Shown here: positions 1 through 64,000 of the stretch, piece by piece
Layout of the letters: each line of letters opens with the position of its first letter
Position numbering within the stretch: position 1 is the stretch's first letter
Source of the DNA: Mycobacterium sp. UM_WGJ
Lineage (GTDB): Bacteria > Actinomycetota > Actinomycetes > Mycobacteriales > Mycobacteriaceae
Direction: 5' to 3'
DNA length: 64,000 bases
NCBI RefSeq assembly: GCF_000455125.1
Contig: NZ_AUWR01000002.1
Span: 56,121 to 120,120 of the forward strand
The notes under the pieces: generated by a model
What the model saw: only the letters and a program-made list of their open reading frames with translations
What the model was told of the DNA's origin: nothing
Database searches by the model: none
Position numbers and translations under genes: made by a program

Positions 1-1293
1 GAGCAGCCGGCCGGTCATCTTCGGGAACCAGAAGTAGATCCCGGAGAACGTCGCGAACACGATGGTGCCGAACAGCACGTAGTGGAAGTGCGCGATCAGG
101 AAGTAGCTGTCGCTGACGTGGAAGTCCAGCGGCGGGCTGGCCAGCATCACGCCGGTCAGGCCACCGGCCAGGAAGGTGACGATGAAGCCGAGCCCGAACA
201 GCATCGGTGTCTCGAAGGTCAGCTGACCCCGCCACAGGGTTCCGATCCAGTTGAAGAACTTCAGACCGGTCGGGATGGCGATCATCAGGGTCAGCAGCGA
301 GAAGAACGGCAGCAGCACCGCGCCGGTGGCGAACATGTGGTGCGCCCATACCGCGGTCGACAGCCCGGCGATGGCCAGCGTCGCGTACACCAAGGTGACG
401 TAGCCGAAGATCGGCTTGCGGGCGAAGACCGGGAACACTTCGCTGACGATGCCGAAGAACGGCAGCGCGATGATGTACACCTCGGGGTGGCCGAAGAACC
501 AGAACAAGTGCTGCCACAGCAGTACGCCACCGTTGGCGGAGTCGTAGACGTGTCCACCCAGGTGACGGTCGACGGCCAGACCGAACAGCGCCGCGGTCAG
601 CAACGGGAAGACGATCAGCACCAGGATCGAGGTGACCAGAATGTTCCAGGTGAAGATCGGCATCCGGAACATGGTCATGCCGGGGGCGCGCATGCAGGCC
701 ACCGTGGTGATCATGTTCACCGCGCCCAGAATGGTTCCCAGACCACCGACGGCGAGGCCCATGATCCACAGGTCGCCGCCGGCACCCGGGGAGTGCACCG
801 CGTCGCTCAGCGGGGTGTAGGCGGTCCAGCCGAAGTCGGCAGCACCCCCGGGGGTGATGAAGCCGGCCAAGGCGATGGTCGCGCCGAACAGGAACAGCCA
901 GAACGAGAACGCGTTGAGGCGGGGGAAAGCCACGTCCGGGGCGCCGATCTGCAGCGGCAGCACCAGGTTGGAGAACCCGAACACGATCGGCGTGGCGTAG
1001 AAGAGCAGCATCACCGTGCCGTGCATGGTGAACAGCTGGTTGAACTGCTCGTTGGACAGGAACTGCAGGCCCGGCACCGCCAGCTCAGTACGCATCAACA
1101 GCGCGAGCAGGCCACCGATGAAGAAGAAGGCCATACACGCGACGCAGTACATGATGCCGATCAGCTTGTGATCGGTGGTGGTGATCAGCTTGTAGATCAG
1201 GCTGCCCTTGGGGCCCATCAACGCAGGGAAGGGCCGACTGGCCTCGAGTTCTGCGCGTGGGGGTGCTTCGGCGGTCAAGATTCCTCCAAACAT
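1..1293 (-). CDS. ctaD: Cytochrome c oxidase subunit I (aa3-type), 3' end cut by window edge
   Basis: Catalytic subunit of the terminal aa3 oxidase in the plasma membrane; it reduces O2 with electrons from the bc1-aa3 supercomplex and pumps protons. The visible 431 codons contain the family signatures: TTDHKLIG near the N-terminus, the CuB/cross-link motif HPEVY inside [14 protein letters not shown], the two CuB histidines in AHHMFATG, and the heme ligand motif HFHYVLFG near the window edge. About 140 C-terminal residues lie outside the window. Two in-frame ATGs (1293 and 1299) could start it; the mature-looking N-terminus [12 protein letters not shown] resembles the M. tuberculosis protein (Rv3043c) with a few extra residues. 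It is divergent from fecB, as in M. tuberculosis. Confidence 0.96.
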
Positions 1294-1404
1294 GGGCATC
1301 CCGGGAAACTTGGTCGAATCCTAACCCCGAGCGTCGCCCCGTCGGTATAGGCCTCCTACAAACTGTCGTATTCGTCTCCTCGAGGGGCGCTCCGCCGTGG
1401 GTGT

Positions 1405-1417
1405 TAACGTCACCGCG
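1405..1417 (+). promoter_or_regulatory. Putative -10 element of leaderless fecB transcript
   Basis: TAACGT at 1405-1410 fits the mycobacterial -10 consensus TANNNT. It is followed by exactly 6 nt and then the GTG start of fecB at 1417, so transcription would start at or next to the first base of the start codon. No ribosome binding site precedes the GTG. Confidence 0.5.
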
Positions 1418-2502
1418 TGACCAGGGTGGACCGGCGGGCGGCGTCCGCAGTAGCGCTTGCCGTGACCTTGCTCACGACGGCCGGATGCGCGGGCGATGCG
1501 GCAGAAACCGCCCCAACCTCGATCTCCACCACGACCACGATGGTCGCCGGGGCGGGTGTGCTCGGCAATGACCGGCGTCCCGACGATTCCTGCGCGGCCG
1601 AGCCCGCACAGCCCGACCCCGGGCCGGCGATGCGCTGGGTCCACAACGCGGCCGAGGTGCAGCCGGCCAGTGTCGAGGTTCCCGAGCAGGCCGAGCGCAT
1701 CGTGGTGCTCTCCGGCGACCAGCTCGACACGCTGTGCGCGCTGGGCCTGCAGTCCCGTGTGGTCGGCGCCGCGCTGCCGGACGGAGCAGACAAGCAACCC
1801 TCCTACCTGGGCGCGGTAATACACGGTGTCGCGGCTGTGGGCTCGCGCAGCAACCCCGATATCGGCGCCATCGCCGAGCTGCATCCGGATCTGATCCTGG
1901 GCGCCCATGGCCTGACACCCGGCTATGCGGAGCTGGCCGCGATCGCGCCCACCGTTTTCACCGGGGCGCCGGGTTCGGGGTGGGAGGACAACGTGCGCGG
2001 TGTCGGCGCCGCGACAGCACGCACCGGCGCTGCCGACGAGGTGCTCGAGCGGTTCAGCGCGTACGCAGCCGAAACCCGCGAGGTCAGCGACGCCACCCAC
2101 TTCCAGGTGTCGGTGGTGGAGCTCACCGACGACAGCGTGCGGGTGTACGGGGCCTCCGGCTTCGCCGCCAGCGTGCTCAAGGCGGTTGGGGTGGACCGCC
2201 CCCCGTTGCAGCGGTTCACCGATCGGCCTTACCTCGAGATCCCAGCTAACGATGGCGATCTGGCCGGGCGGGCGGATTTCTCGGCAGCCGATGGCGACAT
2301 CGTGTACGTCTCTTTCGTCTCCCCGGCAGTGAAGGCGCGGGCGGCCACCGTGTTCGACAGCGTCGCCTGGCGACGGCTTGCGGCCAACCGTGACAGCCGG
2401 GTTTTCGTCGTCAACAACGAGGTGTGGCAGACCGGGCAGGGACCGGTCGCCGCACGCGGCGTGGCCGAAGACCTACGCTGGGTCAACGCGCCGATCAACT
2501 AA
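1417..2502 (+). CDS. fecB: FecB-type iron/heme-siderophore binding lipoprotein
   Basis: Substrate-binding lipoprotein of the FecB/FepB (periplasmic-binding-protein class III) family, 361 aa, expected to sit on the outer face of the membrane and bind ferric siderophore or heme. A basic N-terminus and hydrophobic stretch end in the lipobox LLTTAGC, making Cys24 the lipidated residue. The rest is two alpha/beta lobes with the helical linker typical of this class (IVVLSGDQLDTLCALG ... ELHPDLILGAHG). The GTG at 1417 is chosen because a TAACGT -10 lies 6 nt upstream and the signal peptide follows directly. It is the orthologue of Rv3044 by context (between ctaD and adhC). No ABC permease or ATPase gene is adjacent, so its transport partner is not encoded here. 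Confidence 0.88.
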   Translation: MTRVDRRAASAVALAVTLLTTAGCAGDAAETAPTSISTTTTMVAGAGVLGNDRRPDDSCAAEPAQPDPGPAMRWVHNAAEVQPASVEVPEQAERIVVLSGDQLDTLCALGLQSRVVGAALPDGADKQPSYLGAVIHGVAAVGSRSNPDIGAIAELHPDLILGAHGLTPGYAELAAIAPTVFTGAPGSGWEDNVRGVGAATARTGAADEVLERFSAYAAETREVSDATHFQVSVVELTDDSVRVYGASGFAASVLKAVGVDRPPLQRFTDRPYLEIPANDGDLAGRADFSAADGDIVYVSFVSPAVKARAATVFDSVAWRRLAANRDSRVFVVNNEVWQTGQGPVAARGVAEDLRWVNAPIN

Positions 2503-2558
2503 GCCGGAGCCCCTGTTCCCGCGCCGGCGGTGACCGATCTCACGCCATCGGGACAAGC

Positions 2559-2588
2559 TTGACAGCAAATAACTTTGCTAAGCTATCT
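2559..2588 (+). promoter_or_regulatory. adhC promoter with inverted repeat in the spacer
   Basis: A consensus -35 TTGACA lies at 2559-2564, with a possible -10 at 2582-2588 (GCTATC or CTATCT). The perfect inverted repeat AGCAAA-TAAC-TTTGCT (2564-2579) overlaps the end of the -35 and fills the spacer, a position where a bound repressor would block RNA polymerase. The regulator is unknown. Confidence 0.45.
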
Positions 2589-2627
2589 TTTTACGTGTCG
2601 ACGCATATCTGAAGAGGAATCTCCACT

Positions 2628-3680
2628 ATGAGCACCGTTTCCGCTTACGCCGCCACGTCGGCAACCGACCCGCTGAGCAGGACCACCATCACCCGCCGGG
2701 AACCCGGTCCGCACGACGTGGCGTTCGACATTCATTTCGCCGGCATCTGCCATTCCGACATCCACACCGTCAGAGCCGAGTGGGGCGCTCCGCAGTATCC
2801 CCTGGTTCCCGGCCACGAGATCGCCGGCGTGGTGACCGCGGTCGGATCTGAGGTCACCAAGCACAAGGTCGGCGACCGGGTCGGCGTCGGCTGCTTCGTC
2901 GACTCCTGCCGCGAGTGCCCGAGCTGCCTGGCCGGCCATGAGCAGTACTGCACCGGCGGCGGCATGATCGGCACCTACGCCGGTGTCGGCCGCGACGGCC
3001 AGCCGACGCAGGGCGGCTACAGCGGCGCGATCGTCGTCGACGAGAACTACGTCTTGAGCATCCCCGACGAGATTCCCCTGGACGCCGCCGCTCCCCTGCT
3101 CTGTGCCGGAGTGACCACCTATTCACCGCTGCGTCACTGGAATGTCGGTGTTGGCAAGCGGATGGCGGTCGTCGGCCTCGGCGGCCTCGGCCACATGGCC
3201 GTCAAGCTCGGGGTCGCGATGGGCGCTGAGGTAACGGTGCTGTCGCAGTCGCTGAAGAAGATGGAGGACGGCCTGCGGTTGGGGGCCGAGCACTACCACG
3301 CGACCAGCGATCGGCAGACGTTCAAAGATCTGCGCGGCAAGTTCGACGTCATCTTGAACACCGTCTCGGCCAGCCTGGATCTGGGCGCATATCTGAACCT
3401 GCTCACCCTGGACGGCACCCTGGTCGAGTTGGGCATGCCCGAGCACGCCCTGACGGTGCCGCCGAGTGCGCTGGTGCGGATGCGGCGCAGCGTCACGGGC
3501 TCGTTGATCGGTGGGATCGCCGAGACCCAGGAGATGCTGAACTTCTGCGCCGAGCACGGCGTGCGTCCCGAGATCGAGGTCATCGAACCCGATTACATCA
3601 ACACCGCGTACGAGCGTGTGCTGGCATCAGACGTGCGCTACCGCTTCGTCATCGACACCGCGTCGTTGCGGCAGCCCTAG
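2628..3680 (+). CDS. adhC: Zinc-dependent NAD(P) alcohol dehydrogenase AdhC
   Basis: Medium-chain dehydrogenase/reductase of the cinnamyl-alcohol-dehydrogenase type, 350 aa, interconverting alcohols and aldehydes in the cytosol, probably with NADP(H). Catalytic zinc ligands are visible as Cys41 (ICHSDIH) and His63-Glu64 (GHE). The structural zinc site is Cys94, Cys97, Cys100 and Cys108. The nucleotide-binding loop [10 protein letters not shown] follows in the Rossmann domain. The ATG at 2628 follows a purine-rich AGAGGA. It corresponds to Rv3045 by order after fecB. Its own promoter with an internal inverted repeat suggests separate regulation from fecB. Confidence 0.93.
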
Positions 3681-3696
3681 GACCCAACAATCACCG

Positions 3697-3748
3697 AACG
3701 TGCACACAGGCTGACGGCATCGCGAAATCCCCGGTCTCAGTGCACGTT
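3697..3748. terminator. Inverted repeat between convergent adhC and MFS gene
   Basis: AACGTGCAC (3697-3705) is repeated in inverted form as GTGCACGTT (3740-3748) with a 34-nt loop, in the 81-bp gap between two convergent genes. It may act as a bidirectional terminator; there is no T-tract, so this is tentative. Confidence 0.35.
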
Positions 3749-3761
3749 TGGCGAGCGCTGC

Positions 3762-5036
3762 TCAGACATAGCGGTTGCGCCCCGCCAGTGCGCCCGCCGC
3801 TGTCTGCACCACGTACACGGTGAGCATCATCAGCCACGGCACGGTCCATCCACCACTCACCTGGTGCAACAGACCAAACGTGAACGGGCCGACCCCGGCG
3901 AGCAGGTAGCCGAAGCCCTGCGCCATCCCCGACAGGCTTGCGGTGTCTTGTGCGTCGCGGGCTCGCAGCGCAATCACGGTGAGGGCCAACGAGAACACGC
4001 TCATCCCCAGACCCACCAGCACGCTCCACAGCAGTGGCGCGGCCGCGGGCGCGATCAGCAGACCGAGCATGCCGGCCATGCCAAGCACTCCCAGTCCGAC
4101 GATCCATCCGCTTTGACTGTCCCGGCGGGCGGCCAGCGGCGAGACGATCAGGCTGATCGGCACCGCGATCAACGAGATCAGGCCGAGCAGTAGGCCCGCG
4201 CGGGTTTCGGTTGTTCCGTTCTCGATGAGCACCTCGGGCAGCCAGCCCATCACCACGTAGGCGAGGAAGGACTGGGTGCCGAAGAACAGCGTGACAGTCC
4301 AGGCCAGCTTGCTGCGCAGCAGCGACCGGCCTTTCGTGGTGGCCGCGGGCGCGGTGGTGTCGGGCCGGTCGAATCCGCGGGCCCCCACCACCCAGGCCGC
4401 CAGCGCCAGCAGCGCCAGTGCGCTCCACGCGCCCAGGGCTGAGCGCCAACCGCCCAGCGCGTTGTCGAGCACCGGGGTGACCGCGGAGCCCAACGCTCCT
4501 CCCCCTTGCAGCGCCGCGGTGTAGATCCCGGTCATCAGGCCGACCTGGGCGGGGAAGGATCCCCGGATGATCACCGGGATCAGCACGTTGATCAACGCGA
4601 TTCCGGCGGTTGCCACCAACGTTCCGCCGAGCACGACGAGAGGCCCATCGCAGACCCGAATCAGCAGTCCGGCAACGAGTATCAGTAGCGCCGCCGAAAC
4701 CGTGCGCCCCAGCCCGATCCGCCGTGACAACCACGGCGCGGCCAGCCCGGCGGCAGCGAAGCACAGACCGGGCAACGTGGTCAGGACCCCGGCCCAGGTG
4801 TCTGAGGCGCCCAGCGCGCCCCTCATTTCCGGAAGCAGCGGACCCACGCTGGTGATCGCCGGGCGCAGGTTCAGTGCGGTCAAGACCACCGCGACGGTCA
4901 GCAATACACCGCCGGCCGCCATCGTCGCCGGCCGGAACTCGGCGGCACCCTCGATTTCCAGTTCAAGGTCGTGCTCGTACTGGCCGAGTGTTTCGTTGCG
5001 GGCGGTGCAGGTCACCTGAAGTAGGATCGCATACAT
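3762..5036 (-). CDS. CynX/NimT-type MFS transporter
   Basis: Twelve-segment major facilitator of the CynX/NimT group (cyanate, nitroimidazole and related anion permeases), 424 codons from the first ATG. The family opening TALNLRPAITSVGPLLPEM and the following hydrophobic segments are clear. The ATG at 5036 lies inside the palindromic operator/-10 region, so the true start is more likely the GTG at 5015 (protein beginning MTCTARNET) or further in. It is divergent from a GntR-family gene at 5064, which probably controls it. The substrate cannot be read from sequence. No counterpart is recalled at this position in M. tuberculosis, so it looks like an accessory insertion. Confidence 0.85.
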   Translation of the reverse strand: MYAILLQVTCTARNETLGQYEHDLELEIEGAAEFRPATMAAGGVLLTVAVVLTALNLRPAITSVGPLLPEMRGALGASDTWAGVLTTLPGLCFAAAGLAAPWLSRRIGLGRTVSAALLILVAGLLIRVCDGPLVVLGGTLVATAGIALINVLIPVIIRGSFPAQVGLMTGIYTAALQGGGALGSAVTPVLDNALGGWRSALGAWSALALLALAAWVVGARGFDRPDTTAPAATTKGRSLLRSKLAWTVTLFFGTQSFLAYVVMGWLPEVLIENGTTETRAGLLLGLISLIAVPISLIVSPLAARRDSQSGWIVGLGVLGMAGMLGLLIAPAAAPLLWSVLVGLGMSVFSLALTVIALRARDAQDTASLSGMAQGFGYLLAGVGPFTFGLLHQVSGGWTVPWLMMLTVYVVQTAAGALAGRNRYV

Positions 5037-5060
5037 CCTATGACTGGATGAAGGGAGGAT
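5022..5060. promoter_or_regulatory. Phased GGAT/ATCC operator array between MFS and GntR genes
   Basis: TAGGAT-N7-ATCCTA (5022-5040) is a perfect inverted repeat, and CATCC-N7-GGATG (5034-5050) overlaps it. GGAT/ATCC cores start at 5024, 5035, 5046 and 5057, each 11 bp apart. TAGGAT on each strand also fits a TANNNT -10 element, so the two divergent promoters would be embedded in the operator. The last core touches the ribosome binding site of the GntR gene. Confidence 0.55.
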
Positions 5061-5063
5061 ACT

Positions 5064-5738
5064 GTGCCGTTGGTCACCACCCGTCGCACCGGCTTGGTCG
5101 ATCAGGTGATTGAGCAGCTTCGCGCCTCAGTGACCGGCGGGGAATGGCCGGTCGATTCGCGAATCCCCACCGAACCCGAGCTCGCCGACGCGCTTGGTGT
5201 CGGCCGCAACACCGTGCGTGAGGCGGTCCGGGCGCTGGCCCACAGCGGCATCCTGGAGGTCCGCCAGGGCGACGGCACCTACGTGCGCGCCACCAGTGAG
5301 GTGTCCGGCGCGGTGCGCCGACTGTGCGGCCCGCAGCTGCGCGACGTACTACAGGTCCGACGTTGCCTGGAGGTGGAAGGGGCACGCCTGGCTGCCGCCG
5401 CCCGCACCGATGCGGACTTGGCTGAGCTGCGCGCACTGTTGGATCGCCGCGACAGCCACCAGCAGGAGGGCAGACACGACGAGTTCGTCCGGGCCGACAC
5501 CGATTTTCATCTCGCGGTGGTCCGCTGCTCGCACAATCCAGTGTTGACCGAGCTGTACTGCGGGCTCACCGAGGTACTGATGGCCAGTGTGGCCACCACC
5601 AGCGCAAAACCGGTGCAGGCGGACCAGATCCGGCACCGGGGCCTGGTGGACGCGATCGCCGCGGCCGACGTGGAGGCCGCCGGGCGTGAGGCGGGCGGAT
5701 TCCTCGACGAGCTGTTGGAGCAGCTGCCGCCGCGCTGA
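5064..5738 (+). CDS. GntR-family (FadR subfamily) transcriptional regulator
   Basis: A 224-aa cytosolic DNA-binding regulator. Residues about 10-75 form the GntR winged helix (IPTEPELADALGVGRNTVREAVRALAHSG), and the rest is an all-helical FCD ligand-binding domain with a typical metal-ligand pattern (DTDFHLAVV, then a later H in RHRGLVDAI). The GTG at 5064 has the ribosome binding site AGGGAGG a few bases upstream. It is divergent from the CynX-type transporter with only 27 bp between the outermost starts, so it most likely represses both genes through the phased GGAT half-sites in that gap. Ligand unknown. Confidence 0.9.
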   Translation: MPLVTTRRTGLVDQVIEQLRASVTGGEWPVDSRIPTEPELADALGVGRNTVREAVRALAHSGILEVRQGDGTYVRATSEVSGAVRRLCGPQLRDVLQVRRCLEVEGARLAAAARTDADLAELRALLDRRDSHQQEGRHDEFVRADTDFHLAVVRCSHNPVLTELYCGLTEVLMASVATTSAKPVQADQIRHRGLVDAIAAADVEAAGREAGGFLDELLEQLPPR

Positions 5739-5742
5739 GCTC

Positions 5743-6156
5743 TCAGCCGCGCCGAAGTCCCAACACTCGTAACAGTTCCGGGCGTCGCAGGATGAGGCCG
5801 ATCCACACCAGTACCCCGACATACACCCCGGACAGCACGAAGCCCGCCAGCGGCTTGTCAGCGTGCAGGTTGATCGTCACCGCACCACCCAGGTAGGCGG
5901 TCAGGCCCAGCGCACCCAGCACGGCGGTGCGCGGGACCAGGAAGACGACGAGACATACCAGTAGTACCCAGCCGATCATCGCCGTTTTGTCGGGGGAAAA
6001 GCCGAGCCCTTCGGTGGCTTCGCGGGCGAAGGCCAACCCCAGGATCTTCGGAATGGCGTCGAACGCAAAGAACAGCCCCAGCATGGCGGTGATCGCGGCT
6101 CCGGTGATCCATGCCCGCGAACGTCGCGGCGTGGCCGGATCGGCGGTTGTCGTCAT
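5743..6156 (-). CDS. DoxX-like membrane protein
   Basis: A 137-aa protein with four predicted membrane helices and the DoxX-like opening pattern (FFAFDAIPKILGLAFA ... EGLGFSP), then AYLGGAVTINLHADKP between helices 3 and 4. The family is linked in other bacteria to quinone- or thiol-related redox functions, but nothing here specifies a substrate. The start has a good ribosome binding site (GGAGACATC before ATG). It follows the NarK-type transporter gene by 10 nt on the same strand, so the two are probably one transcript. Confidence 0.8.
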   Translation of the reverse strand: MTTTADPATPRRSRAWITGAAITAMLGLFFAFDAIPKILGLAFAREATEGLGFSPDKTAMIGWVLLVCLVVFLVPRTAVLGALGLTAYLGGAVTINLHADKPLAGFVLSGVYVGVLVWIGLILRRPELLRVLGLRRG

Positions 6157-6166
6157 GATGTCTCCT

Positions 6167-7399
6167 TCACCTCGACGGTACTAGTGCAGTGTTCGGTTCC
6201 TGCGCGCGCAGGAATACTGCGGTGTAGCCGAACAGGATCACCGCGGTGGCTACCAGCAGCAGGAGCCCCACGGCGTAGCTGTTGCGCACGGGATCGTAGG
6301 TAGCACCCATCACCAGCGGCGGGAAGTAGCCGCCCAGCCCGCCCACCGCGGCGACGATCCCGGTGACCGAGCCGACCGAACCAGCCGGAGCCCGGTGGGA
6401 TACCCAAGCGAACACTCCGCCGGTGCCGATGCCGAGCGCGACAGCAAGCGGCAGAAACGTCAGGCCGGACCAGATGTCGGCCGGCGGCTTGAACACCGAG
6501 ATCAGCGTCTGCACCGCGATACCTGCCAGCGAGGCCAAGACGACGTACTTGGGCGCGATGTGATCAGCCAGCGATCCACCGAGTAGCCGGGCCAGCACCG
6601 CCGCCAGCGCGAACGCCGCGGTGCGCTCCCCCGCGCCTACCGCGGAGAAGTCATAGACCGTCTTGATGTAGATGGGCAGGTAGCTGCAGAACGCCACGAA
6701 GCCGCCGAATACCAGTCCGTACAGCAGCGACATCTCCCACGTCACCCGCAACCGTGCGGCGGACTTGAGTTTCGGCAGCACCGGCGTGGTGTTGGGCACG
6801 AAGCGCGGGCCGTTGCGCATCAACACCACACACAGCAGCACCGAAATCGCCAGGGCCGCTGCGACTATGAGATGGGTGGTGAACAGCCCCACCCACTTCA
6901 CCAGCCGCGGAGTGAAGAACGCCGAGACCGCGGTACCGGCCATGCCCATGCCGAACACTCCGGTGGCGAAGCCGCGGCGCTGCGGGGCAAACCAGTTGTT
7001 GGCGAACGGAATTCCAATCGCAAAGACGGTCCCGGCCACGCCGAGGAAGAATCCCGCCGCCAGCATCAGCGGATAGGAACCGATCTTTGCCGCGTACCCG
7101 ACCGCCAGCACCGGAAGAATCGAGGCCAACGAGACGCCGATGAACATCGTGCGGCCACCGAAGCGGTCGGTCATCAAGCCGGTGGCGATCCGGCCCAGCG
7201 CTCCGACCAGGATCGGGGTGGCCACCAGCAGCGCCTGGGCGGTGGTGCTCAGCTTCATCGCGGCGGTGTACTGCGTCGAGAGCGGGCCGATCAACGTCCA
7301 TGCCCAAAAACAGATGACCGAGACCCAGGTGGCCAACAACAGGTTGACGCCCGGGCCGGCGCCGCTACCGCGTCGATCAGCGCTCATCACGAAAATCAT
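6167..7399 (-). CDS. NarK/NasA-type MFS transporter (nitrate/nitrite porter family)
   Basis: A 12-segment major facilitator. The nitrate porter family signature is visible in the segment GIPFANNWFAPQRRG followed by FATGVFGMGMAGTAV, and a second glycine-rich signature (GSVTGIVAAVGGLGGYFPP) lies in the C-terminal half. An open frame extends to 7483, but the ATG at 7399 (MIFVMSADRR) has GGGGTG at a proper distance; ATG 7387 is the alternative. No nitrate reductase genes are nearby, so anion transport is inferred from family only. It is divergent from the HD-domain gene and co-directional with the DoxX gene. Confidence 0.8.
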   Translation of the reverse strand: MIFVMSADRRGSGAGPGVNLLLATWVSVICFWAWTLIGPLSTQYTAAMKLSTTAQALLVATPILVGALGRIATGLMTDRFGGRTMFIGVSLASILPVLAVGYAAKIGSYPLMLAAGFFLGVAGTVFAIGIPFANNWFAPQRRGFATGVFGMGMAGTAVSAFFTPRLVKWVGLFTTHLIVAAALAISVLLCVVLMRNGPRFVPNTTPVLPKLKSAARLRVTWEMSLLYGLVFGGFVAFCSYLPIYIKTVYDFSAVGAGERTAAFALAAVLARLLGGSLADHIAPKYVVLASLAGIAVQTLISVFKPPADIWSGLTFLPLAVALGIGTGGVFAWVSHRAPAGSVGSVTGIVAAVGGLGGYFPPLVMGATYDPVRNSYAVGLLLLVATAVILFGYTAVFLRAQEPNTALVPSR

Positions 7400-7572
7400 G
7401 CAAGCACCCCAAAGCGCGATCGGCTCGTCATTCGCCCAAAATGCCGGCCCGCTTCCCCACCCGTAGCAGCGATCCTGTCGCAATCTGTGGCTTTAACGGC
7501 TCGTTCTCCGCGGTTCACCGACACGCAGCGGACGCAGGCTGGTCAGCAACCGACCGAGCAAGGAGACTGGCC

Positions 7573-8223
7573 ATGGCAACTCGACGAACGGAGCGCATCG
7601 CGGACGTCGTCGTACCCGACACGCAGCTCGCCCGCGAAGCAACCGAGTTCGTCCGCAGCGCCGAGGACGACGTGCTCTTCCACCACTCCCGGCGAGTGTT
7701 CCTGTTCGGTGCCCTGCACGGCCGGCGGGCGGGGCTACCAACAGACCTGGAGCTGCTCTACGTGGCGGCGATGTTTCACGACTTCGGCCTCACCACCCGC
7801 TACCGCACGTCGACCCAGCGTTTCGAGATCGACGGAGCAGATGCCGCACGCGAGTTCCTGACGGAGCGCGGCGTAGCACAGGCCGACGTCGACAAGGTGT
7901 GGCTCGGCATCGCGCTGCACACGACGCCGGAGATCACCGGACGGCTCGACACCGAAACCGCTTTGCTCGCAGCGGGTGTCAAGACTGATGTGGTCGGCGT
8001 GGGCCACGCGGATCTGGATGCGGCGGACATCGACGCAGTGGTCGCCGCTCATCCGCGGCCCGACTTCAAGAACCGCATCCTGGCGGCCTTCAATGACGGT
8101 ATGAAACATCGTCCGCAGACCACGTTCGGGACGATGAACGATGACGTGCTGGCCCACTTCGATCCCACGTTCCAGCGCGGCAACCTAGTCGACAGCATTC
8201 TCAACAGCCCATGGCCCGAGTAG
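7573..8223 (+). CDS. HD-domain metal-dependent hydrolase (cyanamide-hydratase-like)
   Basis: A 216-aa HD-superfamily protein. Metal-binding signatures are HHSRRVFLFG near residue 38, the HD pair in AAMFHDFGLTTRY near residue 64, and a later histidine in ALHTTPEI. The layout (H...HD...H, then FKNRIL near the C-terminus) resembles cyanamide hydratase and related small HD hydrolases rather than nucleotidases. The ATG at 7573 is chosen for its ribosome binding site AAGGAGA; the upstream open frame is not protein-like. It precedes the nitroreductase gene by 17 nt, so the two form an operon. A cyanate-type transporter and this HD protein lie within 4 kb, which is suggestive but not proof of a nitrile/cyanate theme. 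Confidence 0.75.
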   Translation: MATRRTERIADVVVPDTQLAREATEFVRSAEDDVLFHHSRRVFLFGALHGRRAGLPTDLELLYVAAMFHDFGLTTRYRTSTQRFEIDGADAAREFLTERGVAQADVDKVWLGIALHTTPEITGRLDTETALLAAGVKTDVVGVGHADLDAADIDAVVAAHPRPDFKNRILAAFNDGMKHRPQTTFGTMNDDVLAHFDPTFQRGNLVDSILNSPWPE

Positions 8224-8240
8224 CGGAAAGGAGCAGGCAC

Positions 8241-8942
8241 ATGGAGATCCACGAAGCGCTGTACACCACCAGGATGATGCGACGGCTGCGGCCCGACCCG
8301 ATTCCGCTGGACACCCAGGCCCGCATCCTGGATGCGGCGGTGCGCGCCCCAAACGGGGGCAACACCCAACGCTGGCACTTTCTCGCCGTCGACGACCCAG
8401 AACTCAAACACGAGCTGGCCCAGTTGTTCCGCCAAGGCCGCGCCGTCGAGTACCAGAAGTTCGCGACGGGTACGGGGCCGATGGCCACCCCGGCTCCCGG
8501 CGCGGATCCGACCCAACATATCGAGACGATGCGCCGCATGAAGGGCTCCGGAGATTACCTGGCCGACCATTTCGAGGACATCCCGCTGCTGCTTTTCGTC
8601 TTCGCCATCGACGATCTCGGTGGGGCCAACATCTATCCGGCGATCTGGAGCGCACTGCTTGCGGCCCGCGCCGAGGGCATCGGCGGCGTCATGACGATGG
8701 TGCTGCGCAACTTCGAGGACCGCGTCAACGAGCTCTTAGGCGTGCCTGTCGCGGAGGGCTGGACGATGTCGGCGATGCTCGCGCTCGGCTACCCACGAGG
8801 AAAATGGGGAGTGGCAGCCAACCGACGGCCCGTCCAGGAGGTTTCATCACGCAACCGCTGGGGTGCACCGTTCGGCGTCGAAGTCCCGCAGCCGCTGTGG
8901 CCACGCGACCACGTGACGCCCAGCCTGGCCACGGCGGGTTGA
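8241..8942 (+). CDS. Nitroreductase family protein
   Basis: A 233-aa FMN-dependent nitroreductase-fold enzyme. The N-terminal motif TTRMMRRLRPDPIP with the following LDAAVRAPNGGNTQRWHF matches the FMN-phosphate binding region of the family, and GIGGVMTMVLRN lies where the second flavin contact is expected. These enzymes reduce nitro groups, quinones or related electrophiles with NAD(P)H. The ATG at 8241 has AAGGAG upstream. It is the second gene of a two-gene unit with the HD hydrolase and is convergent with nrdF2; GGGCCG/CGGCCC (8950-8955 and 8971-8976) forms a small possible terminator between them. Confidence 0.85.
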   Translation: MEIHEALYTTRMMRRLRPDPIPLDTQARILDAAVRAPNGGNTQRWHFLAVDDPELKHELAQLFRQGRAVEYQKFATGTGPMATPAPGADPTQHIETMRRMKGSGDYLADHFEDIPLLLFVFAIDDLGGANIYPAIWSALLAARAEGIGGVMTMVLRNFEDRVNELLGVPVAEGWTMSAMLALGYPRGKWGVAANRRPVQEVSSRNRWGAPFGVEVPQPLWPRDHVTPSLATAG

Positions 8943-8983
8943 GACATCCGGGCCGCTGCAGAATGTGCGACGGCCCAGACACT

Positions 8984-9970
<987 letters not shown>

Positions 9971-9995
9971 TCACCCGCCGAAATCTAGGCCTCTG

Positions 9996-10043
9996 ACACT
10001 ACCCCTGGGGGCCGACAACCCGCGCCAACACAAGAAGTTGTGT
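9996..10043 (-). promoter_or_regulatory. Two NrdR-like boxes upstream of nrdF2, 32 bp apart
   Basis: Box 1 at 9996-10011 (ACACTACCCCTGGGGG, right half weak) and box 2 at 10028-10043 (ACACAAGAAGTTGTGT, perfect arms) match the NrdR consensus ACACWATATWTWGTGT. Their starts are 32 bp apart, about three helical turns, the classic NrdR arrangement. On the minus strand ACACTA reads TAGTGT, a TANNNT -10, so box 1 would overlap the nrdF2 promoter. Confidence 0.7.
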
Positions 10044-10056
10044 TCTGCGTGTCGGG

Positions 10057-11571
10057 TCACCCGACGCCCGAAAAACGGTACTCACCCGCCCGCAACGTGC
10101 GAGTGGACTGCCAGTACTGCCAGGTCATACCGCTCCACAGGGTCCGGTTGACACCGTGCTCGTCCAGATACCAACTGTTGCAGCCGCCGGTGATCCACAC
10201 CGAGCCGGCGAGCTTGTCCTGCAACTCGGCGTTGTAGCGGTCCTGTGCGGCCCGGCTGGGCGCCAACGCCTGCGCACCGAGCTTGTCGACGGCGGCGATC
10301 GCCTGTGCGACGTAGCGGATCTGCGACTCGATCATGAACACCACCGAGGTGTGACCGAGCGCGGTGTTGGGGCCGAGCAGGAAGAACAGATTGGGCATGT
10401 CGGCCACCGCGATCCCGTGATGCGCCACCACCCCCTCACGGTTCCAACGATCCACCAGGTCTTCGCCGTGCGGGCCCTTCACGTCGACGTAGGTGTAGGA
10501 GTCGGTGACGTGAAAACCGGTGGCGCCCACGATGACGTCGCACGCGTGCTCGACGCCGTCCGCGGTGACGATCCCGGTCGAAGTGATCCGGGCGATCCGT
10601 TCGGTGATCAGCGTCGTCTTCGGGTCGGCTACCGCCTGGTAGTAGTTGGGCGAGTACAAGATTCGTTTGCAGCCGGCGCGGTAGTTCGGTGTGAGCCGGC
10701 GACGCAGCTCCTTGTCGCGCACGTTGCGTCGGATGTTCCATTTCGCTACCAGTTCGACGGCACGCAGCAGGCTGGGGCGTTTGGTCATCGCGTAGCCCAG
10801 GCCTTCCAGCCACCAATAGATCCCCCAGCGCACCGCCAGCCGGAGCCCCGGCACACTCGCGAAGGCTTTGAGCAGCGCCCGCGGGAAGGGCGAGTTGGGC
10901 CGCGGTACCACCCACGGCGGGGTGCGCTGATACAGCTGTACCTGCGCGACATCGGCATTGCGCACCAGCTCCGGAACGATCTGGATGGCACTGGCGCCGG
11001 TGCCGATCACCGCGACCTTCTTACCGGCCAATTCGACACTGTGATCCCACTGGGCGGAGTGGAACATCGCACCCTCGAACTGCTCGATGCCCTCGATCTC
11101 GGGCAGCCGCGGGATATGCAATCCGCCGGCACCGGAGATGACGAACTGCGCGATGTATTCCTGCCCGGTATCGGTGAACACGTGCCAGCGGTACTCGCCG
11201 TCGTCCCAATGCGCACGTTCGACGCGCTCACCGAATCGGATATGGCGGCGCAGCCCGTACTTGTCGGTGACGCCCTTGAGGTAGTCGAAGATCTCCGGCT
11301 GCGGCGAAAACAGCTTGCTCCAGGTGGCCTTCGGCTCGAAGGAGAACGAGTAGAGGTGCGACGGCACGTCGCAGGCGCAGCCCGGGTAGGTGTTGTCCCG
11401 CCACGTCCCGCCGACTTCGTCGGCCTTTTCCAGGATGAGGAACTCCACACCCTGCTTCTGCAGCGCAATCGCCATACCCAGGCCGGAAAAACCGGTCCCG
11501 ATGATGAGTGCCCGCGTGCGGATCGCTGCACGTTGGCCGGCGTCCTCGGCGGTGTGATGGGTCAGCGTCAT
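10057..11571 (-). CDS. FAD/NADPH monooxygenase, Baeyer-Villiger type
   Basis: A 504-aa flavoprotein monooxygenase. The FAD Rossmann motif GTGFSGLGMAIAL lies near residue 28, the NADPH Rossmann motif GTGASAIQIVPEL near residue 190, and between them the type I Baeyer-Villiger fingerprint FxGxxxHxxxWD appears as FEGAMFHSAQWD. It likely inserts oxygen into ketones or oxidises soft nucleophiles; activators of ethionamide-type prodrugs belong to the same superfamily. Position next to nrdF2 and family match Rv3049c. The start ATG at 11571 has GGGAGGGATGCGCG upstream. Substrate is not deducible. Confidence 0.9.
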   Translation of the reverse strand: MTLTHHTAEDAGQRAAIRTRALIIGTGFSGLGMAIALQKQGVEFLILEKADEVGGTWRDNTYPGCACDVPSHLYSFSFEPKATWSKLFSPQPEIFDYLKGVTDKYGLRRHIRFGERVERAHWDDGEYRWHVFTDTGQEYIAQFVISGAGGLHIPRLPEIEGIEQFEGAMFHSAQWDHSVELAGKKVAVIGTGASAIQIVPELVRNADVAQVQLYQRTPPWVVPRPNSPFPRALLKAFASVPGLRLAVRWGIYWWLEGLGYAMTKRPSLLRAVELVAKWNIRRNVRDKELRRRLTPNYRAGCKRILYSPNYYQAVADPKTTLITERIARITSTGIVTADGVEHACDVIVGATGFHVTDSYTYVDVKGPHGEDLVDRWNREGVVAHHGIAVADMPNLFFLLGPNTALGHTSVVFMIESQIRYVAQAIAAVDKLGAQALAPSRAAQDRYNAELQDKLAGSVWITGGCNSWYLDEHGVNRTLWSGMTWQYWQSTRTLRAGEYRFSGVG

Positions 11572-11637
11572 CGCGCATCCCTCCCTTTCGGGGTCTCGAT
11601 GTTCAGTGTCTTTTGCGGGCCTGTGTCCGTCAACGCC

Positions 11638-11678
11638 CGTGCCGCCTGCCCGCAGGAGGTCCGCGGGCAGGCGGCACG
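11638..11678 (-). terminator. Perfect 16-bp stem-loop downstream of the DUF1214-like gene
   Basis: CGTGCCGCCTGCCCGC (11638-11653) is perfectly complementary to 11663-11678, with a 9-nt loop. It lies 20 nt past the stop codon of the gene ending at 11698 and before the monooxygenase start. There is no T-tract, so it is either a U-less terminator or a transcript-stabilising hairpin. Confidence 0.6.
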
Positions 11679-11697
11679 GCGCGTGATTAGTCCCGGA

Positions 11698-13653
11698 TCA
11701 GCCCATCATGGCCGCTATGACCTGTTGGTTCAGGTCGACCAGTGACTCCATCAGCGGCGAGTACGGACTCAGGTCGAAGCTGTTGCCGGCGTTGAGGATT
11801 CCGGTCGCCATGTCGTCGCGGCCATTGAGCAGGCCCGCGATAATGCCGGTGGTCGGGTCGTCCCAGGCCATGTCGAAGACCGTCCCCAGCCTTTCCAGAC
11901 CACCGGTCAGCGTGCTCCAGGCCTGCGTCCAGTCACCGGAATTGATGTCGCCCTGCAATCCCTCCCAGGTCTGGTCCGCGACCGCCTTCGAACTCATCAT
12001 GGCCAGCAGCAGCGGCATCTCGATGTCTTTGAACGCCAACGGCATATTGCCGATGAATGCCGCCATGGCACCAGCCGGGTTGGTCAGGAACTCCGAGGCG
12101 ACGGCGTCCAGGTGTGGCATCAGCGCGGGGTCGCTCATCCGGTCCCAGACCGTCGGCGCGTCAGCCTGGCTGCCGAAGATCTTCTCGAAGTTCTCCTCGC
12201 CCATCGCGGCGACAACCTGGTAGCGCAGGAGGTTGGCCCCCAGCCAGGAGATGTCGTGGTCCTGGTTCTGGTTGTAGTTCCAATTGAACAGGCGCTCGTG
12301 CAGCAGCGCCGCCTGCTCTTCGGGGCTGACCAGGGGGTGATCGGCCGGCAGGTAATCCTTGACGTCGGCAACGTTGACCACCTGGGAGAACGTCTGGGAG
12401 CCCGTCGGGTTGCCCTCCACACCCTGCCAGCGGATCCCGAGCATTCCGTTGGCGAGGCCGCCGGTGTCGATCCAGTTGGCGACCCCGGGGTCTTTGCCGC
12501 TGATGACGTAGTAGGTGTAGCCGTCGGGATCCTCGAACGTCTGGGTGCTGTTCAGGCTGCCCTGCGCGGTCACGATCGGGACGTTCTGTCCCCACGCATT
12601 GGCCAGCTCAAGGCCCGAGTACCTTGCGTCGAGGTTGGGCACCTTGACGATCAATGCCTCGTCGTCATCGAGGCGGAAGTGTCCCATTGTGCTGTATTGA
12701 CCGGGCATGAGTCCGTTGATCGCGGTGGTGGACGATGCGACCGGCGTCATCCAGTTGACCGGGAGCTTGTTCGGGATTGCGGTCTGGTCGTAGTAGACGG
12801 CGTCGGCGTTGGTGGTGGGAATGTCCCTGGCGACGTTGCTCAACAGCGTCGTCAGCTGGTCATCCGAGAGGAAGGGCAGGTGGTAGGTCGGCGCGACGCC
12901 CTCCTGTTGGAGCGAGAAGAAGTCGTGCGGCAGTCCGGCGTCACCGATGGAGTTGCGAATAAGCATGGTTTCGGCACCGGTGGTGTCGATCCAGTTCCCG
13001 TCGTGCGGCGTCGGGCTGAAGGTGATCGTGTAGCTGCCGTCCGCGTTCGGCGTGGCCCCGGACAGGCTGAGCACATGGCCGGTCGGCAGGTAGCCCTGCT
13101 CAGAGCCGATCGTGCCGGACAGGGTAGTGAACGACACGTCGAGGCTGCCAGGGCCGGGGTGGACCGTCATGGTGTACGTGCCGTCCGCGCTGATCGGGAT
13201 GACGCCGTACTGGTTGTCCGGGTTCACCAGGATGTAGAACTGTCCCGGGTCGGCCGAGTTTGCGTCCCACGGAAACCCGAGCAACCACTGGATTCCGGTG
13301 TTGGGGTTGTACATCTCGCCGTATTGCAACACCAGCTCGGTGGCCGCCAGCCCCTGGATGTACTGCGGCAGCGAGTCAAGGTCCGACGGGATGATGAACG
13401 GGTACTGGCTGTTCGTGTCGTACACCTGCTGCTGCGCGTCGAGCAGTTGGTCGATGATCGATTGCATGGCCGCCGTCGGCCCCGTCGCGGCGACCGCGTG
13501 CGGAGTCGCCAACGTCATGGCCAGCGCCCCGGCCACAACTCCCGGAGCGGTGGCGGCGAGGACGCGCAGCCGCTGCCGCACCCGACGCCGGTGAACGGCC
13601 TTTTCGTTGGCGCGCTCGACGGCTGCGCGTTGTAGGGATCCGGTGCGCGACAT
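11698..13653 (-). CDS. Secreted DUF1214-like protein
   Basis: A 651-aa exported protein. The N-terminus has arginine-rich HRRRVRQRLRVLAATAP followed by a hydrophobic stretch and an Ala-rich cleavage region (TPHAVAATG), so it is exported by Sec or possibly Tat. The body holds repeated beta-rich segments (GNWIDTTGAETMLIRNSIGD; later DARYSGLELANAWGQNV and DPGVANWIDTGGLANGML) that match the DUF1214/DUF1254-type layout of mycobacterial secreted proteins. Biochemical role unknown. ATG 13653 with GGAGGACCAC is preferred to the upstream TTG at 13674. It is divergent from a PucR-type regulator with a palindromic site between them, so that regulator probably controls it. Confidence 0.65.
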   Translation of the reverse strand: MSRTGSLQRAAVERANEKAVHRRRVRQRLRVLAATAPGVVAGALAMTLATPHAVAATGPTAAMQSIIDQLLDAQQQVYDTNSQYPFIIPSDLDSLPQYIQGLAATELVLQYGEMYNPNTGIQWLLGFPWDANSADPGQFYILVNPDNQYGVIPISADGTYTMTVHPGPGSLDVSFTTLSGTIGSEQGYLPTGHVLSLSGATPNADGSYTITFSPTPHDGNWIDTTGAETMLIRNSIGDAGLPHDFFSLQQEGVAPTYHLPFLSDDQLTTLLSNVARDIPTTNADAVYYDQTAIPNKLPVNWMTPVASSTTAINGLMPGQYSTMGHFRLDDDEALIVKVPNLDARYSGLELANAWGQNVPIVTAQGSLNSTQTFEDPDGYTYYVISGKDPGVANWIDTGGLANGMLGIRWQGVEGNPTGSQTFSQVVNVADVKDYLPADHPLVSPEEQAALLHERLFNWNYNQNQDHDISWLGANLLRYQVVAAMGEENFEKIFGSQADAPTVWDRMSDPALMPHLDAVASEFLTNPAGAMAAFIGNMPLAFKDIEMPLLLAMMSSKAVADQTWEGLQGDINSGDWTQAWSTLTGGLERLGTVFDMAWDDPTTGIIAGLLNGRDDMATGILNAGNSFDLSPYSPLMESLVDLNQQVIAAMMG

Positions 13654-13762
13654 GTGGTCCTCCAGTGTGGTCAAGGTGCGCTGTGACGGCTGTCACCTGA
13701 TAGCGACCTGATTGTTCGGGGAACCGAGGCAGACACGAAAGAGCATTTATCACCTAATCGGC

Positions 13763-13799
13763 GCACCTACCGGTGCATAATGCACCACCGACATATGCT
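13763..13799. promoter_or_regulatory. Triple GCACC half-site operator and leaderless promoter of the PucR gene
   Basis: GCACC-TACC-GGTGC (13763-13776) and the perfect palindrome GGTGCAT-A-ATGCACC (13772-13786) share a half-site. TATGCT (13794-13799) is a TANNNT -10 six nt before the ATG at 13806. The site lies between the divergent secreted-protein and PucR genes. Confidence 0.55.
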
Positions 13800-13805
13800 G
13801 TGCCC

Positions 13806-15035
13806 ATGGACTGGGCACGGCCATCCGAGCCGGTACGCGAGCTGATCCGGCACGGCGCCCAGCTGATGCTCAGCGCTCCCCCAGAGTCACTCGACGAACT
13901 CCACCAGGCCACCCTTTCGGCCGTATACACCCAAGCCATAGCTTCTGATCCGGTTCTCGCCGAAGGCATCCGCCGCAGCAACCGCGCCAACCTGCTGCAC
14001 TGGGCGGCCGCCAATGTCAGCCACCCCGGCGAACCGGTACCGGCCAACCTCGCGACGGAGTCACTGCTCATCGTCCGCGACGGATTTCGCCGGGGCCTGG
14101 ATGAATCGGCCGTCCTCGATGCCTACCGAGTGGGAACGAATGTGGCGTGGCGGTCGTGGATGCACACCGCGTTCACGCTCACGAACGACCCCGACGAACT
14201 GCGCGAACTACTCGACGTCACGGCCCGGTCGTTGACCTCGTTCATCGATGCCACCATCGCCGGAATCGGCGAGCAGATGCAGCGGGAACGTGAAGCCCTC
14301 ACCAGGGGCACCCACGCCGAGCGCCGGGAGACCGTCGCACTGATCCTCGACGGGGCGGCGATCACCAAGCAGCGCGCCGAGAGCCGGCTCGGCTACCGCC
14401 TCGACCAAAGCCATACCGCGGCAGTGATCTGGGGAGACGAGTCGACCACCAACCTGTCCGATCTCGATGCCGCCGCGGAGGCCTTGATACGTACCGACGA
14501 CGGCCAGCGCGCCCTGTCAGTGCTCGCCAGCGCAGCGACCCGCTGGGTGTGGGTGCCCGGCCCGGCAGGCCCGGACCTGGCCGCCGTCTCTACCGCGGTG
14601 AGCAACCTGCCGGGGGTGCAGATCGCTATCGGGACGACTGCCCACGGTCTCGACGGCTTTCGACGCAGCCACCTGGACGCCATCACGGCACAGCGCATGA
14701 TGGTGCGACTGAAGTCCACCCAGCGGGTGGCCAGGTTCGCCGATATCGAGCTCGTCGCCTTGATCAGTGCCGAGCCGGAATGGGCGGACCGGTACATCAC
14801 CCGAACGCTCGGCGACTTCGCGTCGGCCGACGCCGAACTGCAGCAGACCGTCCTGACCTTCGTCCATCAGCAGTGCAACGCCTCGCGCGCGGCCGCCCAC
14901 CTGTTTATTCATCGAAATACGTTGCTGCGTCGGATTGCTCGGGCCGAGGAGCTGTTACCGAAGCCGTTGGAAGACAGCAGCCTGTATGTCGCGGTCGCGT
15001 TGGAAGCGCTGCACTGGCGCGGCGGCGCGGGTTAA
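13806..15035 (+). CDS. PucR/CdaR-type helix-turn-helix regulator
   Basis: A 409-aa cytosolic regulator. The N-terminal 170 residues form a helical sensory region. The middle is a GGDEF-like/CdaR region, and the C-terminus carries the PucR-type HTH (CNASRAAAHLFIHRNTLLRRIARAEELL), the hallmark of this family. Start ATG 13806 is preferred to the earlier in-frame GTG because TATGCT lies exactly 6 nt upstream, giving a leaderless transcript. It is divergent from the secreted DUF1214-like gene and upstream of a secreted glycoside hydrolase; all three may form one regulon. Inducer unknown. Confidence 0.85.
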   Translation: MDWARPSEPVRELIRHGAQLMLSAPPESLDELHQATLSAVYTQAIASDPVLAEGIRRSNRANLLHWAAANVSHPGEPVPANLATESLLIVRDGFRRGLDESAVLDAYRVGTNVAWRSWMHTAFTLTNDPDELRELLDVTARSLTSFIDATIAGIGEQMQREREALTRGTHAERRETVALILDGAAITKQRAESRLGYRLDQSHTAAVIWGDESTTNLSDLDAAAEALIRTDDGQRALSVLASAATRWVWVPGPAGPDLAAVSTAVSNLPGVQIAIGTTAHGLDGFRRSHLDAITAQRMMVRLKSTQRVARFADIELVALISAEPEWADRYITRTLGDFASADAELQQTVLTFVHQQCNASRAAAHLFIHRNTLLRRIARAEELLPKPLEDSSLYVAVALEALHWRGGAG

Positions 15036-15135
15036 CCGCGACGAATACCGCACCTGAGAGTGTCTTCAGCGTGACCTGAAATTTGTCTCGGACCGGCGCT
15101 ACGCTCAACCCACCATCACTGTCGAGGCGGTCCCG

Positions 15136-16527
15136 TTGATCACTGTGCGTCGCATCCACACGGCACTCGCCGCGGCCATCCTGGCCGTCGCAACTCTGAC
15201 CGGCGCCGCCAGCATTCCCACGGCCCACCCCGGCACCGCCCCGCCGGTCGCGGCACCGCAGGTAATCCACCTCGAGACGATCACCCTGGTCAACACCGAG
15301 ACCAGCGATGTCAGCAGCCAGGTTTTCGGGGTGGCCGACTCCGAGCTGTACAACCTGAACCAAGCCGACCTCGTCGCCCAGCTCAGCGAGATCCGCGATC
15401 TCGGGGTCACCGATCTGCGCCTGGGGGTGCCGTGGCTCTACATCCAGCCCACGGCCACCACCTACGACTGGGCCCAAATGGACAACGTGATCAACACGGC
15501 GCATTCGATGGGCTTCACGATCACTGCTGCCATCACCGGCACGCCCGCCTGGGACGGTCCCGTCATCTCTGGCGCACCACACCCGACCGCCTATGCGAAT
15601 TTCGCCGCCGAGGTCGCCGAACGCTATAGCGGCGAGATCTCGTCCTATGAGATCTGGAACGAGCCCAATGGAGTGATCTTCTACTCCCCGGTCAGCGCCG
15701 AGTCCTACACCAGCGTGCTGCAGGCGGCCTATACCGCGATCAAAGAGGTCGACCCCGACGCCATCGTGCTGGCGGGAGCGTTGGGCGCGACCACCACCAT
15801 CGCGGGGCTCAGCGTCAGTCCCCAAGAGTTCCTGGAGCAGATGTACGCCAGTGGGGCCCACGGCTATTTCGACGCGGTGAGCTACCACCCCTACCACTAC
15901 ACGCTGCCGTTCTCCGCCGGACTGGGCGTGACCAACTCGCCTTTGGACCAAGTCTTGGCCCTGAATGCGATCATGGCCGCCAACGGTGACGGCGCTCTGA
16001 AAATCTGGGCCACCGAGTACGGCCATCCCACCACCCCGGTGTTCGGTGTGAGCGAGACCGTGCAGGCCAGCTTCCTCGAAGACTTCCTGATCGCCTGGTC
16101 CAAGCTCCCGTTCGCCGGCCCGGCGTTTGTCTACAGCGCCCAAGACGTGGCGACCGGAATGCTTAACCACGAGGCCAATTTCGGCCTGTTCACCGACGAC
16201 GGCACGCCCAAACCAGCCGCCGAGGTGCTGGCCAACCTGATCGCCGCCAGCGCCAACGGCGCCCTGCCGGACTACACCGCCCCACCGCTGCCCGAAGCCG
16301 AGGTGGTATACATCCAGCTGGCCTCGCTGGTCTCCGGCGTGATCAATCAGAGTCTGATCATCCCCAACGCCCTCATGGGGGCGCTCTACCAAGTGCTGCC
16401 GGAGCCCCTGCAGCAGGCATTCACCGCGTTGTCCGACTTCATCACCGCAGCCACCACCCAATTTCTGGAGGCCACCAAACCACTGGTCGTGGACACCATC
16501 AGCCTCTTGCTCGACCTCGGGTTCTAA
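15136..16527 (+). CDS. Secreted glycoside hydrolase (clan A, GH39/GH5-like)
   Basis: A 463-aa exported glycosidase. A signal peptide (VRRIHTALAAAILAVATLTGAAS) is followed by a (beta/alpha)8 barrel. The acid/base is Glu176 in EIWNEPNG and the likely nucleophile Glu294 in IWATEYGHP, the retaining clan GH-A pattern; SYHPYHY sits where the barrel carries substrate-binding aromatics. The last 80 residues are a hydrophobic, helix-prone tail not needed for the barrel. Start is uncertain: TTG 15136 has GAGGCGG at good distance, GTG 15145 gives a more standard signal peptide. Natural substrate unknown; a cell-wall or host/plant polysaccharide is possible. Confidence 0.82.
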   Translation: MITVRRIHTALAAAILAVATLTGAASIPTAHPGTAPPVAAPQVIHLETITLVNTETSDVSSQVFGVADSELYNLNQADLVAQLSEIRDLGVTDLRLGVPWLYIQPTATTYDWAQMDNVINTAHSMGFTITAAITGTPAWDGPVISGAPHPTAYANFAAEVAERYSGEISSYEIWNEPNGVIFYSPVSAESYTSVLQAAYTAIKEVDPDAIVLAGALGATTTIAGLSVSPQEFLEQMYASGAHGYFDAVSYHPYHYTLPFSAGLGVTNSPLDQVLALNAIMAANGDGALKIWATEYGHPTTPVFGVSETVQASFLEDFLIAWSKLPFAGPAFVYSAQDVATGMLNHEANFGLFTDDGTPKPAAEVLANLIAASANGALPDYTAPPLPEAEVVYIQLASLVSGVINQSLIIPNALMGALYQVLPEPLQQAFTALSDFITAATTQFLEATKPLVVDTISLLLDLGF

Positions 16528-16556
16528 AGACCCGCTCGGATCAGCCGAACAGGCAG

Positions 16557-17294
16557 TCAGGCGACCGGCTGGCTGCGAACCGCCGACTGAATCGGTTGGT
16601 CGGGGTCCATCACGATGCCGAGGTTCTGAGCGGTGCCGCTGACGACGCTGATCATGATGGTCGTCAGGTAGGCCACGAAGGTGTCGCGCGGCATGCGCCG
16701 GGGGCTGTCCAGTTCCGGGCCCAGCCACCAGTCGGTGGCCGAGGTCGCGCTTCCGAAAGCCGCAAACGCGGCCAGATCCAGCGCGCCGCGGTTGAGATCC
16801 AGGTCCTGCAGTTCGTTGTTGATCATCTCGGCCATGGCCAGGGTGATGGTCCGGCCTTCGTTGAGTGCCCGCATCCGCGACTCGGCCTGCGCACGCGCCC
16901 GCCCCTGGATGAAGAACCGCAGCACATTGGGGTGCTCGTCGACCAAGGCGACGTACTCTTCCACGCTGCGCTGGACGATGTCGCGCAGCGAATTGGTGGC
17001 GACATCGATGGAGGCGAAGATCGCTGTCCACAGGTCGTCGCGCAGCCGAGCCCCGACCGCCTCGAACAGGTCGTCCTTGTCGGCGAAATGCCGGTAGATC
17101 TTGGGCTTGGCGGTGCCGGCTTCTTCGGCGATCTCACGCACGCTGACTTCAGGGCCGAGCCGGTCGATGGACCGGAATGCGGCGTCGACGATCTCGCGGC
17201 GGACCTTCTTGCGATGCTCGCGCCAACGCTCGCTGCGCGCGTCAACCTTCTGCCCGCCGTTTTCGGTCGGCTTGGGTCTCGTCGTTCCGCGCAC
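16557..17294 (-). CDS. TetR-family transcriptional regulator (Rv3050c-like)
   Basis: A 245-aa regulator. The HTH occupies about residues 30-75 (REIVDAAFRSIDRLG ... VREIAEEAGTAKPKIYRHFADKDDLF), followed by a helical ligand domain ending DPDQPIQSAVRSQPVA. N-terminus MRGTTRPKPTENGGQKVDARS and overall length match the mycobacterial Rv3050c group. GTG 17294 has AAGG at a suitable distance; GTG 17303 is possible. The open frame continues upstream without a stop, but that part is antisense to the neighbouring flavoprotein. Divergent from the geranylgeranyl-reductase-like gene, its most likely target. Confidence 0.88.
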   Translation of the reverse strand: MRGTTRPKPTENGGQKVDARSERWREHRKKVRREIVDAAFRSIDRLGPEVSVREIAEEAGTAKPKIYRHFADKDDLFEAVGARLRDDLWTAIFASIDVATNSLRDIVQRSVEEYVALVDEHPNVLRFFIQGRARAQAESRMRALNEGRTITLAMAEMINNELQDLDLNRGALDLAAFAAFGSATSATDWWLGPELDSPRRMPRDTFVAYLTTIMISVVSGTAQNLGIVMDPDQPIQSAVRSQPVA

Positions 17295-17347
17295 GTCAAG
17301 CACCTTACCGCGTTGCCGCCGCTGACCTGGGCAGACCGGCCGTCGGC

Positions 17348-17361
17348 TAACATCGCCGCTG
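17348..17361 (+). promoter_or_regulatory. Putative -10 of leaderless flavoprotein transcript
   Basis: TAACAT (17348-17353) is followed by 7 nt and the GTG start at 17361. No ribosome binding site is present, which agrees with a leaderless message. Confidence 0.45.
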
Positions 17362-18542
17362 TGGTGCAGCGATTCGACCTTGCAGTTGTCGGCGGAGGTC
17401 CAGCAGGGTCGGCGGCCGCCTGGCAGGCCAGGCAGGCCGGCGCGAGCGTCGTCGTCTTGGACAAGGCGGAGTTCCCGCGGGACAAGCCGTGCGGCGACGG
17501 ACTGACCGCACGCGCGGTCAGCTACCTGCAGAAAATGGGCCTGGCCGAGCAGGTAGAAAAGTTCCACCGGGTCAACCGTGTGAAGGTGTACAGCCCCAGC
17601 GAGTGGGAACTGTCGTTCCCACGCCGACCCGGCATGCCCGACCATGGCTACGTCGCACGCCGGCCAGACCTGGACACGTTGCTGCTCAAGCACGCCGAAT
17701 CCGCCGGTGCCGAGATTCGGCAGTCCGCCGAGGCCGCCGGCCCGGTCCTCGACGACACCGGCCGCGTGACCGGGGTGCTGCTCAAGAGCGGGGAAAAGGT
17801 GCTGGCGGATGCGGTGATCGCCGCCGACGGTGCCTACTCGCCGATCAAGCGGGCACTGAATCTCGACTCGGACTACAACGGCTACTCCGCGATCGCGATC
17901 CGCGCCGAGATGCCGGCCGTCCGGCCCGACGTCGACTCCCTCGACATCTACTTGAAGCTGGTGTTTCAGGGCGACCAACTGCCCGGCTACGGGTGGGTGT
18001 TCCCGCTGGGTGATGGCCGGGTCAACATCGGCTTGGGCTACGTCAACAGCTACAAGAACTGGCAGGCCATCAACGCCACGCACTTCCTCGGCGACTTCCT
18101 CGAGACCCTGCCCCGGGAGTGGGAACTCCCGTCGATCACCGAGCTCAAGCAGTCCAAGACCGTGCGCGCCTGGCGCCTGCCGATGGGCTTCACCGCGTGG
18201 CCACCGTGGCGGCCCGGGGTGCTGTTCACCGGGGACTCCCTGGGTGCGGGCCGGCCGACCTCGGGTGCCGGGATCTCCAAGGCGCTGGAGTCGGGGCTGG
18301 CCGCCGGCGAGTGTGCGGTGGCGGCGCTGCTCAACGGCGGGCCCGACGATTTCACCAACTACGCGCAGCGGATGGAAGCTGCCTGGGGCCGGGAGTACAG
18401 GCGCGGCCGGTTCTTTCACAAACTTGCCGGCAGGCCCGCGCTGGCCAACGCCGGACTCAAACTGCTCGACAATGCCCGATTCCGCGATATGCTGCTCGCC
18501 CGGCTGTACAAGGGCCAGGAAGGGCCGGCGCACTCCCACTGA
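17361..18542 (+). CDS. Geranylgeranyl-reductase-family FAD oxidoreductase
   Basis: A 393-aa flavoprotein of the geranylgeranyl reductase family, which saturates isoprenoid double bonds in lipids, quinones or chlorophyll precursors. The N-terminal FAD motif is VVGGGPAGSAAAWQAR, followed by the family element PRDKPCGDGLT. The second FAD contact is LFTGDSLGAGRPTSGAGI near residue 290. It resembles MenJ in family but lacks men gene neighbours, so its isoprenoid substrate is open. Starts GTG 17361 or GTG 17364. It is divergent from the TetR gene with a 66-bp gap. Confidence 0.85.
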   Translation: MVQRFDLAVVGGGPAGSAAAWQARQAGASVVVLDKAEFPRDKPCGDGLTARAVSYLQKMGLAEQVEKFHRVNRVKVYSPSEWELSFPRRPGMPDHGYVARRPDLDTLLLKHAESAGAEIRQSAEAAGPVLDDTGRVTGVLLKSGEKVLADAVIAADGAYSPIKRALNLDSDYNGYSAIAIRAEMPAVRPDVDSLDIYLKLVFQGDQLPGYGWVFPLGDGRVNIGLGYVNSYKNWQAINATHFLGDFLETLPREWELPSITELKQSKTVRAWRLPMGFTAWPPWRPGVLFTGDSLGAGRPTSGAGISKALESGLAAGECAVAALLNGGPDDFTNYAQRMEAAWGREYRRGRFFHKLAGRPALANAGLKLLDNARFRDMLLARLYKGQEGPAHSH

Positions 18543-18560
18543 ACCGCGCGGCGGGCTGTC

Positions 18561-19274
18561 TCAGCGTCGACCGCGACCGGCTCCGCCCGGCTTGCGCGCG
18601 GTGTTGCCGGCAGCCGCTCGGGCGGCCTGCTTGGCAAGGGTCTTCTCGCGCGCGGTGCGTTTGGGTGCCGGCTGGGACTGTCCCCGCGACGAACCGGGTT
18701 TGCGACCCCGCACAATGCCGACGAACTCTTCAACCAGCGCCGTCTGCGGTCCTTCTGCGAAGGCGAGCGACACCGGGCAGGTGGGCGCATCGCTGATCGG
18801 ACGGTAGGTGAGGTCCTTGCGGTGATACAGCCGCGCCAACGACTGCGGAACGATCAGCGCGCCCAGCCCGGCTGCGACGAGTTCTATGGCGTCCTTAGTA
18901 GTTTCAGGGCGATGATCGATCGGCTTGCCGGGCGCGTCCGCCCAGGCGACGACGTCATCGAGTGGGAGCAGCAGCGGCTCGCCGTCGAGGTCCGCCGAGG
19001 TGATCTCATCGACGGCATTGAAGACGTGGTCCTTGGGCACCACAGCCACCGTCGTCTCCTCGTAGAGCGGAATGACAGCCAGCCCTGAGGTGTCGGACAT
19101 TGGCCGCAGCAGCGCCACATCGACGGTGCCGGCCCGCACCGCAGCGGCCGCGTCTGCGGCTTCAACGGTATGCAGCAGCAACGGAACGTCCGGATGCCGC
19201 TCCGCCCAGACTCGTCCCCACTTTGCGGGCGTCCCGCCAGGGACGTAGCCGAGCGTGAGGGAAGGCGGGTTCAC
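18561..19274 (-). CDS. LysR-type substrate-binding domain protein lacking an HTH
   Basis: A 237-aa protein that begins directly with the effector-binding (periplasmic-binding-fold) domain of LysR regulators: LTLGYVPGGTPAKWGRVW, DVALLRPMSDTSGL, VVPKDHVF and ELVAAGLGALIVPQSLARLYH. The usual 60-residue N-terminal winged helix is absent, and the divergent promoter leaves no room for it. The C-terminal 45 residues are strongly basic (KRTAREKTLAKQAARAAAGN then an RKPGGAGRGRR tail) and might bind nucleic acid. It is paired with the divergent DUF5997 gene, an association I recall in other actinobacteria. GTG 19274 sits 6 nt after TAGCCT, so the transcript is probably leaderless. Confidence 0.82.
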   Translation of the reverse strand: MNPPSLTLGYVPGGTPAKWGRVWAERHPDVPLLLHTVEAADAAAAVRAGTVDVALLRPMSDTSGLAVIPLYEETTVAVVPKDHVFNAVDEITSADLDGEPLLLPLDDVVAWADAPGKPIDHRPETTKDAIELVAAGLGALIVPQSLARLYHRKDLTYRPISDAPTCPVSLAFAEGPQTALVEEFVGIVRGRKPGSSRGQSQPAPKRTAREKTLAKQAARAAAGNTARKPGGAGRGRR

Positions 19275-19280
19275 CGCATC

Positions 19281-19296
19281 AGGCTACCGATAGGCT
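19281..19296. promoter_or_regulatory. Back-to-back leaderless divergent promoters
   Basis: On the minus strand TAGCCT (19286-19281) lies 6 nt before GTG 19274; on the plus strand TAGGCT (19291-19296) lies 6 nt before ATG 19303. The two -10 elements are separated by only CCGA, so the polymerases would exclude each other. Confidence 0.55.
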
Positions 19297-19302
19297 GGCG
19301 CC

Positions 19303-19689
19303 ATGAGCAGGCCGAACGCACAGTCCATGAAACCCGCCACGGCGGCCAAAAAGCTGGACGTATACCTGCCCGCCACACCCGCGGAGTTCCAGGAGAACGC
19401 GATCACCCGCACCGAGCTCGCCGCCTTGCAGGCCGAACCGCCCCAGTGGCTCAAAGACCTGCGTAAGAACGGGCCGCACCCGAAGAACCTGGTGGCCGCC
19501 AAGCTGGGCATCTCGATCTCCGGTCTGACCCGTAGCGGCGTGGACAATGTGCTGACCACCGAGCAGATCGCTGCGCTGCTCGAAGAGAAGCCGGAGTGGC
19601 TGGTCGCCGAGCGCGAGAGCTACCAGGAAGTCCTGCGCGAGCAGCGGCGCATCAAGGCGCTGCATGCCGACCAAGCCCGCGAAGACTGA
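19303..19689 (+). CDS. DUF5997 family protein
   Basis: A 128-aa protein of an actinobacterial family of unknown function. Recognisable elements are MKPATAAKKLDVYLPATPAEFQ, the core WLKDLRKNGPHPKNLVAAKLGIS, and LTTEQIAALLEEKPEWLVAER near the C-terminus. Composition is that of a small soluble helical protein; the AAKLGISISGLTRSG stretch has the look of a helix-turn-helix but this is only a visual impression. Always-divergent pairing with a LysR-like effector domain suggests the two proteins act together. ATG 19303, leaderless by the TAGGCT element. Confidence 0.8.
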   Translation: MSRPNAQSMKPATAAKKLDVYLPATPAEFQENAITRTELAALQAEPPQWLKDLRKNGPHPKNLVAAKLGISISGLTRSGVDNVLTTEQIAALLEEKPEWLVAERESYQEVLREQRRIKALHADQARED

Positions 19690-19842
19690 TCCAGCACTGC
19701 AGCGCAGTCATCGGCCGATGCTCCCAAACCATCAAGTCACGAGAGGCGTTGCGGCGCTGGGGACTCCGCGCATAAGCAAGGAGAACAGTGGTTGGACATC
19801 ACCGAGACCAGGGGAACCGATCTCCCCGGTAGCATCATCGGC

Positions 19843-22800
19843 GTGAATTTGGCTGTCCTCGGCCCGATCCGCATCCTGCGGGACGACGCGCCGGTTGACC
19901 TGGGGACACCCCGGCAGCGCGCCGTGATCGGAGCGCTCGCCCTGGCACAGGGCAAGCGGGTCTCGGTCGAGGCACTCGCCAATCGGGTGTGGGGCGAGTC
20001 AGCGCCCGCCTCTGCGACGGCCACCCTGCACAGCTACATCGGCAAGTTGCGCCGCATTCTGGAACCGGGGCGCGGTCCTCGCCAGACGGCCACGGTACTG
20101 GTTCGGGAGCACGCCGGCTACGCGCTGCGCATCCCGGCGAACGAACGTGACGATGTCGCCCTGCAGCAGACGGTGACCGAGGCGCGCGCCACATTGACCG
20201 AACTCACCGACTTCGATCGTCCGGCCGCGGCTGGGCATGCCGCCGACCGGATCGCGCGGGTTGCGATGGCGCTCGATGACCGACTGTCGTGCTGGCGCGG
20301 CGAACCCTATCCGGAACTCGGCGACGACCCGGCCGCGGTCGCAGAGCGGGTGCGGCTCGCCGACTTACGGGCCGCCGCCCGGGAACTGCGGATCGTCGCC
20401 GGTCTGGCGATCGGCGAACACGACGAGGTGGTGGGTGAACTCGCTGCCCTGTGCGCCGAGAATCCGCTGCACGAACGTTGGTGGTCGCTGTGGGCGGTCG
20501 CCCTCTTCCGCTGCGGGCGACTGCCCGACTCGCTCGCCGCGCTGCAGACCCTACGGGCCGAACTGGCCGATGAGCTGGGACTCGATCCCAGCGAGGCGGT
20601 CCGTACCCTACAGAGCGCGATCCTGCGCCGTGATCCTGCGCTCGGGTGGCCGGCGCCGTCGACCGGCTCGCCGGCTTCGGTCATCACAACGCTCAGCGCC
20701 GAGGACACACCACGCCCGGCCCCCTTCGCCCGACCACGCTGGCCGCTGGTGGGACGCGCCCCGGAACAACGCCGTCTCCGGGCCGAGGCGGAGGCCACCG
20801 CAGCGGGCACACCAGGCGTCACCGTCGTCGTGGGCGAACCCGGCGCCGGGAAGACCCGCCTGCTGGCCGCGTTCGCGGAGGACGCGGCCACGCTTGGCTT
20901 CCGGATCGGGGTGGGGCGCTGCCGGGACACCGACCAGCCGGAACTGTGGCCGCTGGCGGAGGCGCTGGCCGGGATTTCTGGCCGCCCGACGACAATCCTC
21001 TACGAGGAGCTGACCTCCGGTTCCGAATTCGCGCTGCGCGATCTGGCCGTGCGGCTGACTGCGGAATCCGCCGCGAGGGTGCCGACGGCCCTGGTCGTCG
21101 AGGACTTGCATTGGGCCGGTCCGATAGTGATTCGGGCGCTCACGGCTCTGATCGAGAGGCTCACCGATCAACGGCTCCTGCTGATCACGACCACGCGGCC
21201 GGACCCCGCAGAAGGCTCCGAACTTCAACGATTCCTGCGCGCCACCGCCCGCGGGCAGGGCAGCCGGATCGAGTTGGGTCCGCTTCCGGTCGACGCGGTG
21301 GAGCCGCTGGCGGAAGCGGTAGCCGGATCCGCCATCGGCAATGACCGAGCGCACGCGCTGTGGAACCGGACCGGTGGCAACGCGCTGTACCTGGTGGAAC
21401 TGCTGCAGAGTGCGGGCGCGCCCAGCGGCACCCTCGCGGACGTGGTGCTGGAGCGAGTCGGGGCTCTCCCCGCCGAGACGGTCGAGGCGCTCCGCGCGGC
21501 CAGTGTGCTCGGAACAACGTTTCAGACCGCGGATCTCGCCGGGATGACGGTCACGGACCCCGGGCGCACGATCGAACTCCTGGAGCCCGCGCGCCGGGCC
21601 GGGATCGTGGCTGACACGGGTGCCGGATTCCGGTTCGGCCACGTGATCGTGCAGGAGGTGATCCATCGGTCATTGGCCGGGGATGCCCGCGCCGACCTGC
21701 ACCGCCGCGCTGCGGAGGTCGCCGCGAACGGCGACCTGAATCGGGCTGATGTGCGGGCATCGGTTCAGCACCATCTGCGCGGCGCCGCGCCGACGGACCC
21801 CGCTACCGGCTGGCGCATGCTGGTCGAGACCGCGCAGTACGCGCGGGCCGGCGCCCACTACGACGAAGAGGCGGCGCACCTGGTCTTGGCATTGGATCTG
21901 CAACGGGCCGACCGCACGGCTTCGGCCCGGGAACGCTACGAACTGCTCATGCTGGCCACCGACGCGCACCGGTGGTCAGGTGATTGGCAAGGAGTCTCGG
22001 ACTGCGTGGATGCCGCGACGCTGCTGGTCGGCCGGCTCGGCGACCCGGCCGACCAGAGCGCCACCGCGGAGTTGGCGGCACGAACCCTGTCCGCCAACCT
22101 CGACGGGGCGCTGTGGCAGGTCAGGTCCTACGGCGAGGTGCACGCCCCGGTGGTCGACGCGCTCACCGAGGTGCTGCCGCAGCTGCCGCCCCATAGGACT
22201 GCGGTGCGCAGTCGGGCGCTGCTGACGCTGGCTATGGAGCTGTTCTATTCCGGTGACGTGAATCGGATCGACGCCCTGGTCGCCGAGGCACTGGACGTGG
22301 CGCGCCCGATCGACGACCCGCGGGTCCGGGCGTCGGTGCAGCTGGGCGCGTACGTGGCGCGGTTCCGCCCGGATGCGGCGGCGCACCGGGCCGAGTATCT
22401 GCGGCTCGCCCGGGCGGACGCCGAGCTGCTGGGTGACCCGCGCTTGGAGATGATGGTCGCGACGCTGGCCACCGGCTTGGCCAACGAGCTCGGCGACGCG
22501 GACGCGGTGTGGTCCGGTATCCGGGCGCTCACCAGCCGGCTGCGCTCGGCCGGGCTTGGCACCGCCGAGGTGGTACTGCACACCGTCGCCGCGCCCTGGC
22601 ACGCGATGGCCGGCGACGACGATGCCGCGGTCGCGTCTGTGCTGCGGCTGCAGGAGCTGGCGGTCGAAGTGCGGACCCCCAACGTCTTCGAGGCGGCCCA
22701 GGTGGCGGGCGCGCTGGCGTGCCTGCACGCGGACCGCGCGGCCGAGTTGTTGCCCACCCTGGACGGGTTCCTCCAGGACAGCCGGATTCCGGCCGCCTCG

Positions 22801-23187
22801 ACGGTGGCGTTGCTGCTGCTGCGCGCCGGCGAGCGGGAACGCGCGGCTGCCTTCGTGGAGGCTCATCCGCTGCCCGCCGAACGCCACACCTTCCTCGGAT
22901 CCGTGTTTGCCGCGATGAGTTGCGAGATCGCGTTGGAACTCGACCGCCCGGATCTCGCGGTGGACGCCTTTAGTTACCTGCGGGACTACTCGGGGCGGAT
23001 GGCGAGCGCGGGGACCGCCGCGGCGATCGGCCCCGTGGACCTGTTCCTGGCCTACGGGGCCGCGGTCACCGGGGATACCGTGGCGGCCGCCGCGTATGCG
23101 GACGCGGCGGCCGACCAGGCCGGCCGCTGGCGGTTGTCGCGCATCGGGGCGCGGATCGGCGAGATGCGGCGCCGGCACGGCTTCTGA
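19843..23187 (+). CDS. AfsR/SARP-like regulator with BTAD and AAA ATPase domains
   Basis: A large (1114 aa) cytosolic regulator. Residues 1-95 form an OmpR-like winged helix (NLAVLGPIRILRDDAPVDLG, LANRVWGES, SYIGKLRRIL). The BTAD follows to about residue 270 (ENPLHERWWSLWAVALFRCG, ADELGLDPSEAVRTLQ). Then comes a STAND-type ATPase with Walker A GEPGAGKTR and Walker B ALVVEDLHWAG, and about 500 residues of TPR-like helical repeats. Such proteins switch on secondary-metabolism or stress genes in response to signals sensed by the repeats. GTG 19843 follows TAGCAT by 7 nt and gives the usual family N-terminus; TTG 19792 with AAGGAG is an alternative adding 17 residues. No biosynthetic cluster is adjacent. 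Confidence 0.88.
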   Translation: MNLAVLGPIRILRDDAPVDLGTPRQRAVIGALALAQGKRVSVEALANRVWGESAPASATATLHSYIGKLRRILEPGRGPRQTATVLVREHAGYALRIPANERDDVALQQTVTEARATLTELTDFDRPAAAGHAADRIARVAMALDDRLSCWRGEPYPELGDDPAAVAERVRLADLRAAARELRIVAGLAIGEHDEVVGELAALCAENPLHERWWSLWAVALFRCGRLPDSLAALQTLRAELADELGLDPSEAVRTLQSAILRRDPALGWPAPSTGSPASVITTLSAEDTPRPAPFARPRWPLVGRAPEQRRLRAEAEATAAGTPGVTVVVGEPGAGKTRLLAAFAEDAATLGFRIGVGRCRDTDQPELWPLAEALAGISGRPTTILYEELTSGSEFALRDLAVRLTAESAARVPTALVVEDLHWAGPIVIRALTALIERLTDQRLLLITTTRPDPAEGSELQRFLRATARGQGSRIELGPLPVDAVEPLAEAVAGSAIGNDRAHALWNRTGGNALYLVELLQSAGAPSGTLADVVLERVGALPAETVEALRAASVLGTTFQTADLAGMTVTDPGRTIELLEPARRAGIVADTGAGFRFGHVIVQEVIHRSLAGDARADLHRRAAEVAANGDLNRADVRASVQHHLRGAAPTDPATGWRMLVETAQYARAGAHYDEEAAHLVLALDLQRADRTASARERYELLMLATDAHRWSGDWQGVSDCVDAATLLVGRLGDPADQSATAELAARTLSANLDGALWQVRSYGEVHAPVVDALTEVLPQLPPHRTAVRSRALLTLAMELFYSGDVNRIDALVAEALDVARPIDDPRVRASVQLGAYVARFRPDAAAHRAEYLRLARADAELLGDPRLEMMVATLATGLANELGDADAVWSGIRALTSRLRSAGLGTAEVVLHTVAAPWHAMAGDDDAAVASVLRLQELAVEVRTPNVFEAAQVAGALACLHADRAAELLPTLDGFLQDSRIPAASTVALLLLRAGERERAAAFVEAHPLPAERHTFLGSVFAAMSCEIALELDRPDLAVDAFSYLRDYSGRMASAGTAAAIGPVDLFLAYGAAVTGDTVAAAAYADAAADQAGRWRLSRIGARIGEMRRRHGF

Positions 23188-23237
23188 TCGACGGTGTTAT
23201 GCGGTGGTCCAGCCTTCGCTTCCCCTGCGGCGAGCCT

Positions 23238-23258
23238 CGCTGAACTGCCGGTTCAGCG
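23238..23258. terminator. Short perfect hairpin between convergent genes
   Basis: CGCTGAAC (23238-23245) and GTTCAGCG (23251-23258) form an 8-bp stem with a 5-nt loop. It overlaps the stop codon of the minus-strand hemerythrin gene and lies 51 nt after the AfsR-like gene. No T-tract. Confidence 0.4.
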
Positions 23259-23987
23259 CACCAAACTCGTGCCCACGGTCGTGCCCGCCGGCACCGCGAC
23301 GAACGCGGCGTCGTCGAGCCGCTGGAAACGACGCCGCCCGATCCGCAGCATCGCCTTCAGGGGTAGCGGAGCCTCGGCGAGCAGCTCGGAGGCCGTCGGA
23401 TCCGGGAGGTCTTTGAAGGCCCAGGGCAGCATCTGGGTGAGCTCGCGGACGCTCATGCCGCCCCGCAACTTGGTCCGCTCGAGATGGTCCCACTCGTCGC
23501 CGCCGATCCGTGCCTGCAGCACCACGTTCGCATCGCGCTCCTCGTGTGAGAGGTGACCGGTGAGGCAGGCGTAGGCCTCGTCGACGCCTGAGGTCAGCGC
23601 CTCCCGATCGGGCGTGCCGACGCCGATCGTCATCGCCTCGAGACCGGCTCGCACCCGCAGCAGCAGCGGGTCGATCTGATCGTGTTCGGTGTCCATGGCG
23701 TCCAGGACGGTGAGTGCGTGGGCGTCGCCATCGACCTCGGCGCGCATCCGCAGCAGCGGCCAGAGCACCACGTCCTCCTTGTGATGGTGATCGTGCAGCA
23801 CGGTGGACAGCAGGTCCCACCGCGCCAACAGGGCGCGCCAGGTGCGCCCGTCGGTGAACGGTGTGCGGCGCACCGCGATGCAGAAGTGCGTGAGGTCACG
23901 CCGGAATCCGTGGTGCATCACGTACATCATCCGCAGGTCAGCGGGTCCTTCGGGGGCGGCGGCCTGGCCGGGCAACAACACGGTCAC
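23253..23987 (-). CDS. Hemerythrin HHE-domain protein
   Basis: A 244-aa soluble protein with the hemerythrin-like di-iron four-helix bundle. Ligand candidates are the histidine in YVMHHGFRRDLTHF, HDHHHKEDVVLWP (the HxxxE motif), DTEHDQIDPLL and the last pair in LTGHLSHEERDANV. Such proteins bind O2 or NO, or store iron. The C-terminal third (RGGMSVRELTQMLPWAFKDL) is an extension outside the bundle. GTG 23987 has AGAGGAG upstream. It is convergent with the AfsR-like gene and has no evident operon partner. Confidence 0.85.
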   Translation of the reverse strand: MTVLLPGQAAAPEGPADLRMMYVMHHGFRRDLTHFCIAVRRTPFTDGRTWRALLARWDLLSTVLHDHHHKEDVVLWPLLRMRAEVDGDAHALTVLDAMDTEHDQIDPLLLRVRAGLEAMTIGVGTPDREALTSGVDEAYACLTGHLSHEERDANVVLQARIGGDEWDHLERTKLRGGMSVRELTQMLPWAFKDLPDPTASELLAEAPLPLKAMLRIGRRRFQRLDDAAFVAVPAGTTVGTSLVR

Positions 23988-24144
23988 AAAGACTCCTCTG
24001 CATCAGGGATGCCCATTCGGGCGTCCTCGTCGCGAACGATGGCAGAGTGCACTGGTAGTCCACTGGTGGCTGACTTGCGCGCGAATGCGCTGACGCTCGC
24101 GAGCGGCTGATCCAGGAAGCCTCCGAGTCACCAGCCGGCCGGAA

Positions 24145-24954
24145 TCAGGACTTGCCCGCAGTCAGCAACAGGTATTCCCAGTCCATGGACCCGCGCCGCA
24201 GCGCGCGATCGGCCAGCGCCGCGATGTCGGCGTCGAGTGCAGCCACGCGATCCGGGTCCTCGGCGATCCCCCGGTAGGCCGCGATCGTCGGCCCGTAGTT
24301 CGCCTTGAAGTACTCGCGCAACGCGACGCCGTCACCGAAGGCGGAGACCGTGAGCACCCGGCGTTCGGTCGCAACATCGCCAACCGCCTCGCCCAGTAGC
24401 GCACGCACGTAAGGCTCGCTGCCCCACAGCGGTGGCACGGACGCTCCCACCGGTGGAGGCGGCACGTACGGCTTCATGGCCGTGAACAGCTGGCCGATGA
24501 AACCCTCTGGCGTCCAACTGATCACACCGATGCGGCCACCGGGCCGGCAGACTCGGATCAATTCGTCGGCAGCCGATTGATGGTGTGGTGCGAACATCAC
24601 GCCGATACAGGACATCACCACGTCGAACTCATCGTCATCGAACGGCAGCGTCTCGGCGTTGGCCTCGCGCCAGTCCAGCACGACACCCTGTTCGGCGGCC
24701 TTCGTGCGGCCCTGCTGCAGCAGCTGCGGGCAGAGGTCGCTGGCCACCACGTGAGCGCCGGTGGCCGCCGCGGGGATCGCGGCATTGCCGGTTCCGGCAG
24801 CGACGTCGAGCACTCGGTCCTGCCGCCGGATTCCGCAGGCCGTCACGAGTACCGGCCCCAACGGTGAAACCACGTCGGTGGCTATCGCCGCATAGTCACC
24901 TAGCGCCCACAGCGCACGGTGCTTGTCCTCGATGTCGTTCACTACCGCGTTCAT
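24145..24954 (-). CDS. SAM-dependent class I methyltransferase
   Basis: A 269-aa methyltransferase of the UbiE/Methyltransf_11 type. Motif I is VLDVAAGTGNAAIPAA, the acidic loop is ASDLCPQLL, and the post-motif segment is FDVVMSCIGVMFAPHHQSAADELIRVCRPGGRIGV. The substrate is not deducible. ATG 24954 has GAGAGGAAGAACCG upstream and is preferred to the first ATG of the open frame at 25008. It is divergent from an HxlR-type regulator, which probably responds to the compound this enzyme modifies. Confidence 0.85.
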   Translation of the reverse strand: MNAVVNDIEDKHRALWALGDYAAIATDVVSPLGPVLVTACGIRRQDRVLDVAAGTGNAAIPAAATGAHVVASDLCPQLLQQGRTKAAEQGVVLDWREANAETLPFDDDEFDVVMSCIGVMFAPHHQSAADELIRVCRPGGRIGVISWTPEGFIGQLFTAMKPYVPPPPVGASVPPLWGSEPYVRALLGEAVGDVATERRVLTVSAFGDGVALREYFKANYGPTIAAYRGIAEDPDRVAALDADIAALADRALRRGSMDWEYLLLTAGKS

Positions 24955-25080
24955 CGGTTCTTCCTCTCGCCCCGGTGAACCCATCGTCGGTCCGGCCGGC
25001 GAACGCATCCAGTTCTAGATCTGTACTGGGCAGGCCTGCTGCGAGACCATAGATTCGGGCGATCCACGAAAGGAACGCAG

Positions 25081-25755
25081 ATGTCGGGATACGACCAGTT
25101 CTGTCCGATGGCCAAGGCCATGGAGCTGCTCGACGAACGCTGGACCTTGCTGGTGGTGCGTGAACTGTTGCTCGGCAGCACCCACTTCAACGATCTACGT
25201 CGCGGTGTGCCCAAGATGTCACCGGCGCTGCTGTCCAAGCGACTCAAGTCACTTGTCCGCGCCGGCGTCGTGGAGCGCACCGAAATCGACGGCCGTGCAA
25301 CGTATTCGCTGACCCCGTGCGGCCAGGATCTGGCCGGCGCAGTGGAAGCGCTCACCGCGTGGGGGGTGCGCTGGATCAGCGACCTCGGCGACGCCGACCT
25401 CGACCCGCACCTGTTGTTCTGGGACATCCGCCGCACCATCCCAGTCGGCGCCTGGCCGCGGTCACGCACGACGCTGCAGTTCGTTCTCGACGGAGTGGCC
25501 GCCAAGGCGTCGCGGTGGTGGCTGGTGGTTGCCGACGGCAAAGCCGAGGTGTGTGACTTCGACCCCGGCTACGAGGTGACCGGCACCGTCGAGACCAGCC
25601 TGCGGGTCCTGACCCGGATCTGGCGCGGCGACGTCGGCTGGTCACACGCCATGCACGACGGCAGTGTTGCCTTGTCGGGAACTACTGATGTCCGTCGCGC
25701 CATTCCCAGCTGGCTCGGGCAGGGCAGATCGGCCGCGGTCCCCCGGCCGGCCTGA
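25081..25755 (+). CDS. HxlR-family regulator with C-terminal SCP2-like domain
   Basis: A 224-aa regulator. Residues 1-100 are the HxlR winged helix (CPMAKAMELLDERWTLLVVREL, LLSKRLKSLVRAGVVERTE), with the conserved N-terminal cysteine of redox- or electrophile-sensing members at Cys8. The C-terminal half (TLQFVLDGVAAKASRWWLVV ... DVGWSHAMHDG) resembles the sterol-carrier-like domain found fused to HxlR regulators in mycobacteria. Ribosome binding site AAAGGAA precedes ATG 25081. Divergent from the methyltransferase gene. Confidence 0.85.
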   Translation: MSGYDQFCPMAKAMELLDERWTLLVVRELLLGSTHFNDLRRGVPKMSPALLSKRLKSLVRAGVVERTEIDGRATYSLTPCGQDLAGAVEALTAWGVRWISDLGDADLDPHLLFWDIRRTIPVGAWPRSRTTLQFVLDGVAAKASRWWLVVADGKAEVCDFDPGYEVTGTVETSLRVLTRIWRGDVGWSHAMHDGSVALSGTTDVRRAIPSWLGQGRSAAVPRPA

Positions 25756-25762
25756 GTATCGC

Positions 25763-26149
25763 TCAGGGCAGGTTGAGCTGCCAGGACACCCCGAATCGGT
25801 CGCTGACCCAGGCGAACGCGGTGGAGAAGCCGTAATCACCGAGCGGCATCAAAGTGGCGCCGCCCTCCCCTAGCTCGGCCACCAGCCGTTCCAGCTCCGC
25901 GCGGTCGGCGACGTCCACGAACAGTGAGCTCGACGGGGTGAAGTCGAAGCCGTGCTTGACCGCGCTGTCGCTGACCAGCACCCGCAGCCCGGCCAGGTCG
26001 AGCTCGGCCAGCATGATGCCGGTGGCCGGTTCGGGATGCGGCGTCGAGGACACCACCGAGGCTCCCGGGAACGCGGCCAGGTACATCTCGATCGCGACGG
26101 CGGCGGTGCCGCCCTGAAACATGAGAAACGGTCTGATCCGGGTCACGCA
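25763..26149 (-). CDS. VOC-superfamily (PhnB/glyoxalase-like) protein
   Basis: A 128-aa single-module vicinal-oxygen-chelate protein of the PhnB type: TRIRPFLMFQGGTAAVAIEMYLAAFPG at the start and GDYGFSTAFAWVSDRFGVSWQLN at the end are the family borders. Some members bind antibiotics or isomerise small molecules; nothing here fixes the role. The GTG at 26149 lies 7 nt after TAGGGT (26162-26157), indicating a leaderless message; the open frame extends to GTG 26164. It is convergent with the HxlR gene, 7 nt apart. Confidence 0.82.
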   Translation of the reverse strand, partial: CVTRIRPFLMFQGGTAAVAIEMYLAAFPGASVVSSTPHPEPATGIMLAELDLAGLRVLVSDSAVKHGFDFTPSSSLFVDVADRAELERLVAELGEGGATLMPLGDYGFSTAFAWVSDRFGVSWQLNLP

Positions 26150-26182
26150 GCCCACCCTATCCACGCAGTCAGGGCCAGGCTC

Positions 26183-26220
26183 GGAAAAAGAAGCGGGCCG
26201 GGGAGCAATATTCCCTGGCC
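26183..26220 (-). terminator. Intrinsic terminator of the DUF732 gene
   Basis: On the minus strand a GC-rich 9-bp stem (26220-26212 with 26204-26196, one mismatch) is followed by CGCTTCTTTTTCC, a T-rich tract. It lies 76 nt after the stop codon of the gene ending at 26296. Confidence 0.6.
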
Positions 26221-26295
26221 TGCAATCGTTTCGAAGTGCCCTGCCGACCTTTCACTGCTGGTTCCCCGCCCGATCAAGATAATTCGGCTGGCCGA

Positions 26296-26646
26296 TCAAC
26301 ACAGGTAGCGTTCGGCGGAATCGACCAGACGGCTGACGCTTCCACGATCCAGGCCGTCGTGGCGGTTCACACCCAGCTTGCGTGCTGCCCTGCTGACGAC
26401 TTGAGCGGCCTCACCGCGCGACTCGGGGATTGTCCGTCCATCCGGCCCCTTGCGCAGGACGTGACATGCTTCATGACCCAATTGCAGCGCCTGGTTATCC
26501 CGTAACCGGACCCTCACCGTGTTGTGCACCTCCCGGAGGTAGCTGTTGGCGTCGGCGTGTGCGGTACCAACTGCCAGTGAAGGGAGAGTCGAGAGAAGGA
26601 CTGCTGCCAGCATGATCCGCGAGCACCGCGCTTTGACCTGGGCCAT
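26296..26646 (-). CDS. Secreted DUF732 protein
   Basis: A 116-aa exported small protein. A clear signal peptide (IMLAAVLLSTLPSLAVGTAHA, cleavage after AHA) precedes an about 80-residue helical domain with two cysteines (GHEACHVL and the C-terminal ERYLC), the DUF732 pattern common in mycobacterial secretomes. Such proteins are small disulfide-bonded helical bundles of unknown function. The ATG at 26646 has GAGGAAAGGCGGC upstream. It stands alone on the minus strand with its own terminator. Confidence 0.8.
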   Translation of the reverse strand: MAQVKARCSRIMLAAVLLSTLPSLAVGTAHADANSYLREVHNTVRVRLRDNQALQLGHEACHVLRKGPDGRTIPESRGEAAQVVSRAARKLGVNRHDGLDRGSVSRLVDSAERYLC

Positions 26647-26814
26647 ATGCCGCCTTTCCTCGGTTTACCCGCAAAGAAGTGAACGTTGAAACTGATTCAC
26701 ACAGGAACTTCACGCCAAGCATAAACACTTGGTCGCGGCACCCGAAAGTGCCATCTACGTCAAGACTGTTCAGGCAGGCAAGCAGTCGATCGACCGAGGG
26801 ACTTCAGACCTCCA

Positions 26815-26852
26815 TCAAAAGCAGACGGGCCAGGGGATGTCTCCCCTGGCCC
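26815..26852 (-). terminator. Intrinsic terminator of the nrdHIE operon
   Basis: A perfect 10-bp stem, GGGCCAGGGG (26827-26836) with CCCCTGGCCC (26843-26852), carries a 6-nt loop. On the minus strand it is followed by GTCTGCTTTTGATG. It lies 20 nt after the nrdE stop codon. Confidence 0.75.
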
Positions 26853-26871
26853 GCGTGTCGTCGGAAAATTG

Positions 26872-29043
26872 TCACAACATGCAGCTGACGCAATTTTCCA
26901 CCTGCGTGCCTTCCAGCGCCATCTGCCGCAGGCGGATGTAGTACAGCGTCTTGATTCCCTTGCGCCAGGCGTAGATCTGCGCCCGGTTGACGTCGCGAGT
27001 GGTCGCGGTGTCCTTGAAGAACAGCGTCAGGCTCAGCCCCTGGTCCACATGCTGGGTGGCCGCGGCGTAGGTGTCGATGATCTTCTCGTAGCCGATCTCG
27101 TAGGCGTCCTGGTAGTACTCCAGGTTGTCGTTGGTCATGTAGGGCGCCGGGTAGTAGACCCGGCCGATCTTGCCTTCCTTGCGGATCTCGACCCGCGCCA
27201 CGATCGGGTGGATCGACGACGTCGAGTGGTTGATGTAGGAGATCGATCCGGTCGGGGGGACGGCCTGCAGGTTCTGGTTGTAGATCCCGTGGGTCTGCAC
27301 CGATTCCTTGAGCCGGCGCCAATCGTCCTGTCCCGGGATCCGGATGCCCGCCTCGGCGAACAGCTCACGCACCCGCTCCGTCTTGGGCTCCCACACCTGC
27401 TCGGTGTACTTGTCGAAGAACTCGCCGGAGGCGTACTTGGAATCCTCAAAGCCCACGAATGACGTACCCCGTTCCAGGGCAAGGCGATTCGACGCGCGCA
27501 GTGCGTGATACAGCACCGTGTAGAAGTAGATGTTGGTGAAGTCGATGCCCTCTTCGGAACCGTAGAAGATCCGCTCCCGGGCCAGGTACCCGTGCAGGTT
27601 CATCTGGCCCAGTCCGATGGCGTGCGACTGGTTGTTGCCCTGCTCGATCGACGGCACCGACCAGATGTGGGTCTGATCCGACACCGCGGTCAGCGCCCGG
27701 ATGGCGACCTCAATGGTCTGGCCGAAGTCGGGCGAGTCCATCGCCTTGGCGATGTTGAGCGAACCCAGGTTGCAGGAGATGTCCTTGCCCACCTTGGAGT
27801 AGGACAGGTCGTCGTTGAACTCCGACGGAGTGGAGACCTGCAGGATCTCCGAGCACAGGTTGGAGTGGGTGATCTTGCCCGCGATGGGGTTAGCCCGATT
27901 GACGGTATCTTCGAACATGACGTACGGGTAACCGGATTCGAACTGCAGCTCGGCCAGGGTCTGGAAGAACTCGCGCGCCTTGATCTTGGTCTTGCGGATC
28001 GCGGCGTTGTCGACCATCTCGTAGTACTTCTCGCTGACGGAGATGTCGGCGAACGGCACCCCGTAGAACTTCTCGACGTCGTAGGGCGAGAACAGGTACA
28101 TGTCCTCGTTCTTCTTCGCCAGCTCGAAGGTGATGTCGGGGATCACCACGCCCAGGCTCAGCGTCTTGATCCGGATCTTCTCGTCGGCGTTCTCCCGCTT
28201 GGTGTCCAGGAAGCGGTAGATGTCGGGGTGGTGGGCATGCAGGTACACCGCACCGGCTCCCTGACGGGCGCCGAGCTGGTTGGCGTAGGAGAACGAGTCC
28301 TCCAGCAGCTTCATGATCGGGATGACCCCGGAAGACTGGTTCTCGATGTTCTTGATCGGGGCGCCATGCTCGCGAATGTTGCTGAGCAGCAATGCCACTC
28401 CACCACCACGCTTGGACAGCTGCAGGGCGGAGTTGATCGATCGGCCGATCGACTCCATGTTGTCTTCGATGCGAAGCAAAAAGCAGCTGACCGCCTCGCC
28501 GCGCTGCTTCTTGCCGGAGTTCAAAAACGTCGGGGTGGCGGGCTGGAAGCGGCCGTCGATGATCTCCTCGACGAGTTGCTCGGCCAGCTTGGTGTCACCG
28601 GCGGCCAGAGTCAGCGCCACCATGCACACCCGGTCCTCGAACCGCTCCAGGTAGCGCTTGCCGTCGAAGGTCTTCAGCGTGTAGGAGGTGTAGTACTTGA
28701 ACGCCCCCAGAAAGGTCGGGAACCGAAACTTCTTGGCGTAGGCCCGATCCAGCAGCGACTTGACGAAGTTGCGCGAGTACTGGTCGAGCACCTCGCGCTC
28801 GTAGTACTCCTTCTGGATCAGGTAGTCGAGCTTCTCGTCCTGATTGTGGAAGAAGACCGTGTTCTGGTTGACGTGCTCCAAGAAGTACTGACGGGCGGCC
28901 AGCACATCCATGTCGAACTGGATCTTGCCGTCGGCGTCATACAGATTGAGCATCGCGTTGAGGGCGTGGAAGTCCAGCTCGCCCACCGGAACGCTGCGGG
29001 TGGTCGGGGTTACCTGCTCTGCAGTTGCAGCGGTTGGTGGCAT
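26872..29043 (-). CDS. nrdE: Class Ib ribonucleotide reductase large (alpha) subunit
   Basis: Catalytic subunit of class Ib ribonucleotide reductase, 723 aa, reducing ribonucleoside diphosphates in complex with NrdF. Family segments include [49 protein letters not shown] with an active-site cysteine, [17 protein letters not shown] and the C-terminal redox pair in ENCVSCML, which is re-reduced by NrdH. ATG 29043 overlaps the end of nrdI by 34 nt, so translation is coupled. Third gene of nrdH-nrdI-nrdE (Rv3051c orthologue); a strong terminator follows. Confidence 0.97.
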
Positions 29044-29468
29044 GCTTCGTCCTTCCAGAAATCAGCCAAGCCCGCGCGGACGGCTTGTACGTCCTCGTCG
29101 GTTCCCATCAATTCGAATCGGTACAGGTACGGCACTCCGCACTTGCGGGACACCACGTTGCCCGCGTAGCAGAACTCCGCGCCGAAGTTGGTGTTGCCGG
29201 CCGCGATCACGCCACGCAGTAGCCGCCGGTTGTGTTCGTTGTTCAAAAAAGCGATGACCTGCTTCGGCACGTAGCCGCCCTGGTCCATATCGGGCTGGTG
29301 ACGTCCTCCGCCGTAGGTCGGCAGGACCAATACATAGGGGTGGTCGATCTCGATGCGTCCGTGCAGCGGGATCCGGATCGCCGGCAGGTCGAGCTTCTGC
29401 ACGAAGCGGTGGGTGTTCTCCGACACCGAAGAGAAATACACCAGGCTGCATTCCGACTCCGCAGACAT
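29010..29468 (-). CDS. nrdI: Flavodoxin-like NrdI, class Ib RNR maturation protein
   Basis: A 152-aa FMN protein that supplies the oxidant for assembling the dimanganese tyrosyl-radical cofactor of NrdF. The FMN phosphate loop is [16 protein letters not shown], the second flavin loop VLPTYGGG, and the glycine-rich region [18 protein letters not shown]. Length is normal for the family. Lies 58 nt after nrdH and overlaps nrdE by 34 nt. Confidence 0.95.
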
Positions 29469-29526
29469 GGCGACCCCCTTCAGCTCTCAGTCAGACTCCA
29501 CCCGTACCCGACCCGACGTCCGGCCG

Positions 29527-29766
29527 CTACGCGCTCAGCGCGGTCTGCGACAGCGCCTTGATGCGGTCCGGCCGAAACCCCGACCAGTGCTCGTCGCCGG
29601 CGACCACGACCGGGGCCTGCAGGTAGCCCAGCGCCATGACGTAGTCACGGGCGTCGGGGTCCAGCGAGATGTCGACCTTCTCGTAGGCGATGCCCTGTTT
29701 GTCCAACGCCTTGTAGGTGGCGTTGCACTGCACGCACGCGGGCTTGGTGTAGACAGTGATGCTCAT
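29527..29766 (-). CDS. nrdH: Glutaredoxin-like NrdH redoxin
   Basis: A 79-aa thioredoxin-reductase-dependent redoxin that reduces NrdE. The active site is C11-V-Q-C14 near the N-terminus, and WSGFRPDRI near the C-terminus is the conserved NrdH helix motif. ATG 29766 has AGGAGTCTGCCGCC upstream; an open frame runs further but is not conserved-looking. First gene of the nrdHIE operon. A leader of about 170 nt separates it from the predicted promoter and NrdR boxes. Confidence 0.95.
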   Translation of the reverse strand: MSITVYTKPACVQCNATYKALDKQGIAYEKVDISLDPDARDYVMALGYLQAPVVVAGDEHWSGFRPDRIKALSQTALSA

Positions 29767-29826
29767 GGCGGCAGACTCCTCAGCGAATCGTCGACAACGA
29801 ACGGGTGACGGATCGGGCACTACGTT

Positions 29827-29880
29827 TCAGCGGGCCGTCAGGACTTTCCGTTCTCCAGCTCCGCAGCCGTGGCAGAGCAC
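29827..29880 (-). CDS. Possible upstream small ORF in the nrdH leader
   Basis: A 17-codon frame starting GTG 29880 would encode VLCHGCGAGERKVLTAR. The same frame is open upstream to a stop near 29949, reading through RAAATGTYW just before the GTG. The CxxC element and coding-like composition suggest a cysteine-containing leader peptide or small zinc-binding peptide. No convincing ribosome binding site precedes the GTG. Low confidence that it is translated. Confidence 0.25.
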   Translation of the reverse strand: MLCHGCGAGERKVLTAR

Positions 29881-29943
29881 CCAATAGGTGCCGGTTGCCG
29901 CGGCCCGGATAACTGGAAGATCCCGGGCCTGTCGGTCCCCCGA

Positions 29944-29991
29944 ACACTACACCTAGTGGTCATCCCTCGGGGTTAATACTAGATGTTCTGA
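29944..29991 (-). promoter_or_regulatory. Two NrdR-like boxes upstream of nrdHIE, 32 bp apart
   Basis: ACACTACACCTAGTGG (29944-29959) and ATACTAGATGTTCTGA (29976-29991) match the NrdR-box consensus at about 12 and 10 of 16 positions. Their starts are exactly 32 bp apart, the same spacing as at nrdF2. On the minus strand the proximal box contains TAGTGT, a TANNNT -10. Confidence 0.65.
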
Positions 29992-30166
29992 ACGACATTG
30001 TTGAAATTCGCTGGTCGTAAGCTTGCGACGCCATCCGCGTCGGCGTGTCGCATCTCACATTCTGACGTCTTTCTCCTCATAACCGCAGGTTTACCACTCG
30101 GCACCGACACGTGAGCGGGGCAAGCCGCCGACAACCACCGACCAGCAAACCCTTCTGCCGCGCGGG

Positions 30167-30838
30167 TCAGCGCATACCGGCAGGTACCGACTCCGGCGGA
30201 TTCTCGGCATCTACCTGAGCCGGACGCGTGCTGTCCCGCCGCAGACGACCGCCCACGACACCCAGCAACACCGGGACCAGCGAGACTGCGATGACCGCCA
30301 GCAGAACCAGGTCGAGGTGGGCCCGGACGAACCCGATGCCGCCCAGCAGATACCCCAGCAAAGGAACGCCCGCACCCCAGGCCACGGACCCCGCGATGCT
30401 ATAGGCGGTGAAGGTGCGGTGGCGCATTCCAGACGCCCCGGCCAGGACCGGGGTGAGGGCCCGCGCCACCGCCACGAAGCGCGCCAGAAAGACCGTGGCC
30501 TTGCCGTGGACGGCGAAGTAGCGCTGGGCCCGTTCCACCTGTCGATGGCCGAGCCGTCGGGCCGCCCGCGTCTCCAGGACCGCCGGTCCCGCCTTGGCAC
30601 CGAGGAGATAGCCGCACTGGTCGCCGGCGATCGAGGCGGCCGGCACGCTCAGGACCAGCAGCCAGATCGGAACCGCCGGGTGAACTTGAGCGGCCAGCAC
30701 TCCCGCGGTGAACAGCAGCGAGTCGCCGGGCAGGAAGAAACCCACCAAGAGGCCTGTCTCGACGAACACGACCGCCAGCACACCCAACAGACCGAACGTG
30801 GCGATCAAGGTGTCGGGGTTGGTAGTAATTCCGGTCAT
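30167..30838 (-). CDS. DedA-family membrane protein
   Basis: A 223-aa integral membrane protein of the DedA/VTT family, implicated in lipid (undecaprenyl-phosphate or phospholipid) flipping. Family signatures are FVETGLLVGFFLPGDSLLFTAG near residue 26 and the conserved FLARFVAVARALTPVLAGASGM, which carries the essential arginines. Five or six membrane segments are visible. It starts at ATG 30838 and is divergent from the response regulator gene (82-bp gap). Confidence 0.9.
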   Translation of the reverse strand: MTGITTNPDTLIATFGLLGVLAVVFVETGLLVGFFLPGDSLLFTAGVLAAQVHPAVPIWLLVLSVPAASIAGDQCGYLLGAKAGPAVLETRAARRLGHRQVERAQRYFAVHGKATVFLARFVAVARALTPVLAGASGMRHRTFTAYSIAGSVAWGAGVPLLGYLLGGIGFVRAHLDLVLLAVIAVSLVPVLLGVVGGRLRRDSTRPAQVDAENPPESVPAGMR

Positions 30839-30919
30839 GGCCCCAGCTTGTCCGCGAGGCGCTGTGGGACCGCTGAGAAGGCAGCTGGTCACGTGGTCGA
30901 CCTCTGCTGTACTGGTGTC

Positions 30920-31600
30920 GTGCGGATATTGCTGGTCGAAGACGAGGCGCGACTGGCTGAGACCGTGCGTCGCGGACTGGCGGCCGAGGGCTTCGTCGTC
31001 GATGTCGAACACGACGGTGCAGAGGGCCTGGCCGCCGCCACCACCGGCGACTACGACGTAGTGGTGCTGGACATCATGTTGCCCGGCCTCAGCGGCTACC
31101 AGGTGGTCCGCGAGCTGCGGGCGCAGCAGGTGTGGACGCCGGTGCTGATGTTGTCGGCCAAGGACGGCGAGTACGACATGGCCGATGCCTTCGACATCGG
31201 CGCCGACGACTATCTGACCAAGCCGTTCTCGTTCGTCGTCCTGGTGGCGCGGCTGCGCGCATTGCTGCGCCGAGGCGCCCCGGCACGTCCGACATTGCTG
31301 ACCGCGGGCACCCTGTCGCTGGATCCGGCGCGTCGCCGGGTGGCCCGCGGCGACACGGTGATCATGTTGACGCCGCGAGAATTCGGTCTGCTGCAGTTCT
31401 TGATGCGACACCAGGATGACGTCGTCACCAAGGCCGACATCTTGCGATCGGTATGGGACACGCACTACACCGGCGACGAGAACGTCGTCGAGGTCTACAT
31501 CGGGTATCTGCGGCGCAAGATCGACGCACCGTTCGGGCTCGCCACCATCGAGACGGTGCGCGGCGCCGGTTACCGGCTGCGCTCGGACCTCGACTCTTGA
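30920..31600 (+). CDS. OmpR-family response regulator
   Basis: A 226-aa two-component response regulator. The receiver domain has the acidic pair Glu7-Asp8, phospho-acceptor Asp51 in VVLDIMLPG, the Thr/Ser switch in LMLSAKD and the Lys in TKPF. The C-terminal winged helix (LTPREFGLLQFLMRH ... DENVVEVYIGYLRRKI ... VRGAGYRL) is OmpR/PhoB type. GTG 30920 gives the canonical VRILLVEDE start. Its presumed cognate kinase gene lies immediately downstream but on the opposite strand, with the 3' ends overlapping by 31 nt. Confidence 0.93.
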   Translation: MRILLVEDEARLAETVRRGLAAEGFVVDVEHDGAEGLAAATTGDYDVVVLDIMLPGLSGYQVVRELRAQQVWTPVLMLSAKDGEYDMADAFDIGADDYLTKPFSFVVLVARLRALLRRGAPARPTLLTAGTLSLDPARRRVARGDTVIMLTPREFGLLQFLMRHQDDVVTKADILRSVWDTHYTGDENVVEVYIGYLRRKIDAPFGLATIETVRGAGYRLRSDLDS

Positions 31601-33003
31601 TCGGGGAAACCCCGCTGCGGCAGTGAGACGGTGAACACCGCACCACCGGCGGCAGCATCGTCCACGGCAACGGTTCCGCGGTGGGCACGCACCACCTCTG
31701 CGACGATCGCCAGGCCGAGTCCGGTGCCACCCGAGGTCCGGGCACGGGCCGCGTCGAGCCGGACGAACCGTTCGAAGATCCGGCTCCGGTCGCCCACCGG
31801 GATCCCCGGGCCGTCGTCGGCAATCGTGATGACCACGCCGTCGGAGGCCGGACGGCAGCTCAGCGTCACCGTGCTGCACGCGTACCGTGCCGCGTTGTCG
31901 ACCAGGTTGCGAATCACGCGGGTCAGGGCGGCGCGGTCGCCGGTGACCCGGCAGGCCCGGATATCGGTCACGACGCTGACCGACCCGCTGCCGTCGAGTC
32001 GGTTCGCTTCGGCCACCATCAGGTCGTCGACGTCGACGTCCTCCCCGCGCAATCCCAGTGCCCCTTCGTCGGAGCGGGCCAGCAGCAACAGGTCCTCGAG
32101 AAGTCGGCTCATCCGGTGTGACTCCGGAAGCAGCGATTCGTCGATCAGTGCCCGGTCCATCAGCTCGGGCCGGGCACTGGCCAGCTCCAGCGCGGTGGTG
32201 ATCGTGGCCAGCGGACTGCGCAGTTCATGCGAGACATCGCTGACCAGACGCAGCTGCGCGGCCCTGCCGTGTTCCAGGCGAGACAGCATGGCGTTCATCG
32301 TCGTCGCCAGTTCGGCGATCTCGTCATGAGTTCGGGGAACCGGCACCCGCTCGGTCAGATCGGCGCTCGAGATCGTCGCCACCCGGGTGCGGATCGCTTC
32401 CACGGGCCGTAGCGCGGCGCCGACCAGGCGGAAGGTCCCCGCCGCCACCAGCGCGATCAGAATCGGTGCACCCACCGCCAGCAGCACACCCACCACGGTC
32501 ACGATCTCCTCGACCGGTTCACGGTCCACCCCCACCAGCACGGTGACGGGTGCTCCGTCGGCGGCAGCACCGCGAGCCGAGACCCAATACTCTTCGCCGG
32601 TAGCGGATTCGACGCGGCCGACATAGCGCGCTTGACCGTCGGCGAGGGCTACCGCGGCCAGCGGCGATCGGGGCGCGCCGTTGGAGGCGGCCCGGACGGC
32701 GCCCGACGCGCCGACGACCTGCACGACGGCGATGTGCCCATCGGTGGCCAATAACGCCGACTCCATGTCGTCGAGGTCACCGGAGCGCAGCTGGGCGGCG
32801 ATGTGTTCGGCACGCAGGCCGGCCGCGCTCTCGGCGGTCGATTCCAGCGACCGATACAGCACCAATAGCAGCAGCCCGCCCGCGATGGCGAGGCAGACGG
32901 TCATCACCGCGGCGGCGGCAAGCGCCGATCGGGTCCGAACACCGCTGTACAGCGAGCGAACCCGCTTGATGGCGGCCCGCATCCGGTGCGTGTTGCCTCT
33001 CAC
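31570..33003 (-). CDS. Two-component sensor histidine kinase
   Basis: A 477-aa membrane kinase. Two membrane helices (residues about 27-50 and 165-190) flank an extracytoplasmic sensor region. A HAMP segment follows (RPVEAIRTRVATISSADLTERV), then the H-box SDVSHELRSPLATI with the phosphorylated histidine, an N-box (RVIRNLVDNAARYA), and ATP-lid motifs DDGPGIP and GGTGLGLAIV. The open frame begins at 33003 (MRGNTHRM); the internal ATG eight codons in is another option. Convergent overlap with the response regulator is unusual, since such pairs are normally in one operon. Confidence 0.92.
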   Translation of the reverse strand: MRGNTHRMRAAIKRVRSLYSGVRTRSALAAAAVMTVCLAIAGGLLLLVLYRSLESTAESAAGLRAEHIAAQLRSGDLDDMESALLATDGHIAVVQVVGASGAVRAASNGAPRSPLAAVALADGQARYVGRVESATGEEYWVSARGAAADGAPVTVLVGVDREPVEEIVTVVGVLLAVGAPILIALVAAGTFRLVGAALRPVEAIRTRVATISSADLTERVPVPRTHDEIAELATTMNAMLSRLEHGRAAQLRLVSDVSHELRSPLATITTALELASARPELMDRALIDESLLPESHRMSRLLEDLLLLARSDEGALGLRGEDVDVDDLMVAEANRLDGSGSVSVVTDIRACRVTGDRAALTRVIRNLVDNAARYACSTVTLSCRPASDGVVITIADDGPGIPVGDRSRIFERFVRLDAARARTSGGTGLGLAIVAEVVRAHRGTVAVDDAAAGGAVFTVSLPQRGFPDQESRSERSR

Positions 33004-33122
33004 CCCGCCTCCCGGTTCATCGCATATCGACCCAGCATGCCCGTCATCGTCGCCCGCCGCGGCTGTGATGGCACTGAGGCCGCGGGCTTGCTCATGACGC
33101 CCATCCCGTCGCAGGCACCCGC

Positions 33123-33136
33123 TAACGTCCCGGGCA
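33123..33136 (+). promoter_or_regulatory. Putative -10 of leaderless AAA ATPase transcript
   Basis: TAACGT (33123-33128) followed by 7 nt and ATG at 33136. Confidence 0.45.
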
Positions 33137-34314
33137 TGCTGTCGACGCTGGCCGTACGGGGTTACCGCTCGCTGCGCGAGCTGGTGCTGCCGTTGAGTCC
33201 TCTCACGGTCGTGACCGGGGCCAACGGCACCGGCAAGTCGTCGCTGTACCGGGCGTTACGACTGTTGGCCGACTGCGGGCGCGGGGAGGTGATCGGCTCG
33301 CTGGCCCGCGAGGGCGGCCTGGAGTCGGTGCTGTGGGCCGGCCCCGAACAGCTCGGCGAGGCGCGCCGCAGCGGCGCCGCCGAGGGCAGCGTGCGCACTC
33401 GGCCGGTCTCGCTGGAGATGGGTTTCGCCTCTGACGATTTCGGCTACCTGGTCGATCTGGGATTGCCGCAGTCCCCCGGTGTCAACTCGGCGTTCGCTCA
33501 CGATCCGGAGATCAAGCGGGAAGTGATCTTCGCCGGGCCGGTACCGCGGCGCGGCGCCACGTTGGTGAGCCGCACCCGGGCTTTCGCGCAGGCCAGCGTC
33601 GACGCCGGCGTCGAGGAACTGTCCCGGACGCTGCCGAGCTATCGGAGCGTGCTTGCCGAATTCGCCCACCCCGGTGCCCATCCGGAGCTGGCCGCGGTCC
33701 GCGACCGGCTGCGCGACTGGCGCTTCTACGACGGCTTCCGGGTGGATGCCGACGCACCGGTGCGACGGCCCCAGGTCGGTACACGCACGCCGGTACTCGC
33801 CGGCGACGGCGTCGACCTGGCCGCGGCGGTGCAGACCATCATCGAGTCCGGCGATGACGAGCTGGACCGTGCGGTCGCAGCCGCATTCGACGGGGCGACG
33901 CTGTCGGTCAGCGCGCACGACGGCATGTTCGATCTGCAGCTGCGCCAGCGGGGCATGCTGCGCCCGTTGCGTGCCGCCGAACTGTCCGACGGCACCCTGC
34001 GCTTCCTGTTGTGGGCCGCCGCTCTGCTGAGCCCGCAGCCACCGTCGCTGATGGTTCTCAACGAGCCGGAGACGTCACTGCATCCCGACTTGGTGGCGCC
34101 GCTGACCGAGCTCATCAGGGCCGCTGCCCCCCGAACCCAGCTCGTGGTGGTCACCCACACGCGCACCATGCCCGAACTGCTCGCCGCCGTGCCGGTTGCC
34201 GAAGCCGACGGCGACGACGCCGCGGAGATCGAGGTCTACAAGGACTTCGGCGAGACGCGGGTCGCCGGCCTGGGCCTGCTCAACACCCCGCCGTGGGACT
34301 GGGGCAGCCGTTGA
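33136..34314 (+). CDS. AAA/RecF-SMC-like ATPase (AAA_21 type)
   Basis: A 392-aa soluble ATPase with an ABC/SMC-type head. Walker A is GANGTGKSS near residue 29, the signature-like LSDGTLRFLLWAAALL comes late, and Walker B reads LMVLNEPETSLHP, with Asn309 where aspartate is usual. The Glu after it is kept. Stand-alone proteins of this type lack the long coiled coil of SMC and appear in repair, defence or unknown roles; no partner nuclease (for example an OLD or Gabija-type gene) is adjacent. ATG 33136 follows a TAACGT -10 by 7 nt. Confidence 0.82.
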   Translation: MLSTLAVRGYRSLRELVLPLSPLTVVTGANGTGKSSLYRALRLLADCGRGEVIGSLAREGGLESVLWAGPEQLGEARRSGAAEGSVRTRPVSLEMGFASDDFGYLVDLGLPQSPGVNSAFAHDPEIKREVIFAGPVPRRGATLVSRTRAFAQASVDAGVEELSRTLPSYRSVLAEFAHPGAHPELAAVRDRLRDWRFYDGFRVDADAPVRRPQVGTRTPVLAGDGVDLAAAVQTIIESGDDELDRAVAAAFDGATLSVSAHDGMFDLQLRQRGMLRPLRAAELSDGTLRFLLWAAALLSPQPPSLMVLNEPETSLHPDLVAPLTELIRAAAPRTQLVVVTHTRTMPELLAAVPVAEADGDDAAEIEVYKDFGETRVAGLGLLNTPPWDWGSR

Positions 34315-34327
34315 GTGGTGTGGCGGC

Positions 34328-35203
34328 TCAGGAGCCGGGCAGCGACGCCTGCGAGGGGCGCAGCGCCCGGCTGAACAGCACGTTGGCCTGACGCATGGCC
34401 ACGCTGTAGGGCAGCCAGGCCAGCCGCTTGAACGCGTACAGCGCCCGGATGTCACCGGAGGTGTAGACCAGGTAGCGGTTGCGCGCCACCCCGGCCAGGA
34501 TCTTGTCGGCGGCCTTCTCCGGGGAGACGGCATGGCCGGCGAACCGGCCCACCCATTTCTCCACCTGCGGGTCCTCGCGGTCCACACCGGCGATCTCGAC
34601 GGTGTGCACCAGCCCGGTCTTGACCGCACCGGGAACCACCACCGACACCCCGATCTTGTGCCGAGCCAGGTCGAAGCGCAGCACCTCGGACACGCCGCGC
34701 AGGCCGTACTTGCTGGCGGAATAGGCCGCGTGCCAGGGCAGGGCGACGATTCCGGCTGCCGAGGACACATTCACCAGGTGCCCGCCGCGGCCGGCGGCCA
34801 GCATCGGCGGAATGAAGCTCTCGATGACGTGGATCGGGCCCATGAGGTTGATGTCGACCAGCTTCCGCCACTGTTCATGGCTGAGGCGGTCGACGGTCCC
34901 CCACGCCGAGATACCGGCGATGTTCATCACGACGTCCATGGGCTCATGGCGCGCATGGATTTCGGCGGCGAACGCGGCGACCTCGTCGTAGTCAGCGATG
35001 TTGAGGGCCCGATGCTCGGGTACCAACGCACCCAAGGCGCGCGCATCGGCCACAGTTTCGGCCAAACCTTCGGCGTTGCGGTCGGTCAGGTACAGCTCGG
35101 CACCGAACTCAGCCAGCCGCAACGCGGTAGCCCGTCCGATCCCGCTCGCCGCTCCGGTGATGAAGCACCGCTTGCCCCGGTAGTACTGCGCTACGCGTGT
35201 CAT
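34328..35203 (-). CDS. Short-chain dehydrogenase/reductase (Rv3057c-like)
   Basis: A 291-aa SDR. The cofactor motif is FITGAASGIGRATALRLA, then MNIAGIS (the NAG motif variant) and active-site YSASK with the upstream serine in VNVSSAAGIV. The acidic residue after beta-2 (LYLTDRNAEG) favours NAD(H). ATG 35203 is chosen because the SDR fold starts directly after it; the frame stays open to 35473 but that part is not SDR-like. Order SDR-TetR-cyp136 equals Rv3057c-Rv3058c-Rv3059, so a role in the same pathway as the P450s is likely. Confidence 0.9.
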   Translation of the reverse strand: MTRVAQYYRGKRCFITGAASGIGRATALRLAEFGAELYLTDRNAEGLAETVADARALGALVPEHRALNIADYDEVAAFAAEIHARHEPMDVVMNIAGISAWGTVDRLSHEQWRKLVDINLMGPIHVIESFIPPMLAAGRGGHLVNVSSAAGIVALPWHAAYSASKYGLRGVSEVLRFDLARHKIGVSVVVPGAVKTGLVHTVEIAGVDREDPQVEKWVGRFAGHAVSPEKAADKILAGVARNRYLVYTSGDIRALYAFKRLAWLPYSVAMRQANVLFSRALRPSQASLPGS

Positions 35204-35285
35204 GGGTGCAGACGATACCGGCGGTACCGCGCACCGCTGATGCAATCCCCAATCAAGCCGATCGCGCCACCCGGTGACTCGCCGG

Positions 35286-35936
35286 CTAGCTGTTGCGACC
35301 GCCCCACAGCGCGGTGCGCCACAACGCCTCGAGCACCTGCACGCCACGACCCACATCACCAGCGGGCCCCACGAAAGCGCCGTCTCCGGAAAGCATGTAG
35401 GCGGTGGTCGCGCCCAGGGTCCGCACCAGCGCGGGGACGTCGTCGCTGATCGGGTTCGCGGTCCCCGCGGCAATCTCGTCGTTGACCACGGCGACGATCT
35501 GGTCGATCACCGCGTCGATCTGGGCGTCGAGCAGCTCCCGGATCTCGGCGTCACTGTTGCGCGCCAAGTTGCACGCCGACATCACCGGATCGTTGTGGGC
35601 GTAGACCGCAGCCGCGCTACCCACCATGCGCTGGGCGAATGCCTCCGTCGATTCGTCGGCGCCGCGCGGCGCGAAATAGTGCGTCAGTTCTTCGAGCTCG
35701 TGCGTGGCCTCGGCCAGGATGTGGGCGAGCACAGCGTATTTGGAGTCGAAGTAGAAATAGAACCCCGAGCGGGCCACCCCTGCCCGGTCGCTGATGGTGC
35801 TGACCGACAGTTCCGCGAAGGGCTTTTCCTCCAGCAGCTCCCGCACCGCCTGAACAATCGCCTGGCGTTGCTTGTCGCCCCGGCGCACGGGCAGATCGTC
35901 GGGAGACCGCCCGCCTGCGCTGTCCTCAGTGTTCAC
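35286..35936 (-). CDS. TetR-family regulator next to cyp136 (Rv3058c-like)
   Basis: A 216-aa TetR regulator: HTH at residues about 25-70 (AIVQAVRELLEEKPFAELSVSTISDRAG ... SGFYFYFDSKYAVL), then a helical ligand pocket. GTG 35936 has AAGG at a proper distance; the frame is open to GTG 35954. It is divergent from cyp136, and a nearly perfect 26-bp palindrome lies 31-56 bp upstream of its start. A second, shorter copy of that palindrome lies before the second cyp136, so it probably controls both P450s and itself. Confidence 0.9.
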   Translation of the reverse strand: MNTEDSAGGRSPDDLPVRRGDKQRQAIVQAVRELLEEKPFAELSVSTISDRAGVARSGFYFYFDSKYAVLAHILAEATHELEELTHYFAPRGADESTEAFAQRMVGSAAAVYAHNDPVMSACNLARNSDAEIRELLDAQIDAVIDQIVAVVNDEIAAGTANPISDDVPALVRTLGATTAYMLSGDGAFVGPAGDVGRGVQVLEALWRTALWGGRNS

Positions 35937-35966
35937 CTTTGCACCTTGCACCACGCCGGGCTGGAT

Positions 35967-35992
35967 TCAAACTTGACAGGCGTCAAATTTGA
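35967..35992. promoter_or_regulatory. TetR-type operator before the first cyp136
   Basis: TCAAA-c-TTGAC-aggc-GTCAA-a-TTTGA is a 26-bp inverted repeat with one mismatched pair. The inner TTGACA (35973-35978) could be the -35 of the cyp136 promoter, so binding would occlude it. Confidence 0.65.
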
Positions 35993-36052
35993 TCCAAGTA
36001 TTAGTGACCAAGTGACGGCTACCACAGCCTATCGGGCCGCTAAGGAGCGTTC

Positions 36053-37528
36053 GTGACCACCATCAGTACCCCGCGTTACCTGCTGGACCAGGCCAAGCGC
36101 CGGTTCACCCCGACCGTGAACACCATCCCCGGCATGGGTTTGCTCGAGAAGCGGCTGATGAACGTCGACTGGCCGCAGCGTACTTTGGCGACCCCGCCGG
36201 CGGGCAGCGGCCTCAAGCCGGTCGTGGGCGACTCCGGTCTGCCGCTGCTGGGACATATCGTTGAGATGTTCCGTCAGGGCCCCGATTTCCCGCTGCACCT
36301 GTACAACACCCGCGGCCCGGTCACGTTCGCCGACTCGCCGATCCTGCCCTCGATCGTCGCGTTGGGACCCGACGCCACCCAGACGATCTTCACCAACAAG
36401 AACAAGGACTTCTCGCAGAAGGGCTGGCTTCCGGTTATCGGGCCGTTCTTCAACCGCGGCTTGATGATGCTGGAGTTCGACGAGCACATGGCGCACCGGC
36501 GGATCATGCAGTCGGCCTTCACGCGGCCCCGGCTGGCCAGCTACGTCGAGGACATCGACCGGGTGGCTTCGGCGATCGTGGCCGACTGGCCCACCGACGA
36601 CGGCCGCTTCTTGGTGTACCCGGCGATGAAGGAGCTGACTCTCGACGTCGCCTCGGTGGTGTTCATGGGCCACGAGCCGGGCAGTGACCACCAGCTGGTC
36701 ACCAAGGTCAACCGTGCCTTCGAGCAGACCACCCGGGCCGGCGGCGCCATCATCCGCACCGGCCTGCCCCCGTTCAAGTGGTGGCAGGGCCTGCAGGGCC
36801 GCAAGCTGCTCGAGGACTACTTCGTGGAGCGAGTCAAGGAGCGTCGCAAGGTCGAGGGCACCGACATGCTCACCGTGCTCTGTCACACCTCCGACGAGGA
36901 CGGCAACAGCTTCTCCGATGCCGACATCGTCAACCACATGATCTTTTTGATGATGGCCGCCCACGACACCACCACCTCGACGGTGACCACGATGATCTAC
37001 CACCTGGCCGCACACCCCGAGTGGCAGGACCGCGCCCGCGACGAGTCGACGCGGCTCGGCGACAGCCCCTTGGACATCGAGTCGCTGGAGAAGCTGGAGA
37101 CCCTCGACCTGGTCATGGACGAGTCCTTGCGGCTGGTGACTCCCCTGCCGTTCAATATGCGCCAGACCGTGCGCGACACCGATCTGTTGGGCCATTACGT
37201 ACCGGCCGGTACCAACGTCGTGACGTGGCCAGGGATGAACCACTGGCTGCCCGAGCTGTACACCAATCCCCGTCAGTTCGACCCGGAGCGATTCCTCGAG
37301 CCGCGGTCGGAGCACAAGAAGCACCGCTACGCCTGGGCCCCGTTCGGTGGCGGCGCGCACAAGTGCATCGGGATGGTGTTCGGACGCCTCGAGATCAAGA
37401 CGGTGCTGCACCGGTTGCTGCGCCAGTACCGGATCGAGCTGTCGCATCCCGGCTACAAGCCGCGCTGGGACTACGGCGGCATGCCCATCCCGATGGACGG
37501 CATGCCGATAGTCCTGCGCCGGCTGTAG
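36053..37528 (+). CDS. cyp136: Cytochrome P450 CYP136 (copy 1)
   Basis: A 491-aa P450 monooxygenase. The oxygen-activating I-helix motif is MMAAHDTTTSTV, the K-helix ExxR is ESLR, and the heme-thiolate loop FGGGAHKCIG places the ligand at Cys438. Length and the N-terminal sequence STPRYLLDQAKRRFTP agree with mycobacterial CYP136 (Rv3059). Reported relatives resemble sterol-type P450s, but the substrate is not established. GTG 36053 has TAAGGAG upstream. It is followed after 165 bp by a close paralogue. Redox partners are not encoded here. Confidence 0.93.
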   Translation: MTTISTPRYLLDQAKRRFTPTVNTIPGMGLLEKRLMNVDWPQRTLATPPAGSGLKPVVGDSGLPLLGHIVEMFRQGPDFPLHLYNTRGPVTFADSPILPSIVALGPDATQTIFTNKNKDFSQKGWLPVIGPFFNRGLMMLEFDEHMAHRRIMQSAFTRPRLASYVEDIDRVASAIVADWPTDDGRFLVYPAMKELTLDVASVVFMGHEPGSDHQLVTKVNRAFEQTTRAGGAIIRTGLPPFKWWQGLQGRKLLEDYFVERVKERRKVEGTDMLTVLCHTSDEDGNSFSDADIVNHMIFLMMAAHDTTTSTVTTMIYHLAAHPEWQDRARDESTRLGDSPLDIESLEKLETLDLVMDESLRLVTPLPFNMRQTVRDTDLLGHYVPAGTNVVTWPGMNHWLPELYTNPRQFDPERFLEPRSEHKKHRYAWAPFGGGAHKCIGMVFGRLEIKTVLHRLLRQYRIELSHPGYKPRWDYGGMPIPMDGMPIVLRRL

Positions 37529-37612
37529 CCCCCGCGCGCCTGACACATCACCTCCTGACACGCCGGCGCCACTCGACCCGGAACTTCGCGGCGCGCCACG
37601 CTGGAGTCGGCC

Positions 37613-37632
37613 TTGACAGTCGTCAAGTTTGA
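37613..37632. promoter_or_regulatory. Duplicated TetR-type operator before the second cyp136
   Basis: TTGAC-agtc-GTCAA followed by g-TTTGA repeats the core and right arm of the first operator; the left outer arm (TCAAA) is degraded. Spacing to the downstream GTG (about 80 bp) matches copy 1. Confidence 0.6.
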
Positions 37633-37693
37633 TCGAAGGATGGCGGGCAAGTGACGGGCGCCACAGCCCGTCGGGCGCCGTAAAGGAGCGTCG

Positions 37694-39172
37694 GTGACGA
37701 CGATCAGCACGCCGCAGTACCTGATCGACCAGGCCAAGCGCCGGTTCACCCCGTCGTTCAACAACTTCCCCGGTATGGGGGCGCTGGAGAAACGGCTGTT
37801 GAACATGGAGTTCCCGGAGAAGAAGCTCGCCGAGCCGCCCCCGGGCAGTGGCCTCAAACCGGTCCTCGGCGACTCCGGGCTGCCCATCCTGGGGCACATG
37901 ATCGAGATGCTGCGCGGCGGCCCTGACTACCTGATGCGCATCTATCACACGCACGGGCCACTGTTGTTCGGCGATTCGCCCGTCTTGCCCGCCGTCGCAG
38001 CACTGGGACCCGATGCGACGCAGGTCATCTACTCCAACCGCAACAAGGACTATTCGCAACAGGGCTGGGTGCCGGTAATCGGGCCGTTCTTCAACCGGGG
38101 CCTGATGCTGCTGGACTTCGAGGAACACATGTTCCATCGCCGGATCATGCAGGAGGCGTTCGTACGACCCCGCCTGGTCGGCTATGTCGAACAGATCGAC
38201 CTGGTCGCCTCCCAGGTGATCGCCAACGACTGGGTCACCGACGACCCGCGCTTCCTGCTGTACCCCGCGATGAAGGAACTCACCCTCGACATCGCCGCGC
38301 TGGTGTTCATGGGGCACCAGCCCGGCACCGACCGCGAGCTGGTCACCAAGGTCAATAAGGCGTTCACCACGACGACCCGGGCCGGCAACGCAGTGATCCG
38401 AACCAGCGTGCCGCCCTTCACCTGGTGGCGTGGCCTCAAGGCGCGCGAACTCCTGGAGGCCTACTTCACCGCCCGGGTCCAGGAACACCGCGGCAAGGAA
38501 GGCAACGACCTGCTCACCGCGCTGTGCTCGGCCGAGGACGAAGACGGCAACCGGTTCTCCGACATCGACATCGTCAACCACATGATCTTTTTGATGATGG
38601 CCGCCCACGACACGTCGACGTCGACGGCCACCTCAATGGTCTATAATCTCGCGGGAAACCCGGAATGGCAGCAACGCTGCCGTGACGAATCGGATCGACT
38701 GGGCGACGGACCGCTCGACATCGAATCTCTGGAGAAGCTGGAATCGCTCGATTTGGTGATGGACGAATCGATCCGCCTGGTGACACCGGTGCAGTGGGCG
38801 ATGCGCCAGGCAGTCCGCGACACCGAGCTACTGGGCTACTTCATCCCCCAGGGCACCAACGTCATCGCATACCCCGGCGTGAACCACCGTCTCCCCGAGC
38901 TATGGACGGAGCCGATGAAGTTCGACCCGGAACGGTTCACCGAGCCGCGCAGCGAGCACAAGCGGCACCGCTACGCGTTCAATCCGTTCGGCGGCGGTGC
39001 GCACAAGTGCATCGGCATGACATTCGGCCGCCTCGAAGTCAAGGCGATCTTGCACCGGCTGCTGCGACGGTACCGGCTGGAGTTGCCGCGCCCCGGATAT
39101 CGGACACGCTGGGACTACGGCGGCATGCCCATTCCGGCGGACGGGATGCCGATCGTCTTGCGCCAGCTCTAG
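37694..39172 (+). CDS. Cytochrome P450 CYP136 paralogue (copy 2)
   Basis: A 492-aa P450, clearly a tandem duplicate of the preceding gene: both begin MTTISTP and share GPFFNRGLM, HRRIMQ, DIVNHMIFLMMAAHDT, PLDIESLEKLE and FGGGAHKCIG, with heme ligand Cys439. Differences concentrate in regions expected to line the substrate pocket (for example LPFNMRQTVRD versus VQWAMRQAVRD, and residues 85-110), so specificity has probably diverged. Ribosome binding site AAAGGAG precedes GTG 37694. The upstream DNA, including operator core and leader, is duplicated too. From memory, M. tuberculosis has one copy. Confidence 0.92.
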   Translation: MTTISTPQYLIDQAKRRFTPSFNNFPGMGALEKRLLNMEFPEKKLAEPPPGSGLKPVLGDSGLPILGHMIEMLRGGPDYLMRIYHTHGPLLFGDSPVLPAVAALGPDATQVIYSNRNKDYSQQGWVPVIGPFFNRGLMLLDFEEHMFHRRIMQEAFVRPRLVGYVEQIDLVASQVIANDWVTDDPRFLLYPAMKELTLDIAALVFMGHQPGTDRELVTKVNKAFTTTTRAGNAVIRTSVPPFTWWRGLKARELLEAYFTARVQEHRGKEGNDLLTALCSAEDEDGNRFSDIDIVNHMIFLMMAAHDTSTSTATSMVYNLAGNPEWQQRCRDESDRLGDGPLDIESLEKLESLDLVMDESIRLVTPVQWAMRQAVRDTELLGYFIPQGTNVIAYPGVNHRLPELWTEPMKFDPERFTEPRSEHKRHRYAFNPFGGGAHKCIGMTFGRLEVKAILHRLLRRYRLELPRPGYRTRWDYGGMPIPADGMPIVLRQL

Positions 39173-39192
39173 TTTGCGCCGTCGCCTTCCAC

Positions 39193-39678
39193 TCACCGCG
39201 CAGACGTATCGCACTCCGCCGTGAGAAGCCGGTTGACGCAAGTGACAACAGCGTCCACGGCTGAGCGTCCAGCCTCGGGGGCAAACCCCACCGCCCAGGC
39301 CGTCTCGCGACCGTTGGAACCGTGGATGAACGTCGCCGTCTCGGTGCCGCAGCGGAGCTGATGGAATCCGAGGATTTCCAGCGTGATACCCCGCTCGTAC
39401 AGCATCTCGGTCAGTGCGGCCAGCGGACCGTGCGCCGCTGCGGTGCACGTGCCGGTCCGATCTCCGATGGCGATTGTCGCCTGGTAAGTGCGGCCCTGGA
39501 GCCCCAGCCGTGCCGCGGGGCGATCGACGTCCAGGCAACGCCAGCGGCCCAGCCGCAGCGGTCCGGCACAACGCCCGTAGTTGGCCACAAAGCCTTCCCA
39601 CGTGAGCTGTTCGCCCGGGTCGCGCAGTTCACGCGGTAGTCGGGTGTCGAATCGGTCTGCGAAGGATGTGCTGGCCAT
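39193..39678 (-). CDS. Stand-alone LeuA regulatory (allosteric) domain protein
   Basis: A 161-aa soluble protein whose C-terminal 110 residues match the LeuA dimerisation/allosteric domain of alpha-isopropylmalate synthase: AAAHGPLAALTEMLYERGITLEILGFHQ, then a beta strand TATFIHG, WAVGFAPEAGRSAVDAVVTCVNRLL. No catalytic TIM barrel is present and none is encoded nearby. In full-length LeuA this domain binds leucine. The N-terminal 60 residues (WEGFVANYGRCAGPLRLGRWRCLDVD) add a strand region. Upstream lie a valine-coding leader peptide and competing hairpins typical of branched-chain amino acid attenuators, so expression is probably tied to amino acid supply. A role as leucine sensor or LeuA partner is inference. 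Confidence 0.78.
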   Translation of the reverse strand: MASTSFADRFDTRLPRELRDPGEQLTWEGFVANYGRCAGPLRLGRWRCLDVDRPAARLGLQGRTYQATIAIGDRTGTCTAAAHGPLAALTEMLYERGITLEILGFHQLRCGTETATFIHGSNGRETAWAVGFAPEAGRSAVDAVVTCVNRLLTAECDTSAR

Positions 39679-39724
39679 AGTGCGGTCTTTTCTGCTCGAA
39701 GAGAGCGACCGACGGGAGTAGCTT

Positions 39725-39769
39725 CCGACCCACAGCGGGGGGTCGGTCTGGATCAGACCCCGCTGCGGG
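39725..39769 (-). promoter_or_regulatory. Attenuator: mutually exclusive hairpins after the leader peptide
   Basis: Hairpin A pairs 39760-39769 with 39729-39738 and, inside it, CAGACC/GGTCTG (39754-39759 with 39745-39750). Hairpin B pairs GGGTCGG (39740-39746) with CCGACCC (39725-39731). A further alternative joins 39742-39748 with 39707-39713. A and B cannot form together; A overlaps the last codons of the leader ORF. Confidence 0.6.
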
Positions 39770-39797
39770 TGCCGGCTACTACGACTGGATAACGCAT
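39753..39797 (-). CDS. Leader peptide MRYPVVVAGTRSGV (branched-chain amino acid attenuator)
   Basis: A 14-codon frame, ATG 39797 to TGA 39753, encodes MRYPVVVAGTRSGV with three consecutive valine codons (GTC GTA GTA) at codons 5-7 and another valine just before the stop. Tandem codons for the regulating amino acid directly before alternative hairpins are the hallmark of ribosome-mediated attenuation. TAGCCT (39813-39808) lies 10 nt upstream, so the message would start 3 nt or so before the ATG. The stop is 75 nt before the LeuA-domain gene. Confidence 0.62.
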   Translation of the reverse strand: MRYPVVVAGTRSGV

Positions 39798-39867
39798 GGT
39801 GTCACTCAGGCTAATCGCGCGGCCGCCGGACGCGCAACGCATTTATCGACTGGCGTCGAGATCGATA

Positions 39868-41604
39868 TCAATTCAAGATGCGGCGGGCCACGTTGGTGGT
39901 CACCAGGTCCAGCAGTTCGTCGCTGCGACCGGCCAGGATCGTCCGGATCGCGTAGAGCGAGAAGCCTTTGGCCTGTTCAGCGGTGATCGCCGGCGGAATC
40001 GACAGTTCCTGGCGTGCGGTGACGACGTCGACGACCGCTGGTCCGTCGTAGGCGAACGCCTCGGTCAGCGCCGCTTCCAAATCGGCCGGCCGCTCCACCC
40101 GCCTACCGAACATGCCCAGCGCGGTGGCGACGGCGCCGAAGTCCGGATTCTCCAGCTCGGTACCGAAGTTGACGATGCCGGCGGCCTTCATCTCCAGTTC
40201 GACGAAGTTCAGCGACGAATTGTTGAACACGATCACCTTGACCGGCAAGCGATTCTGCGTCAAGGTCAGCAGCTCGCCGAACAGCATCGCCAGGCCACCG
40301 TCGCCGGCCAACGCGACAACCTGCCGCTTCCGATCGAAGGACTGAGCGCCGATCGCGTGCGGCAGCGCGCACGCCATGGTGCCGTGGTTGAACGATCCGA
40401 TCAGTCGCCGTCGCCCGTTCATGGTCACGTACCGGGCCGCCCATACCACCGGGGACCCGACGTCGACGGTGAAAACCGCGTCAGCTGAGGCCAACCGATT
40501 AGCCACCGCGGCAACATATTCGGGACGTATCGGCGTGCGGTCTCGATCGTTGGACGCCAGCGAGTCGAGTCGCTGTCGGGTCTTGCGGTAGTGCTTGAGC
40601 GACCTTTCCAGGTGACTGCGGTCATTCTTGGGTGCCAGCAATGGCTGTAACGCGGCGACGGTGTCGGTAACCGTGCCGAGCAGCCCGAGATCGATCGGGG
40701 TGCGCCGGCCGAGGTTTCGACCGCGAATGTCGACTTGAATGATCTGCGCACGATCGGGATAGAACTGCTGGTAGGGAAAGTCGGTGCCCAGCATCAGCAA
40801 CACATCGGCTTCGCGGATCGCCTTGTACCCGGACGCGAAACCCAGCAGTCCTGTCATACCGACGTCGTAGGGATTGTCGTACTCGATGTACTCCTTGCCG
40901 CGTAACGCGTGCACGATAGGCGCTGCCAAGGTGTGCGCCAACTCCATCACCTGGCCATGGGCGCCGGCAACTCCGGCACCGGCCAAAATGGTGACGTTGG
41001 CGGCCGAGTTGAGCATGGCCGCGGCCGCCCGCAACCCCTGCTCGTCGGGGTGGCATACCGATCCGGTGGGCCGCACCGGACGCGCCCCCCAGGCGGTCTC
41101 GTCGAGACGGTGACCGAAGATCTCGCCCGGCACCACCACGACGGCGACGCCGTTCTCCTCCACCGCCGCACGCATGGCCAGCTCCAAGATGCGCGGCGCC
41201 TGCTCGGGGGTGCTGACCAACTCGCAGTAGACACTGCACTCACGAAATAGGTTCTGCGGGTGGGTTTCTTGGAAATACTCGGAGCCGACCTCGGCGAGCG
41301 GGATGTGGGCAGCGATCGCCAGCACCGGCACCCGGCTGCGCTGCGCATCGAACAGGCCGTTGATCAGGTGCAGGTTGCCGGGTCCGCAACTACCGGCGCA
41401 TACCGCCAAACCACCGCGCAAAGCCGCCTCCGCGGCGGCCGCGAACGCAGCGGTCTCCTCGTGGCGCACCTGTTCCCAGCCGAAGTCGCCGGCCCGGCGG
41501 ATCGCATCGGTGAGCCCGTTGAGGCTGTCACCGGGTATCCCGAAGATGCGCCGCACCCCGCTGCGCTGGAGAACGGTAATGACATGGTCGGCGACGGTTG
41601 CCAC
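39868..41604 (-). CDS. poxB: Pyruvate:quinone oxidoreductase / pyruvate oxidase (PoxB)
   Basis: A 578-aa ThDP/FAD peripheral membrane enzyme that decarboxylates pyruvate to acetate and CO2, passing electrons to the quinone pool. Long identical-looking blocks to E. coli PoxB are visible: IFGIPGDSLNGLTDAI, VRHEETAAFAAAAEA (catalytic Glu of ThDP), AVCAGSCGPGNLHLINGLFD, HALRGKEYIEYDNPYDVGMTG, and the ThDP-Mg motif GDGGLAMLFGE ... NNSSLNF. The C-terminus resembles the membrane-binding tail less clearly. GTG 41604 has GGAGGAGGACGCGTA upstream. Lies downstream of fadE22 with a large stem-loop between, so probably its own unit. Confidence 0.92.
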   Translation of the reverse strand: MATVADHVITVLQRSGVRRIFGIPGDSLNGLTDAIRRAGDFGWEQVRHEETAAFAAAAEAALRGGLAVCAGSCGPGNLHLINGLFDAQRSRVPVLAIAAHIPLAEVGSEYFQETHPQNLFRECSVYCELVSTPEQAPRILELAMRAAVEENGVAVVVVPGEIFGHRLDETAWGARPVRPTGSVCHPDEQGLRAAAAMLNSAANVTILAGAGVAGAHGQVMELAHTLAAPIVHALRGKEYIEYDNPYDVGMTGLLGFASGYKAIREADVLLMLGTDFPYQQFYPDRAQIIQVDIRGRNLGRRTPIDLGLLGTVTDTVAALQPLLAPKNDRSHLERSLKHYRKTRQRLDSLASNDRDRTPIRPEYVAAVANRLASADAVFTVDVGSPVVWAARYVTMNGRRRLIGSFNHGTMACALPHAIGAQSFDRKRQVVALAGDGGLAMLFGELLTLTQNRLPVKVIVFNNSSLNFVELEMKAAGIVNFGTELENPDFGAVATALGMFGRRVERPADLEAALTEAFAYDGPAVVDVVTARQELSIPPAITAEQAKGFSLYAIRTILAGRSDELLDLVTTNVARRILN

Positions 41605-41631
41605 TACGCGTCCTCCTCCTTCTGGACGAGT

Positions 41632-41680
41632 GTGCGGAGTTGTCCGGCGTCACCAAGGACTTTGGCGGACAACTCTGCAC
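41632..41680 (-). terminator. Long inverted repeat between fadE22 and poxB
   Basis: GTGCgGAGTTGTCCG (41632-41646) and CGGACAACTCtGCAC (41666-41680) form a 15-bp stem with one mismatch and a 19-nt loop. It begins 25 nt after the fadE22 stop. It may terminate fadE22 or act as an operator of poxB; no T-tract follows. Confidence 0.45.
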
Positions 41681-41705
41681 GCTCGTGCAAAGGTCAGGGC
41701 AAACG

Positions 41706-43871
41706 CTACTTGATCAGCGGGTCACGGGGCATCCCCAGAATTCGCTCGGCGATCTGGTTGCGCGTCACCTCCGAGGTGCCGCCGGCGATTGCGATACCGC
41801 GCGCCCCCATCACCATCCGGCCCGCCATTGCGCCCGGCCCGTCATCTAGGGCGACGTCGGGACCCAGCAGCGCGGCTCCGATGGCCGCACCATCACCCAT
41901 GTGCTCGGCCAGCTTGAGCTTGGTGACGTTGCCCTCGGGTCCGGGACCGGCGCCGGCGATGCTGCGCGCCACCCGGCGCAGGTTCAGCAGCCGCAGCGCG
42001 TGCTCGTCGGCGACGAACCGGCCGATCCGGGCCGCGGCGTCGGCCACCGAATTCCGGTGCTGCTGAGCCAGGGCGATCAGTCTCTGGTCCACCCCGGCGG
42101 TGAAGGAACCACCACCGCCGATGCTGACCCGCTCGTTGCCCAAGGTGGCGCGGGCGACCTTCCAGCCCTCGTTGACCTCCCCGACGACGTCCTCGTCGGG
42201 AACGAACACATCGTTGAAGAACACCTCGTTGAACTCCGAGCCGCCGGTGATCTGGCGCAGCGGCCGCACTTCGACGCCGGGCGCCTTCATGTCGATGATC
42301 ACCATGGTGATACCGGCGTGCTTGGGGACGTCGAAGTCGGTGCGCACCGTGGCCAGGCCACGCCGGCACAGATGCGCACCGGAGGTCCACACCTTCTGGC
42401 CGTTGATCTTCCAGCCACCCTCGACCCGGGTTGCCTTGGTCTTGACCGCGGCGGCATCCGAACCGGCGGCGGGTTCGGAGAACAGCTGGCACCAGATCTC
42501 CTCCTGGCGCAGCGCCTTCTCCACGAAGCGCTCGATCTGCCAGTCGGTGCCCTGCTGAATGAGCGTCAGGATCACCCAGCCGGTGATCGAGTAGTCGGGC
42601 CGTTGGATGCCCGCGGCGCTGAACTCCTGCTCGATCACCAACTGCTCGACGGCGTCGGCGGCCCGGCCCCACGGCTTGGGCCAGTGCGGCATGACATAGC
42701 CGGTCGCGATCAGCTTGTCCAGCTGGTCTTCGGCGCCCAACTCCGCGATCTCGGCCGCGTCGGCATGGATTCGGGTGCGCAACTCCTCTGCCTCGGGCGG
42801 CAGGTCCAGGCTGTTGGCCCGGGTGATGCCGGCCGCGGCGCTCTCGAAGACCGCCAGCGCCGGCGCGTCGCCGCCGAACAGCGCCTGCACCGTCAAGGCC
42901 CGGCGCAGCTGCAGGTGGGCGTCGTGCTCCCAGGTGTAGCCGATACCGCCGTGCACCTGGATGTTGAGCTCGGCGTTGCGCACGTAGGCGGGGAAGGCCA
43001 GCGTGGCGGCCACCGCGGCGGCCAACCGGAAGGCGTACTCGTCCTCTCCGTCAGCCCGGGCGGCATCCCAGACCGCGGCGACCGCCGACTCGGCAGCGAC
43101 CAGCATGTTGGCGCAGTGGTGCTTGATGGCCTGGAAGGTGGCGATGGTGCGGCCGAACTGTTCGCGCACCTTGGCGTACTCGACCGCCGAATCGGTGCAA
43201 TCGGCCGCACCGCCGACTGCTTCGGCGGCCAGCAGCACCCGGGCGCGCGCCAGCGCGGACTCACGCCCTCCGGCCAGGACGTCGTCGGCGCTGACTCCGA
43301 CACCGGTCAGCGTCACGCGCCCGGACCGGCGGGTGGGGTCGAGGTTGCCGGGCACGTCGACGTTGACCCCGGCACGGTCGCGCTCGAGCACCAGGACGTC
43401 CTCGCCGGCGGCCACCAGCAGCAGATCGGCCAGGCCCGCGCCCAGCACCACCCCGGCGTCACCGGAGGCCACACCGCCGTCCAGGACGATGTCGCCGGCC
43501 AGGCCCACTCCGGCGGTGACCGAACCGTCGATTAGGCCGGGCAGCAGGCGGGCCTGCTGCTCGGGGGTGCCGGCCGCGGCGATCACCGCGGAGGCGATGA
43601 CGGTCGGGACGAACGGACCCGGGGCCACTGCGCGGCCCAGCTCCTCGATCACCACCACCAACTCGGGCAGGCCGAAACCGGAGCCGCCGTGCTCCTCGCC
43701 GATATGCAGGCCCAGCCAGCCCAGGGACGCCAGTTCGGTCCAGAACGGGGGCCGAGTCTCCTCGGCGGCGTCCAGCAGCGCACGGGCCTCCGAGCGGGCC
43801 TTCTGTGCGGTCAAGAATCCGCGGGCCACCTCGGCAAGTTCGCGGTGGTCGTCGGTCAATCCAATGCCCAT
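41706..43871 (-). CDS. fadE22: Two-module acyl-CoA dehydrogenase FadE22
   Basis: A 721-aa protein made of two acyl-CoA dehydrogenase modules. Module 1 (about residues 1-345) has EEHGGSGFGLPELVVVIEELG and QVHGGIGYTWEHDAHLQLRR. Module 2 (about 375-721) has WCQLFSEPAAGSDAAAVKTKA, INGQKVWTSGAH and GTSEVTRNQIAERILGMPRDP. The length equals that of M. tuberculosis FadE22 (Rv3061c) as remembered. It likely oxidises an unusual acyl-CoA such as a steroid- or lipid-derived one. Preceded by an SDR gene 21 nt upstream on the same strand, consistent with a beta-oxidation pair. Confidence 0.9.
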   Translation of the reverse strand: MGIGLTDDHRELAEVARGFLTAQKARSEARALLDAAEETRPPFWTELASLGWLGLHIGEEHGGSGFGLPELVVVIEELGRAVAPGPFVPTVIASAVIAAAGTPEQQARLLPGLIDGSVTAGVGLAGDIVLDGGVASGDAGVVLGAGLADLLLVAAGEDVLVLERDRAGVNVDVPGNLDPTRRSGRVTLTGVGVSADDVLAGGRESALARARVLLAAEAVGGAADCTDSAVEYAKVREQFGRTIATFQAIKHHCANMLVAAESAVAAVWDAARADGEDEYAFRLAAAVAATLAFPAYVRNAELNIQVHGGIGYTWEHDAHLQLRRALTVQALFGGDAPALAVFESAAAGITRANSLDLPPEAEELRTRIHADAAEIAELGAEDQLDKLIATGYVMPHWPKPWGRAADAVEQLVIEQEFSAAGIQRPDYSITGWVILTLIQQGTDWQIERFVEKALRQEEIWCQLFSEPAAGSDAAAVKTKATRVEGGWKINGQKVWTSGAHLCRRGLATVRTDFDVPKHAGITMVIIDMKAPGVEVRPLRQITGGSEFNEVFFNDVFVPDEDVVGEVNEGWKVARATLGNERVSIGGGGSFTAGVDQRLIALAQQHRNSVADAAARIGRFVADEHALRLLNLRRVARSIAGAGPGPEGNVTKLKLAEHMGDGAAIGAALLGPDVALDDGPGAMAGRMVMGARGIAIAGGTSEVTRNQIAERILGMPRDPLIK

Positions 43872-43892
43872 GGGGAATCTCCTGGCTTTCGT

Positions 43893-44651
43893 TTACTTGG
43901 GGGCGAACCGCTGCCCGGCGTCGAGCCGCAGGCATTGTCCGTTGAGCATCGGGTTGTCGACGACAGCGGCAACCAACTTGGCGAACTCCTCGGGCCGGCC
44001 CAGGCGCTTGGGGAACGCAGCGTCGCGGGTCAAGGCACTGGCGAACTCCTCGGGAATGCCCTTGGTCAGGCCGGTGGCGAACAGGCTCGGCGCGATCGCC
44101 AACGCCCGGATGCCCACCGAACCGAGGTCGCGAGCCATGGTCAGGGCCATACCGGCCACACCCGCCTTGGCGGCGGTGTAGGCGACCTGGCCGATCTGGC
44201 CCTCGAAGGCCGCGATCGACGCCGTGTTGATGATGACACCGCGTTCTTCGTCTTCGGGCTCGTTGGTGCTCATGTGCGCGGCGGCCAGCCGGTTGATGTT
44301 GAACGTGGCGATCAGGTTCAGGTCGATCACCGCACGGAAGGACTCCAGGTCGTGCGGGCCGGACTTGCTCAAAGTGCGTTTGGCGATACCCCCGCCGGCC
44401 GTGGTGACGATGACGTGCAGCCCGCCCAGGCCCTCGACCGCCGCGGCCAGAGTCTTCTCGGTGGCGTCGAAGTCGGTGATGTCCACCGGATAGAAGGCAC
44501 CGCCGAAGCCGTCTGCGACTTGCTTGCCCTCCGAGCCTTCCCGGTCGAGCACCGCGACATCTGCCCCGCCGGCGGCCAGCAGCTCCGCGGTGGCGCGGCC
44601 CATCCCAGAGGCCCCGCCGACGATGATGACCTTCTTACCGTTGATATCCAT
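43893..44651 (-). CDS. SDR 3-hydroxyacyl-CoA dehydrogenase-like (HSD17B10 type)
   Basis: A 252-aa short-chain dehydrogenase: cofactor loop IVGGASGMGRATAELLA, Asp after beta-2 (AVLDREGSEG) favouring NAD, serine in NTASIAAFEGQIGQVAYTAAKAG with the Tyr-x3-Lys pair. The insertion HMSTNEPEDEERGVIINTAS and the end MLNGQCLRLDAGQRF resemble type-10 17-beta-HSD / 2-methyl-3-hydroxybutyryl-CoA dehydrogenases. First gene of a likely two-gene unit with fadE22. Divergent from cstA; a 15-bp-spaced direct repeat AATCTAG (44679 and 44694) lies in the gap. Confidence 0.85.
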   Translation of the reverse strand: MDINGKKVIIVGGASGMGRATAELLAAGGADVAVLDREGSEGKQVADGFGGAFYPVDITDFDATEKTLAAAVEGLGGLHVIVTTAGGGIAKRTLSKSGPHDLESFRAVIDLNLIATFNINRLAAAHMSTNEPEDEERGVIINTASIAAFEGQIGQVAYTAAKAGVAGMALTMARDLGSVGIRALAIAPSLFATGLTKGIPEEFASALTRDAAFPKRLGRPEEFAKLVAAVVDNPMLNGQCLRLDAGQRFAPK

Positions 44652-44769
44652 GCAGACCCCTTCGCCGCCGTTACTGGAAATCTAGTAGTTGAGAATCTAG
44701 GACAAGTTATCGTTCCGCTCGGAAACCGCTGCCCCTCGGGCATCGGAGAAGGCCCCCGAGGAGGTACTT

Positions 44770-47037
44770 GTGGCCGCACCGACGGCGACAGAGGTAGTCG
44801 AGCGACACGACGGACCGGTGACCTATGTGCACACCGACCCCGAGCTGCCCGCAGTGGCGGTCATCGATCGCTCGCCGATCTCCGCACGGCACAAGGTCGT
44901 GTTCGGTGCGCTTGCGGTCGCGGGGGCGGTGGCGTGGGCGTCGATCGCGTTCGCCCGCGGCGAGTCGGTGAACGCGGTGTGGTTCGTGATCGCCGCGGTC
45001 TGCACCTACACCATCGGATTTCGTTTCTACGCAAGGTTTATCGAGCGCAAGATCGTGCGCCCCCGCGATGACCACGCCACGCCGGCGGAGATCTTCGAGG
45101 ACGGTACCGACTATCTGCCGACCGATCGGCGGGTGCTGTTCGGCCACCACTTCGCGGCGATCGCCGGCGCAGGTCCGCTGGTCGGCCCGGTGCTGGCCAC
45201 TCAGATGGGCTACCTGCCGGGGACCATCTGGATCATCATCGGCGCGGTGGTGGCCGGTTGTGTACAGGACTACCTGGTGTTGTGGTGCTCGGTGCGCCGA
45301 CGGGGCCGCTCCTTGGGACAGATGGCCCGCGAGGAACTGGGCGTCGTCGGCGGTGCGGCCGCGATCATCGGCGTGCTGGTCATCATGGTGATCCTGATCG
45401 CGGTGCTTGCGCTGATCGTGGTGCGGGCGTTGGCGGTCAGTCCCTGGGGCGTGTTCTCCATCGCGATGACCATTCCGATCGCCCTGTTCATGGGGTTCTA
45501 CCTGCGATTCTTGCGGCCGGGCCGGGTGTCCGAGGTGTCCCTGATCGGCATCGTGGCTCTGCTGGGCGCCGTCGCATCGGGCAAGTGGGTCGCCGAAACC
45601 TCTTGGGGTGTCGCATGGTTCACGCTGTCCCCGGTGACGTTGTCCTGGTGCATCATCGGCTACGGCTTCGCCGCCTCGGTGCTGCCGGTGTGGCTGCTGC
45701 TGGCACCGCGTGACTACCTGTCCACGTTCATGAAGGTCGGCACCATCATCCTGCTGGCCGTCGGCATCCTGATCGCCCGGCCGCTGATGGCGGCGCCTGC
45801 CGTCTCGGAGTTCGCCCGCACCGGCGAAGGACCGGTGTTCGCGGGGTCGCTGTTCCCGTTCCTGTTCATCACGATCGCCTGCGGCGCGCTGTCGGGATTC
45901 CATTCGCTGATCGCCTCCGGTACCACCCCGAAACTGCTCGAAAAAGAGAGCCAGATGCGCCTGATCGGCTACGGGGGGATGCTCACCGAGTCTTTCGTGG
46001 CGGTGATGGCGCTGATCACCGCGTCGATTCTGGACCAGCACCTGTTCTTCACCCTCAACGCCCCGGTCGCCGCGACCGGCGGTACCGCCGAGAGCGCCGC
46101 CGCTTACGTCAACGGGCTCGGGCTCGGCGGGCCCCCGGCGACCGCCGACCAGATCACCGAGGCCGCCACGTCGGTCGGCGAACAGTCGATCGTGTCGCGT
46201 ACCGGCGGGGCCCCCACCCTGGCGCTGGGCATGGCCGATGTGTTGGGGCGGGTGTTCGGCGGACCGGGCCTGAAGGCCTTCTGGTACCACTTCGCGATCA
46301 TGTTCGAGGCGCTGTTCATCCTGACCACCGTGGACGCCGGCACCCGGGTGGCCCGATTCATGCTCGGCGACGCGTTGAGCAACCTGGGCGGACCGCTGCG
46401 CCGGCTGTCCAACCCGAGTTGGCGGATCGGGGCGTGGGTTTGCAGTCTGGCCGTGGTCGCCGGGTGGGGTTCGATCCTGTTGATGGGCGTCACCGATCCG
46501 CTCGGCGGAATCAACACCCTTTTCCCGCTGTTCGGTATCGCCAACCAGTTGCTGGCCGCGATCGCGCTGACCGTGGTGACGGTGATCGTGATCAAGAAGG
46601 GACAGGGGAAATCAGGCCTGAAATGGGCGCTGATTCCGGGCATTCCGCTGCTGTGGGATCTGGCCGTCACCATGACGGCCTCGTGGCAGAAGATCTTCTC
46701 GGGCGATCCTCGGGTGGGCTACTGGACGCAGCACTTCGCCTATCGGGCCGCCGAACGGGCCGGCGAGACGTCGTTCGGATCTGCGGCCAACGCGGCGCAG
46801 CTGCACGATGTCGTCCGCAACACTTTCATCCAGGGCACCTTGTCGATCGTGTTCGCCTCGGTGGTGGCGGTGGTGGTGGTGGCCGGAATCATGGTGTCGA
46901 TTCGGGCCGTTCGCGGAACAGCGTCGACCTCCGAGCCGCCACCGGTGCCGTCGAAGCGATTCGCGCCTGCCGGGCTGACCCCCACGGCGGCCGAACGAAA
47001 GGTGCAGGCGCAATGGGACGCCCGCTGCACGGGTTAG
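44770..47037 (+). CDS. cstA: Carbon starvation protein A, peptide/pyruvate transporter
   Basis: A 755-aa integral membrane transporter of the CstA family, with about 16 to 18 hydrophobic segments. Signatures are RPRDDHATPAEIFEDGTDYLPTDR, LFGHHFAAIAGAGPLVGPVLA and CGALSGFHSLIASGTTPKLL. It imports peptides or pyruvate on carbon limitation. The N-terminal 30 residues carry an extra hydrophilic segment. GTG 44770 has GAGGAGG upstream. Orthologue of Rv3063 by position. It overlaps a small YbdD/YjiX-type gene, the usual CstA partner. Confidence 0.95.
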   Translation: MAAPTATEVVERHDGPVTYVHTDPELPAVAVIDRSPISARHKVVFGALAVAGAVAWASIAFARGESVNAVWFVIAAVCTYTIGFRFYARFIERKIVRPRDDHATPAEIFEDGTDYLPTDRRVLFGHHFAAIAGAGPLVGPVLATQMGYLPGTIWIIIGAVVAGCVQDYLVLWCSVRRRGRSLGQMAREELGVVGGAAAIIGVLVIMVILIAVLALIVVRALAVSPWGVFSIAMTIPIALFMGFYLRFLRPGRVSEVSLIGIVALLGAVASGKWVAETSWGVAWFTLSPVTLSWCIIGYGFAASVLPVWLLLAPRDYLSTFMKVGTIILLAVGILIARPLMAAPAVSEFARTGEGPVFAGSLFPFLFITIACGALSGFHSLIASGTTPKLLEKESQMRLIGYGGMLTESFVAVMALITASILDQHLFFTLNAPVAATGGTAESAAAYVNGLGLGGPPATADQITEAATSVGEQSIVSRTGGAPTLALGMADVLGRVFGGPGLKAFWYHFAIMFEALFILTTVDAGTRVARFMLGDALSNLGGPLRRLSNPSWRIGAWVCSLAVVAGWGSILLMGVTDPLGGINTLFPLFGIANQLLAAIALTVVTVIVIKKGQGKSGLKWALIPGIPLLWDLAVTMTASWQKIFSGDPRVGYWTQHFAYRAAERAGETSFGSAANAAQLHDVVRNTFIQGTLSIVFASVVAVVVVAGIMVSIRAVRGTASTSEPPPVPSKRFAPAGLTPTAAERKVQAQWDARCTG

Positions 47038-47207
47038 CGCGCGCCGCTCGCCACATCGGCTGGTACTGGGCATCACTGTTGGGCGACAACCACTACCACC
47101 GCTACCTGGAGTACCGCCGCCGCGCTCATCCCGGCGAACCGGTGCTCTCCGAGCGCGACTACTGGCGGCACCGTCACGACGGCGATCCGGGGGCGCGCTG
47201 CTGTTGA
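47013..47207 (+). CDS. YbdD/YjiX (DUF466) family small protein
   Basis: A 64-aa protein: ARHIGWYWASLLGDNHYHRYLEYRRRAHPGEPVLSERDYWRHRHD. The pattern GDxxYxxYLEHxRxxHPxxPxxSxxxYxRxR is that of the DUF466 family encoded after cstA/btsT in many bacteria, where it supports transporter function. ATG 47013 overlaps the last 25 nt of cstA in another frame, so translation is probably coupled. It is shorter than common ORF-calling cutoffs and easily missed. Confidence 0.8.
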   Translation: MGRPLHGLARAARHIGWYWASLLGDNHYHRYLEYRRRAHPGEPVLSERDYWRHRHDGDPGARCC

Positions 47208-47336
47208 CAGCGGCGCCGGGCCGTGTCCAAACCTTAATGAAGCCTTGACCGACTCGTGGGCATGTACGAGCGGCTTATCGACGCGAATCTCCCTACCATC
47301 AACGGCAACAGCCCAAGGTAGGAAGATCGGGAAGGT

Positions 47337-48143
47337 ATGCCGACGATGTGGACATCGGTGCGCTCAGCAATGGTGGTGATCGGGGTCGCGGTCACAACGC
47401 TCGTGACGCCGCCCGGAACAAGTTCGGCCGCGGCCAGCCAGCCGCCCGGCGCGGGGATCGCATCGATCCAGCCGGCGTCGGGTGCTGTCGTCGGCGTGGC
47501 GCACCCGGTCGTGGTGACCTTCTCCGCACCGGTGATCGACCGCCGGGCCGCCGAGCGCACCATCGCGGTGCGGTCCAACCCGCCGATGACCGGAACGTTC
47601 GACTGGGTCGACGACACCGAAGTGCAGTGGGTCCCCGACCACTACTGGCCGGCACACAGTGCGGTGGCACTGTCGGTGGGCAAGCTCTCTGTCGATTTCA
47701 GCACGGGCGCAAAGGTTGTCGGCGTCGCCAGCATCTCCGCGCACACCTTTACCGTGACGGTTGACGGCGACGAGGCCGGCCCGTTGCCCACGCCGCACCA
47801 CCGCCCGCACTGGGGCGAAGACGGCGTCATGCCCGCCACCATGGGCAAGACCGAATACGAGACGCCGACGGGCAACTACACCGTGCTGGGTAAGGACCGC
47901 AAGGTCCTGATGGACTCCAGCAGCGTGGGGATCCCGATCGACTCCGCAGAGGGCTACCGCTTCGAGGTCGAACAGGCGGTACGCATCACCCGACGCGGGC
48001 TCTACATCCACGCCGCACCCTGGGCGCTGCGCTCCCTGGGCCTGGAGAACGTCAGCCACGGCTGTGTCGGCCTGAGCCCCACCGATGCGGAGTGGTACTT
48101 CGACCGGGTCAACATCGGCGACCCGGTGATCATCAAGGAGTGA
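47337..48143 (+). CDS. L,D-transpeptidase with Ig-like domain
   Basis: A 268-aa exported peptidoglycan enzyme. A signal peptide (VRSAMVVIGVAVTTLVTPPGTSSA) precedes one bacterial Ig-like domain (IASIQPASGAVVGVAHPVVVTFSAPV) and a YkuD catalytic domain whose active site is SHGCVGLS with Cys243, preceded by the histidine in IHAAPW. It would form 3-3 cross-links or attach proteins to peptidoglycan. Only one Ig-like domain is present, fewer than in LdtMt2. It starts at ATG 47337 with GGGAAGG upstream. Confidence 0.9.
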   Translation: MPTMWTSVRSAMVVIGVAVTTLVTPPGTSSAAASQPPGAGIASIQPASGAVVGVAHPVVVTFSAPVIDRRAAERTIAVRSNPPMTGTFDWVDDTEVQWVPDHYWPAHSAVALSVGKLSVDFSTGAKVVGVASISAHTFTVTVDGDEAGPLPTPHHRPHWGEDGVMPATMGKTEYETPTGNYTVLGKDRKVLMDSSSVGIPIDSAEGYRFEVEQAVRITRRGLYIHAAPWALRSLGLENVSHGCVGLSPTDAEWYFDRVNIGDPVIIKE

Positions 48144-48150
48144 CGCGGGC

Positions 48151-48179
48151 CGCTGGGCGTCCGCTAGGACGTCCCAGCG
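48151..48179. terminator. Hairpin between convergent Ldt and P450 genes
   Basis: CGCTGGGCGTCC (48151-48162) pairs with GGACGTCCCAGCG (48167-48179) apart from one bulged base, with a GCTA loop. It overlaps the stop codon of the minus-strand P450 gene. Confidence 0.5.
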
Positions 48180-49420
48180 CTGCCGAATTCCACTGGCATG
48201 GCGTCGATACCGTTGATCCAGGGCAGCACCGACCGTGACGGGCGATCCAGCTGGTGGATGTCGGGAATGATGTCTGCCAGCGCACCGAAGATCAGGTTGA
48301 TCTGCATCCGGGCGAGATTGGCCCCTATGCAGTAGTGCGCTCCCGGGGCACCGAAACCCAAGTGCGGGTTGGGGCTTCGCCGGATGTCGAACCTGAACGG
48401 GTCGTCGAATACCTCGTCGTCGTAGTTGGCCGAGCCGTAGAACATGCCGACCCGCTGGCCTTTGCGGATCTGCACTCCGCCGAGTTCGACGTCGCGTAAC
48501 GCCGTGCGCTGGAAGGAGATGATCGGCGTCGCCCAGCGCACCACTTCTTCGGCCATGGTGGTGGGGCGTTCCTCGACGAACAACCGCCACTGATCGGGGT
48601 GGTCGAAAAACGCCAGCATCCCCTGCGAGGTGGCATTGCGGGTGGTCTCGTTGCCGGCCACCATCAACATCATCACGTAGTAGCCGAATTCCAGCGCAGT
48701 CAGCTCCTCACCGTCGATGGTCGCGGTCACCAGGGCCGTCGCGATGTCGTCGCGCGGGTGCGCCTTGCGGTCTTCGGCCATCTGATAGGCATAGCCCAAC
48801 AGTTCGGCGGAGGCTTGGATTCCGTCGGCTCCGGCTTCCGGTTCACCGTTGCCCCCGCCCACCAGCCGGTTGCTCCAGTCGAAGACCTGCTGGCGCTCGT
48901 CTGCGGGGACACCGATCAACTCGCAGATGGTCGCCAACGGCAGCTGCGAGGCCACCTCGGTGACGAAGTCACCGGTGTTGTGCTCGGCGGCGGCGGTGAC
49001 GATCTCTCTGGCTTGGCGGTCAAGCGAATCTCGCATGCCGGCCACCACTCGGGGCGTGAAACCCCGGGAGACGATCCGGCGCAGCTTGGCGTGCTTGGGC
49101 CCGTCGAGAAACAGCATGATGTTGTCGCGGCTGGCGTCGTGGAGTTCTTGATTGTTGGTGGTGTTCGTCCGGATAAGCGAGGTGTTCTCGTGCGAGGAGA
49201 ACACCTCGTCCTGCAACGAGACCGCCCGTACGTCGGCGTGCTTGGTCACGACCCAGTAGCCCTCATCCGGGTAGCCGGACGCGCCGAAGGGTTGTGCGTT
49301 CCACCAGATCGGCCGTGTTTTGCGCAGCAGGGCGAATTCCTCGTGCGGGATCCGCTCGCCGATGAGGGCGGGGTCGGTGAAGTCGAACCCCTCCGGCAGC
49401 AGGTGCTGTGTCTCGGTCAT
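48164..49420 (-). CDS. Cytochrome P450 (CYP125/CYP142-like clan)
   Basis: A 418-aa P450. The I-helix motif is MVAGNETTRNATSQGMLAF, the K-helix ExxR sits in EEVVRWATP, and the heme loop GFGAPGAHYCIGANLAR gives ligand Cys364. The NETTRN sequence and HYCIGANLAR are typical of the mycobacterial CYP125/142/124 group, which hydroxylates sterol or branched-lipid side chains, but exact family cannot be fixed by eye. ATG 49420 overlaps the stop of the upstream MBL-fold gene (ATGA), so the two are translationally coupled. Part of the GntR-centred island. Confidence 0.9.
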   Translation of the reverse strand: MTETQHLLPEGFDFTDPALIGERIPHEEFALLRKTRPIWWNAQPFGASGYPDEGYWVVTKHADVRAVSLQDEVFSSHENTSLIRTNTTNNQELHDASRDNIMLFLDGPKHAKLRRIVSRGFTPRVVAGMRDSLDRQAREIVTAAAEHNTGDFVTEVASQLPLATICELIGVPADERQQVFDWSNRLVGGGNGEPEAGADGIQASAELLGYAYQMAEDRKAHPRDDIATALVTATIDGEELTALEFGYYVMMLMVAGNETTRNATSQGMLAFFDHPDQWRLFVEERPTTMAEEVVRWATPIISFQRTALRDVELGGVQIRKGQRVGMFYGSANYDDEVFDDPFRFDIRRSPNPHLGFGAPGAHYCIGANLARMQINLIFGALADIIPDIHQLDRPSRSVLPWINGIDAMPVEFGSAGTS

Positions 49421-50262
49421 CGTGCTCCCTCTCGCTCTACCAGCGGTTGCCACGCCAAACGCTCCCCGGTGCTGTTGATGTAGCCGCCCGACGGGGCAGC
49501 GAAATGCGATCCGAGCAGCAGCGCCCGCTCGTCGGCGACGCGGCGCAGCAGGTCCAGCCGGCTGGCGCGTGCGGCACTCGGGTCGGCGTCGGGCCGGGCA
49601 CCGATCTCGGGGTCGCCGATCTGGACCGGATGGTGCACGACGTCGCCGCTGATGTAGGCCACCGCTCCGGCGGATTCGATGCGCACCGACACGTGACCAG
49701 GGGTGTGGCCCGCGGTGGCGACGAGCCGGACCGTCTCGGTCAGCTGATGATCCGGCCCGACCAGCCGAAGCTTGCCGTGCTGCGCCAGCGGCGCAACGCA
49801 TTCCGGCGCCACCCGGTCCTCACCGGTGCATGCGCTCCAGTGCGCGTGCTCGGCCGCGGTCACCAGGTAGTCGGCACCGGCGAATCTCGGCACCCACTGC
49901 CCACCCTGCTCCACGGTGTTGCCACCGGCGTGGTCGCGGTGCAGATGCGTGCACACCACCGCGGTGATGTCGCCGGGAGCGAATCCGGTAGCCGCCAGCG
50001 AGTCCTCGAAGAGGTCCGCAATGTTGCGGGTCCGCAGGAAGCTTTCGGCGAAGCAGGTGTCGACCAGCACGCACGATGACTCAGCCGCGATCAGATAGGA
50101 CTGGATCGCCATCAAGATGTTGCCCGCGGCGTCGCAGTAGTCCGCCAGCGAACCTTCTAGGAAACGCTCGGATGCCGCCGTGAACAACACGGAAGGTGGG
50201 ATCGGTATGACCGCCTGCAGGACCGCATGGATGTCAACGTCGCCGACAGTCCAGTGCTGCAC
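49417..50262 (-). CDS. Metallo-beta-lactamase-fold hydrolase
   Basis: A 281-aa MBL-fold enzyme. Metal motif THLHRDHAGGN (HxHxDH), then AAEHAHW, TAGHTPGHVSVRI with a metal histidine and SGDVVHHP with the bridging aspartate are all present, so it should be active. The layout resembles quorum-quenching lactonases and other ester or lactone hydrolases. GTG 50262 follows AAGGGGA at proper spacing; the long upstream frame is antisense to the GntR gene. Overlaps the P450 gene by 4 nt. A lactonase role next to a P450 and aldolase would suit degradation of a ring compound. Confidence 0.85.
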   Translation of the reverse strand: MQHWTVGDVDIHAVLQAVIPIPPSVLFTAASERFLEGSLADYCDAAGNILMAIQSYLIAAESSCVLVDTCFAESFLRTRNIADLFEDSLAATGFAPGDITAVVCTHLHRDHAGGNTVEQGGQWVPRFAGADYLVTAAEHAHWSACTGEDRVAPECVAPLAQHGKLRLVGPDHQLTETVRLVATAGHTPGHVSVRIESAGAVAYISGDVVHHPVQIGDPEIGARPDADPSAARASRLDLLRRVADERALLLGSHFAAPSGGYINSTGERLAWQPLVEREGAR

Positions 50263-50364
50263 GCCATGGTCCCCTTCTCGCAGCGCGATCGTATGCCACG
50301 AATCATTTGGAAGTGAGCGATTCGAGCAAGCCGGGACAGGGGCTTGGTCTGGCACACTCGACGC

Positions 50365-51153
50365 GTGGCAGCTCCCACCGTTCGCTTCCGGCGGCTCGCC
50401 GAACAGGTCGCCGACGAGCTTCGCCGGCGCATCCTGGCCGGCGAGCTGACCGACGATCACGTACTCCCCAAAGAGGACGAACTCCTGGTCGAGTTCGCCA
50501 TCAGCAAGCCGTCTCTGCGCGAGGCCATGCGCATCCTCGAAGCCGAGGGACTGCTCACCGTGCGCCGCGGCAAACGGGGCGGCGCGGTGATCCATCGACC
50601 CACTCCAGCAAATGTCGCCTACACCATGGGCCTGGTATTGGGATCGCAACAGGTCACTCTCGCCGACGTCGGGACCGCGCTCCTCCAGGTCGAACCGGCC
50701 TGCGCGGCACTGTGCGCGGGGCGGCCGGACCGCAAGAGCACGGTGGTGCCCATTCTGCGCCGGTTGCACGAGGAATCGGTGGCCGCGGTCGACGACCTGC
50801 AGAAGGCCACCTCTGCCAGCCGCCGCTACCACGAAGCCCTGGTCACCCACTGCGGCAATGCCACCATGCTCGTCATGGCGGGCGCGCTCGAAGCCCTGTG
50901 GTCGGCTCACGAGCAAAGCTGGTCCAGCCAGGTCACCGACCATTCAACGGTGCCCGTTCCCGAGCGGCGCGCCGTCTTGGAGGACCACCGTCAGGTGATC
51001 GACGCCATCGATGTCGGCGATGCCCAGCGCGCCCGAGACCTCGCCGCAGCACACCTGCTGCACGCCCAGCACTACCCCGGTCGCTCCGGGATCGTCGATC
51101 CCGCCATGGTCCGGCCCCGGGGGCTTCCCAGCGCCGGGGACCCGCAGTTCTGA
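50365..51153 (+). CDS. GntR/FadR-family regulator of the 48-54 kb island
   Basis: A 262-aa regulator: GntR winged helix at residues about 8-75 (RLAEQVADELRRRILAGELTDDHVLPKEDELLVEFAISKPSLREAMRILEAEG is the region; key LPKEDEL and SLREAMR), then an FCD domain with metal-type residues in YHEALVTHCGN and DHRQVIDAI. GTG 50365 is preferred over TTG 50344 because the winged helix starts directly after it. It stands between two divergent transcription units (MBL-P450, minus; aldolase-amidohydrolase-dehydrogenase, plus) and probably controls both. Confidence 0.88.
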   Translation: MAAPTVRFRRLAEQVADELRRRILAGELTDDHVLPKEDELLVEFAISKPSLREAMRILEAEGLLTVRRGKRGGAVIHRPTPANVAYTMGLVLGSQQVTLADVGTALLQVEPACAALCAGRPDRKSTVVPILRRLHEESVAAVDDLQKATSASRRYHEALVTHCGNATMLVMAGALEALWSAHEQSWSSQVTDHSTVPVPERRAVLEDHRQVIDAIDVGDAQRARDLAAAHLLHAQHYPGRSGIVDPAMVRPRGLPSAGDPQF

Positions 51154-51170
51154 GGAACTTACCGACTCCG

Positions 51171-51198
51171 TTGACGGGGCCCCTTATTTCCATATGAT
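51171..51198 (+). promoter_or_regulatory. Promoter of the aldolase operon
   Basis: TTGACG (51171-51176), 16-bp spacer and TATGAT (51193-51198) are close to the consensus. The ATG at 51205 begins 6 nt after the -10, predicting a leaderless message. The stretch is also notably AT-rich compared with its surroundings. Confidence 0.6.
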
Positions 51199-51204
51199 TT
51201 GTCC

Positions 51205-51990
51205 ATGACGGAGTCCGTCGACCTCGAGTGCGCCCGTCCCGGCGGCTCGGCGGTCTGGTCGCCGTCGGTGGTTCCGCCGATCGGCGTCGAGCTGAGCAAC
51301 ACCCAGGCGCTGGCCATCGCGTTTCGCCATCTCGCCGATATCGGCTTCGCCGAGAACCTGGCCGGCCACATCACCTGGCAGCCCCCTGGCCAGACCGACA
51401 TGCTGGTCAATCCGTGGGGCCTGTGGTGGGCCGAACTCACCGCCTCCGACATCTGCACCGTCGATGAGAACGGCGGAATCCTCACGGGCCGCTGGGATGT
51501 CACGCCCGCCATTCATATCCACACCGAACTGCACCGCTCCCGCCCCGACGCACGTGTGGTGGTCCACAACCACCCCTACTACGTGAGCCTGTTGGCGTCG
51601 CTGCAGACGCTGCCCGACCTGGTCCACCAGACCGGCTCGCTATTCCTCGATGACCTGTGCTTCGTCGAGGACTACGACGGCGAGGTGGACACCGTTTCGC
51701 GGGCCCGGGATCTGGCCGAGCGCATCGGCAACGCGAACCTGGCGATCCTGGCTTCGCACGGAGTGATCGCCACCGGACGGACCCTGGCAGAGGCGGTCTA
51801 CCGGTCGGCCACCATCGAGCGGGTGTGCAAGCTGGCCTATCACGTCATGTTGACCGGCCGGACGCCCACGCCGATGAAGCGATCCGACATGGCCGGGATG
51901 CAGGCGTCGTTGATCGAACGCGCCGCCGACGTGTACTGGGCCGGCGCGGCCCGCATGACCATCAAGGCCGACCGGCATGTGCTCGACTGA
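51205..51990 (+). CDS. Class II aldolase/adducin family protein
   Basis: A 261-aa zinc-dependent aldolase/decarboxylase-fold protein. The family core is visible: NLAGHITWQPPG, VNPWGLWWAELTASDI, metal histidines in VVVHNHPYYVS and the later ILASHGVIATGRTLAEAVYR. Members cleave or decarboxylate hydroxy acids or act on ring-cleavage products. ATG 51205 has a near-consensus promoter immediately upstream and no ribosome binding site, so it is probably leaderless. First gene of a three-gene unit. Confidence 0.87.
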   Translation: MTESVDLECARPGGSAVWSPSVVPPIGVELSNTQALAIAFRHLADIGFAENLAGHITWQPPGQTDMLVNPWGLWWAELTASDICTVDENGGILTGRWDVTPAIHIHTELHRSRPDARVVVHNHPYYVSLLASLQTLPDLVHQTGSLFLDDLCFVEDYDGEVDTVSRARDLAERIGNANLAILASHGVIATGRTLAEAVYRSATIERVCKLAYHVMLTGRTPTPMKRSDMAGMQASLIERAADVYWAGAARMTIKADRHVLD

Positions 51991-52062
51991 GCCCCCACGG
52001 CGACCCGCTTCGCCCGACTCCACCGCGCTTGCGATCGCCTGGCCCGAAAACGAGGTTCATGG

Positions 52063-53331
52063 GTGAAATCGATCGACGAGCTCAGCTCTGACCTGAGCTT
52101 CACCACCGCCAAGGCCGGGGCGGAACGCACCGTGACCTTCCTGCCCGAACCGCCACGCGCACAACGGCGCTACACGGTGATCTCAGTGGACGACCACATC
52201 GTCGAACCGCCGGACACCTTCCTCGGCCGAGTGCCGCGCAAGCTGGCAGACCGGGCGCCGCGGGTGGTCGAGACCGACACCGGCGGCCAGACCTGGATGT
52301 ATGACGGCCAATCGCTGCCCAACGTCGGGTTCAACGCCGTCGTGGGGCGTCCGGTGTCGGAGTACGGCTTCGAGCCGGCCAGATTCGACGAGATGCGCCG
52401 CGGCGCCTGGGATATTCACGCACGCATCAAGGACATGGACCTCAACGGCGTCTACGCCTCACTGAACTTTCCCTCCTTCCTACCCGGGTTCGCCGGCCAG
52501 CGCCTGCAGTTGACCACCGGCGACCGGGACCTGGCGCTGGCCTCGGTGCGGGCATGGAACGACTGGCACCATGAGGTGTGGGCCGGCTCCTACCCCGCCC
52601 GCATCATCGGCTGTCAGCTGCCCTGGCTGCTGGATCCCGAGGTCGGCGCTGCCATGATCTACGAGAACGCCGAACGAGGCTTTCGCGCCGTCACCTTCAG
52701 CGAGAATCCGGCCATGTTGGGGCTGCCGACCATTCACTCCGGGCATTGGGATCCGATGATCGCCGCCTGCGCGGAAACCGGCACCGTGATCAATCTGCAC
52801 ATCGGTTCGTCGGGTACCTCGCCGTCGACCACCGATGACGCGCCGCCCGACGTGGCGGGCGTCCTGTTCTTCGCCTACGCCATCTCCGCGGCGGTCGACT
52901 GGCTGTACTCCGGGTTGCCCAGCCGCTTCCCCGAATTGAAGATCTGTCTGTCCGAGGGCGGGATCGGCTGGGTCGCAGGGTTGTTGGACCGTCTCGACCA
53001 CATGCTGAGCTACCACGACATGTACGGAACGTGGAAGGCGCTGGGCGAGAAGCTCTCCCCCGCCGAGGTGCTGCAGCGCAACTTCTGGTTCTGCGCGGTC
53101 GAGGATCAGTCGTCGTTCTGCCAGCACGAGCGCATCGGGACCGACCACATCCTGCTGGAAGCCGACTACCCGCACTGCGACTCGACATGGCCGAACACCC
53201 AGCGGGTGATCCACGAGGAGATCGGCACCCTGCCACCCGACGTAATCCGGAAGTTGACCTGGGAGAACGCCTCTCGCCTCTATCAACATCCGGTTCCCGA
53301 GGCGGTCCAGCACAACCCGGACGCGTTCTGA
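52063..53331 (+). CDS. Amidohydrolase_2 (ACMSD-like) family protein
   Basis: A 422-aa TIM-barrel metal-dependent hydrolase/decarboxylase. The N-terminal metal motif is replaced by SVDDHIVEPP (DxH), with further ligands expected in INLHIGSSG and EADYPHCDSTWP; DxHxxEPPD openings are typical of the mycobacterial branch. Related enzymes decarboxylate aromatic or muconate acids. GTG 52063 has CGAGG upstream. It lies 72 nt after the aldolase gene and only 2 nt before the dehydrogenase gene. Confidence 0.87.
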   Translation: MKSIDELSSDLSFTTAKAGAERTVTFLPEPPRAQRRYTVISVDDHIVEPPDTFLGRVPRKLADRAPRVVETDTGGQTWMYDGQSLPNVGFNAVVGRPVSEYGFEPARFDEMRRGAWDIHARIKDMDLNGVYASLNFPSFLPGFAGQRLQLTTGDRDLALASVRAWNDWHHEVWAGSYPARIIGCQLPWLLDPEVGAAMIYENAERGFRAVTFSENPAMLGLPTIHSGHWDPMIAACAETGTVINLHIGSSGTSPSTTDDAPPDVAGVLFFAYAISAAVDWLYSGLPSRFPELKICLSEGGIGWVAGLLDRLDHMLSYHDMYGTWKALGEKLSPAEVLQRNFWFCAVEDQSSFCQHERIGTDHILLEADYPHCDSTWPNTQRVIHEEIGTLPPDVIRKLTWENASRLYQHPVPEAVQHNPDAF

Positions 53332-53333
53332 AG

Positions 53334-54302
53334 GTGGCCGCCTCCACGTCACCCCTGCGTATCGCGGTACTCGACGACTACCAGGGCATCGCCGACACGG
53401 TGGACTGGTCGCCCATCCCCCGGCCCGTGGATCTGCGGGCGATCCGCGAACACCACGCTCCCGGTGACGAACTGGTGGCCCACCTAGCCGACTGCGAGGT
53501 GGTGGTGGCGATGCGCGAACGCACGCCGATCGGCGCCGATCTGCTGTCCCGGCTGCCGGCGTTGAAGTTGCTGGTCACCACCGGGCCGTTCAACGCCGCC
53601 ATCGACGTGGCCGCGGCCCACCGGCTCGGCATCACGGTGTGTGGGACGGGCGGCGCCATCACGCCGACTGTCGAACTCACCTGGGCGTTGATCCACGCCC
53701 TGCAACGTCATCTGCTCGTCGAGGACGCGGCGCTGCGGGCCGGGCGGTGGCAGCTGACCGTCGGCGCTGATCTGGCCGGTGCGACGCTCGGACTGGTGGG
53801 GCTGGGCCGCATCGGCCGGCTGGTCGCATCGGTGGGCCACGCCTACGGCATGCGGGTGACGGCGTGGAGCCCACACCTGACCCCAGCGCGGGCCGCCGAG
53901 GCGCAGGCGCAGTTGGTGGACCGGCGCCGTCTGTTCGAGAGCGCCGACGTGGTATCGATCCACATGGTGCTCTCCGAGACGACCCGCGGCCTCGTCGGCC
54001 GCGCCGAGCTGGCGGCGATGAAATCCAGCGCGATCCTGGTCAACACCTCACGCGGCGGGTTGATCGATGAGGCGGCACTGATCGACGCACTGCGCACCCA
54101 CCGGATCCGGGGGGCGGGCCTCGACGTCTACGACCAGGAGCCGCTGCCGGCCGGGCACCCGCTGACCACGCTGGACAACACCGTGCTGACCCCGCACCTG
54201 GGCTACGTGACCGAGAACTGCATGAACGTGTTTTATCGCGATATCGTCGACGACATCGCCGCTTACTGCGCCGGTACGCCACGTCGGCTGGTGAAACCGT
54301 AA
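53334..54302 (+). CDS. D-2-hydroxyacid dehydrogenase family protein
   Basis: A 322-aa NAD(P)-dependent dehydrogenase. The Rossmann motif GLVGLGRIGRLVA lies near residue 150, the catalytic Arg is in NTSRGGLIDEAAL, the Glu in LDVYDQEPLP and the His in LTPHLGYVTENC, so the active-site triad is complete. GTG 53334 starts 2 nt after the amidohydrolase stop, so translation is coupled. It would reduce a 2-oxoacid (or the reverse) at the end of the proposed pathway. Confidence 0.9.
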   Translation: MAASTSPLRIAVLDDYQGIADTVDWSPIPRPVDLRAIREHHAPGDELVAHLADCEVVVAMRERTPIGADLLSRLPALKLLVTTGPFNAAIDVAAAHRLGITVCGTGGAITPTVELTWALIHALQRHLLVEDAALRAGRWQLTVGADLAGATLGLVGLGRIGRLVASVGHAYGMRVTAWSPHLTPARAAEAQAQLVDRRRLFESADVVSIHMVLSETTRGLVGRAELAAMKSSAILVNTSRGGLIDEAALIDALRTHRIRGAGLDVYDQEPLPAGHPLTTLDNTVLTPHLGYVTENCMNVFYRDIVDDIAAYCAGTPRRLVKP

Positions 54303-54414
54303 TCGCACCGTTCACACCGTTTCGAATAACAGCCTTTCGTAACAGTCCAGTCGCATTGAAATAACGGTTCTACAAATAAATTATCGTCGCACGATTTCGC
54401 AATGCCGCCGCAAC

Positions 54415-54454
54415 AGAAAAGGTCCGCGAACACAAAGTTCGCGGACCCTTTTCT
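54415..54454. terminator. Strong bidirectional intrinsic terminator
   Basis: AGAAAA + GGTCCGCGAAC (54421-54431), loop ACAAA, GTTCGCGGACC (54437-54447) + CTTTTCT. An 11-bp perfect GC-rich stem flanked by A/T runs serves both the plus-strand aldolase operon and the convergent minus-strand gene. Confidence 0.9.
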
Positions 54455-54462
54455 GGCACGTG

Positions 54463-54927
54463 CTATTTAGTGCCGCCAGCCAGACCGATCGGGGCGCTGA
54501 TGGCGTCTGTCATCAATCCCGCGATCGGACTCGCCGCAGCGGCTCCGGCCGGCCCCGGCGCCACCAGCGGTACGGGCGGTGGCAATCCGGGGACCACCGG
54601 AATCGGGGCGATCGGGATCGGAGCCACCGGTCCAGGCAACCCCATCGGCACAGGACCAGCAAGAGTGGTCAGGTCAGCCGCAGCTGGCCCACAAGGCACC
54701 CCGGCCGCAGCCGCCAATGTCGCGTCGGCCGGCGCGGCAACCGGCGCGGCACCAGGCGCCGCCCCCTCGGCGGAGGAGAGAGCGACCACGCCACCCGCAC
54801 ACACCGGCCCCCCAAGGGGCAGGTGCACGACGGGAACAGCGCCCGCCTGACCGCTGAGAATCAACCCGCTTGCATAAAAGCCGATACCGGCGAATATCGC
54901 TTTACCGAGTCTCCCGAGGCTCTTCAC
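54463..54927 (-). CDS. Exported Ala/Pro/Gly-rich protein
   Basis: A 154-aa low-complexity protein. GTG 54927 has GGAG 5 nt upstream and gives a short basic start KSLGRLGK, a hydrophobic stretch (AIFAGIGFYASGLILSG) and a likely cleavage after GQAGA. The mature part is Ala/Pro/Gly-rich (PGPVAPIPIAPIPVVPGLPP) with two cysteines (GGPVCAGG and GVPCGPAA) that could form a disulfide. No family is recognised; it is of the small mycobacterial secreted type. The frame is open to 54969. It is isolated between a terminator and tRNA-Ala. Confidence 0.6.
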   Translation of the reverse strand: MKSLGRLGKAIFAGIGFYASGLILSGQAGAVPVVHLPLGGPVCAGGVVALSSAEGAAPGAAPVAAPADATLAAAAGVPCGPAAADLTTLAGPVPMGLPGPVAPIPIAPIPVVPGLPPPVPLVAPGPAGAAAASPIAGLMTDAISAPIGLAGGTK

Positions 54928-55139
54928 GTAAACTCCGATGATTAGTAACCAGCCCCCCCGGACACGCAATCTTCTGACTGCAAAAGAACCGTATCACAGG
55001 CTTGTAAGTTACCGCGCCGACCAATTGACTCGTTAGCGTAACGATGCGGATCAGGCTTTGTGACTCTATGTTCACCAGGCGATCCGGTCCCCATTCTGCG
55101 CGATCAGCACAGAGTGAACCGGACACCCATCGAAATGAG

Positions 55140-55212
55140 TGGAGCTAAGGGGACTCGAACCCCTGACCCCCACACTGCCAGTGTGGTGCGCTACCAGCTG
55201 CGCCATAGCCCC
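55140..55212 (-). tRNA. tRNA-Ala (anticodon GGC)
   Basis: Read on the minus strand, GGGGCTA (5' end at 55212) pairs with TAGCTCC in the acceptor stem; the D arm has GCGCAGCTGGTAGCGC, the anticodon stem is ACACT-GGC-AGTGT with anticodon at 55177-55179, and the T arm has GGGGTTCGA. Discriminator base A at 55140. CCA is not encoded. Confidence 0.95.
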
Positions 55213-55284
55213 GCGTTGTCGTGCTCATCGAAGCTACACCACAGCCGCACCAAGGTTCAAAACAGCTACTCAGTTGGCCTGCGT

Positions 55285-55734
55285 TCAGGCCGGATGCTGG
55301 GTCTGATGCAGTCCGTAGGGCACCGCGTCGAGCAGCGTCACCGTCACGTGGGCCCCGCTGGGCACCTGGTAACTGCGCTCCTCTCCCGGCCGGGCTCCGG
55401 TGATCGCCATGCCCAGCGGCGACTGCGGCGAGTAGACCTCCAACCCGCTCTGGTCGTCATCGCGCACCCCGAGCAGGAAGGTCTCGGTGTCTCCGTCGCT
55501 GTAGCGCACGGTGAGCACCATGCCGGGCTCGGCGACCCCGTCGTCCGGCGGGTCCTCTCCGACGACCGCGACCGCCAGCAGGTCGTGTATCTGGTGGATA
55601 CGAGCTTGGCGAGCCTTTTGATCATTGATATCTTCACCGCCCGAAACATCCTGCGGTGCAGACAGTTCCGCCAGCTCCGCCAGCAGCCGGTCCTTGGCCT
55701 GCTGGGTCATCCAGACACCGTTCGTATCAGTCAT
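55285..55734 (-). CDS. GreA/GreB-family transcription factor
   Basis: A 149-aa Gre-family protein. The N-terminal coiled-coil region is shorter than in true GreA (QQAKDRLLAELAELS ... QARIHQIHDLLA), while the C-terminal FKBP-like RNA polymerase-binding domain is intact (SPQSPLGMAITGARPGEERSYQVPSG). It resembles the mycobacterial Rv3788-like paralogues more than housekeeping GreA (Rv1080c). Acidic tip residues are not obvious (GGEDINDQ), so transcript-cleavage activity is uncertain. Lies 56 nt after the FAD oxidoreductase gene on the same strand. Confidence 0.8.
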   Translation of the reverse strand: MTDTNGVWMTQQAKDRLLAELAELSAPQDVSGGEDINDQKARQARIHQIHDLLAVAVVGEDPPDDGVAEPGMVLTVRYSDGDTETFLLGVRDDDQSGLEVYSPQSPLGMAITGARPGEERSYQVPSGAHVTVTLLDAVPYGLHQTQHPA

Positions 55735-55790
55735 CGACAGTTCTCCTTCACAACAGCACTTGGTTCGAAAAATTCACCGACCCGAGCGGG

Positions 55791-57050
55791 TCAGCGCAAG
55801 GGATCGAGTTCACGCAGCACGGCGGACTGCTTGCCGGTGGTGATCTGCTCGGCCAACAATCGGCCCGTCACCGGACCGTGCGTCATGCCCCACATGCCAT
55901 GCCCACCGGCGACGTAAACGGTGCGCGAACACACCTCCCCCACCAGGGGCCGCCCGTCGGGGCTGACCGGGCGGGGACCCACCCACACGTCGGAGCGCTC
56001 ATCCCAGCGGACACCGTCGAGCAGGGGGCGGGTGGCGGCGACGATGGCTTCGACGCGGGCCGGGACGACCGGGGCGTCGGGGTCGCCGAACTCCATGGTT
56101 CCGGCGACCCGAAGCCTGGCATTCAACGGCGTGCAGGCCACCCGGGCATCGGGCAGGTAGATCGGCCCGGTGACCGGCCCGTCGACCGGCACGGAGAAGG
56201 AGTAGCCCCGCCCGGCCCGCACCGGCACGCGGACCCAGCGCGCTGCCAGCCGCGACAGCCAGGCACCGCTGGCTATCACCGCCGCATCGGCTGTCAAAGT
56301 GGTGCCGTCGCTGCTGGTCACGGCCACCCCATCACCGCGGGGCGACACGTCGGCGACGTCGAGAACATGCAGGACGGCGCCGCGCTGCACCACCGTGCGC
56401 CCCAGCGCGGTCACGAACCGGCCGGGGTCGAGGAAGCGCTGGCCGTCGATCTGCACCCCGGCAGCGACCGCCGAGGACGCCAGCGGCACCCGCTCGGCCA
56501 GTGCGGCACCGGTCAGTTCGGTGCCGAACACCGGCTGGCCGGCCTCGGAGAACCGGCGCAACTCGTCGAGCAGTCGCTCGGCGTCAGCCGAGGTACGGAA
56601 GATCGCGGTGATGGGCGCATCGGTGACCGGGGCGTCTACCCCGTTGGCGAGCAGAACGTCATAGGCCTCAATGCATTCCGCGCTCAGAGGCGCGTTGGCC
56701 TGCACTGCGCGGCGCCAGGCCGCGGGACGACTGTTCGCCGCGAAGCGCGCCAAGAACGCCCACAGTGCCGGGCCGGCGTTGAGTGGCACCTGCAGCGGTG
56801 CGGACCGGCTCAGCAGGGACCTCAGCCCGAAACGCAGGTTGGCGGGTTCGTTAAGCGGAATCGCCAGTGCGGGGGAGATCCAGCCGGCGTTGCCCCACGA
56901 GGATCCGGCCGCCACCCCGACACGGTCGACCACCGTGACTTCAACACCGCGCTCCTGCAGAAACCAGGCGGTGGACAACCCGACGACGCCGGCGCCCACC
57001 ACGATCACCGATCGTGGTGCGCCGTCGATTCGGTCGGGTGCACCCATCAC
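55791..57050 (-). CDS. FAD-dependent D-amino acid dehydrogenase-like oxidoreductase
   Basis: A 419-aa DAO-family flavoprotein. The FAD motif VVVGAGVVGLSTAWFLQERG starts near residue 16, and the DadA-like element SSWGNAGWISPALAIPL follows. The C-terminus has GHGMWGMTHGPVTGRLLAEQI, the second FAD-binding region. It likely oxidises a D-amino or N-methyl amino acid. ATG 57050 or ATG 57047. It lies 56 nt after the pucR-type gene on the same strand and is probably its target, with the MFS gene upstream as transporter. Confidence 0.87.
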   Translation of the reverse strand: MMGAPDRIDGAPRSVIVVGAGVVGLSTAWFLQERGVEVTVVDRVGVAAGSSWGNAGWISPALAIPLNEPANLRFGLRSLLSRSAPLQVPLNAGPALWAFLARFAANSRPAAWRRAVQANAPLSAECIEAYDVLLANGVDAPVTDAPITAIFRTSADAERLLDELRRFSEAGQPVFGTELTGAALAERVPLASSAVAAGVQIDGQRFLDPGRFVTALGRTVVQRGAVLHVLDVADVSPRGDGVAVTSSDGTTLTADAAVIASGAWLSRLAARWVRVPVRAGRGYSFSVPVDGPVTGPIYLPDARVACTPLNARLRVAGTMEFGDPDAPVVPARVEAIVAATRPLLDGVRWDERSDVWVGPRPVSPDGRPLVGEVCSRTVYVAGGHGMWGMTHGPVTGRLLAEQITTGKQSAVLRELDPLR

Positions 57051-57106
57051 TCCATGATGCGACTGTCCTCAGACACCCGGTTTAACCGAATCGCACAACA
57101 GCAGCG

Positions 57107-58657
57107 TCACTGTTTGTCGAGTTCCGACATGTCACCCGCCGCGAGCTCGATCATCGCCGCGAATCGGGTCCGCGGATCCTCCAACCCCAGTGGCGTCACC
57201 TCGGCCATCTTGCGCAGCCGGTAGCGGACTGTGTTCTCGTGCACGCCCAGCTGCTCAGCGGCCCGGGCCAAGTCGCCTTGGGCGTCGAGCCAAGCGCGCA
57301 GCGTGGACACATAGGGCGTGTGGTGGGCCGCGTCGTGGTGACGTAGCTCTGCGACCGGCCCGCGGGTGGGCACCCGCCCGGCTCGCGCCGCGGTGTGCAG
57401 CCGGCGCAGCACGACCTCGTCCCAGGACTCGTCGTAGGCCGGCGGAACGCTCCCGGGCGGGCCGGCTTCGTGCAGCGTGAGGCATTCCTCGGCCTCGCGG
57501 CGCGCGGCGGCCAGCTCGGTGACCGTGGCGACCGCACTGATCCCGGCCCACACGCTGGCGTGCGGTGGCAGGGCGCCGGCCAGGACTCGCAGCCACTGCC
57601 GAGCCGCGGCGGCGTCCGCAGCGGGCAGCAAGGTGTAGACAGTGTTGGCGGCCAGGGCGCTGCGACCTGGGCGTGACCACCCGAAGCCCGTGGTGACGGC
57701 CTCGAAAGCCAGCAGCAGCCCGGCGTGCGGTTGCGTGGCGATCCGGGTGTGCACGGCGATCACCCGCAACGAAGCCTGCGGCAGGCCCAGCCTGGCGACC
57801 AGGGCGACAGCATCGTCCGGCTCCGTCTGCTCATCCAAAAGTCTGGTTACCCAGTCGGATTCGACTTGCCGCTCCAGATCAGCACTGGCCCGTGACCGCA
57901 GCACGTGCAATGCCACCGTGCGAGCACCGTCGCCCAGTGCGGTCAGCTGGTCACCTTTCAACGGGCCCGGGCAGGCCACCCATACCGCGCCCAGCGTCTC
58001 CCGGCCGGCACGCACCGCCACCACCATGCGGCCGGTCAAGCCGTACTCGGGATCGGCCGCGACGAACAGCGGCTCGTCCTTGATATCCAAATGCGCTAAT
58101 ACGCCTTGCTTTTCGAACAACTCGCGAAGCGGCTCGGACTCCTGCCGGTTCAGGATTGTCGCCGACCGCGCCGGGTCGGCGTGCCGCTGTCCACGCGAGT
58201 AGGCCAGCACCCTGCCCAGCTGATCCTCGATGGTGACCGCACCGCCCACCGCTTCGGCGAGACTGTCGGCCACAGCGAAAAGATCCGTTGGCCCACGGCC
58301 CGACTCGGTCTCACGACCTTCGAGCACCAGTCCGTAGACCACCGCGGCCAACTCGCTCCAGGACACCGCTGCGTCCACCACCAGCACGGCAAGCGACTCA
58401 CCCTCGCCCACGAACGAGGTCTTGTCGTCGACGTCGCGCACCAGAACCGCGACGGCCTTGGCGGCCACCGCCCAGCGCACCGCCTCCTTTACCGAGCGGG
58501 CGCCGACCGCCAACAGGACGTCGCCGACAACGACGCGCTCACCGGTCACCTCGTGCATCACGACACTGCTCAGCCGCGTCGTCCTCGGGATGGAGCAGAA
58601 CCTCAGCCGAACCCCGTAGCTGCCCACCACGTTGACCAGCCGGTCCAGTGTCACCAT
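57107..58657 (-). CDS. PucR-family regulator
   Basis: A 516-aa regulator with an N-terminal PucR (purine catabolism) domain (TLDRLVNVVGSYGVRL ... GDVLLAVGARSVKEAVRWAVAAKAVAVLVR), a GAF-like middle (GGAVTIEDQLGRVLAYSRG) and a C-terminal PucR HTH (GDLARAAEQLGVHENTVRYRLRKM). It probably controls the adjacent amino-acid oxidase and transporter. ATG 58657 follows TAGGCT by 6 nt, indicating a leaderless start; TTG 58660 is in frame. The 3' end of the MFS gene overlaps its 5' end by about 120 nt. Confidence 0.87.
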   Translation of the reverse strand: MVTLDRLVNVVGSYGVRLRFCSIPRTTRLSSVVMHEVTGERVVVGDVLLAVGARSVKEAVRWAVAAKAVAVLVRDVDDKTSFVGEGESLAVLVVDAAVSWSELAAVVYGLVLEGRETESGRGPTDLFAVADSLAEAVGGAVTIEDQLGRVLAYSRGQRHADPARSATILNRQESEPLRELFEKQGVLAHLDIKDEPLFVAADPEYGLTGRMVVAVRAGRETLGAVWVACPGPLKGDQLTALGDGARTVALHVLRSRASADLERQVESDWVTRLLDEQTEPDDAVALVARLGLPQASLRVIAVHTRIATQPHAGLLLAFEAVTTGFGWSRPGRSALAANTVYTLLPAADAAAARQWLRVLAGALPPHASVWAGISAVATVTELAAARREAEECLTLHEAGPPGSVPPAYDESWDEVVLRRLHTAARAGRVPTRGPVAELRHHDAAHHTPYVSTLRAWLDAQGDLARAAEQLGVHENTVRYRLRKMAEVTPLGLEDPRTRFAAMIELAAGDMSELDKQ

Positions 58658-59891
58658 CAACCGAGCCTAGCCAGGTCGCGTCGGCCAGCCCGCCGATCGG
58701 GTCGCTGTCCCTGGTCTCCGGTGCCCACAGCCACGTGAGCGCCGCCACCAGCAACACCGCACCGCTGACCGCAAAACCCCACTCGAAAGACATCCGCTCG
58801 GCGATCTGGCCGACCACAAACGAACCCACGATCGACCCGAAATCGGCCATCATCTGATAGGTCGCCACCGCCGTGCCCGCCCGGGCCTGGTTGCCGACCA
58901 AGTCGGAGATGACGGCTTGCTGCGGCGACCCGTAGATACCCGATGCCACCCCGGTCAGATACGCCACCACCAAGAACACCACCAGCGATGCGCTCGCGCC
59001 CAGCAAGACTGTCGTTACGCCCGACGCGGCCAGCCCGGCGATCAGCAGCCCCTTGCGACCGATCCGGTCGGAGAGCTGACCGCTGGGCAGTACCGCGCAG
59101 ACGTTGCCGACCCCTACCACCGCCAGCGTCAGGCCGGCGAAGGCGGCACCGCGGCCCAGGACTTCGGTGACGAACAACGGCACCAACGCGACCCGCAGAC
59201 CGAAGACCGACCAGCCGGTGGCGAAGTTCGCCAACAACGCTGAGCGGTACGCGCGATTGCCCAGCGCCGTCCGCACCGACACCGTCGGCCCCTCCGATTC
59301 GGCCGCTTCGGCCAGATGTGAGTGGCGCAGGCTGACGAAGACGCCGGTGGCCGTCACGATCAACACCGAACCGTAGAACAAGAACGGCGCGCTGAGGCCG
59401 AAACCTGCCGTCAGACTGCCCAACACCGGTCCGCCCACCGTGCCCAGCAGGAACGCAGTGGCAAACAACCCCGCGACTCGGCCGCGAGCGTCCTCCGGGC
59501 TGATCCGGATCATCAGGCCCACCGCGGCGATGAAGAACATCGTCGATCCGACGCCGCCGAGCGCACGGAAGAACAGCAACTGGCCGTAGTTCTGCACGAA
59601 GGCACAGGCCGTGGTCGACACCGAGACGATCAACAGGCCCGCCACGTACACCCAGCGCTCGCCCAGCCGTTGAATGAGCAGTCCGCTGACCGGCGCGAAG
59701 AGCAATCGTGTCAGCGCGAACGCGGTGATGAGGAATGTAGTCGCGGAGATGCTCACCCCGAAATGACGCGCATAGACCGGCAGTACCGGGGATACCAGTC
59801 CGTAGCCAAGCGCGATCAAGAAGTTCGCGACGAGCAGTACCCAGATCTCCCGCTGCAGCCGCGGTCGAGCGGCCGGAGAGTCTGAGGTCAC
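58539..59891 (-). CDS. MFS transporter with C-terminal read-on tail
   Basis: A 450-aa major facilitator with 12 hydrophobic segments. The MFS start is LVANFLIALGYGLVSPVLPVYARHFG, and the antiporter-type loops RLLFAPVSGLLIQRLGERWVY and GQLSDRIGRKGLL are clear. The membrane domain ends near residue 398 (WLWAPETRD). The last 50 residues are charged, lack family character and are translated from DNA that is also the start of the pucR gene in another frame, so the original stop was probably lost. ATG-proximal start at 59891. Likely exporter or importer for the substrate of the neighbouring oxidase. Confidence 0.82.
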   Translation of the reverse strand: MTSDSPAARPRLQREIWVLLVANFLIALGYGLVSPVLPVYARHFGVSISATTFLITAFALTRLLFAPVSGLLIQRLGERWVYVAGLLIVSVSTTACAFVQNYGQLLFFRALGGVGSTMFFIAAVGLMIRISPEDARGRVAGLFATAFLLGTVGGPVLGSLTAGFGLSAPFLFYGSVLIVTATGVFVSLRHSHLAEAAESEGPTVSVRTALGNRAYRSALLANFATGWSVFGLRVALVPLFVTEVLGRGAAFAGLTLAVVGVGNVCAVLPSGQLSDRIGRKGLLIAGLAASGVTTVLLGASASLVVFLVVAYLTGVASGIYGSPQQAVISDLVGNQARAGTAVATYQMMADFGSIVGSFVVGQIAERMSFEWGFAVSGAVLLVAALTWLWAPETRDSDPIGGLADATWLGSVDGDTGPAGQRGGQLRGSAEVLLHPEDDAAEQCRDARGDR

Positions 59892-59940
59892 CCGATAACT
59901 TTAGACAGCCTCGGTAATCTCTGACTCGGGAGGCTTGATC

Positions 59941-60462
59941 ATGAACGATGCCGTCGACGCGCGCCCCGATCACCCGTCGCAGCGGCCGATTCCGGTGCAG
60001 CTGTGGGAGCAGTGGGGCGCGTTCAAACCGTTCGCGGTAGCCGGCGCCACCGCGATCGTGGTCGGTGGCGCGATAGCCGCCGCCATCGCGGCCCCGGCGC
60101 CCACCCGTCACGGGGTCTGGGCGGTGGCCTACCTGGTTCTGGTACTCGGGGCCGGCCAACTGGTGATCGGATCCGGCCAAGCACTGCTGCCGGCCACCTC
60201 GCCGTCACCTCGCGAAGCAACGCTGGGTGCCGCGGCGTTCAACCTGTCCGGCGCCGCCATCGTGGTCGGCGTCGTCACCGACCACGTCGCGGTGTTCTAT
60301 GCGGGTTCTGGGCTGCTGTTCATCGTGCTGGCCTGGTGGCTCTACCGGGTTCGGCGCAGCACGCCTCGGGGTTGGGCCCTGCTCGCCTACCGGCTTTTCC
60401 TGGCGGCATTGGTGGTGAGCATTCCGATTGGGATGGCGATCACCACCGCGGGGCGCAGCTAG
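59941..60462 (+). CDS. Small four-helix membrane protein
   Basis: A 173-aa membrane protein with about four hydrophobic segments (FAVAGATAIVVGGAIAAAIAA, VWAVAYLVLVLGAGQLVIG, AAIVVGVVTDHVAVFYAGSG with FIVLAWWLY, and LLAYRLFLAALVVSIPIGMA). A hydrophilic 25-residue N-terminus precedes them. No family is recognised. ATG 59941 has GGGAGG 7 nt upstream. It is divergent from the MFS gene and convergent with the DUF488 gene (1 nt between stops). Confidence 0.75.
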   Translation: MNDAVDARPDHPSQRPIPVQLWEQWGAFKPFAVAGATAIVVGGAIAAAIAAPAPTRHGVWAVAYLVLVLGAGQLVIGSGQALLPATSPSPREATLGAAAFNLSGAAIVVGVVTDHVAVFYAGSGLLFIVLAWWLYRVRRSTPRGWALLAYRLFLAALVVSIPIGMAITTAGRS

Positions 60463-60463
60463 T

Positions 60464-60832
60464 TCACTGTCGGGCCAACAGCTTGGCCAACACCTCCGCG
60501 TGACTTCCCTCCACGTCCCGGCTCGCCGTCACCAGGGTGACAGTCTTCTTGCCGCGGGCCAGAGCGCGCAGGCCGGCGAACCCGGCGGCCCCCTTCGCGG
60601 TCTGCAGTTCGTCTTCGTAGCGGCTGACGAACTGGTCGAAACGCTCGGGCTGATGGTTGTACCAATGGCGCAGTTCGTTCGACGGCGCGGCGTCTTTGTA
60701 CCAGTGCCCCACCCGCGGGTCGTCCTTGCGGAAGCCCCGCGGCCACAGCCGATCGACAAGGATCCGTTCACCATCCTCGGCACGGGGTTCGTCGTACACA
60801 CGGGCGACCCGGAACGTGGTTTTGGGACTCAT
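60464..60832 (-). CDS. DUF488 family protein
   Basis: A 122-aa soluble protein of the YeaO/DUF488 type: [26 protein letters not shown], then [25 protein letters not shown] and [22 protein letters not shown]. Function unknown; the family is small, widespread and often near stress genes. ATG 60832 is preferred to the first ATG of the frame (60913), which would overlap the IdeR-like box region. Divergent from the PPE gene. Confidence 0.85.
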
Positions 60833-60900
60833 ACCCCAGGTTATCGCCGGCGCACAGCGCCTGTCCGCCGCCGTTCTCATCACCCGCAACGCCGTCGAAG

Positions 60901-60926
60901 TTAGCTTAGGCAATGCTATCTTGACA
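60901..60926 (+). promoter_or_regulatory. IdeR-like iron box and -35 of the PPE gene
   Basis: TTAGCTTAGGCAATGCTAT (60901-60919) matches the IdeR consensus TTAGGTTAGSCTAACCTAA at 14 of 19 positions. A TTGACA -35 (60921-60926) follows directly, so iron-loaded IdeR would block the promoter. Confidence 0.6.
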
Positions 60927-60962
60927 TTATTTACAGTTTCGCTCGTAGAAATTGGTGTCGGC

Positions 60963-62309
60963 GTGAACGGTAGTTGGATCGCATCTCCCCCGGAGGTGCA
61001 TTCCGCGTTGTTGAGCAGCGGGCCCGGCCCCGGTGCCCTGCTGGCCTCCGCCGGTGCCTGGTCGGCGCTGAGCAGCGAATATTCTGCCGCGGCCGCTGAA
61101 CTGATCGCCGTGCTGGGCGCCGTCGGGTCAGCGGCCTGGCACGGCCGGAGCGCCGCCAGCTACACCACGGCGCACGTGCCCTACCTGCAGTGGCTGACGC
61201 GCGCCAGCATCGACAGCGCCCGCACCGGCACCGAACACGAAGTCGTCGCCGCCGCCTACAACACCGCCCTGGCCGCCATGCCGACCATGGCAGAGCTGGC
61301 GCTCAACCACACCATTCACGGCGTGCTGACCGCCACGAACTTCTTTGGCATCAACACCATCCCGATCGCACTCAACGAGGCCGACTACGCCCGCATGTGG
61401 GTGCAGGCGGCCACCGTCATGGCGACCTACGAGGCGACGTCCGGCGCTGCCCTGGCGTCGCTGCCCGTCGCGGACCCCGCGCCGCCGATCCTGGCCGCCG
61501 ACAACGGAACCGGTAACAACGACGACGAGCCGACGGATCCGATCGAGGAAGCCAACCGCTGGTTCTGGTTCATCTTCTGGAACATCGTGTTCTGGTCAAC
61601 GCTCCTGTTCATCGTGACGATTCCAGTTCGGATCCCGATCGTGCTGCCGTTGCTGATCAACGCCATCAACGACTTCATCGCATCGATGCAGGTGCCACCG
61701 CCGGAGCCGGTCATCGAACAGCCCGCGCCACAGCCCGTCCCGATGCGGCGCCCGATCGTGGCCCGACCGGCCCATGAGCCGGTCGCCTTCGGCGTCGGTG
61801 TCGCGAGCGGTATCGCCGGTTCGGCGGGGACCTCCGCCGGCCCGGCAAACGCAGCGACCACCGGGCCGGCACTACCGGCAGGCGGCGCCGAGACGTTGGC
61901 CTATCTGGTGACCGGGGGCCACGCCGAAGGCTTCGGACCCAGCCTGACCGGCCGCGACCAGTCCAGGGCTCCAGCCGCCGGCGCTTCCGCGGCGGTCTCG
62001 GCTCGCGCGCCGGCAGCTCGCGCACCGCTGCGGTCGCGCCGGCGGCGCCGTGACCAGATCAAGGAATACGCCCACGCCACCATGACGCTGGGTGCCGCCG
62101 ACGACTACGAAACGCCCGACGAGACAACGACACCCGCCTGCTCGGAATCCGGGGCAGGAGCACTGGGGTTCACCGGGACAGCTCAGCGAAGCGACGCGGG
62201 AGCAGCAGGACTGGCCCGGTTGCGCGGCAACGCTTTCGGAGCCGGCCCGGCGATACCGCTGTTGCCCGAGACTTGGGATCACGACTCTGACGAGCGGGCG
62301 CCCTCTTAG
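60963..62309 (+). CDS. PPE family protein, PPE-PPW subfamily
   Basis: A 448-aa PPE protein. The N-terminal PPE domain starts [21 protein letters not shown] and runs to about residue 180 with the helical WHGRSA turn. A long hydrophobic segment follows (residues about 200-235, [20 protein letters not shown]), then a Pro/Ala linker. The C-terminus has both marks of the PPW subfamily, GFTGT (GFxGT) and PLLPETW (PxxPxxW). Type VII secretion and an outer-membrane role in iron or heme uptake are inferred from subfamily members such as PPE37. No PE partner gene is adjacent. GTG 60963. Its stop overlaps that of the convergent aldehyde dehydrogenase gene. Confidence 0.88.
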
Positions 62310-63826
62310 TCGCGTGTCCGCGAACCGAACCGACGCCGCCCTCGTGCTGCGAAGGCACGCATGGCCCCCAGTGCGATCGCCATCCGGCGTTTCGACGACG
62401 GGTACCACAGCAATTCGGACTTCTGAGTGGGCAGCCGCGGCGACGTAATCGCTTGCTGCCGACAATATTTGATGATTCCGGAAGCGCCACCGGCGCGGTA
62501 GCCGATGCCGGATTCTTTCCAGCCGCCCATCGGCAGCCCCGGACAGAAGACATTGACCAACGCGTCGTTGACGTTCACCGCGCCCACTTCCAGCCGACGC
62601 GCCAGCCGCTCGCCGCGGCGCCTATCGCCTGTCCACACCGTGGCCGACAATCCGTACGGTGAGTCGTTGGCCAGCCGGATGGCCTCGGTCTCGTCAGCGA
62701 CCTTGATGACGGGCAGGGTCGGCCCGAAGGTCTCTTCGGTCATGCACGTCATGGACGAGTCGACGTCGGCGATCACGGTCGGGGCGAAGTAGGTTCCCAC
62801 ACCGGTCGCCTTGCCGCCTGCGACCACTCGAGCACCCGCGGCCGTCGCCTCGTCGACATGGCGTGCCACGATGTCGCGTTGCGCCGCGGTCGCCATGGCG
62901 CCGGTGTCCTTGTCCTGGCCCTGCTGCACGTCACCGACCCGGGCCGCCAGCTTGGCGACGAATTCGTCATAGACCGGCGCTTCGACGTAGACCCGCTCCA
63001 CCGACACGCAGACCTGGCCGGAGTTGAACATCCCGCCCCACGCGATGCCGTTGGCGGCGCGGTCGAGGTCGGCGTCGGCCAACACGATCGCCGGGTCCTT
63101 ACCGCCGAGCTCCAGACCGTAGGGAATCAACCGTTGCGCGCACGCCACCGCGACCTTGCGCCCGGTGGCCGTCGACCCGGTGAACTGCAGGAAGTCGGCG
63201 TGCTCGATCAGCGCCTGGCCGGTATCGCCGTAGCCGGTGGTCAGGCCGAGCACCGGCGGTGCACCGATCTCGGCCCAACCGCGCACGAACTCGACCGCCG
63301 ACAGCGGCGTCACTTCGGAGGGTTTGAGCAGCACGGCCGCGCCGGCCGCCAAAGCCGGCGGAATGTCAAGGCCGGGCATCGCGAACGGGAAGTTCCACGG
63401 CGTGATGACCCCGACCAGCGGGTAGGGACGGTAGGCGGTGGTGAACCGCTTGACGCGATAGAGCGGGCTGTGCGCCTTGGGATGCCGGTCGGCGAGAAAC
63501 TCCTTGGCGTTCTTGGCCCAGTAGCCGATGGCGTCTGCCGTGGCGACCGCCTCCACGCTGGCGTCGACGTGCGACTTCCCGGTCTCGGAGATCAACACCT
63601 CGGTGATGTGATCGGCGTGGTCCAGGATCCAGTCCTGCCAGGCCAACAACCACCGCTTGCGCCCGCTCGGCCCGAGCCCCTCCCACTCCGGTTGGGCTGA
63701 AATCAGTTGGGCTGCCTTGGCGGCCACCGTCTGGGGATCGTCGATCGGCACGGTGCCCGACACGGCCCCGGTAGCGGGGTTGTGCACGGTGATCATCGAC
63801 TCGGCCCTGGATTGCACTGCGGTCAT
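62306..63826 (-). CDS. Aldehyde dehydrogenase (succinate-semialdehyde type)
   Basis: A 506-aa NAD(P)-dependent aldehyde dehydrogenase. Key residues are the Asn in [11 protein letters not shown], general base Glu in [13 protein letters not shown], catalytic Cys in [18 protein letters not shown], and the Glu in [10 protein letters not shown]. It resembles mycobacterial GabD2/succinate-semialdehyde-type enzymes. ATG 63826 has GGAG upstream; the frame stays open to 63913. The last 30 residues are basic ([21 protein letters not shown]). An 18-bp palindrome lies 121 bp upstream of its start. Confidence 0.9.
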
Positions 63827-63946
63827 GTCGCGCTCCAATTCAGATCCTGCGGGGAGGCTGTGACCTCGCCGTAGGTGATCGTCGGTTGCTGCCTGGGAAT
63901 TTGTCAAGGTCAACCGTCGCGGAAACTTTGCCCGAGGCGCCCGGAG

Positions 63947-63964
63947 TACAGGGAAATCCCTGTA
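63947..63964. promoter_or_regulatory. 18-bp perfect palindrome upstream of the aldehyde dehydrogenase
   Basis: TACAGGG-AAAT-CCCTGTA has perfect 7-bp arms. It may be a regulator operator for the aldehyde dehydrogenase or for a gene beyond the window. Confidence 0.4.
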
Positions 63965-64000
63965 TCCGATCGGTGCGAAGTCGTGAATCCCCCCGGCGTG

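Follow-up and report, generated by a model that had tools for sequence, protein, structure and literature searches.

An apparent LEU-type leader upstream of a stand-alone LeuA-type domain in Mycobacterium

A barrel-less LeuA-type gene and its surroundings

The analysed window, a stretch of 64,000 nucleotides from Mycobacterium sp. UM_WGJ, carries on its reverse strand an open reading frame for a 161-aa protein at 39193–39678, exactly where the preliminary description had placed it, between poxB (39868–41604) and a convergent P450 gene (37694–39172) whose end is separated by 20 bp from the LeuA-domain gene's stop. This P450 gene is the second of two similar P450-type genes in tandem on the forward strand, the other lying at 36053–37528. 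The features of the locus, with the stems as predicted from complementarity and conservation, are:

39832–39837 (−), −35 hexamer TTGCGC, 18 nt 5′ of the −10 hexamer
39808–39813 (−), −10 hexamer TAGCCT, ending 10 nt before the leader start codon
39753–39797 (−), leader reading frame MRYPVVVAGTRSGV-stop, with ATG at 39797 and TGA at 39755–39753
39777–39785 (−), three valine codons of the leader, GTC GTA GTA
39775–39782 (−), stem P3, 5′ strand GTAGTAGC, within the valine codons; 7 of 8 pairs form in the window
39715–39722 (−), stem P3, 3′ strand GCTACTCC
39758–39769 (−), stem P1, 5′ strand CCCGCAGCGGGG, within the last leader codons
39729–39740 (−), stem P1, 3′ strand CCCCGCTGTGGG
39742–39748 (−), strand A of pseudoknot P2, GACCGAC, in the P1 loop
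39707–39713 (−), strand B, GTCGGTC, partner of A (pseudoknot) or of C (sequestor)
39680–39693 (−), ribosome-binding region AGAAAAG (39687–39693) with strand C, GACCGCAC (39680–39687), which pairs with part of B
39193–39678 (−), stand-alone paralogue of the LeuA linker end and regulatory domain, 161 aa

The single-sequence match of the protein to PF08502 (LeuA_dimer) is weak, at 14.4 bits against a curated cut-off of 24.9, and the domain assignment is based on profile-profile comparison, in which 41 sequences (the window protein and 40 of the 80 named homologues) aligned with the C-termini of 13 mycobacterial LeuA proteins over 137 columns spanning the linker end and regulatory domain (hhalign probability 96.6%, E = 5.9e-10). 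The match to TIGR00970 (E = 8.5e-6) covers the end of the model, positions 455–562 of 564, with the catalytic TIM barrel absent, and the single 161-aa sequence matches LeuA C-termini at 22–34% identity. The AlphaFold2 model has a pLDDT of 90.6, and dN/dS values of 0.09–0.13 against five Mycolicibacter orthologues indicate that the protein is maintained by purifying selection. By these comparisons the protein is a paralogue of LeuA (2-isopropylmalate synthase; PDB 1sr9, 3fig) that retains only its C-terminal part, the linker end and regulatory domain, and it is probably dimeric, as is the regulatory domain of LeuA. It differs from LeuA in lacking the TIM barrel and in its pocket residues. At the leucine-contact positions L535, A536, V551, Y554, A558, A565, and A567, as given in the available text of PMC2704214, the hhalign alignment places L, A, I, F, Q, a gap, and T respectively in the 161-aa protein. 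As the contact positions are kept in part, leucine binding is plausible. A Phe-His-Gln motif is invariant among the stand-alone proteins in alignments of both 28 and 41 sequences, which suggests an altered pocket, and the G-P-x-A-A loop is retained, with G84, A87, and A88 invariant in both alignments. The earlier proposal of a LeuA leucine-binding domain without the synthase barrel is thus borne out for the regulatory-type domain and the missing barrel but only in part for the leucine contacts; of the dedicated branched-chain amino acid sensor that it suggested, the conserved stand-alone domain stands, with sensing itself plausible. At one locus (L014, genome G031) the stand-alone gene contains an in-frame TGA and may be a pseudogene.

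When 298 genomes of the order were searched with a profile, 34 of the 35 from the same genus had a strong stand-alone match. Among 20 genomes belonging to other genera of the family, 17 had stand-alone frames of 157–221 aa; for the matches listed beyond the family, the frames measured at least 581 aa, with one exception of 377. In a larger sample, counted by eye, about 277 of 296 same-genus genomes carry the gene. The remaining genomes, about 19, comprise 14 with LeuA-strength scores only and 5 with nothing; some of these absences may reflect assembly gaps, and five of the 19 are 3.1–3.3 Mb in size. By its named relatives the window falls near Mycolicibacter (M. heraklionensis, 93%), and most stand-alone proteins are 46–57% identical to that of the window. 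The gene is therefore present in most Mycobacterium genomes and apparently undescribed, no description of it or of its leader being found in the open-licence literature.

Nineteen loci were drawn, and 10 neighbouring proteins were typed at three of them (L096, L104, and L128). A convergent P450 gene lies 3′ of the stand-alone gene in the window, L096, and L128, with TetR and SDR genes further out in L096, and a nitroreductase gene takes its place in L104; the first downstream frame is convergent and 491–545 aa long in 14 of the 19 loci. The upstream neighbours vary (TauE in L104 and L128, MEDS/ATPase in L096), and PoxB is ruled out by synteny as a conserved partner. The earlier suggestion that the protein modulates PoxB found no support, with no PoxB-like neighbour present at the three typed mycobacterial loci, whilst the protein may modulate LeuA, as was also proposed. 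A 578-aa frame, matching PoxB in length, lies upstream in two Mycolicibacter loci drawn (L083 and L087).

The leader reading frame and its promoter

The 14-codon reading frame previously reported upstream of the gene, opening at ATG 39797 and encoding MRYPVVVAGTRSGV with three valine codons at 39785–39777, was recovered as described, and its conservation upstream of orthologues, which had been expected of a genuine leader, was observed. At the 80 named loci, which are the best among 179 found, the upstream core is exactly GGGGTCTGA in 77 and changed by one base in the other three (L086, L119, and L159), which excludes a chance origin of the leader. In a first set of 30 loci the core was present upstream in 29; the 30th, L021, begins at a contig end, and an element of the same kind occurs at the end of another contig of the same genome (L187). 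Among stand-alone homologues in other genera the core was found in 14 of 17, with an apparent diverged counterpart at L165 and L167 and none seen at L175. L165 and L167 belong to two genomes of 2.4–2.7 Mb from another genus of the family, and the P1-like strands of their diverged leader are different yet complementary. The 77 named loci with the exact core all have GGG GTC as the last two leader codons and GTA as codon −8. This freezing of synonymous sites points to a constraint on the RNA beyond that on the peptide, and the leader core is more conserved than the protein.

Val-Val occurs in 98 of 100 distinct Mycobacterium leaders, at least one leucine codon in 95, and Leu-Leu in 36, as read automatically; the start was not placed for L092 and L109, and the shortest-start rule gives a wrong reading for L138, whose leader is longer and contains leucine. 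GTA accounts for 198 of 310 valine codons and CTT for 67 of 137 leucine codons in the leaders, compared with 2.9% and 1.5% respectively in six coding sequences of the window, an enrichment that pairing alone could suffice to explain. The window copy and that of M. nonchromogenicus (MRYPIVVASTRSGV) have no leucine codons, and those of M. engbaekii and M. longobardus have Leu-Leu. The window leader is thus a derived form, which has been either adjusted to valine or relaxed in part. The term ‘valine-rich’, applied to it in the preliminary description, is apt for two near-invariant GTA codons within a conserved stem, but misses that the leucine codons typical of the family have been lost in this copy.

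Exact-core pattern matches away from the gene were opened at seven places, none of which lies 5′ of a LeuA-type gene. A second copy of the leader in one genome, at L180 343–449 (reverse complement of G002:C1:962300-964800), scores 75 bits and looks decayed, with no LeuA-domain reading frame seen after it. Four of the seven pattern matches fall at the end of a gene that finishes RSGV-stop and that we take to be WhiB; at L063, L064, L065, and L066, the 15-base string CGCAGCGGGGTCTGA lies within the coding sequence of a WhiB-like gene ending ...ARSGV-stop.

Upstream of the leader, a −10 box of the form TANNNT is conserved in the genus, lying 3–12 nt before the leader start in 96 of 97 distinct leaders (5.4% of shuffles), and at 7–8 nt in 89 of these. 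TTGNNN is found 16–19 nt above the box in all 99 leaders with a −10 (5.7% of shuffles). A stricter scan of 39600–39900 for the sigma-70 consensus listed no promoter, and the promoter assignment accordingly draws on conservation. Since the −10 box mostly lies 7–8 nt before the start codon, the mRNA is expected to be leaderless or nearly so, and we infer that transcription would start at or beside the leader start codon. The leader peptide of Corynebacterium diphtheriae ilvB, MNIIRLVVITTRRLP, likewise starts at the transcription start, according to the part of PMC5784534 available.

Pairing in the leader RNA and its relation to the LEU element

The three pairings listed in the preliminary description are all perfect, with 10 of 10 pairs between 39760–39769 and 39729–39738, 7 of 7 between 39740–39746 and 39725–39731, and 7 of 7 between 39742–39748 and 39707–39713, and mutually exclusive pairings are indeed present in the leader. 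The leader and gene start (39672–39797) fold at −52.6 kcal/mol, compared with a shuffle mean of −41.6 (z = −3.1), and none of 200 shuffles is as stable; these predictions were made without pseudoknots, and the energy of the A:B pairing lies outside them. Pairs were tabulated from 120 elements, of which three could not be parsed and were dropped (L019, L107, and L179) and 113 distinct elements were kept (100 from Mycobacterium and 13 from other genera). Alignment A7 and the covariance model R1 were built from 21 of the 120, picked for diversity. MAFFT mis-registers clades in the P3 region (37 elements), and for this stem anchored counts and swap tests were used instead.

In A7, 98.0% of cells pair, compared with 36–56% after sliding by 1–3 columns, with values of 98.4% for P1 and 97.2% for P2. 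P1 is paired in nearly all of the 113 elements, its third listed pair being G-U in 90, G-C in 18, A-U in 4, and unpaired in 1, and one P2 pair is A-T in 107 and G-C in six, the six being related and thus representing few events. Covariation in A7 is thin, the core being almost invariant: a single pair has changes in both partners, which 45 of 500 shuffles match, a marginal result. The covarying stems anticipated earlier are seen as alternating pairs at single positions in P1 and P2, but not in a clear excess over shuffles. For P3, which involves the GTA GTA codons, pairing within elements exceeded that between swapped strands in every one of 2000 permutations (100 Mycobacterium elements, of which L003 and L100 were unanchored; kinship uncorrected), and the same was true of pairs between the leader and the Shine-Dalgarno sequence (2000 permutations, 100 elements genus-wide; kinship uncorrected).

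Strand B can alternatively pair with strand C beside the ribosome-binding site. Of the 100 Mycobacterium elements, 71 have a B:C helix of seven pairs, compared with 4.0% of shuffles; the 13 elements of other genera do no better than shuffles, and the leuA leaders (n = 13) show B:C complementarity of only 4–6 pairs. The minimum-energy fold of the window contains five B:C pairs, a 4-pair GCUC/GAGC extension, and four outer pairs that include the start codon, and does not form the base stem of leucine codons with the Shine-Dalgarno sequence. When four leaders were folded, B:C formed in the window, L030, and L012, and the leader-Shine-Dalgarno stem formed instead in L090. Together, the pair counts, alignment, and swap tests show, at the level of sequence, the potential for P1, P3, and A:B pairing and for a competing B:C helix beside the ribosome-binding site.

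A leader element of actinobacterial leuA, the LEU element, was described by Seliverstov et al. in 2005 (PMC1262725, available in part), and the leader of the stand-alone gene is, as judged by shared sequence and pairing, homologous to it. Although trained on stand-alone-gene leaders only, R1 gives a leuA-type match (E between 8.9e-10 and 7.4e-5) in 36 of the 37 genomes of the same genus; the exception, G003, is 72% complete, and position does not link the matches of G005 and G023 to a leuA. The genome of the window has its own leuA elsewhere, with a LEU-type leader that R1 finds (G000:C52, 45.5 bits, E = 5e-9), and R1 matches opened in three loci of other families (L181, L185, and L186) precede leuA-type genes. 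R1 also gives weak matches to the opposite strand of the elements it detects. The 13 leuA genes fetched are preceded by VQRVLLLGRRDGV-type leaders that share the core, and an RxGV-stop ending (or one close to it) and GGGGTCTGAtCCAGACCG are common to both kinds of leader. Rfam returned no family at threshold for the window leader or for five loci including leuA leaders, and two chance-level matches on the other strand. Two further leuA-type paralogues (L182 and L183) have LEU-type leaders ending SRRGGA-stop.

The window leader therefore shares with the LEU element a leader frame ending RxGV-stop, as in the mycobacterial leuA leaders fetched, the GGGGTCTGAtCCAGACCG core, and a stem with a pseudoknot that is conserved after the leader frame in the 21 elements of A7. 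In contrast to the LEU element, it precedes a barrel-less paralogue rather than leuA, a gene of which the accessible portion of PMC1262725 makes no mention; leaders of the stand-alone gene have the extra valine-codon stem P3, and, in Mycobacterium, a strand C complementary to pseudoknot strand B; and a leucine-codon run is missing from the window copy, which is without any leucine codon. As leuA has the leader more widely, the simplest history would be duplication of leuA together with its leader, followed by loss of the barrel. The likeness to ilv/leu operon leaders noted previously thus holds for the branched-chain codons and exclusive pairings, but the leader is no separate invention, being related to the LEU element already presented in PMC1262725.

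A candidate translational switch and its alternatives

We favour, with fair confidence, a reading in which the leader acts as a LEU-type translational switch on a barrel-less leuA paralogue whose product works in trans on leucine/valine metabolism. A ribosome would translate the leader from a transcript that begins with the leader start codon or very close to it. With branched-chain amino acids plentiful, it would reach the UGA stop and cover the 5′ strand of P1 and strand A, and with strand A hidden, B would pair with C, hindering downstream translation. With charged tRNA for the rare GTA valine codons in short supply, the ribosome would stall there, or, in most relatives, also at CTT/CTC leucine codons, opening P3 and leaving strand A free to form A:B, which would release the C region and the ribosome-binding site and allow the protein to be made. 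Once made, the protein would influence leucine/valine metabolism in trans, the simplest route being a partnership with LeuA. Two features of the window copy speak against the switch model, namely that it has no leucine codons and no leader-Shine-Dalgarno pairing. The thin covariation, the divergent fold of L090, the lack of a B:C excess in other genera, the empty sigma-70 scan, and the partial retention of the leucine contacts also count against it. Codon mutations of S. coelicolor leuA and ilvB also reportedly behaved unlike the predictions of attenuation, according to the available part of PMC1262725.

Classical transcription attenuation by intrinsic or Rho-dependent termination within the leader, as implied by the preliminary description, has a precedent in the leader of M. 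tuberculosis ilvB1, for which PMC13236596 (whose main text does not contain the word leuA) describes a translated uORF, ‘LVVI’ regulatory codons including GUA, ribosome footprints, two exclusive folds, and an intrinsic terminator. Leaders of the stand-alone gene resemble the ilvB1NC attenuator in a branched-chain amino acid uORF with L-V-V codons, GUA as the putative regulatory codon, and mutually exclusive folds, but no intrinsic terminator was found in that of the window: a search of 39600–39900 for a GC stem followed by a T run gave no terminator-like site, and no T run follows the leader hairpins of the window. As the best conserved alternative helix moreover abuts the ribosome-binding site, a translational switch fits better, and termination within the leader appears quite unlikely, although a Rho-dependent version is possible. 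Ribosome-mediated attenuation is thus upheld as regards the leader and its exclusive folds but not as regards termination, the anatomy pointing to control of the downstream gene's translation. The leader could also be a protein- or ligand-binding RNA, its short frame a by-product or a ribosome positioner, with a trans-acting protein, possibly the autoregulating stand-alone domain, bound to the pseudoknot. Invariant synonymous sites and a core that is near-invariant while most of the proteins are 46–57% identical to that of the window are in keeping with this, and a protein-bound LEU element is argued for in the part of PMC1262725 available. However, nearly every copy keeps an open frame with its start and stop codons and the promoter spacing, the branched-chain codons sit where a stall would open P3 (Val-Val in 98 and leucine in 95 of the 100 distinct leaders), and some families in which the matches listed are LeuA-sized only have LEU-type leuA leaders; we regard a binding RNA as unlikely.

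It is similarly doubtful that the protein has ceased to sense leucine, having become a sensor of another ligand or a structural protein, with the leader a remnant of its leuA ancestry with little regulatory output. The changes at the leucine-contact positions (Y554 to F, A558 to Q, A565 to a gap, and A567 to T, numbered as in the available text of PMC2704214), the invariant Phe-His-Gln, and the absence of the gene from about 19 of 296 same-genus genomes would agree with lost sensing, whereas the retained G-P-x-A-A loop, purifying selection, and a leader core more conserved than the protein would not.

Separate regulatory subunits of biosynthetic enzymes are known in IlvN/IlvH and HisZ, which the stand-alone protein resembles in being a small regulatory protein apart from a catalytic partner, the partner here being hypothetical; it may serve as a regulatory subunit, a decoy, or a sensor. 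We tentatively raise the possibility that leucine biosynthesis in Mycobacteriaceae has an unrecognised regulatory subunit acting in trans, a duplicate of leuA from which the barrel was lost while the sensor domain and a leuA-type RNA switch were kept, the codon sensor of this switch having drifted from leucine to valine in the Mycolicibacter lineage of the window. If true, the amounts of sensor and enzyme would be set by related amino-acid signals.

In either event, the leader is a known element, LEU, in altered form on a new target, an uncharacterised and widely conserved stand-alone LeuA-type domain, which suggests a detached amino-acid sensor switched on and off by amino-acid supply. This would tie the RNA switch of leuA to a free-standing amino-acid sensor and may add a layer to the control of leucine. 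It would also provide a second, independent gene for testing how LEU elements act, a question left from 2005 by the S. coelicolor codon mutations, as presented in the accessible part of PMC1262725.
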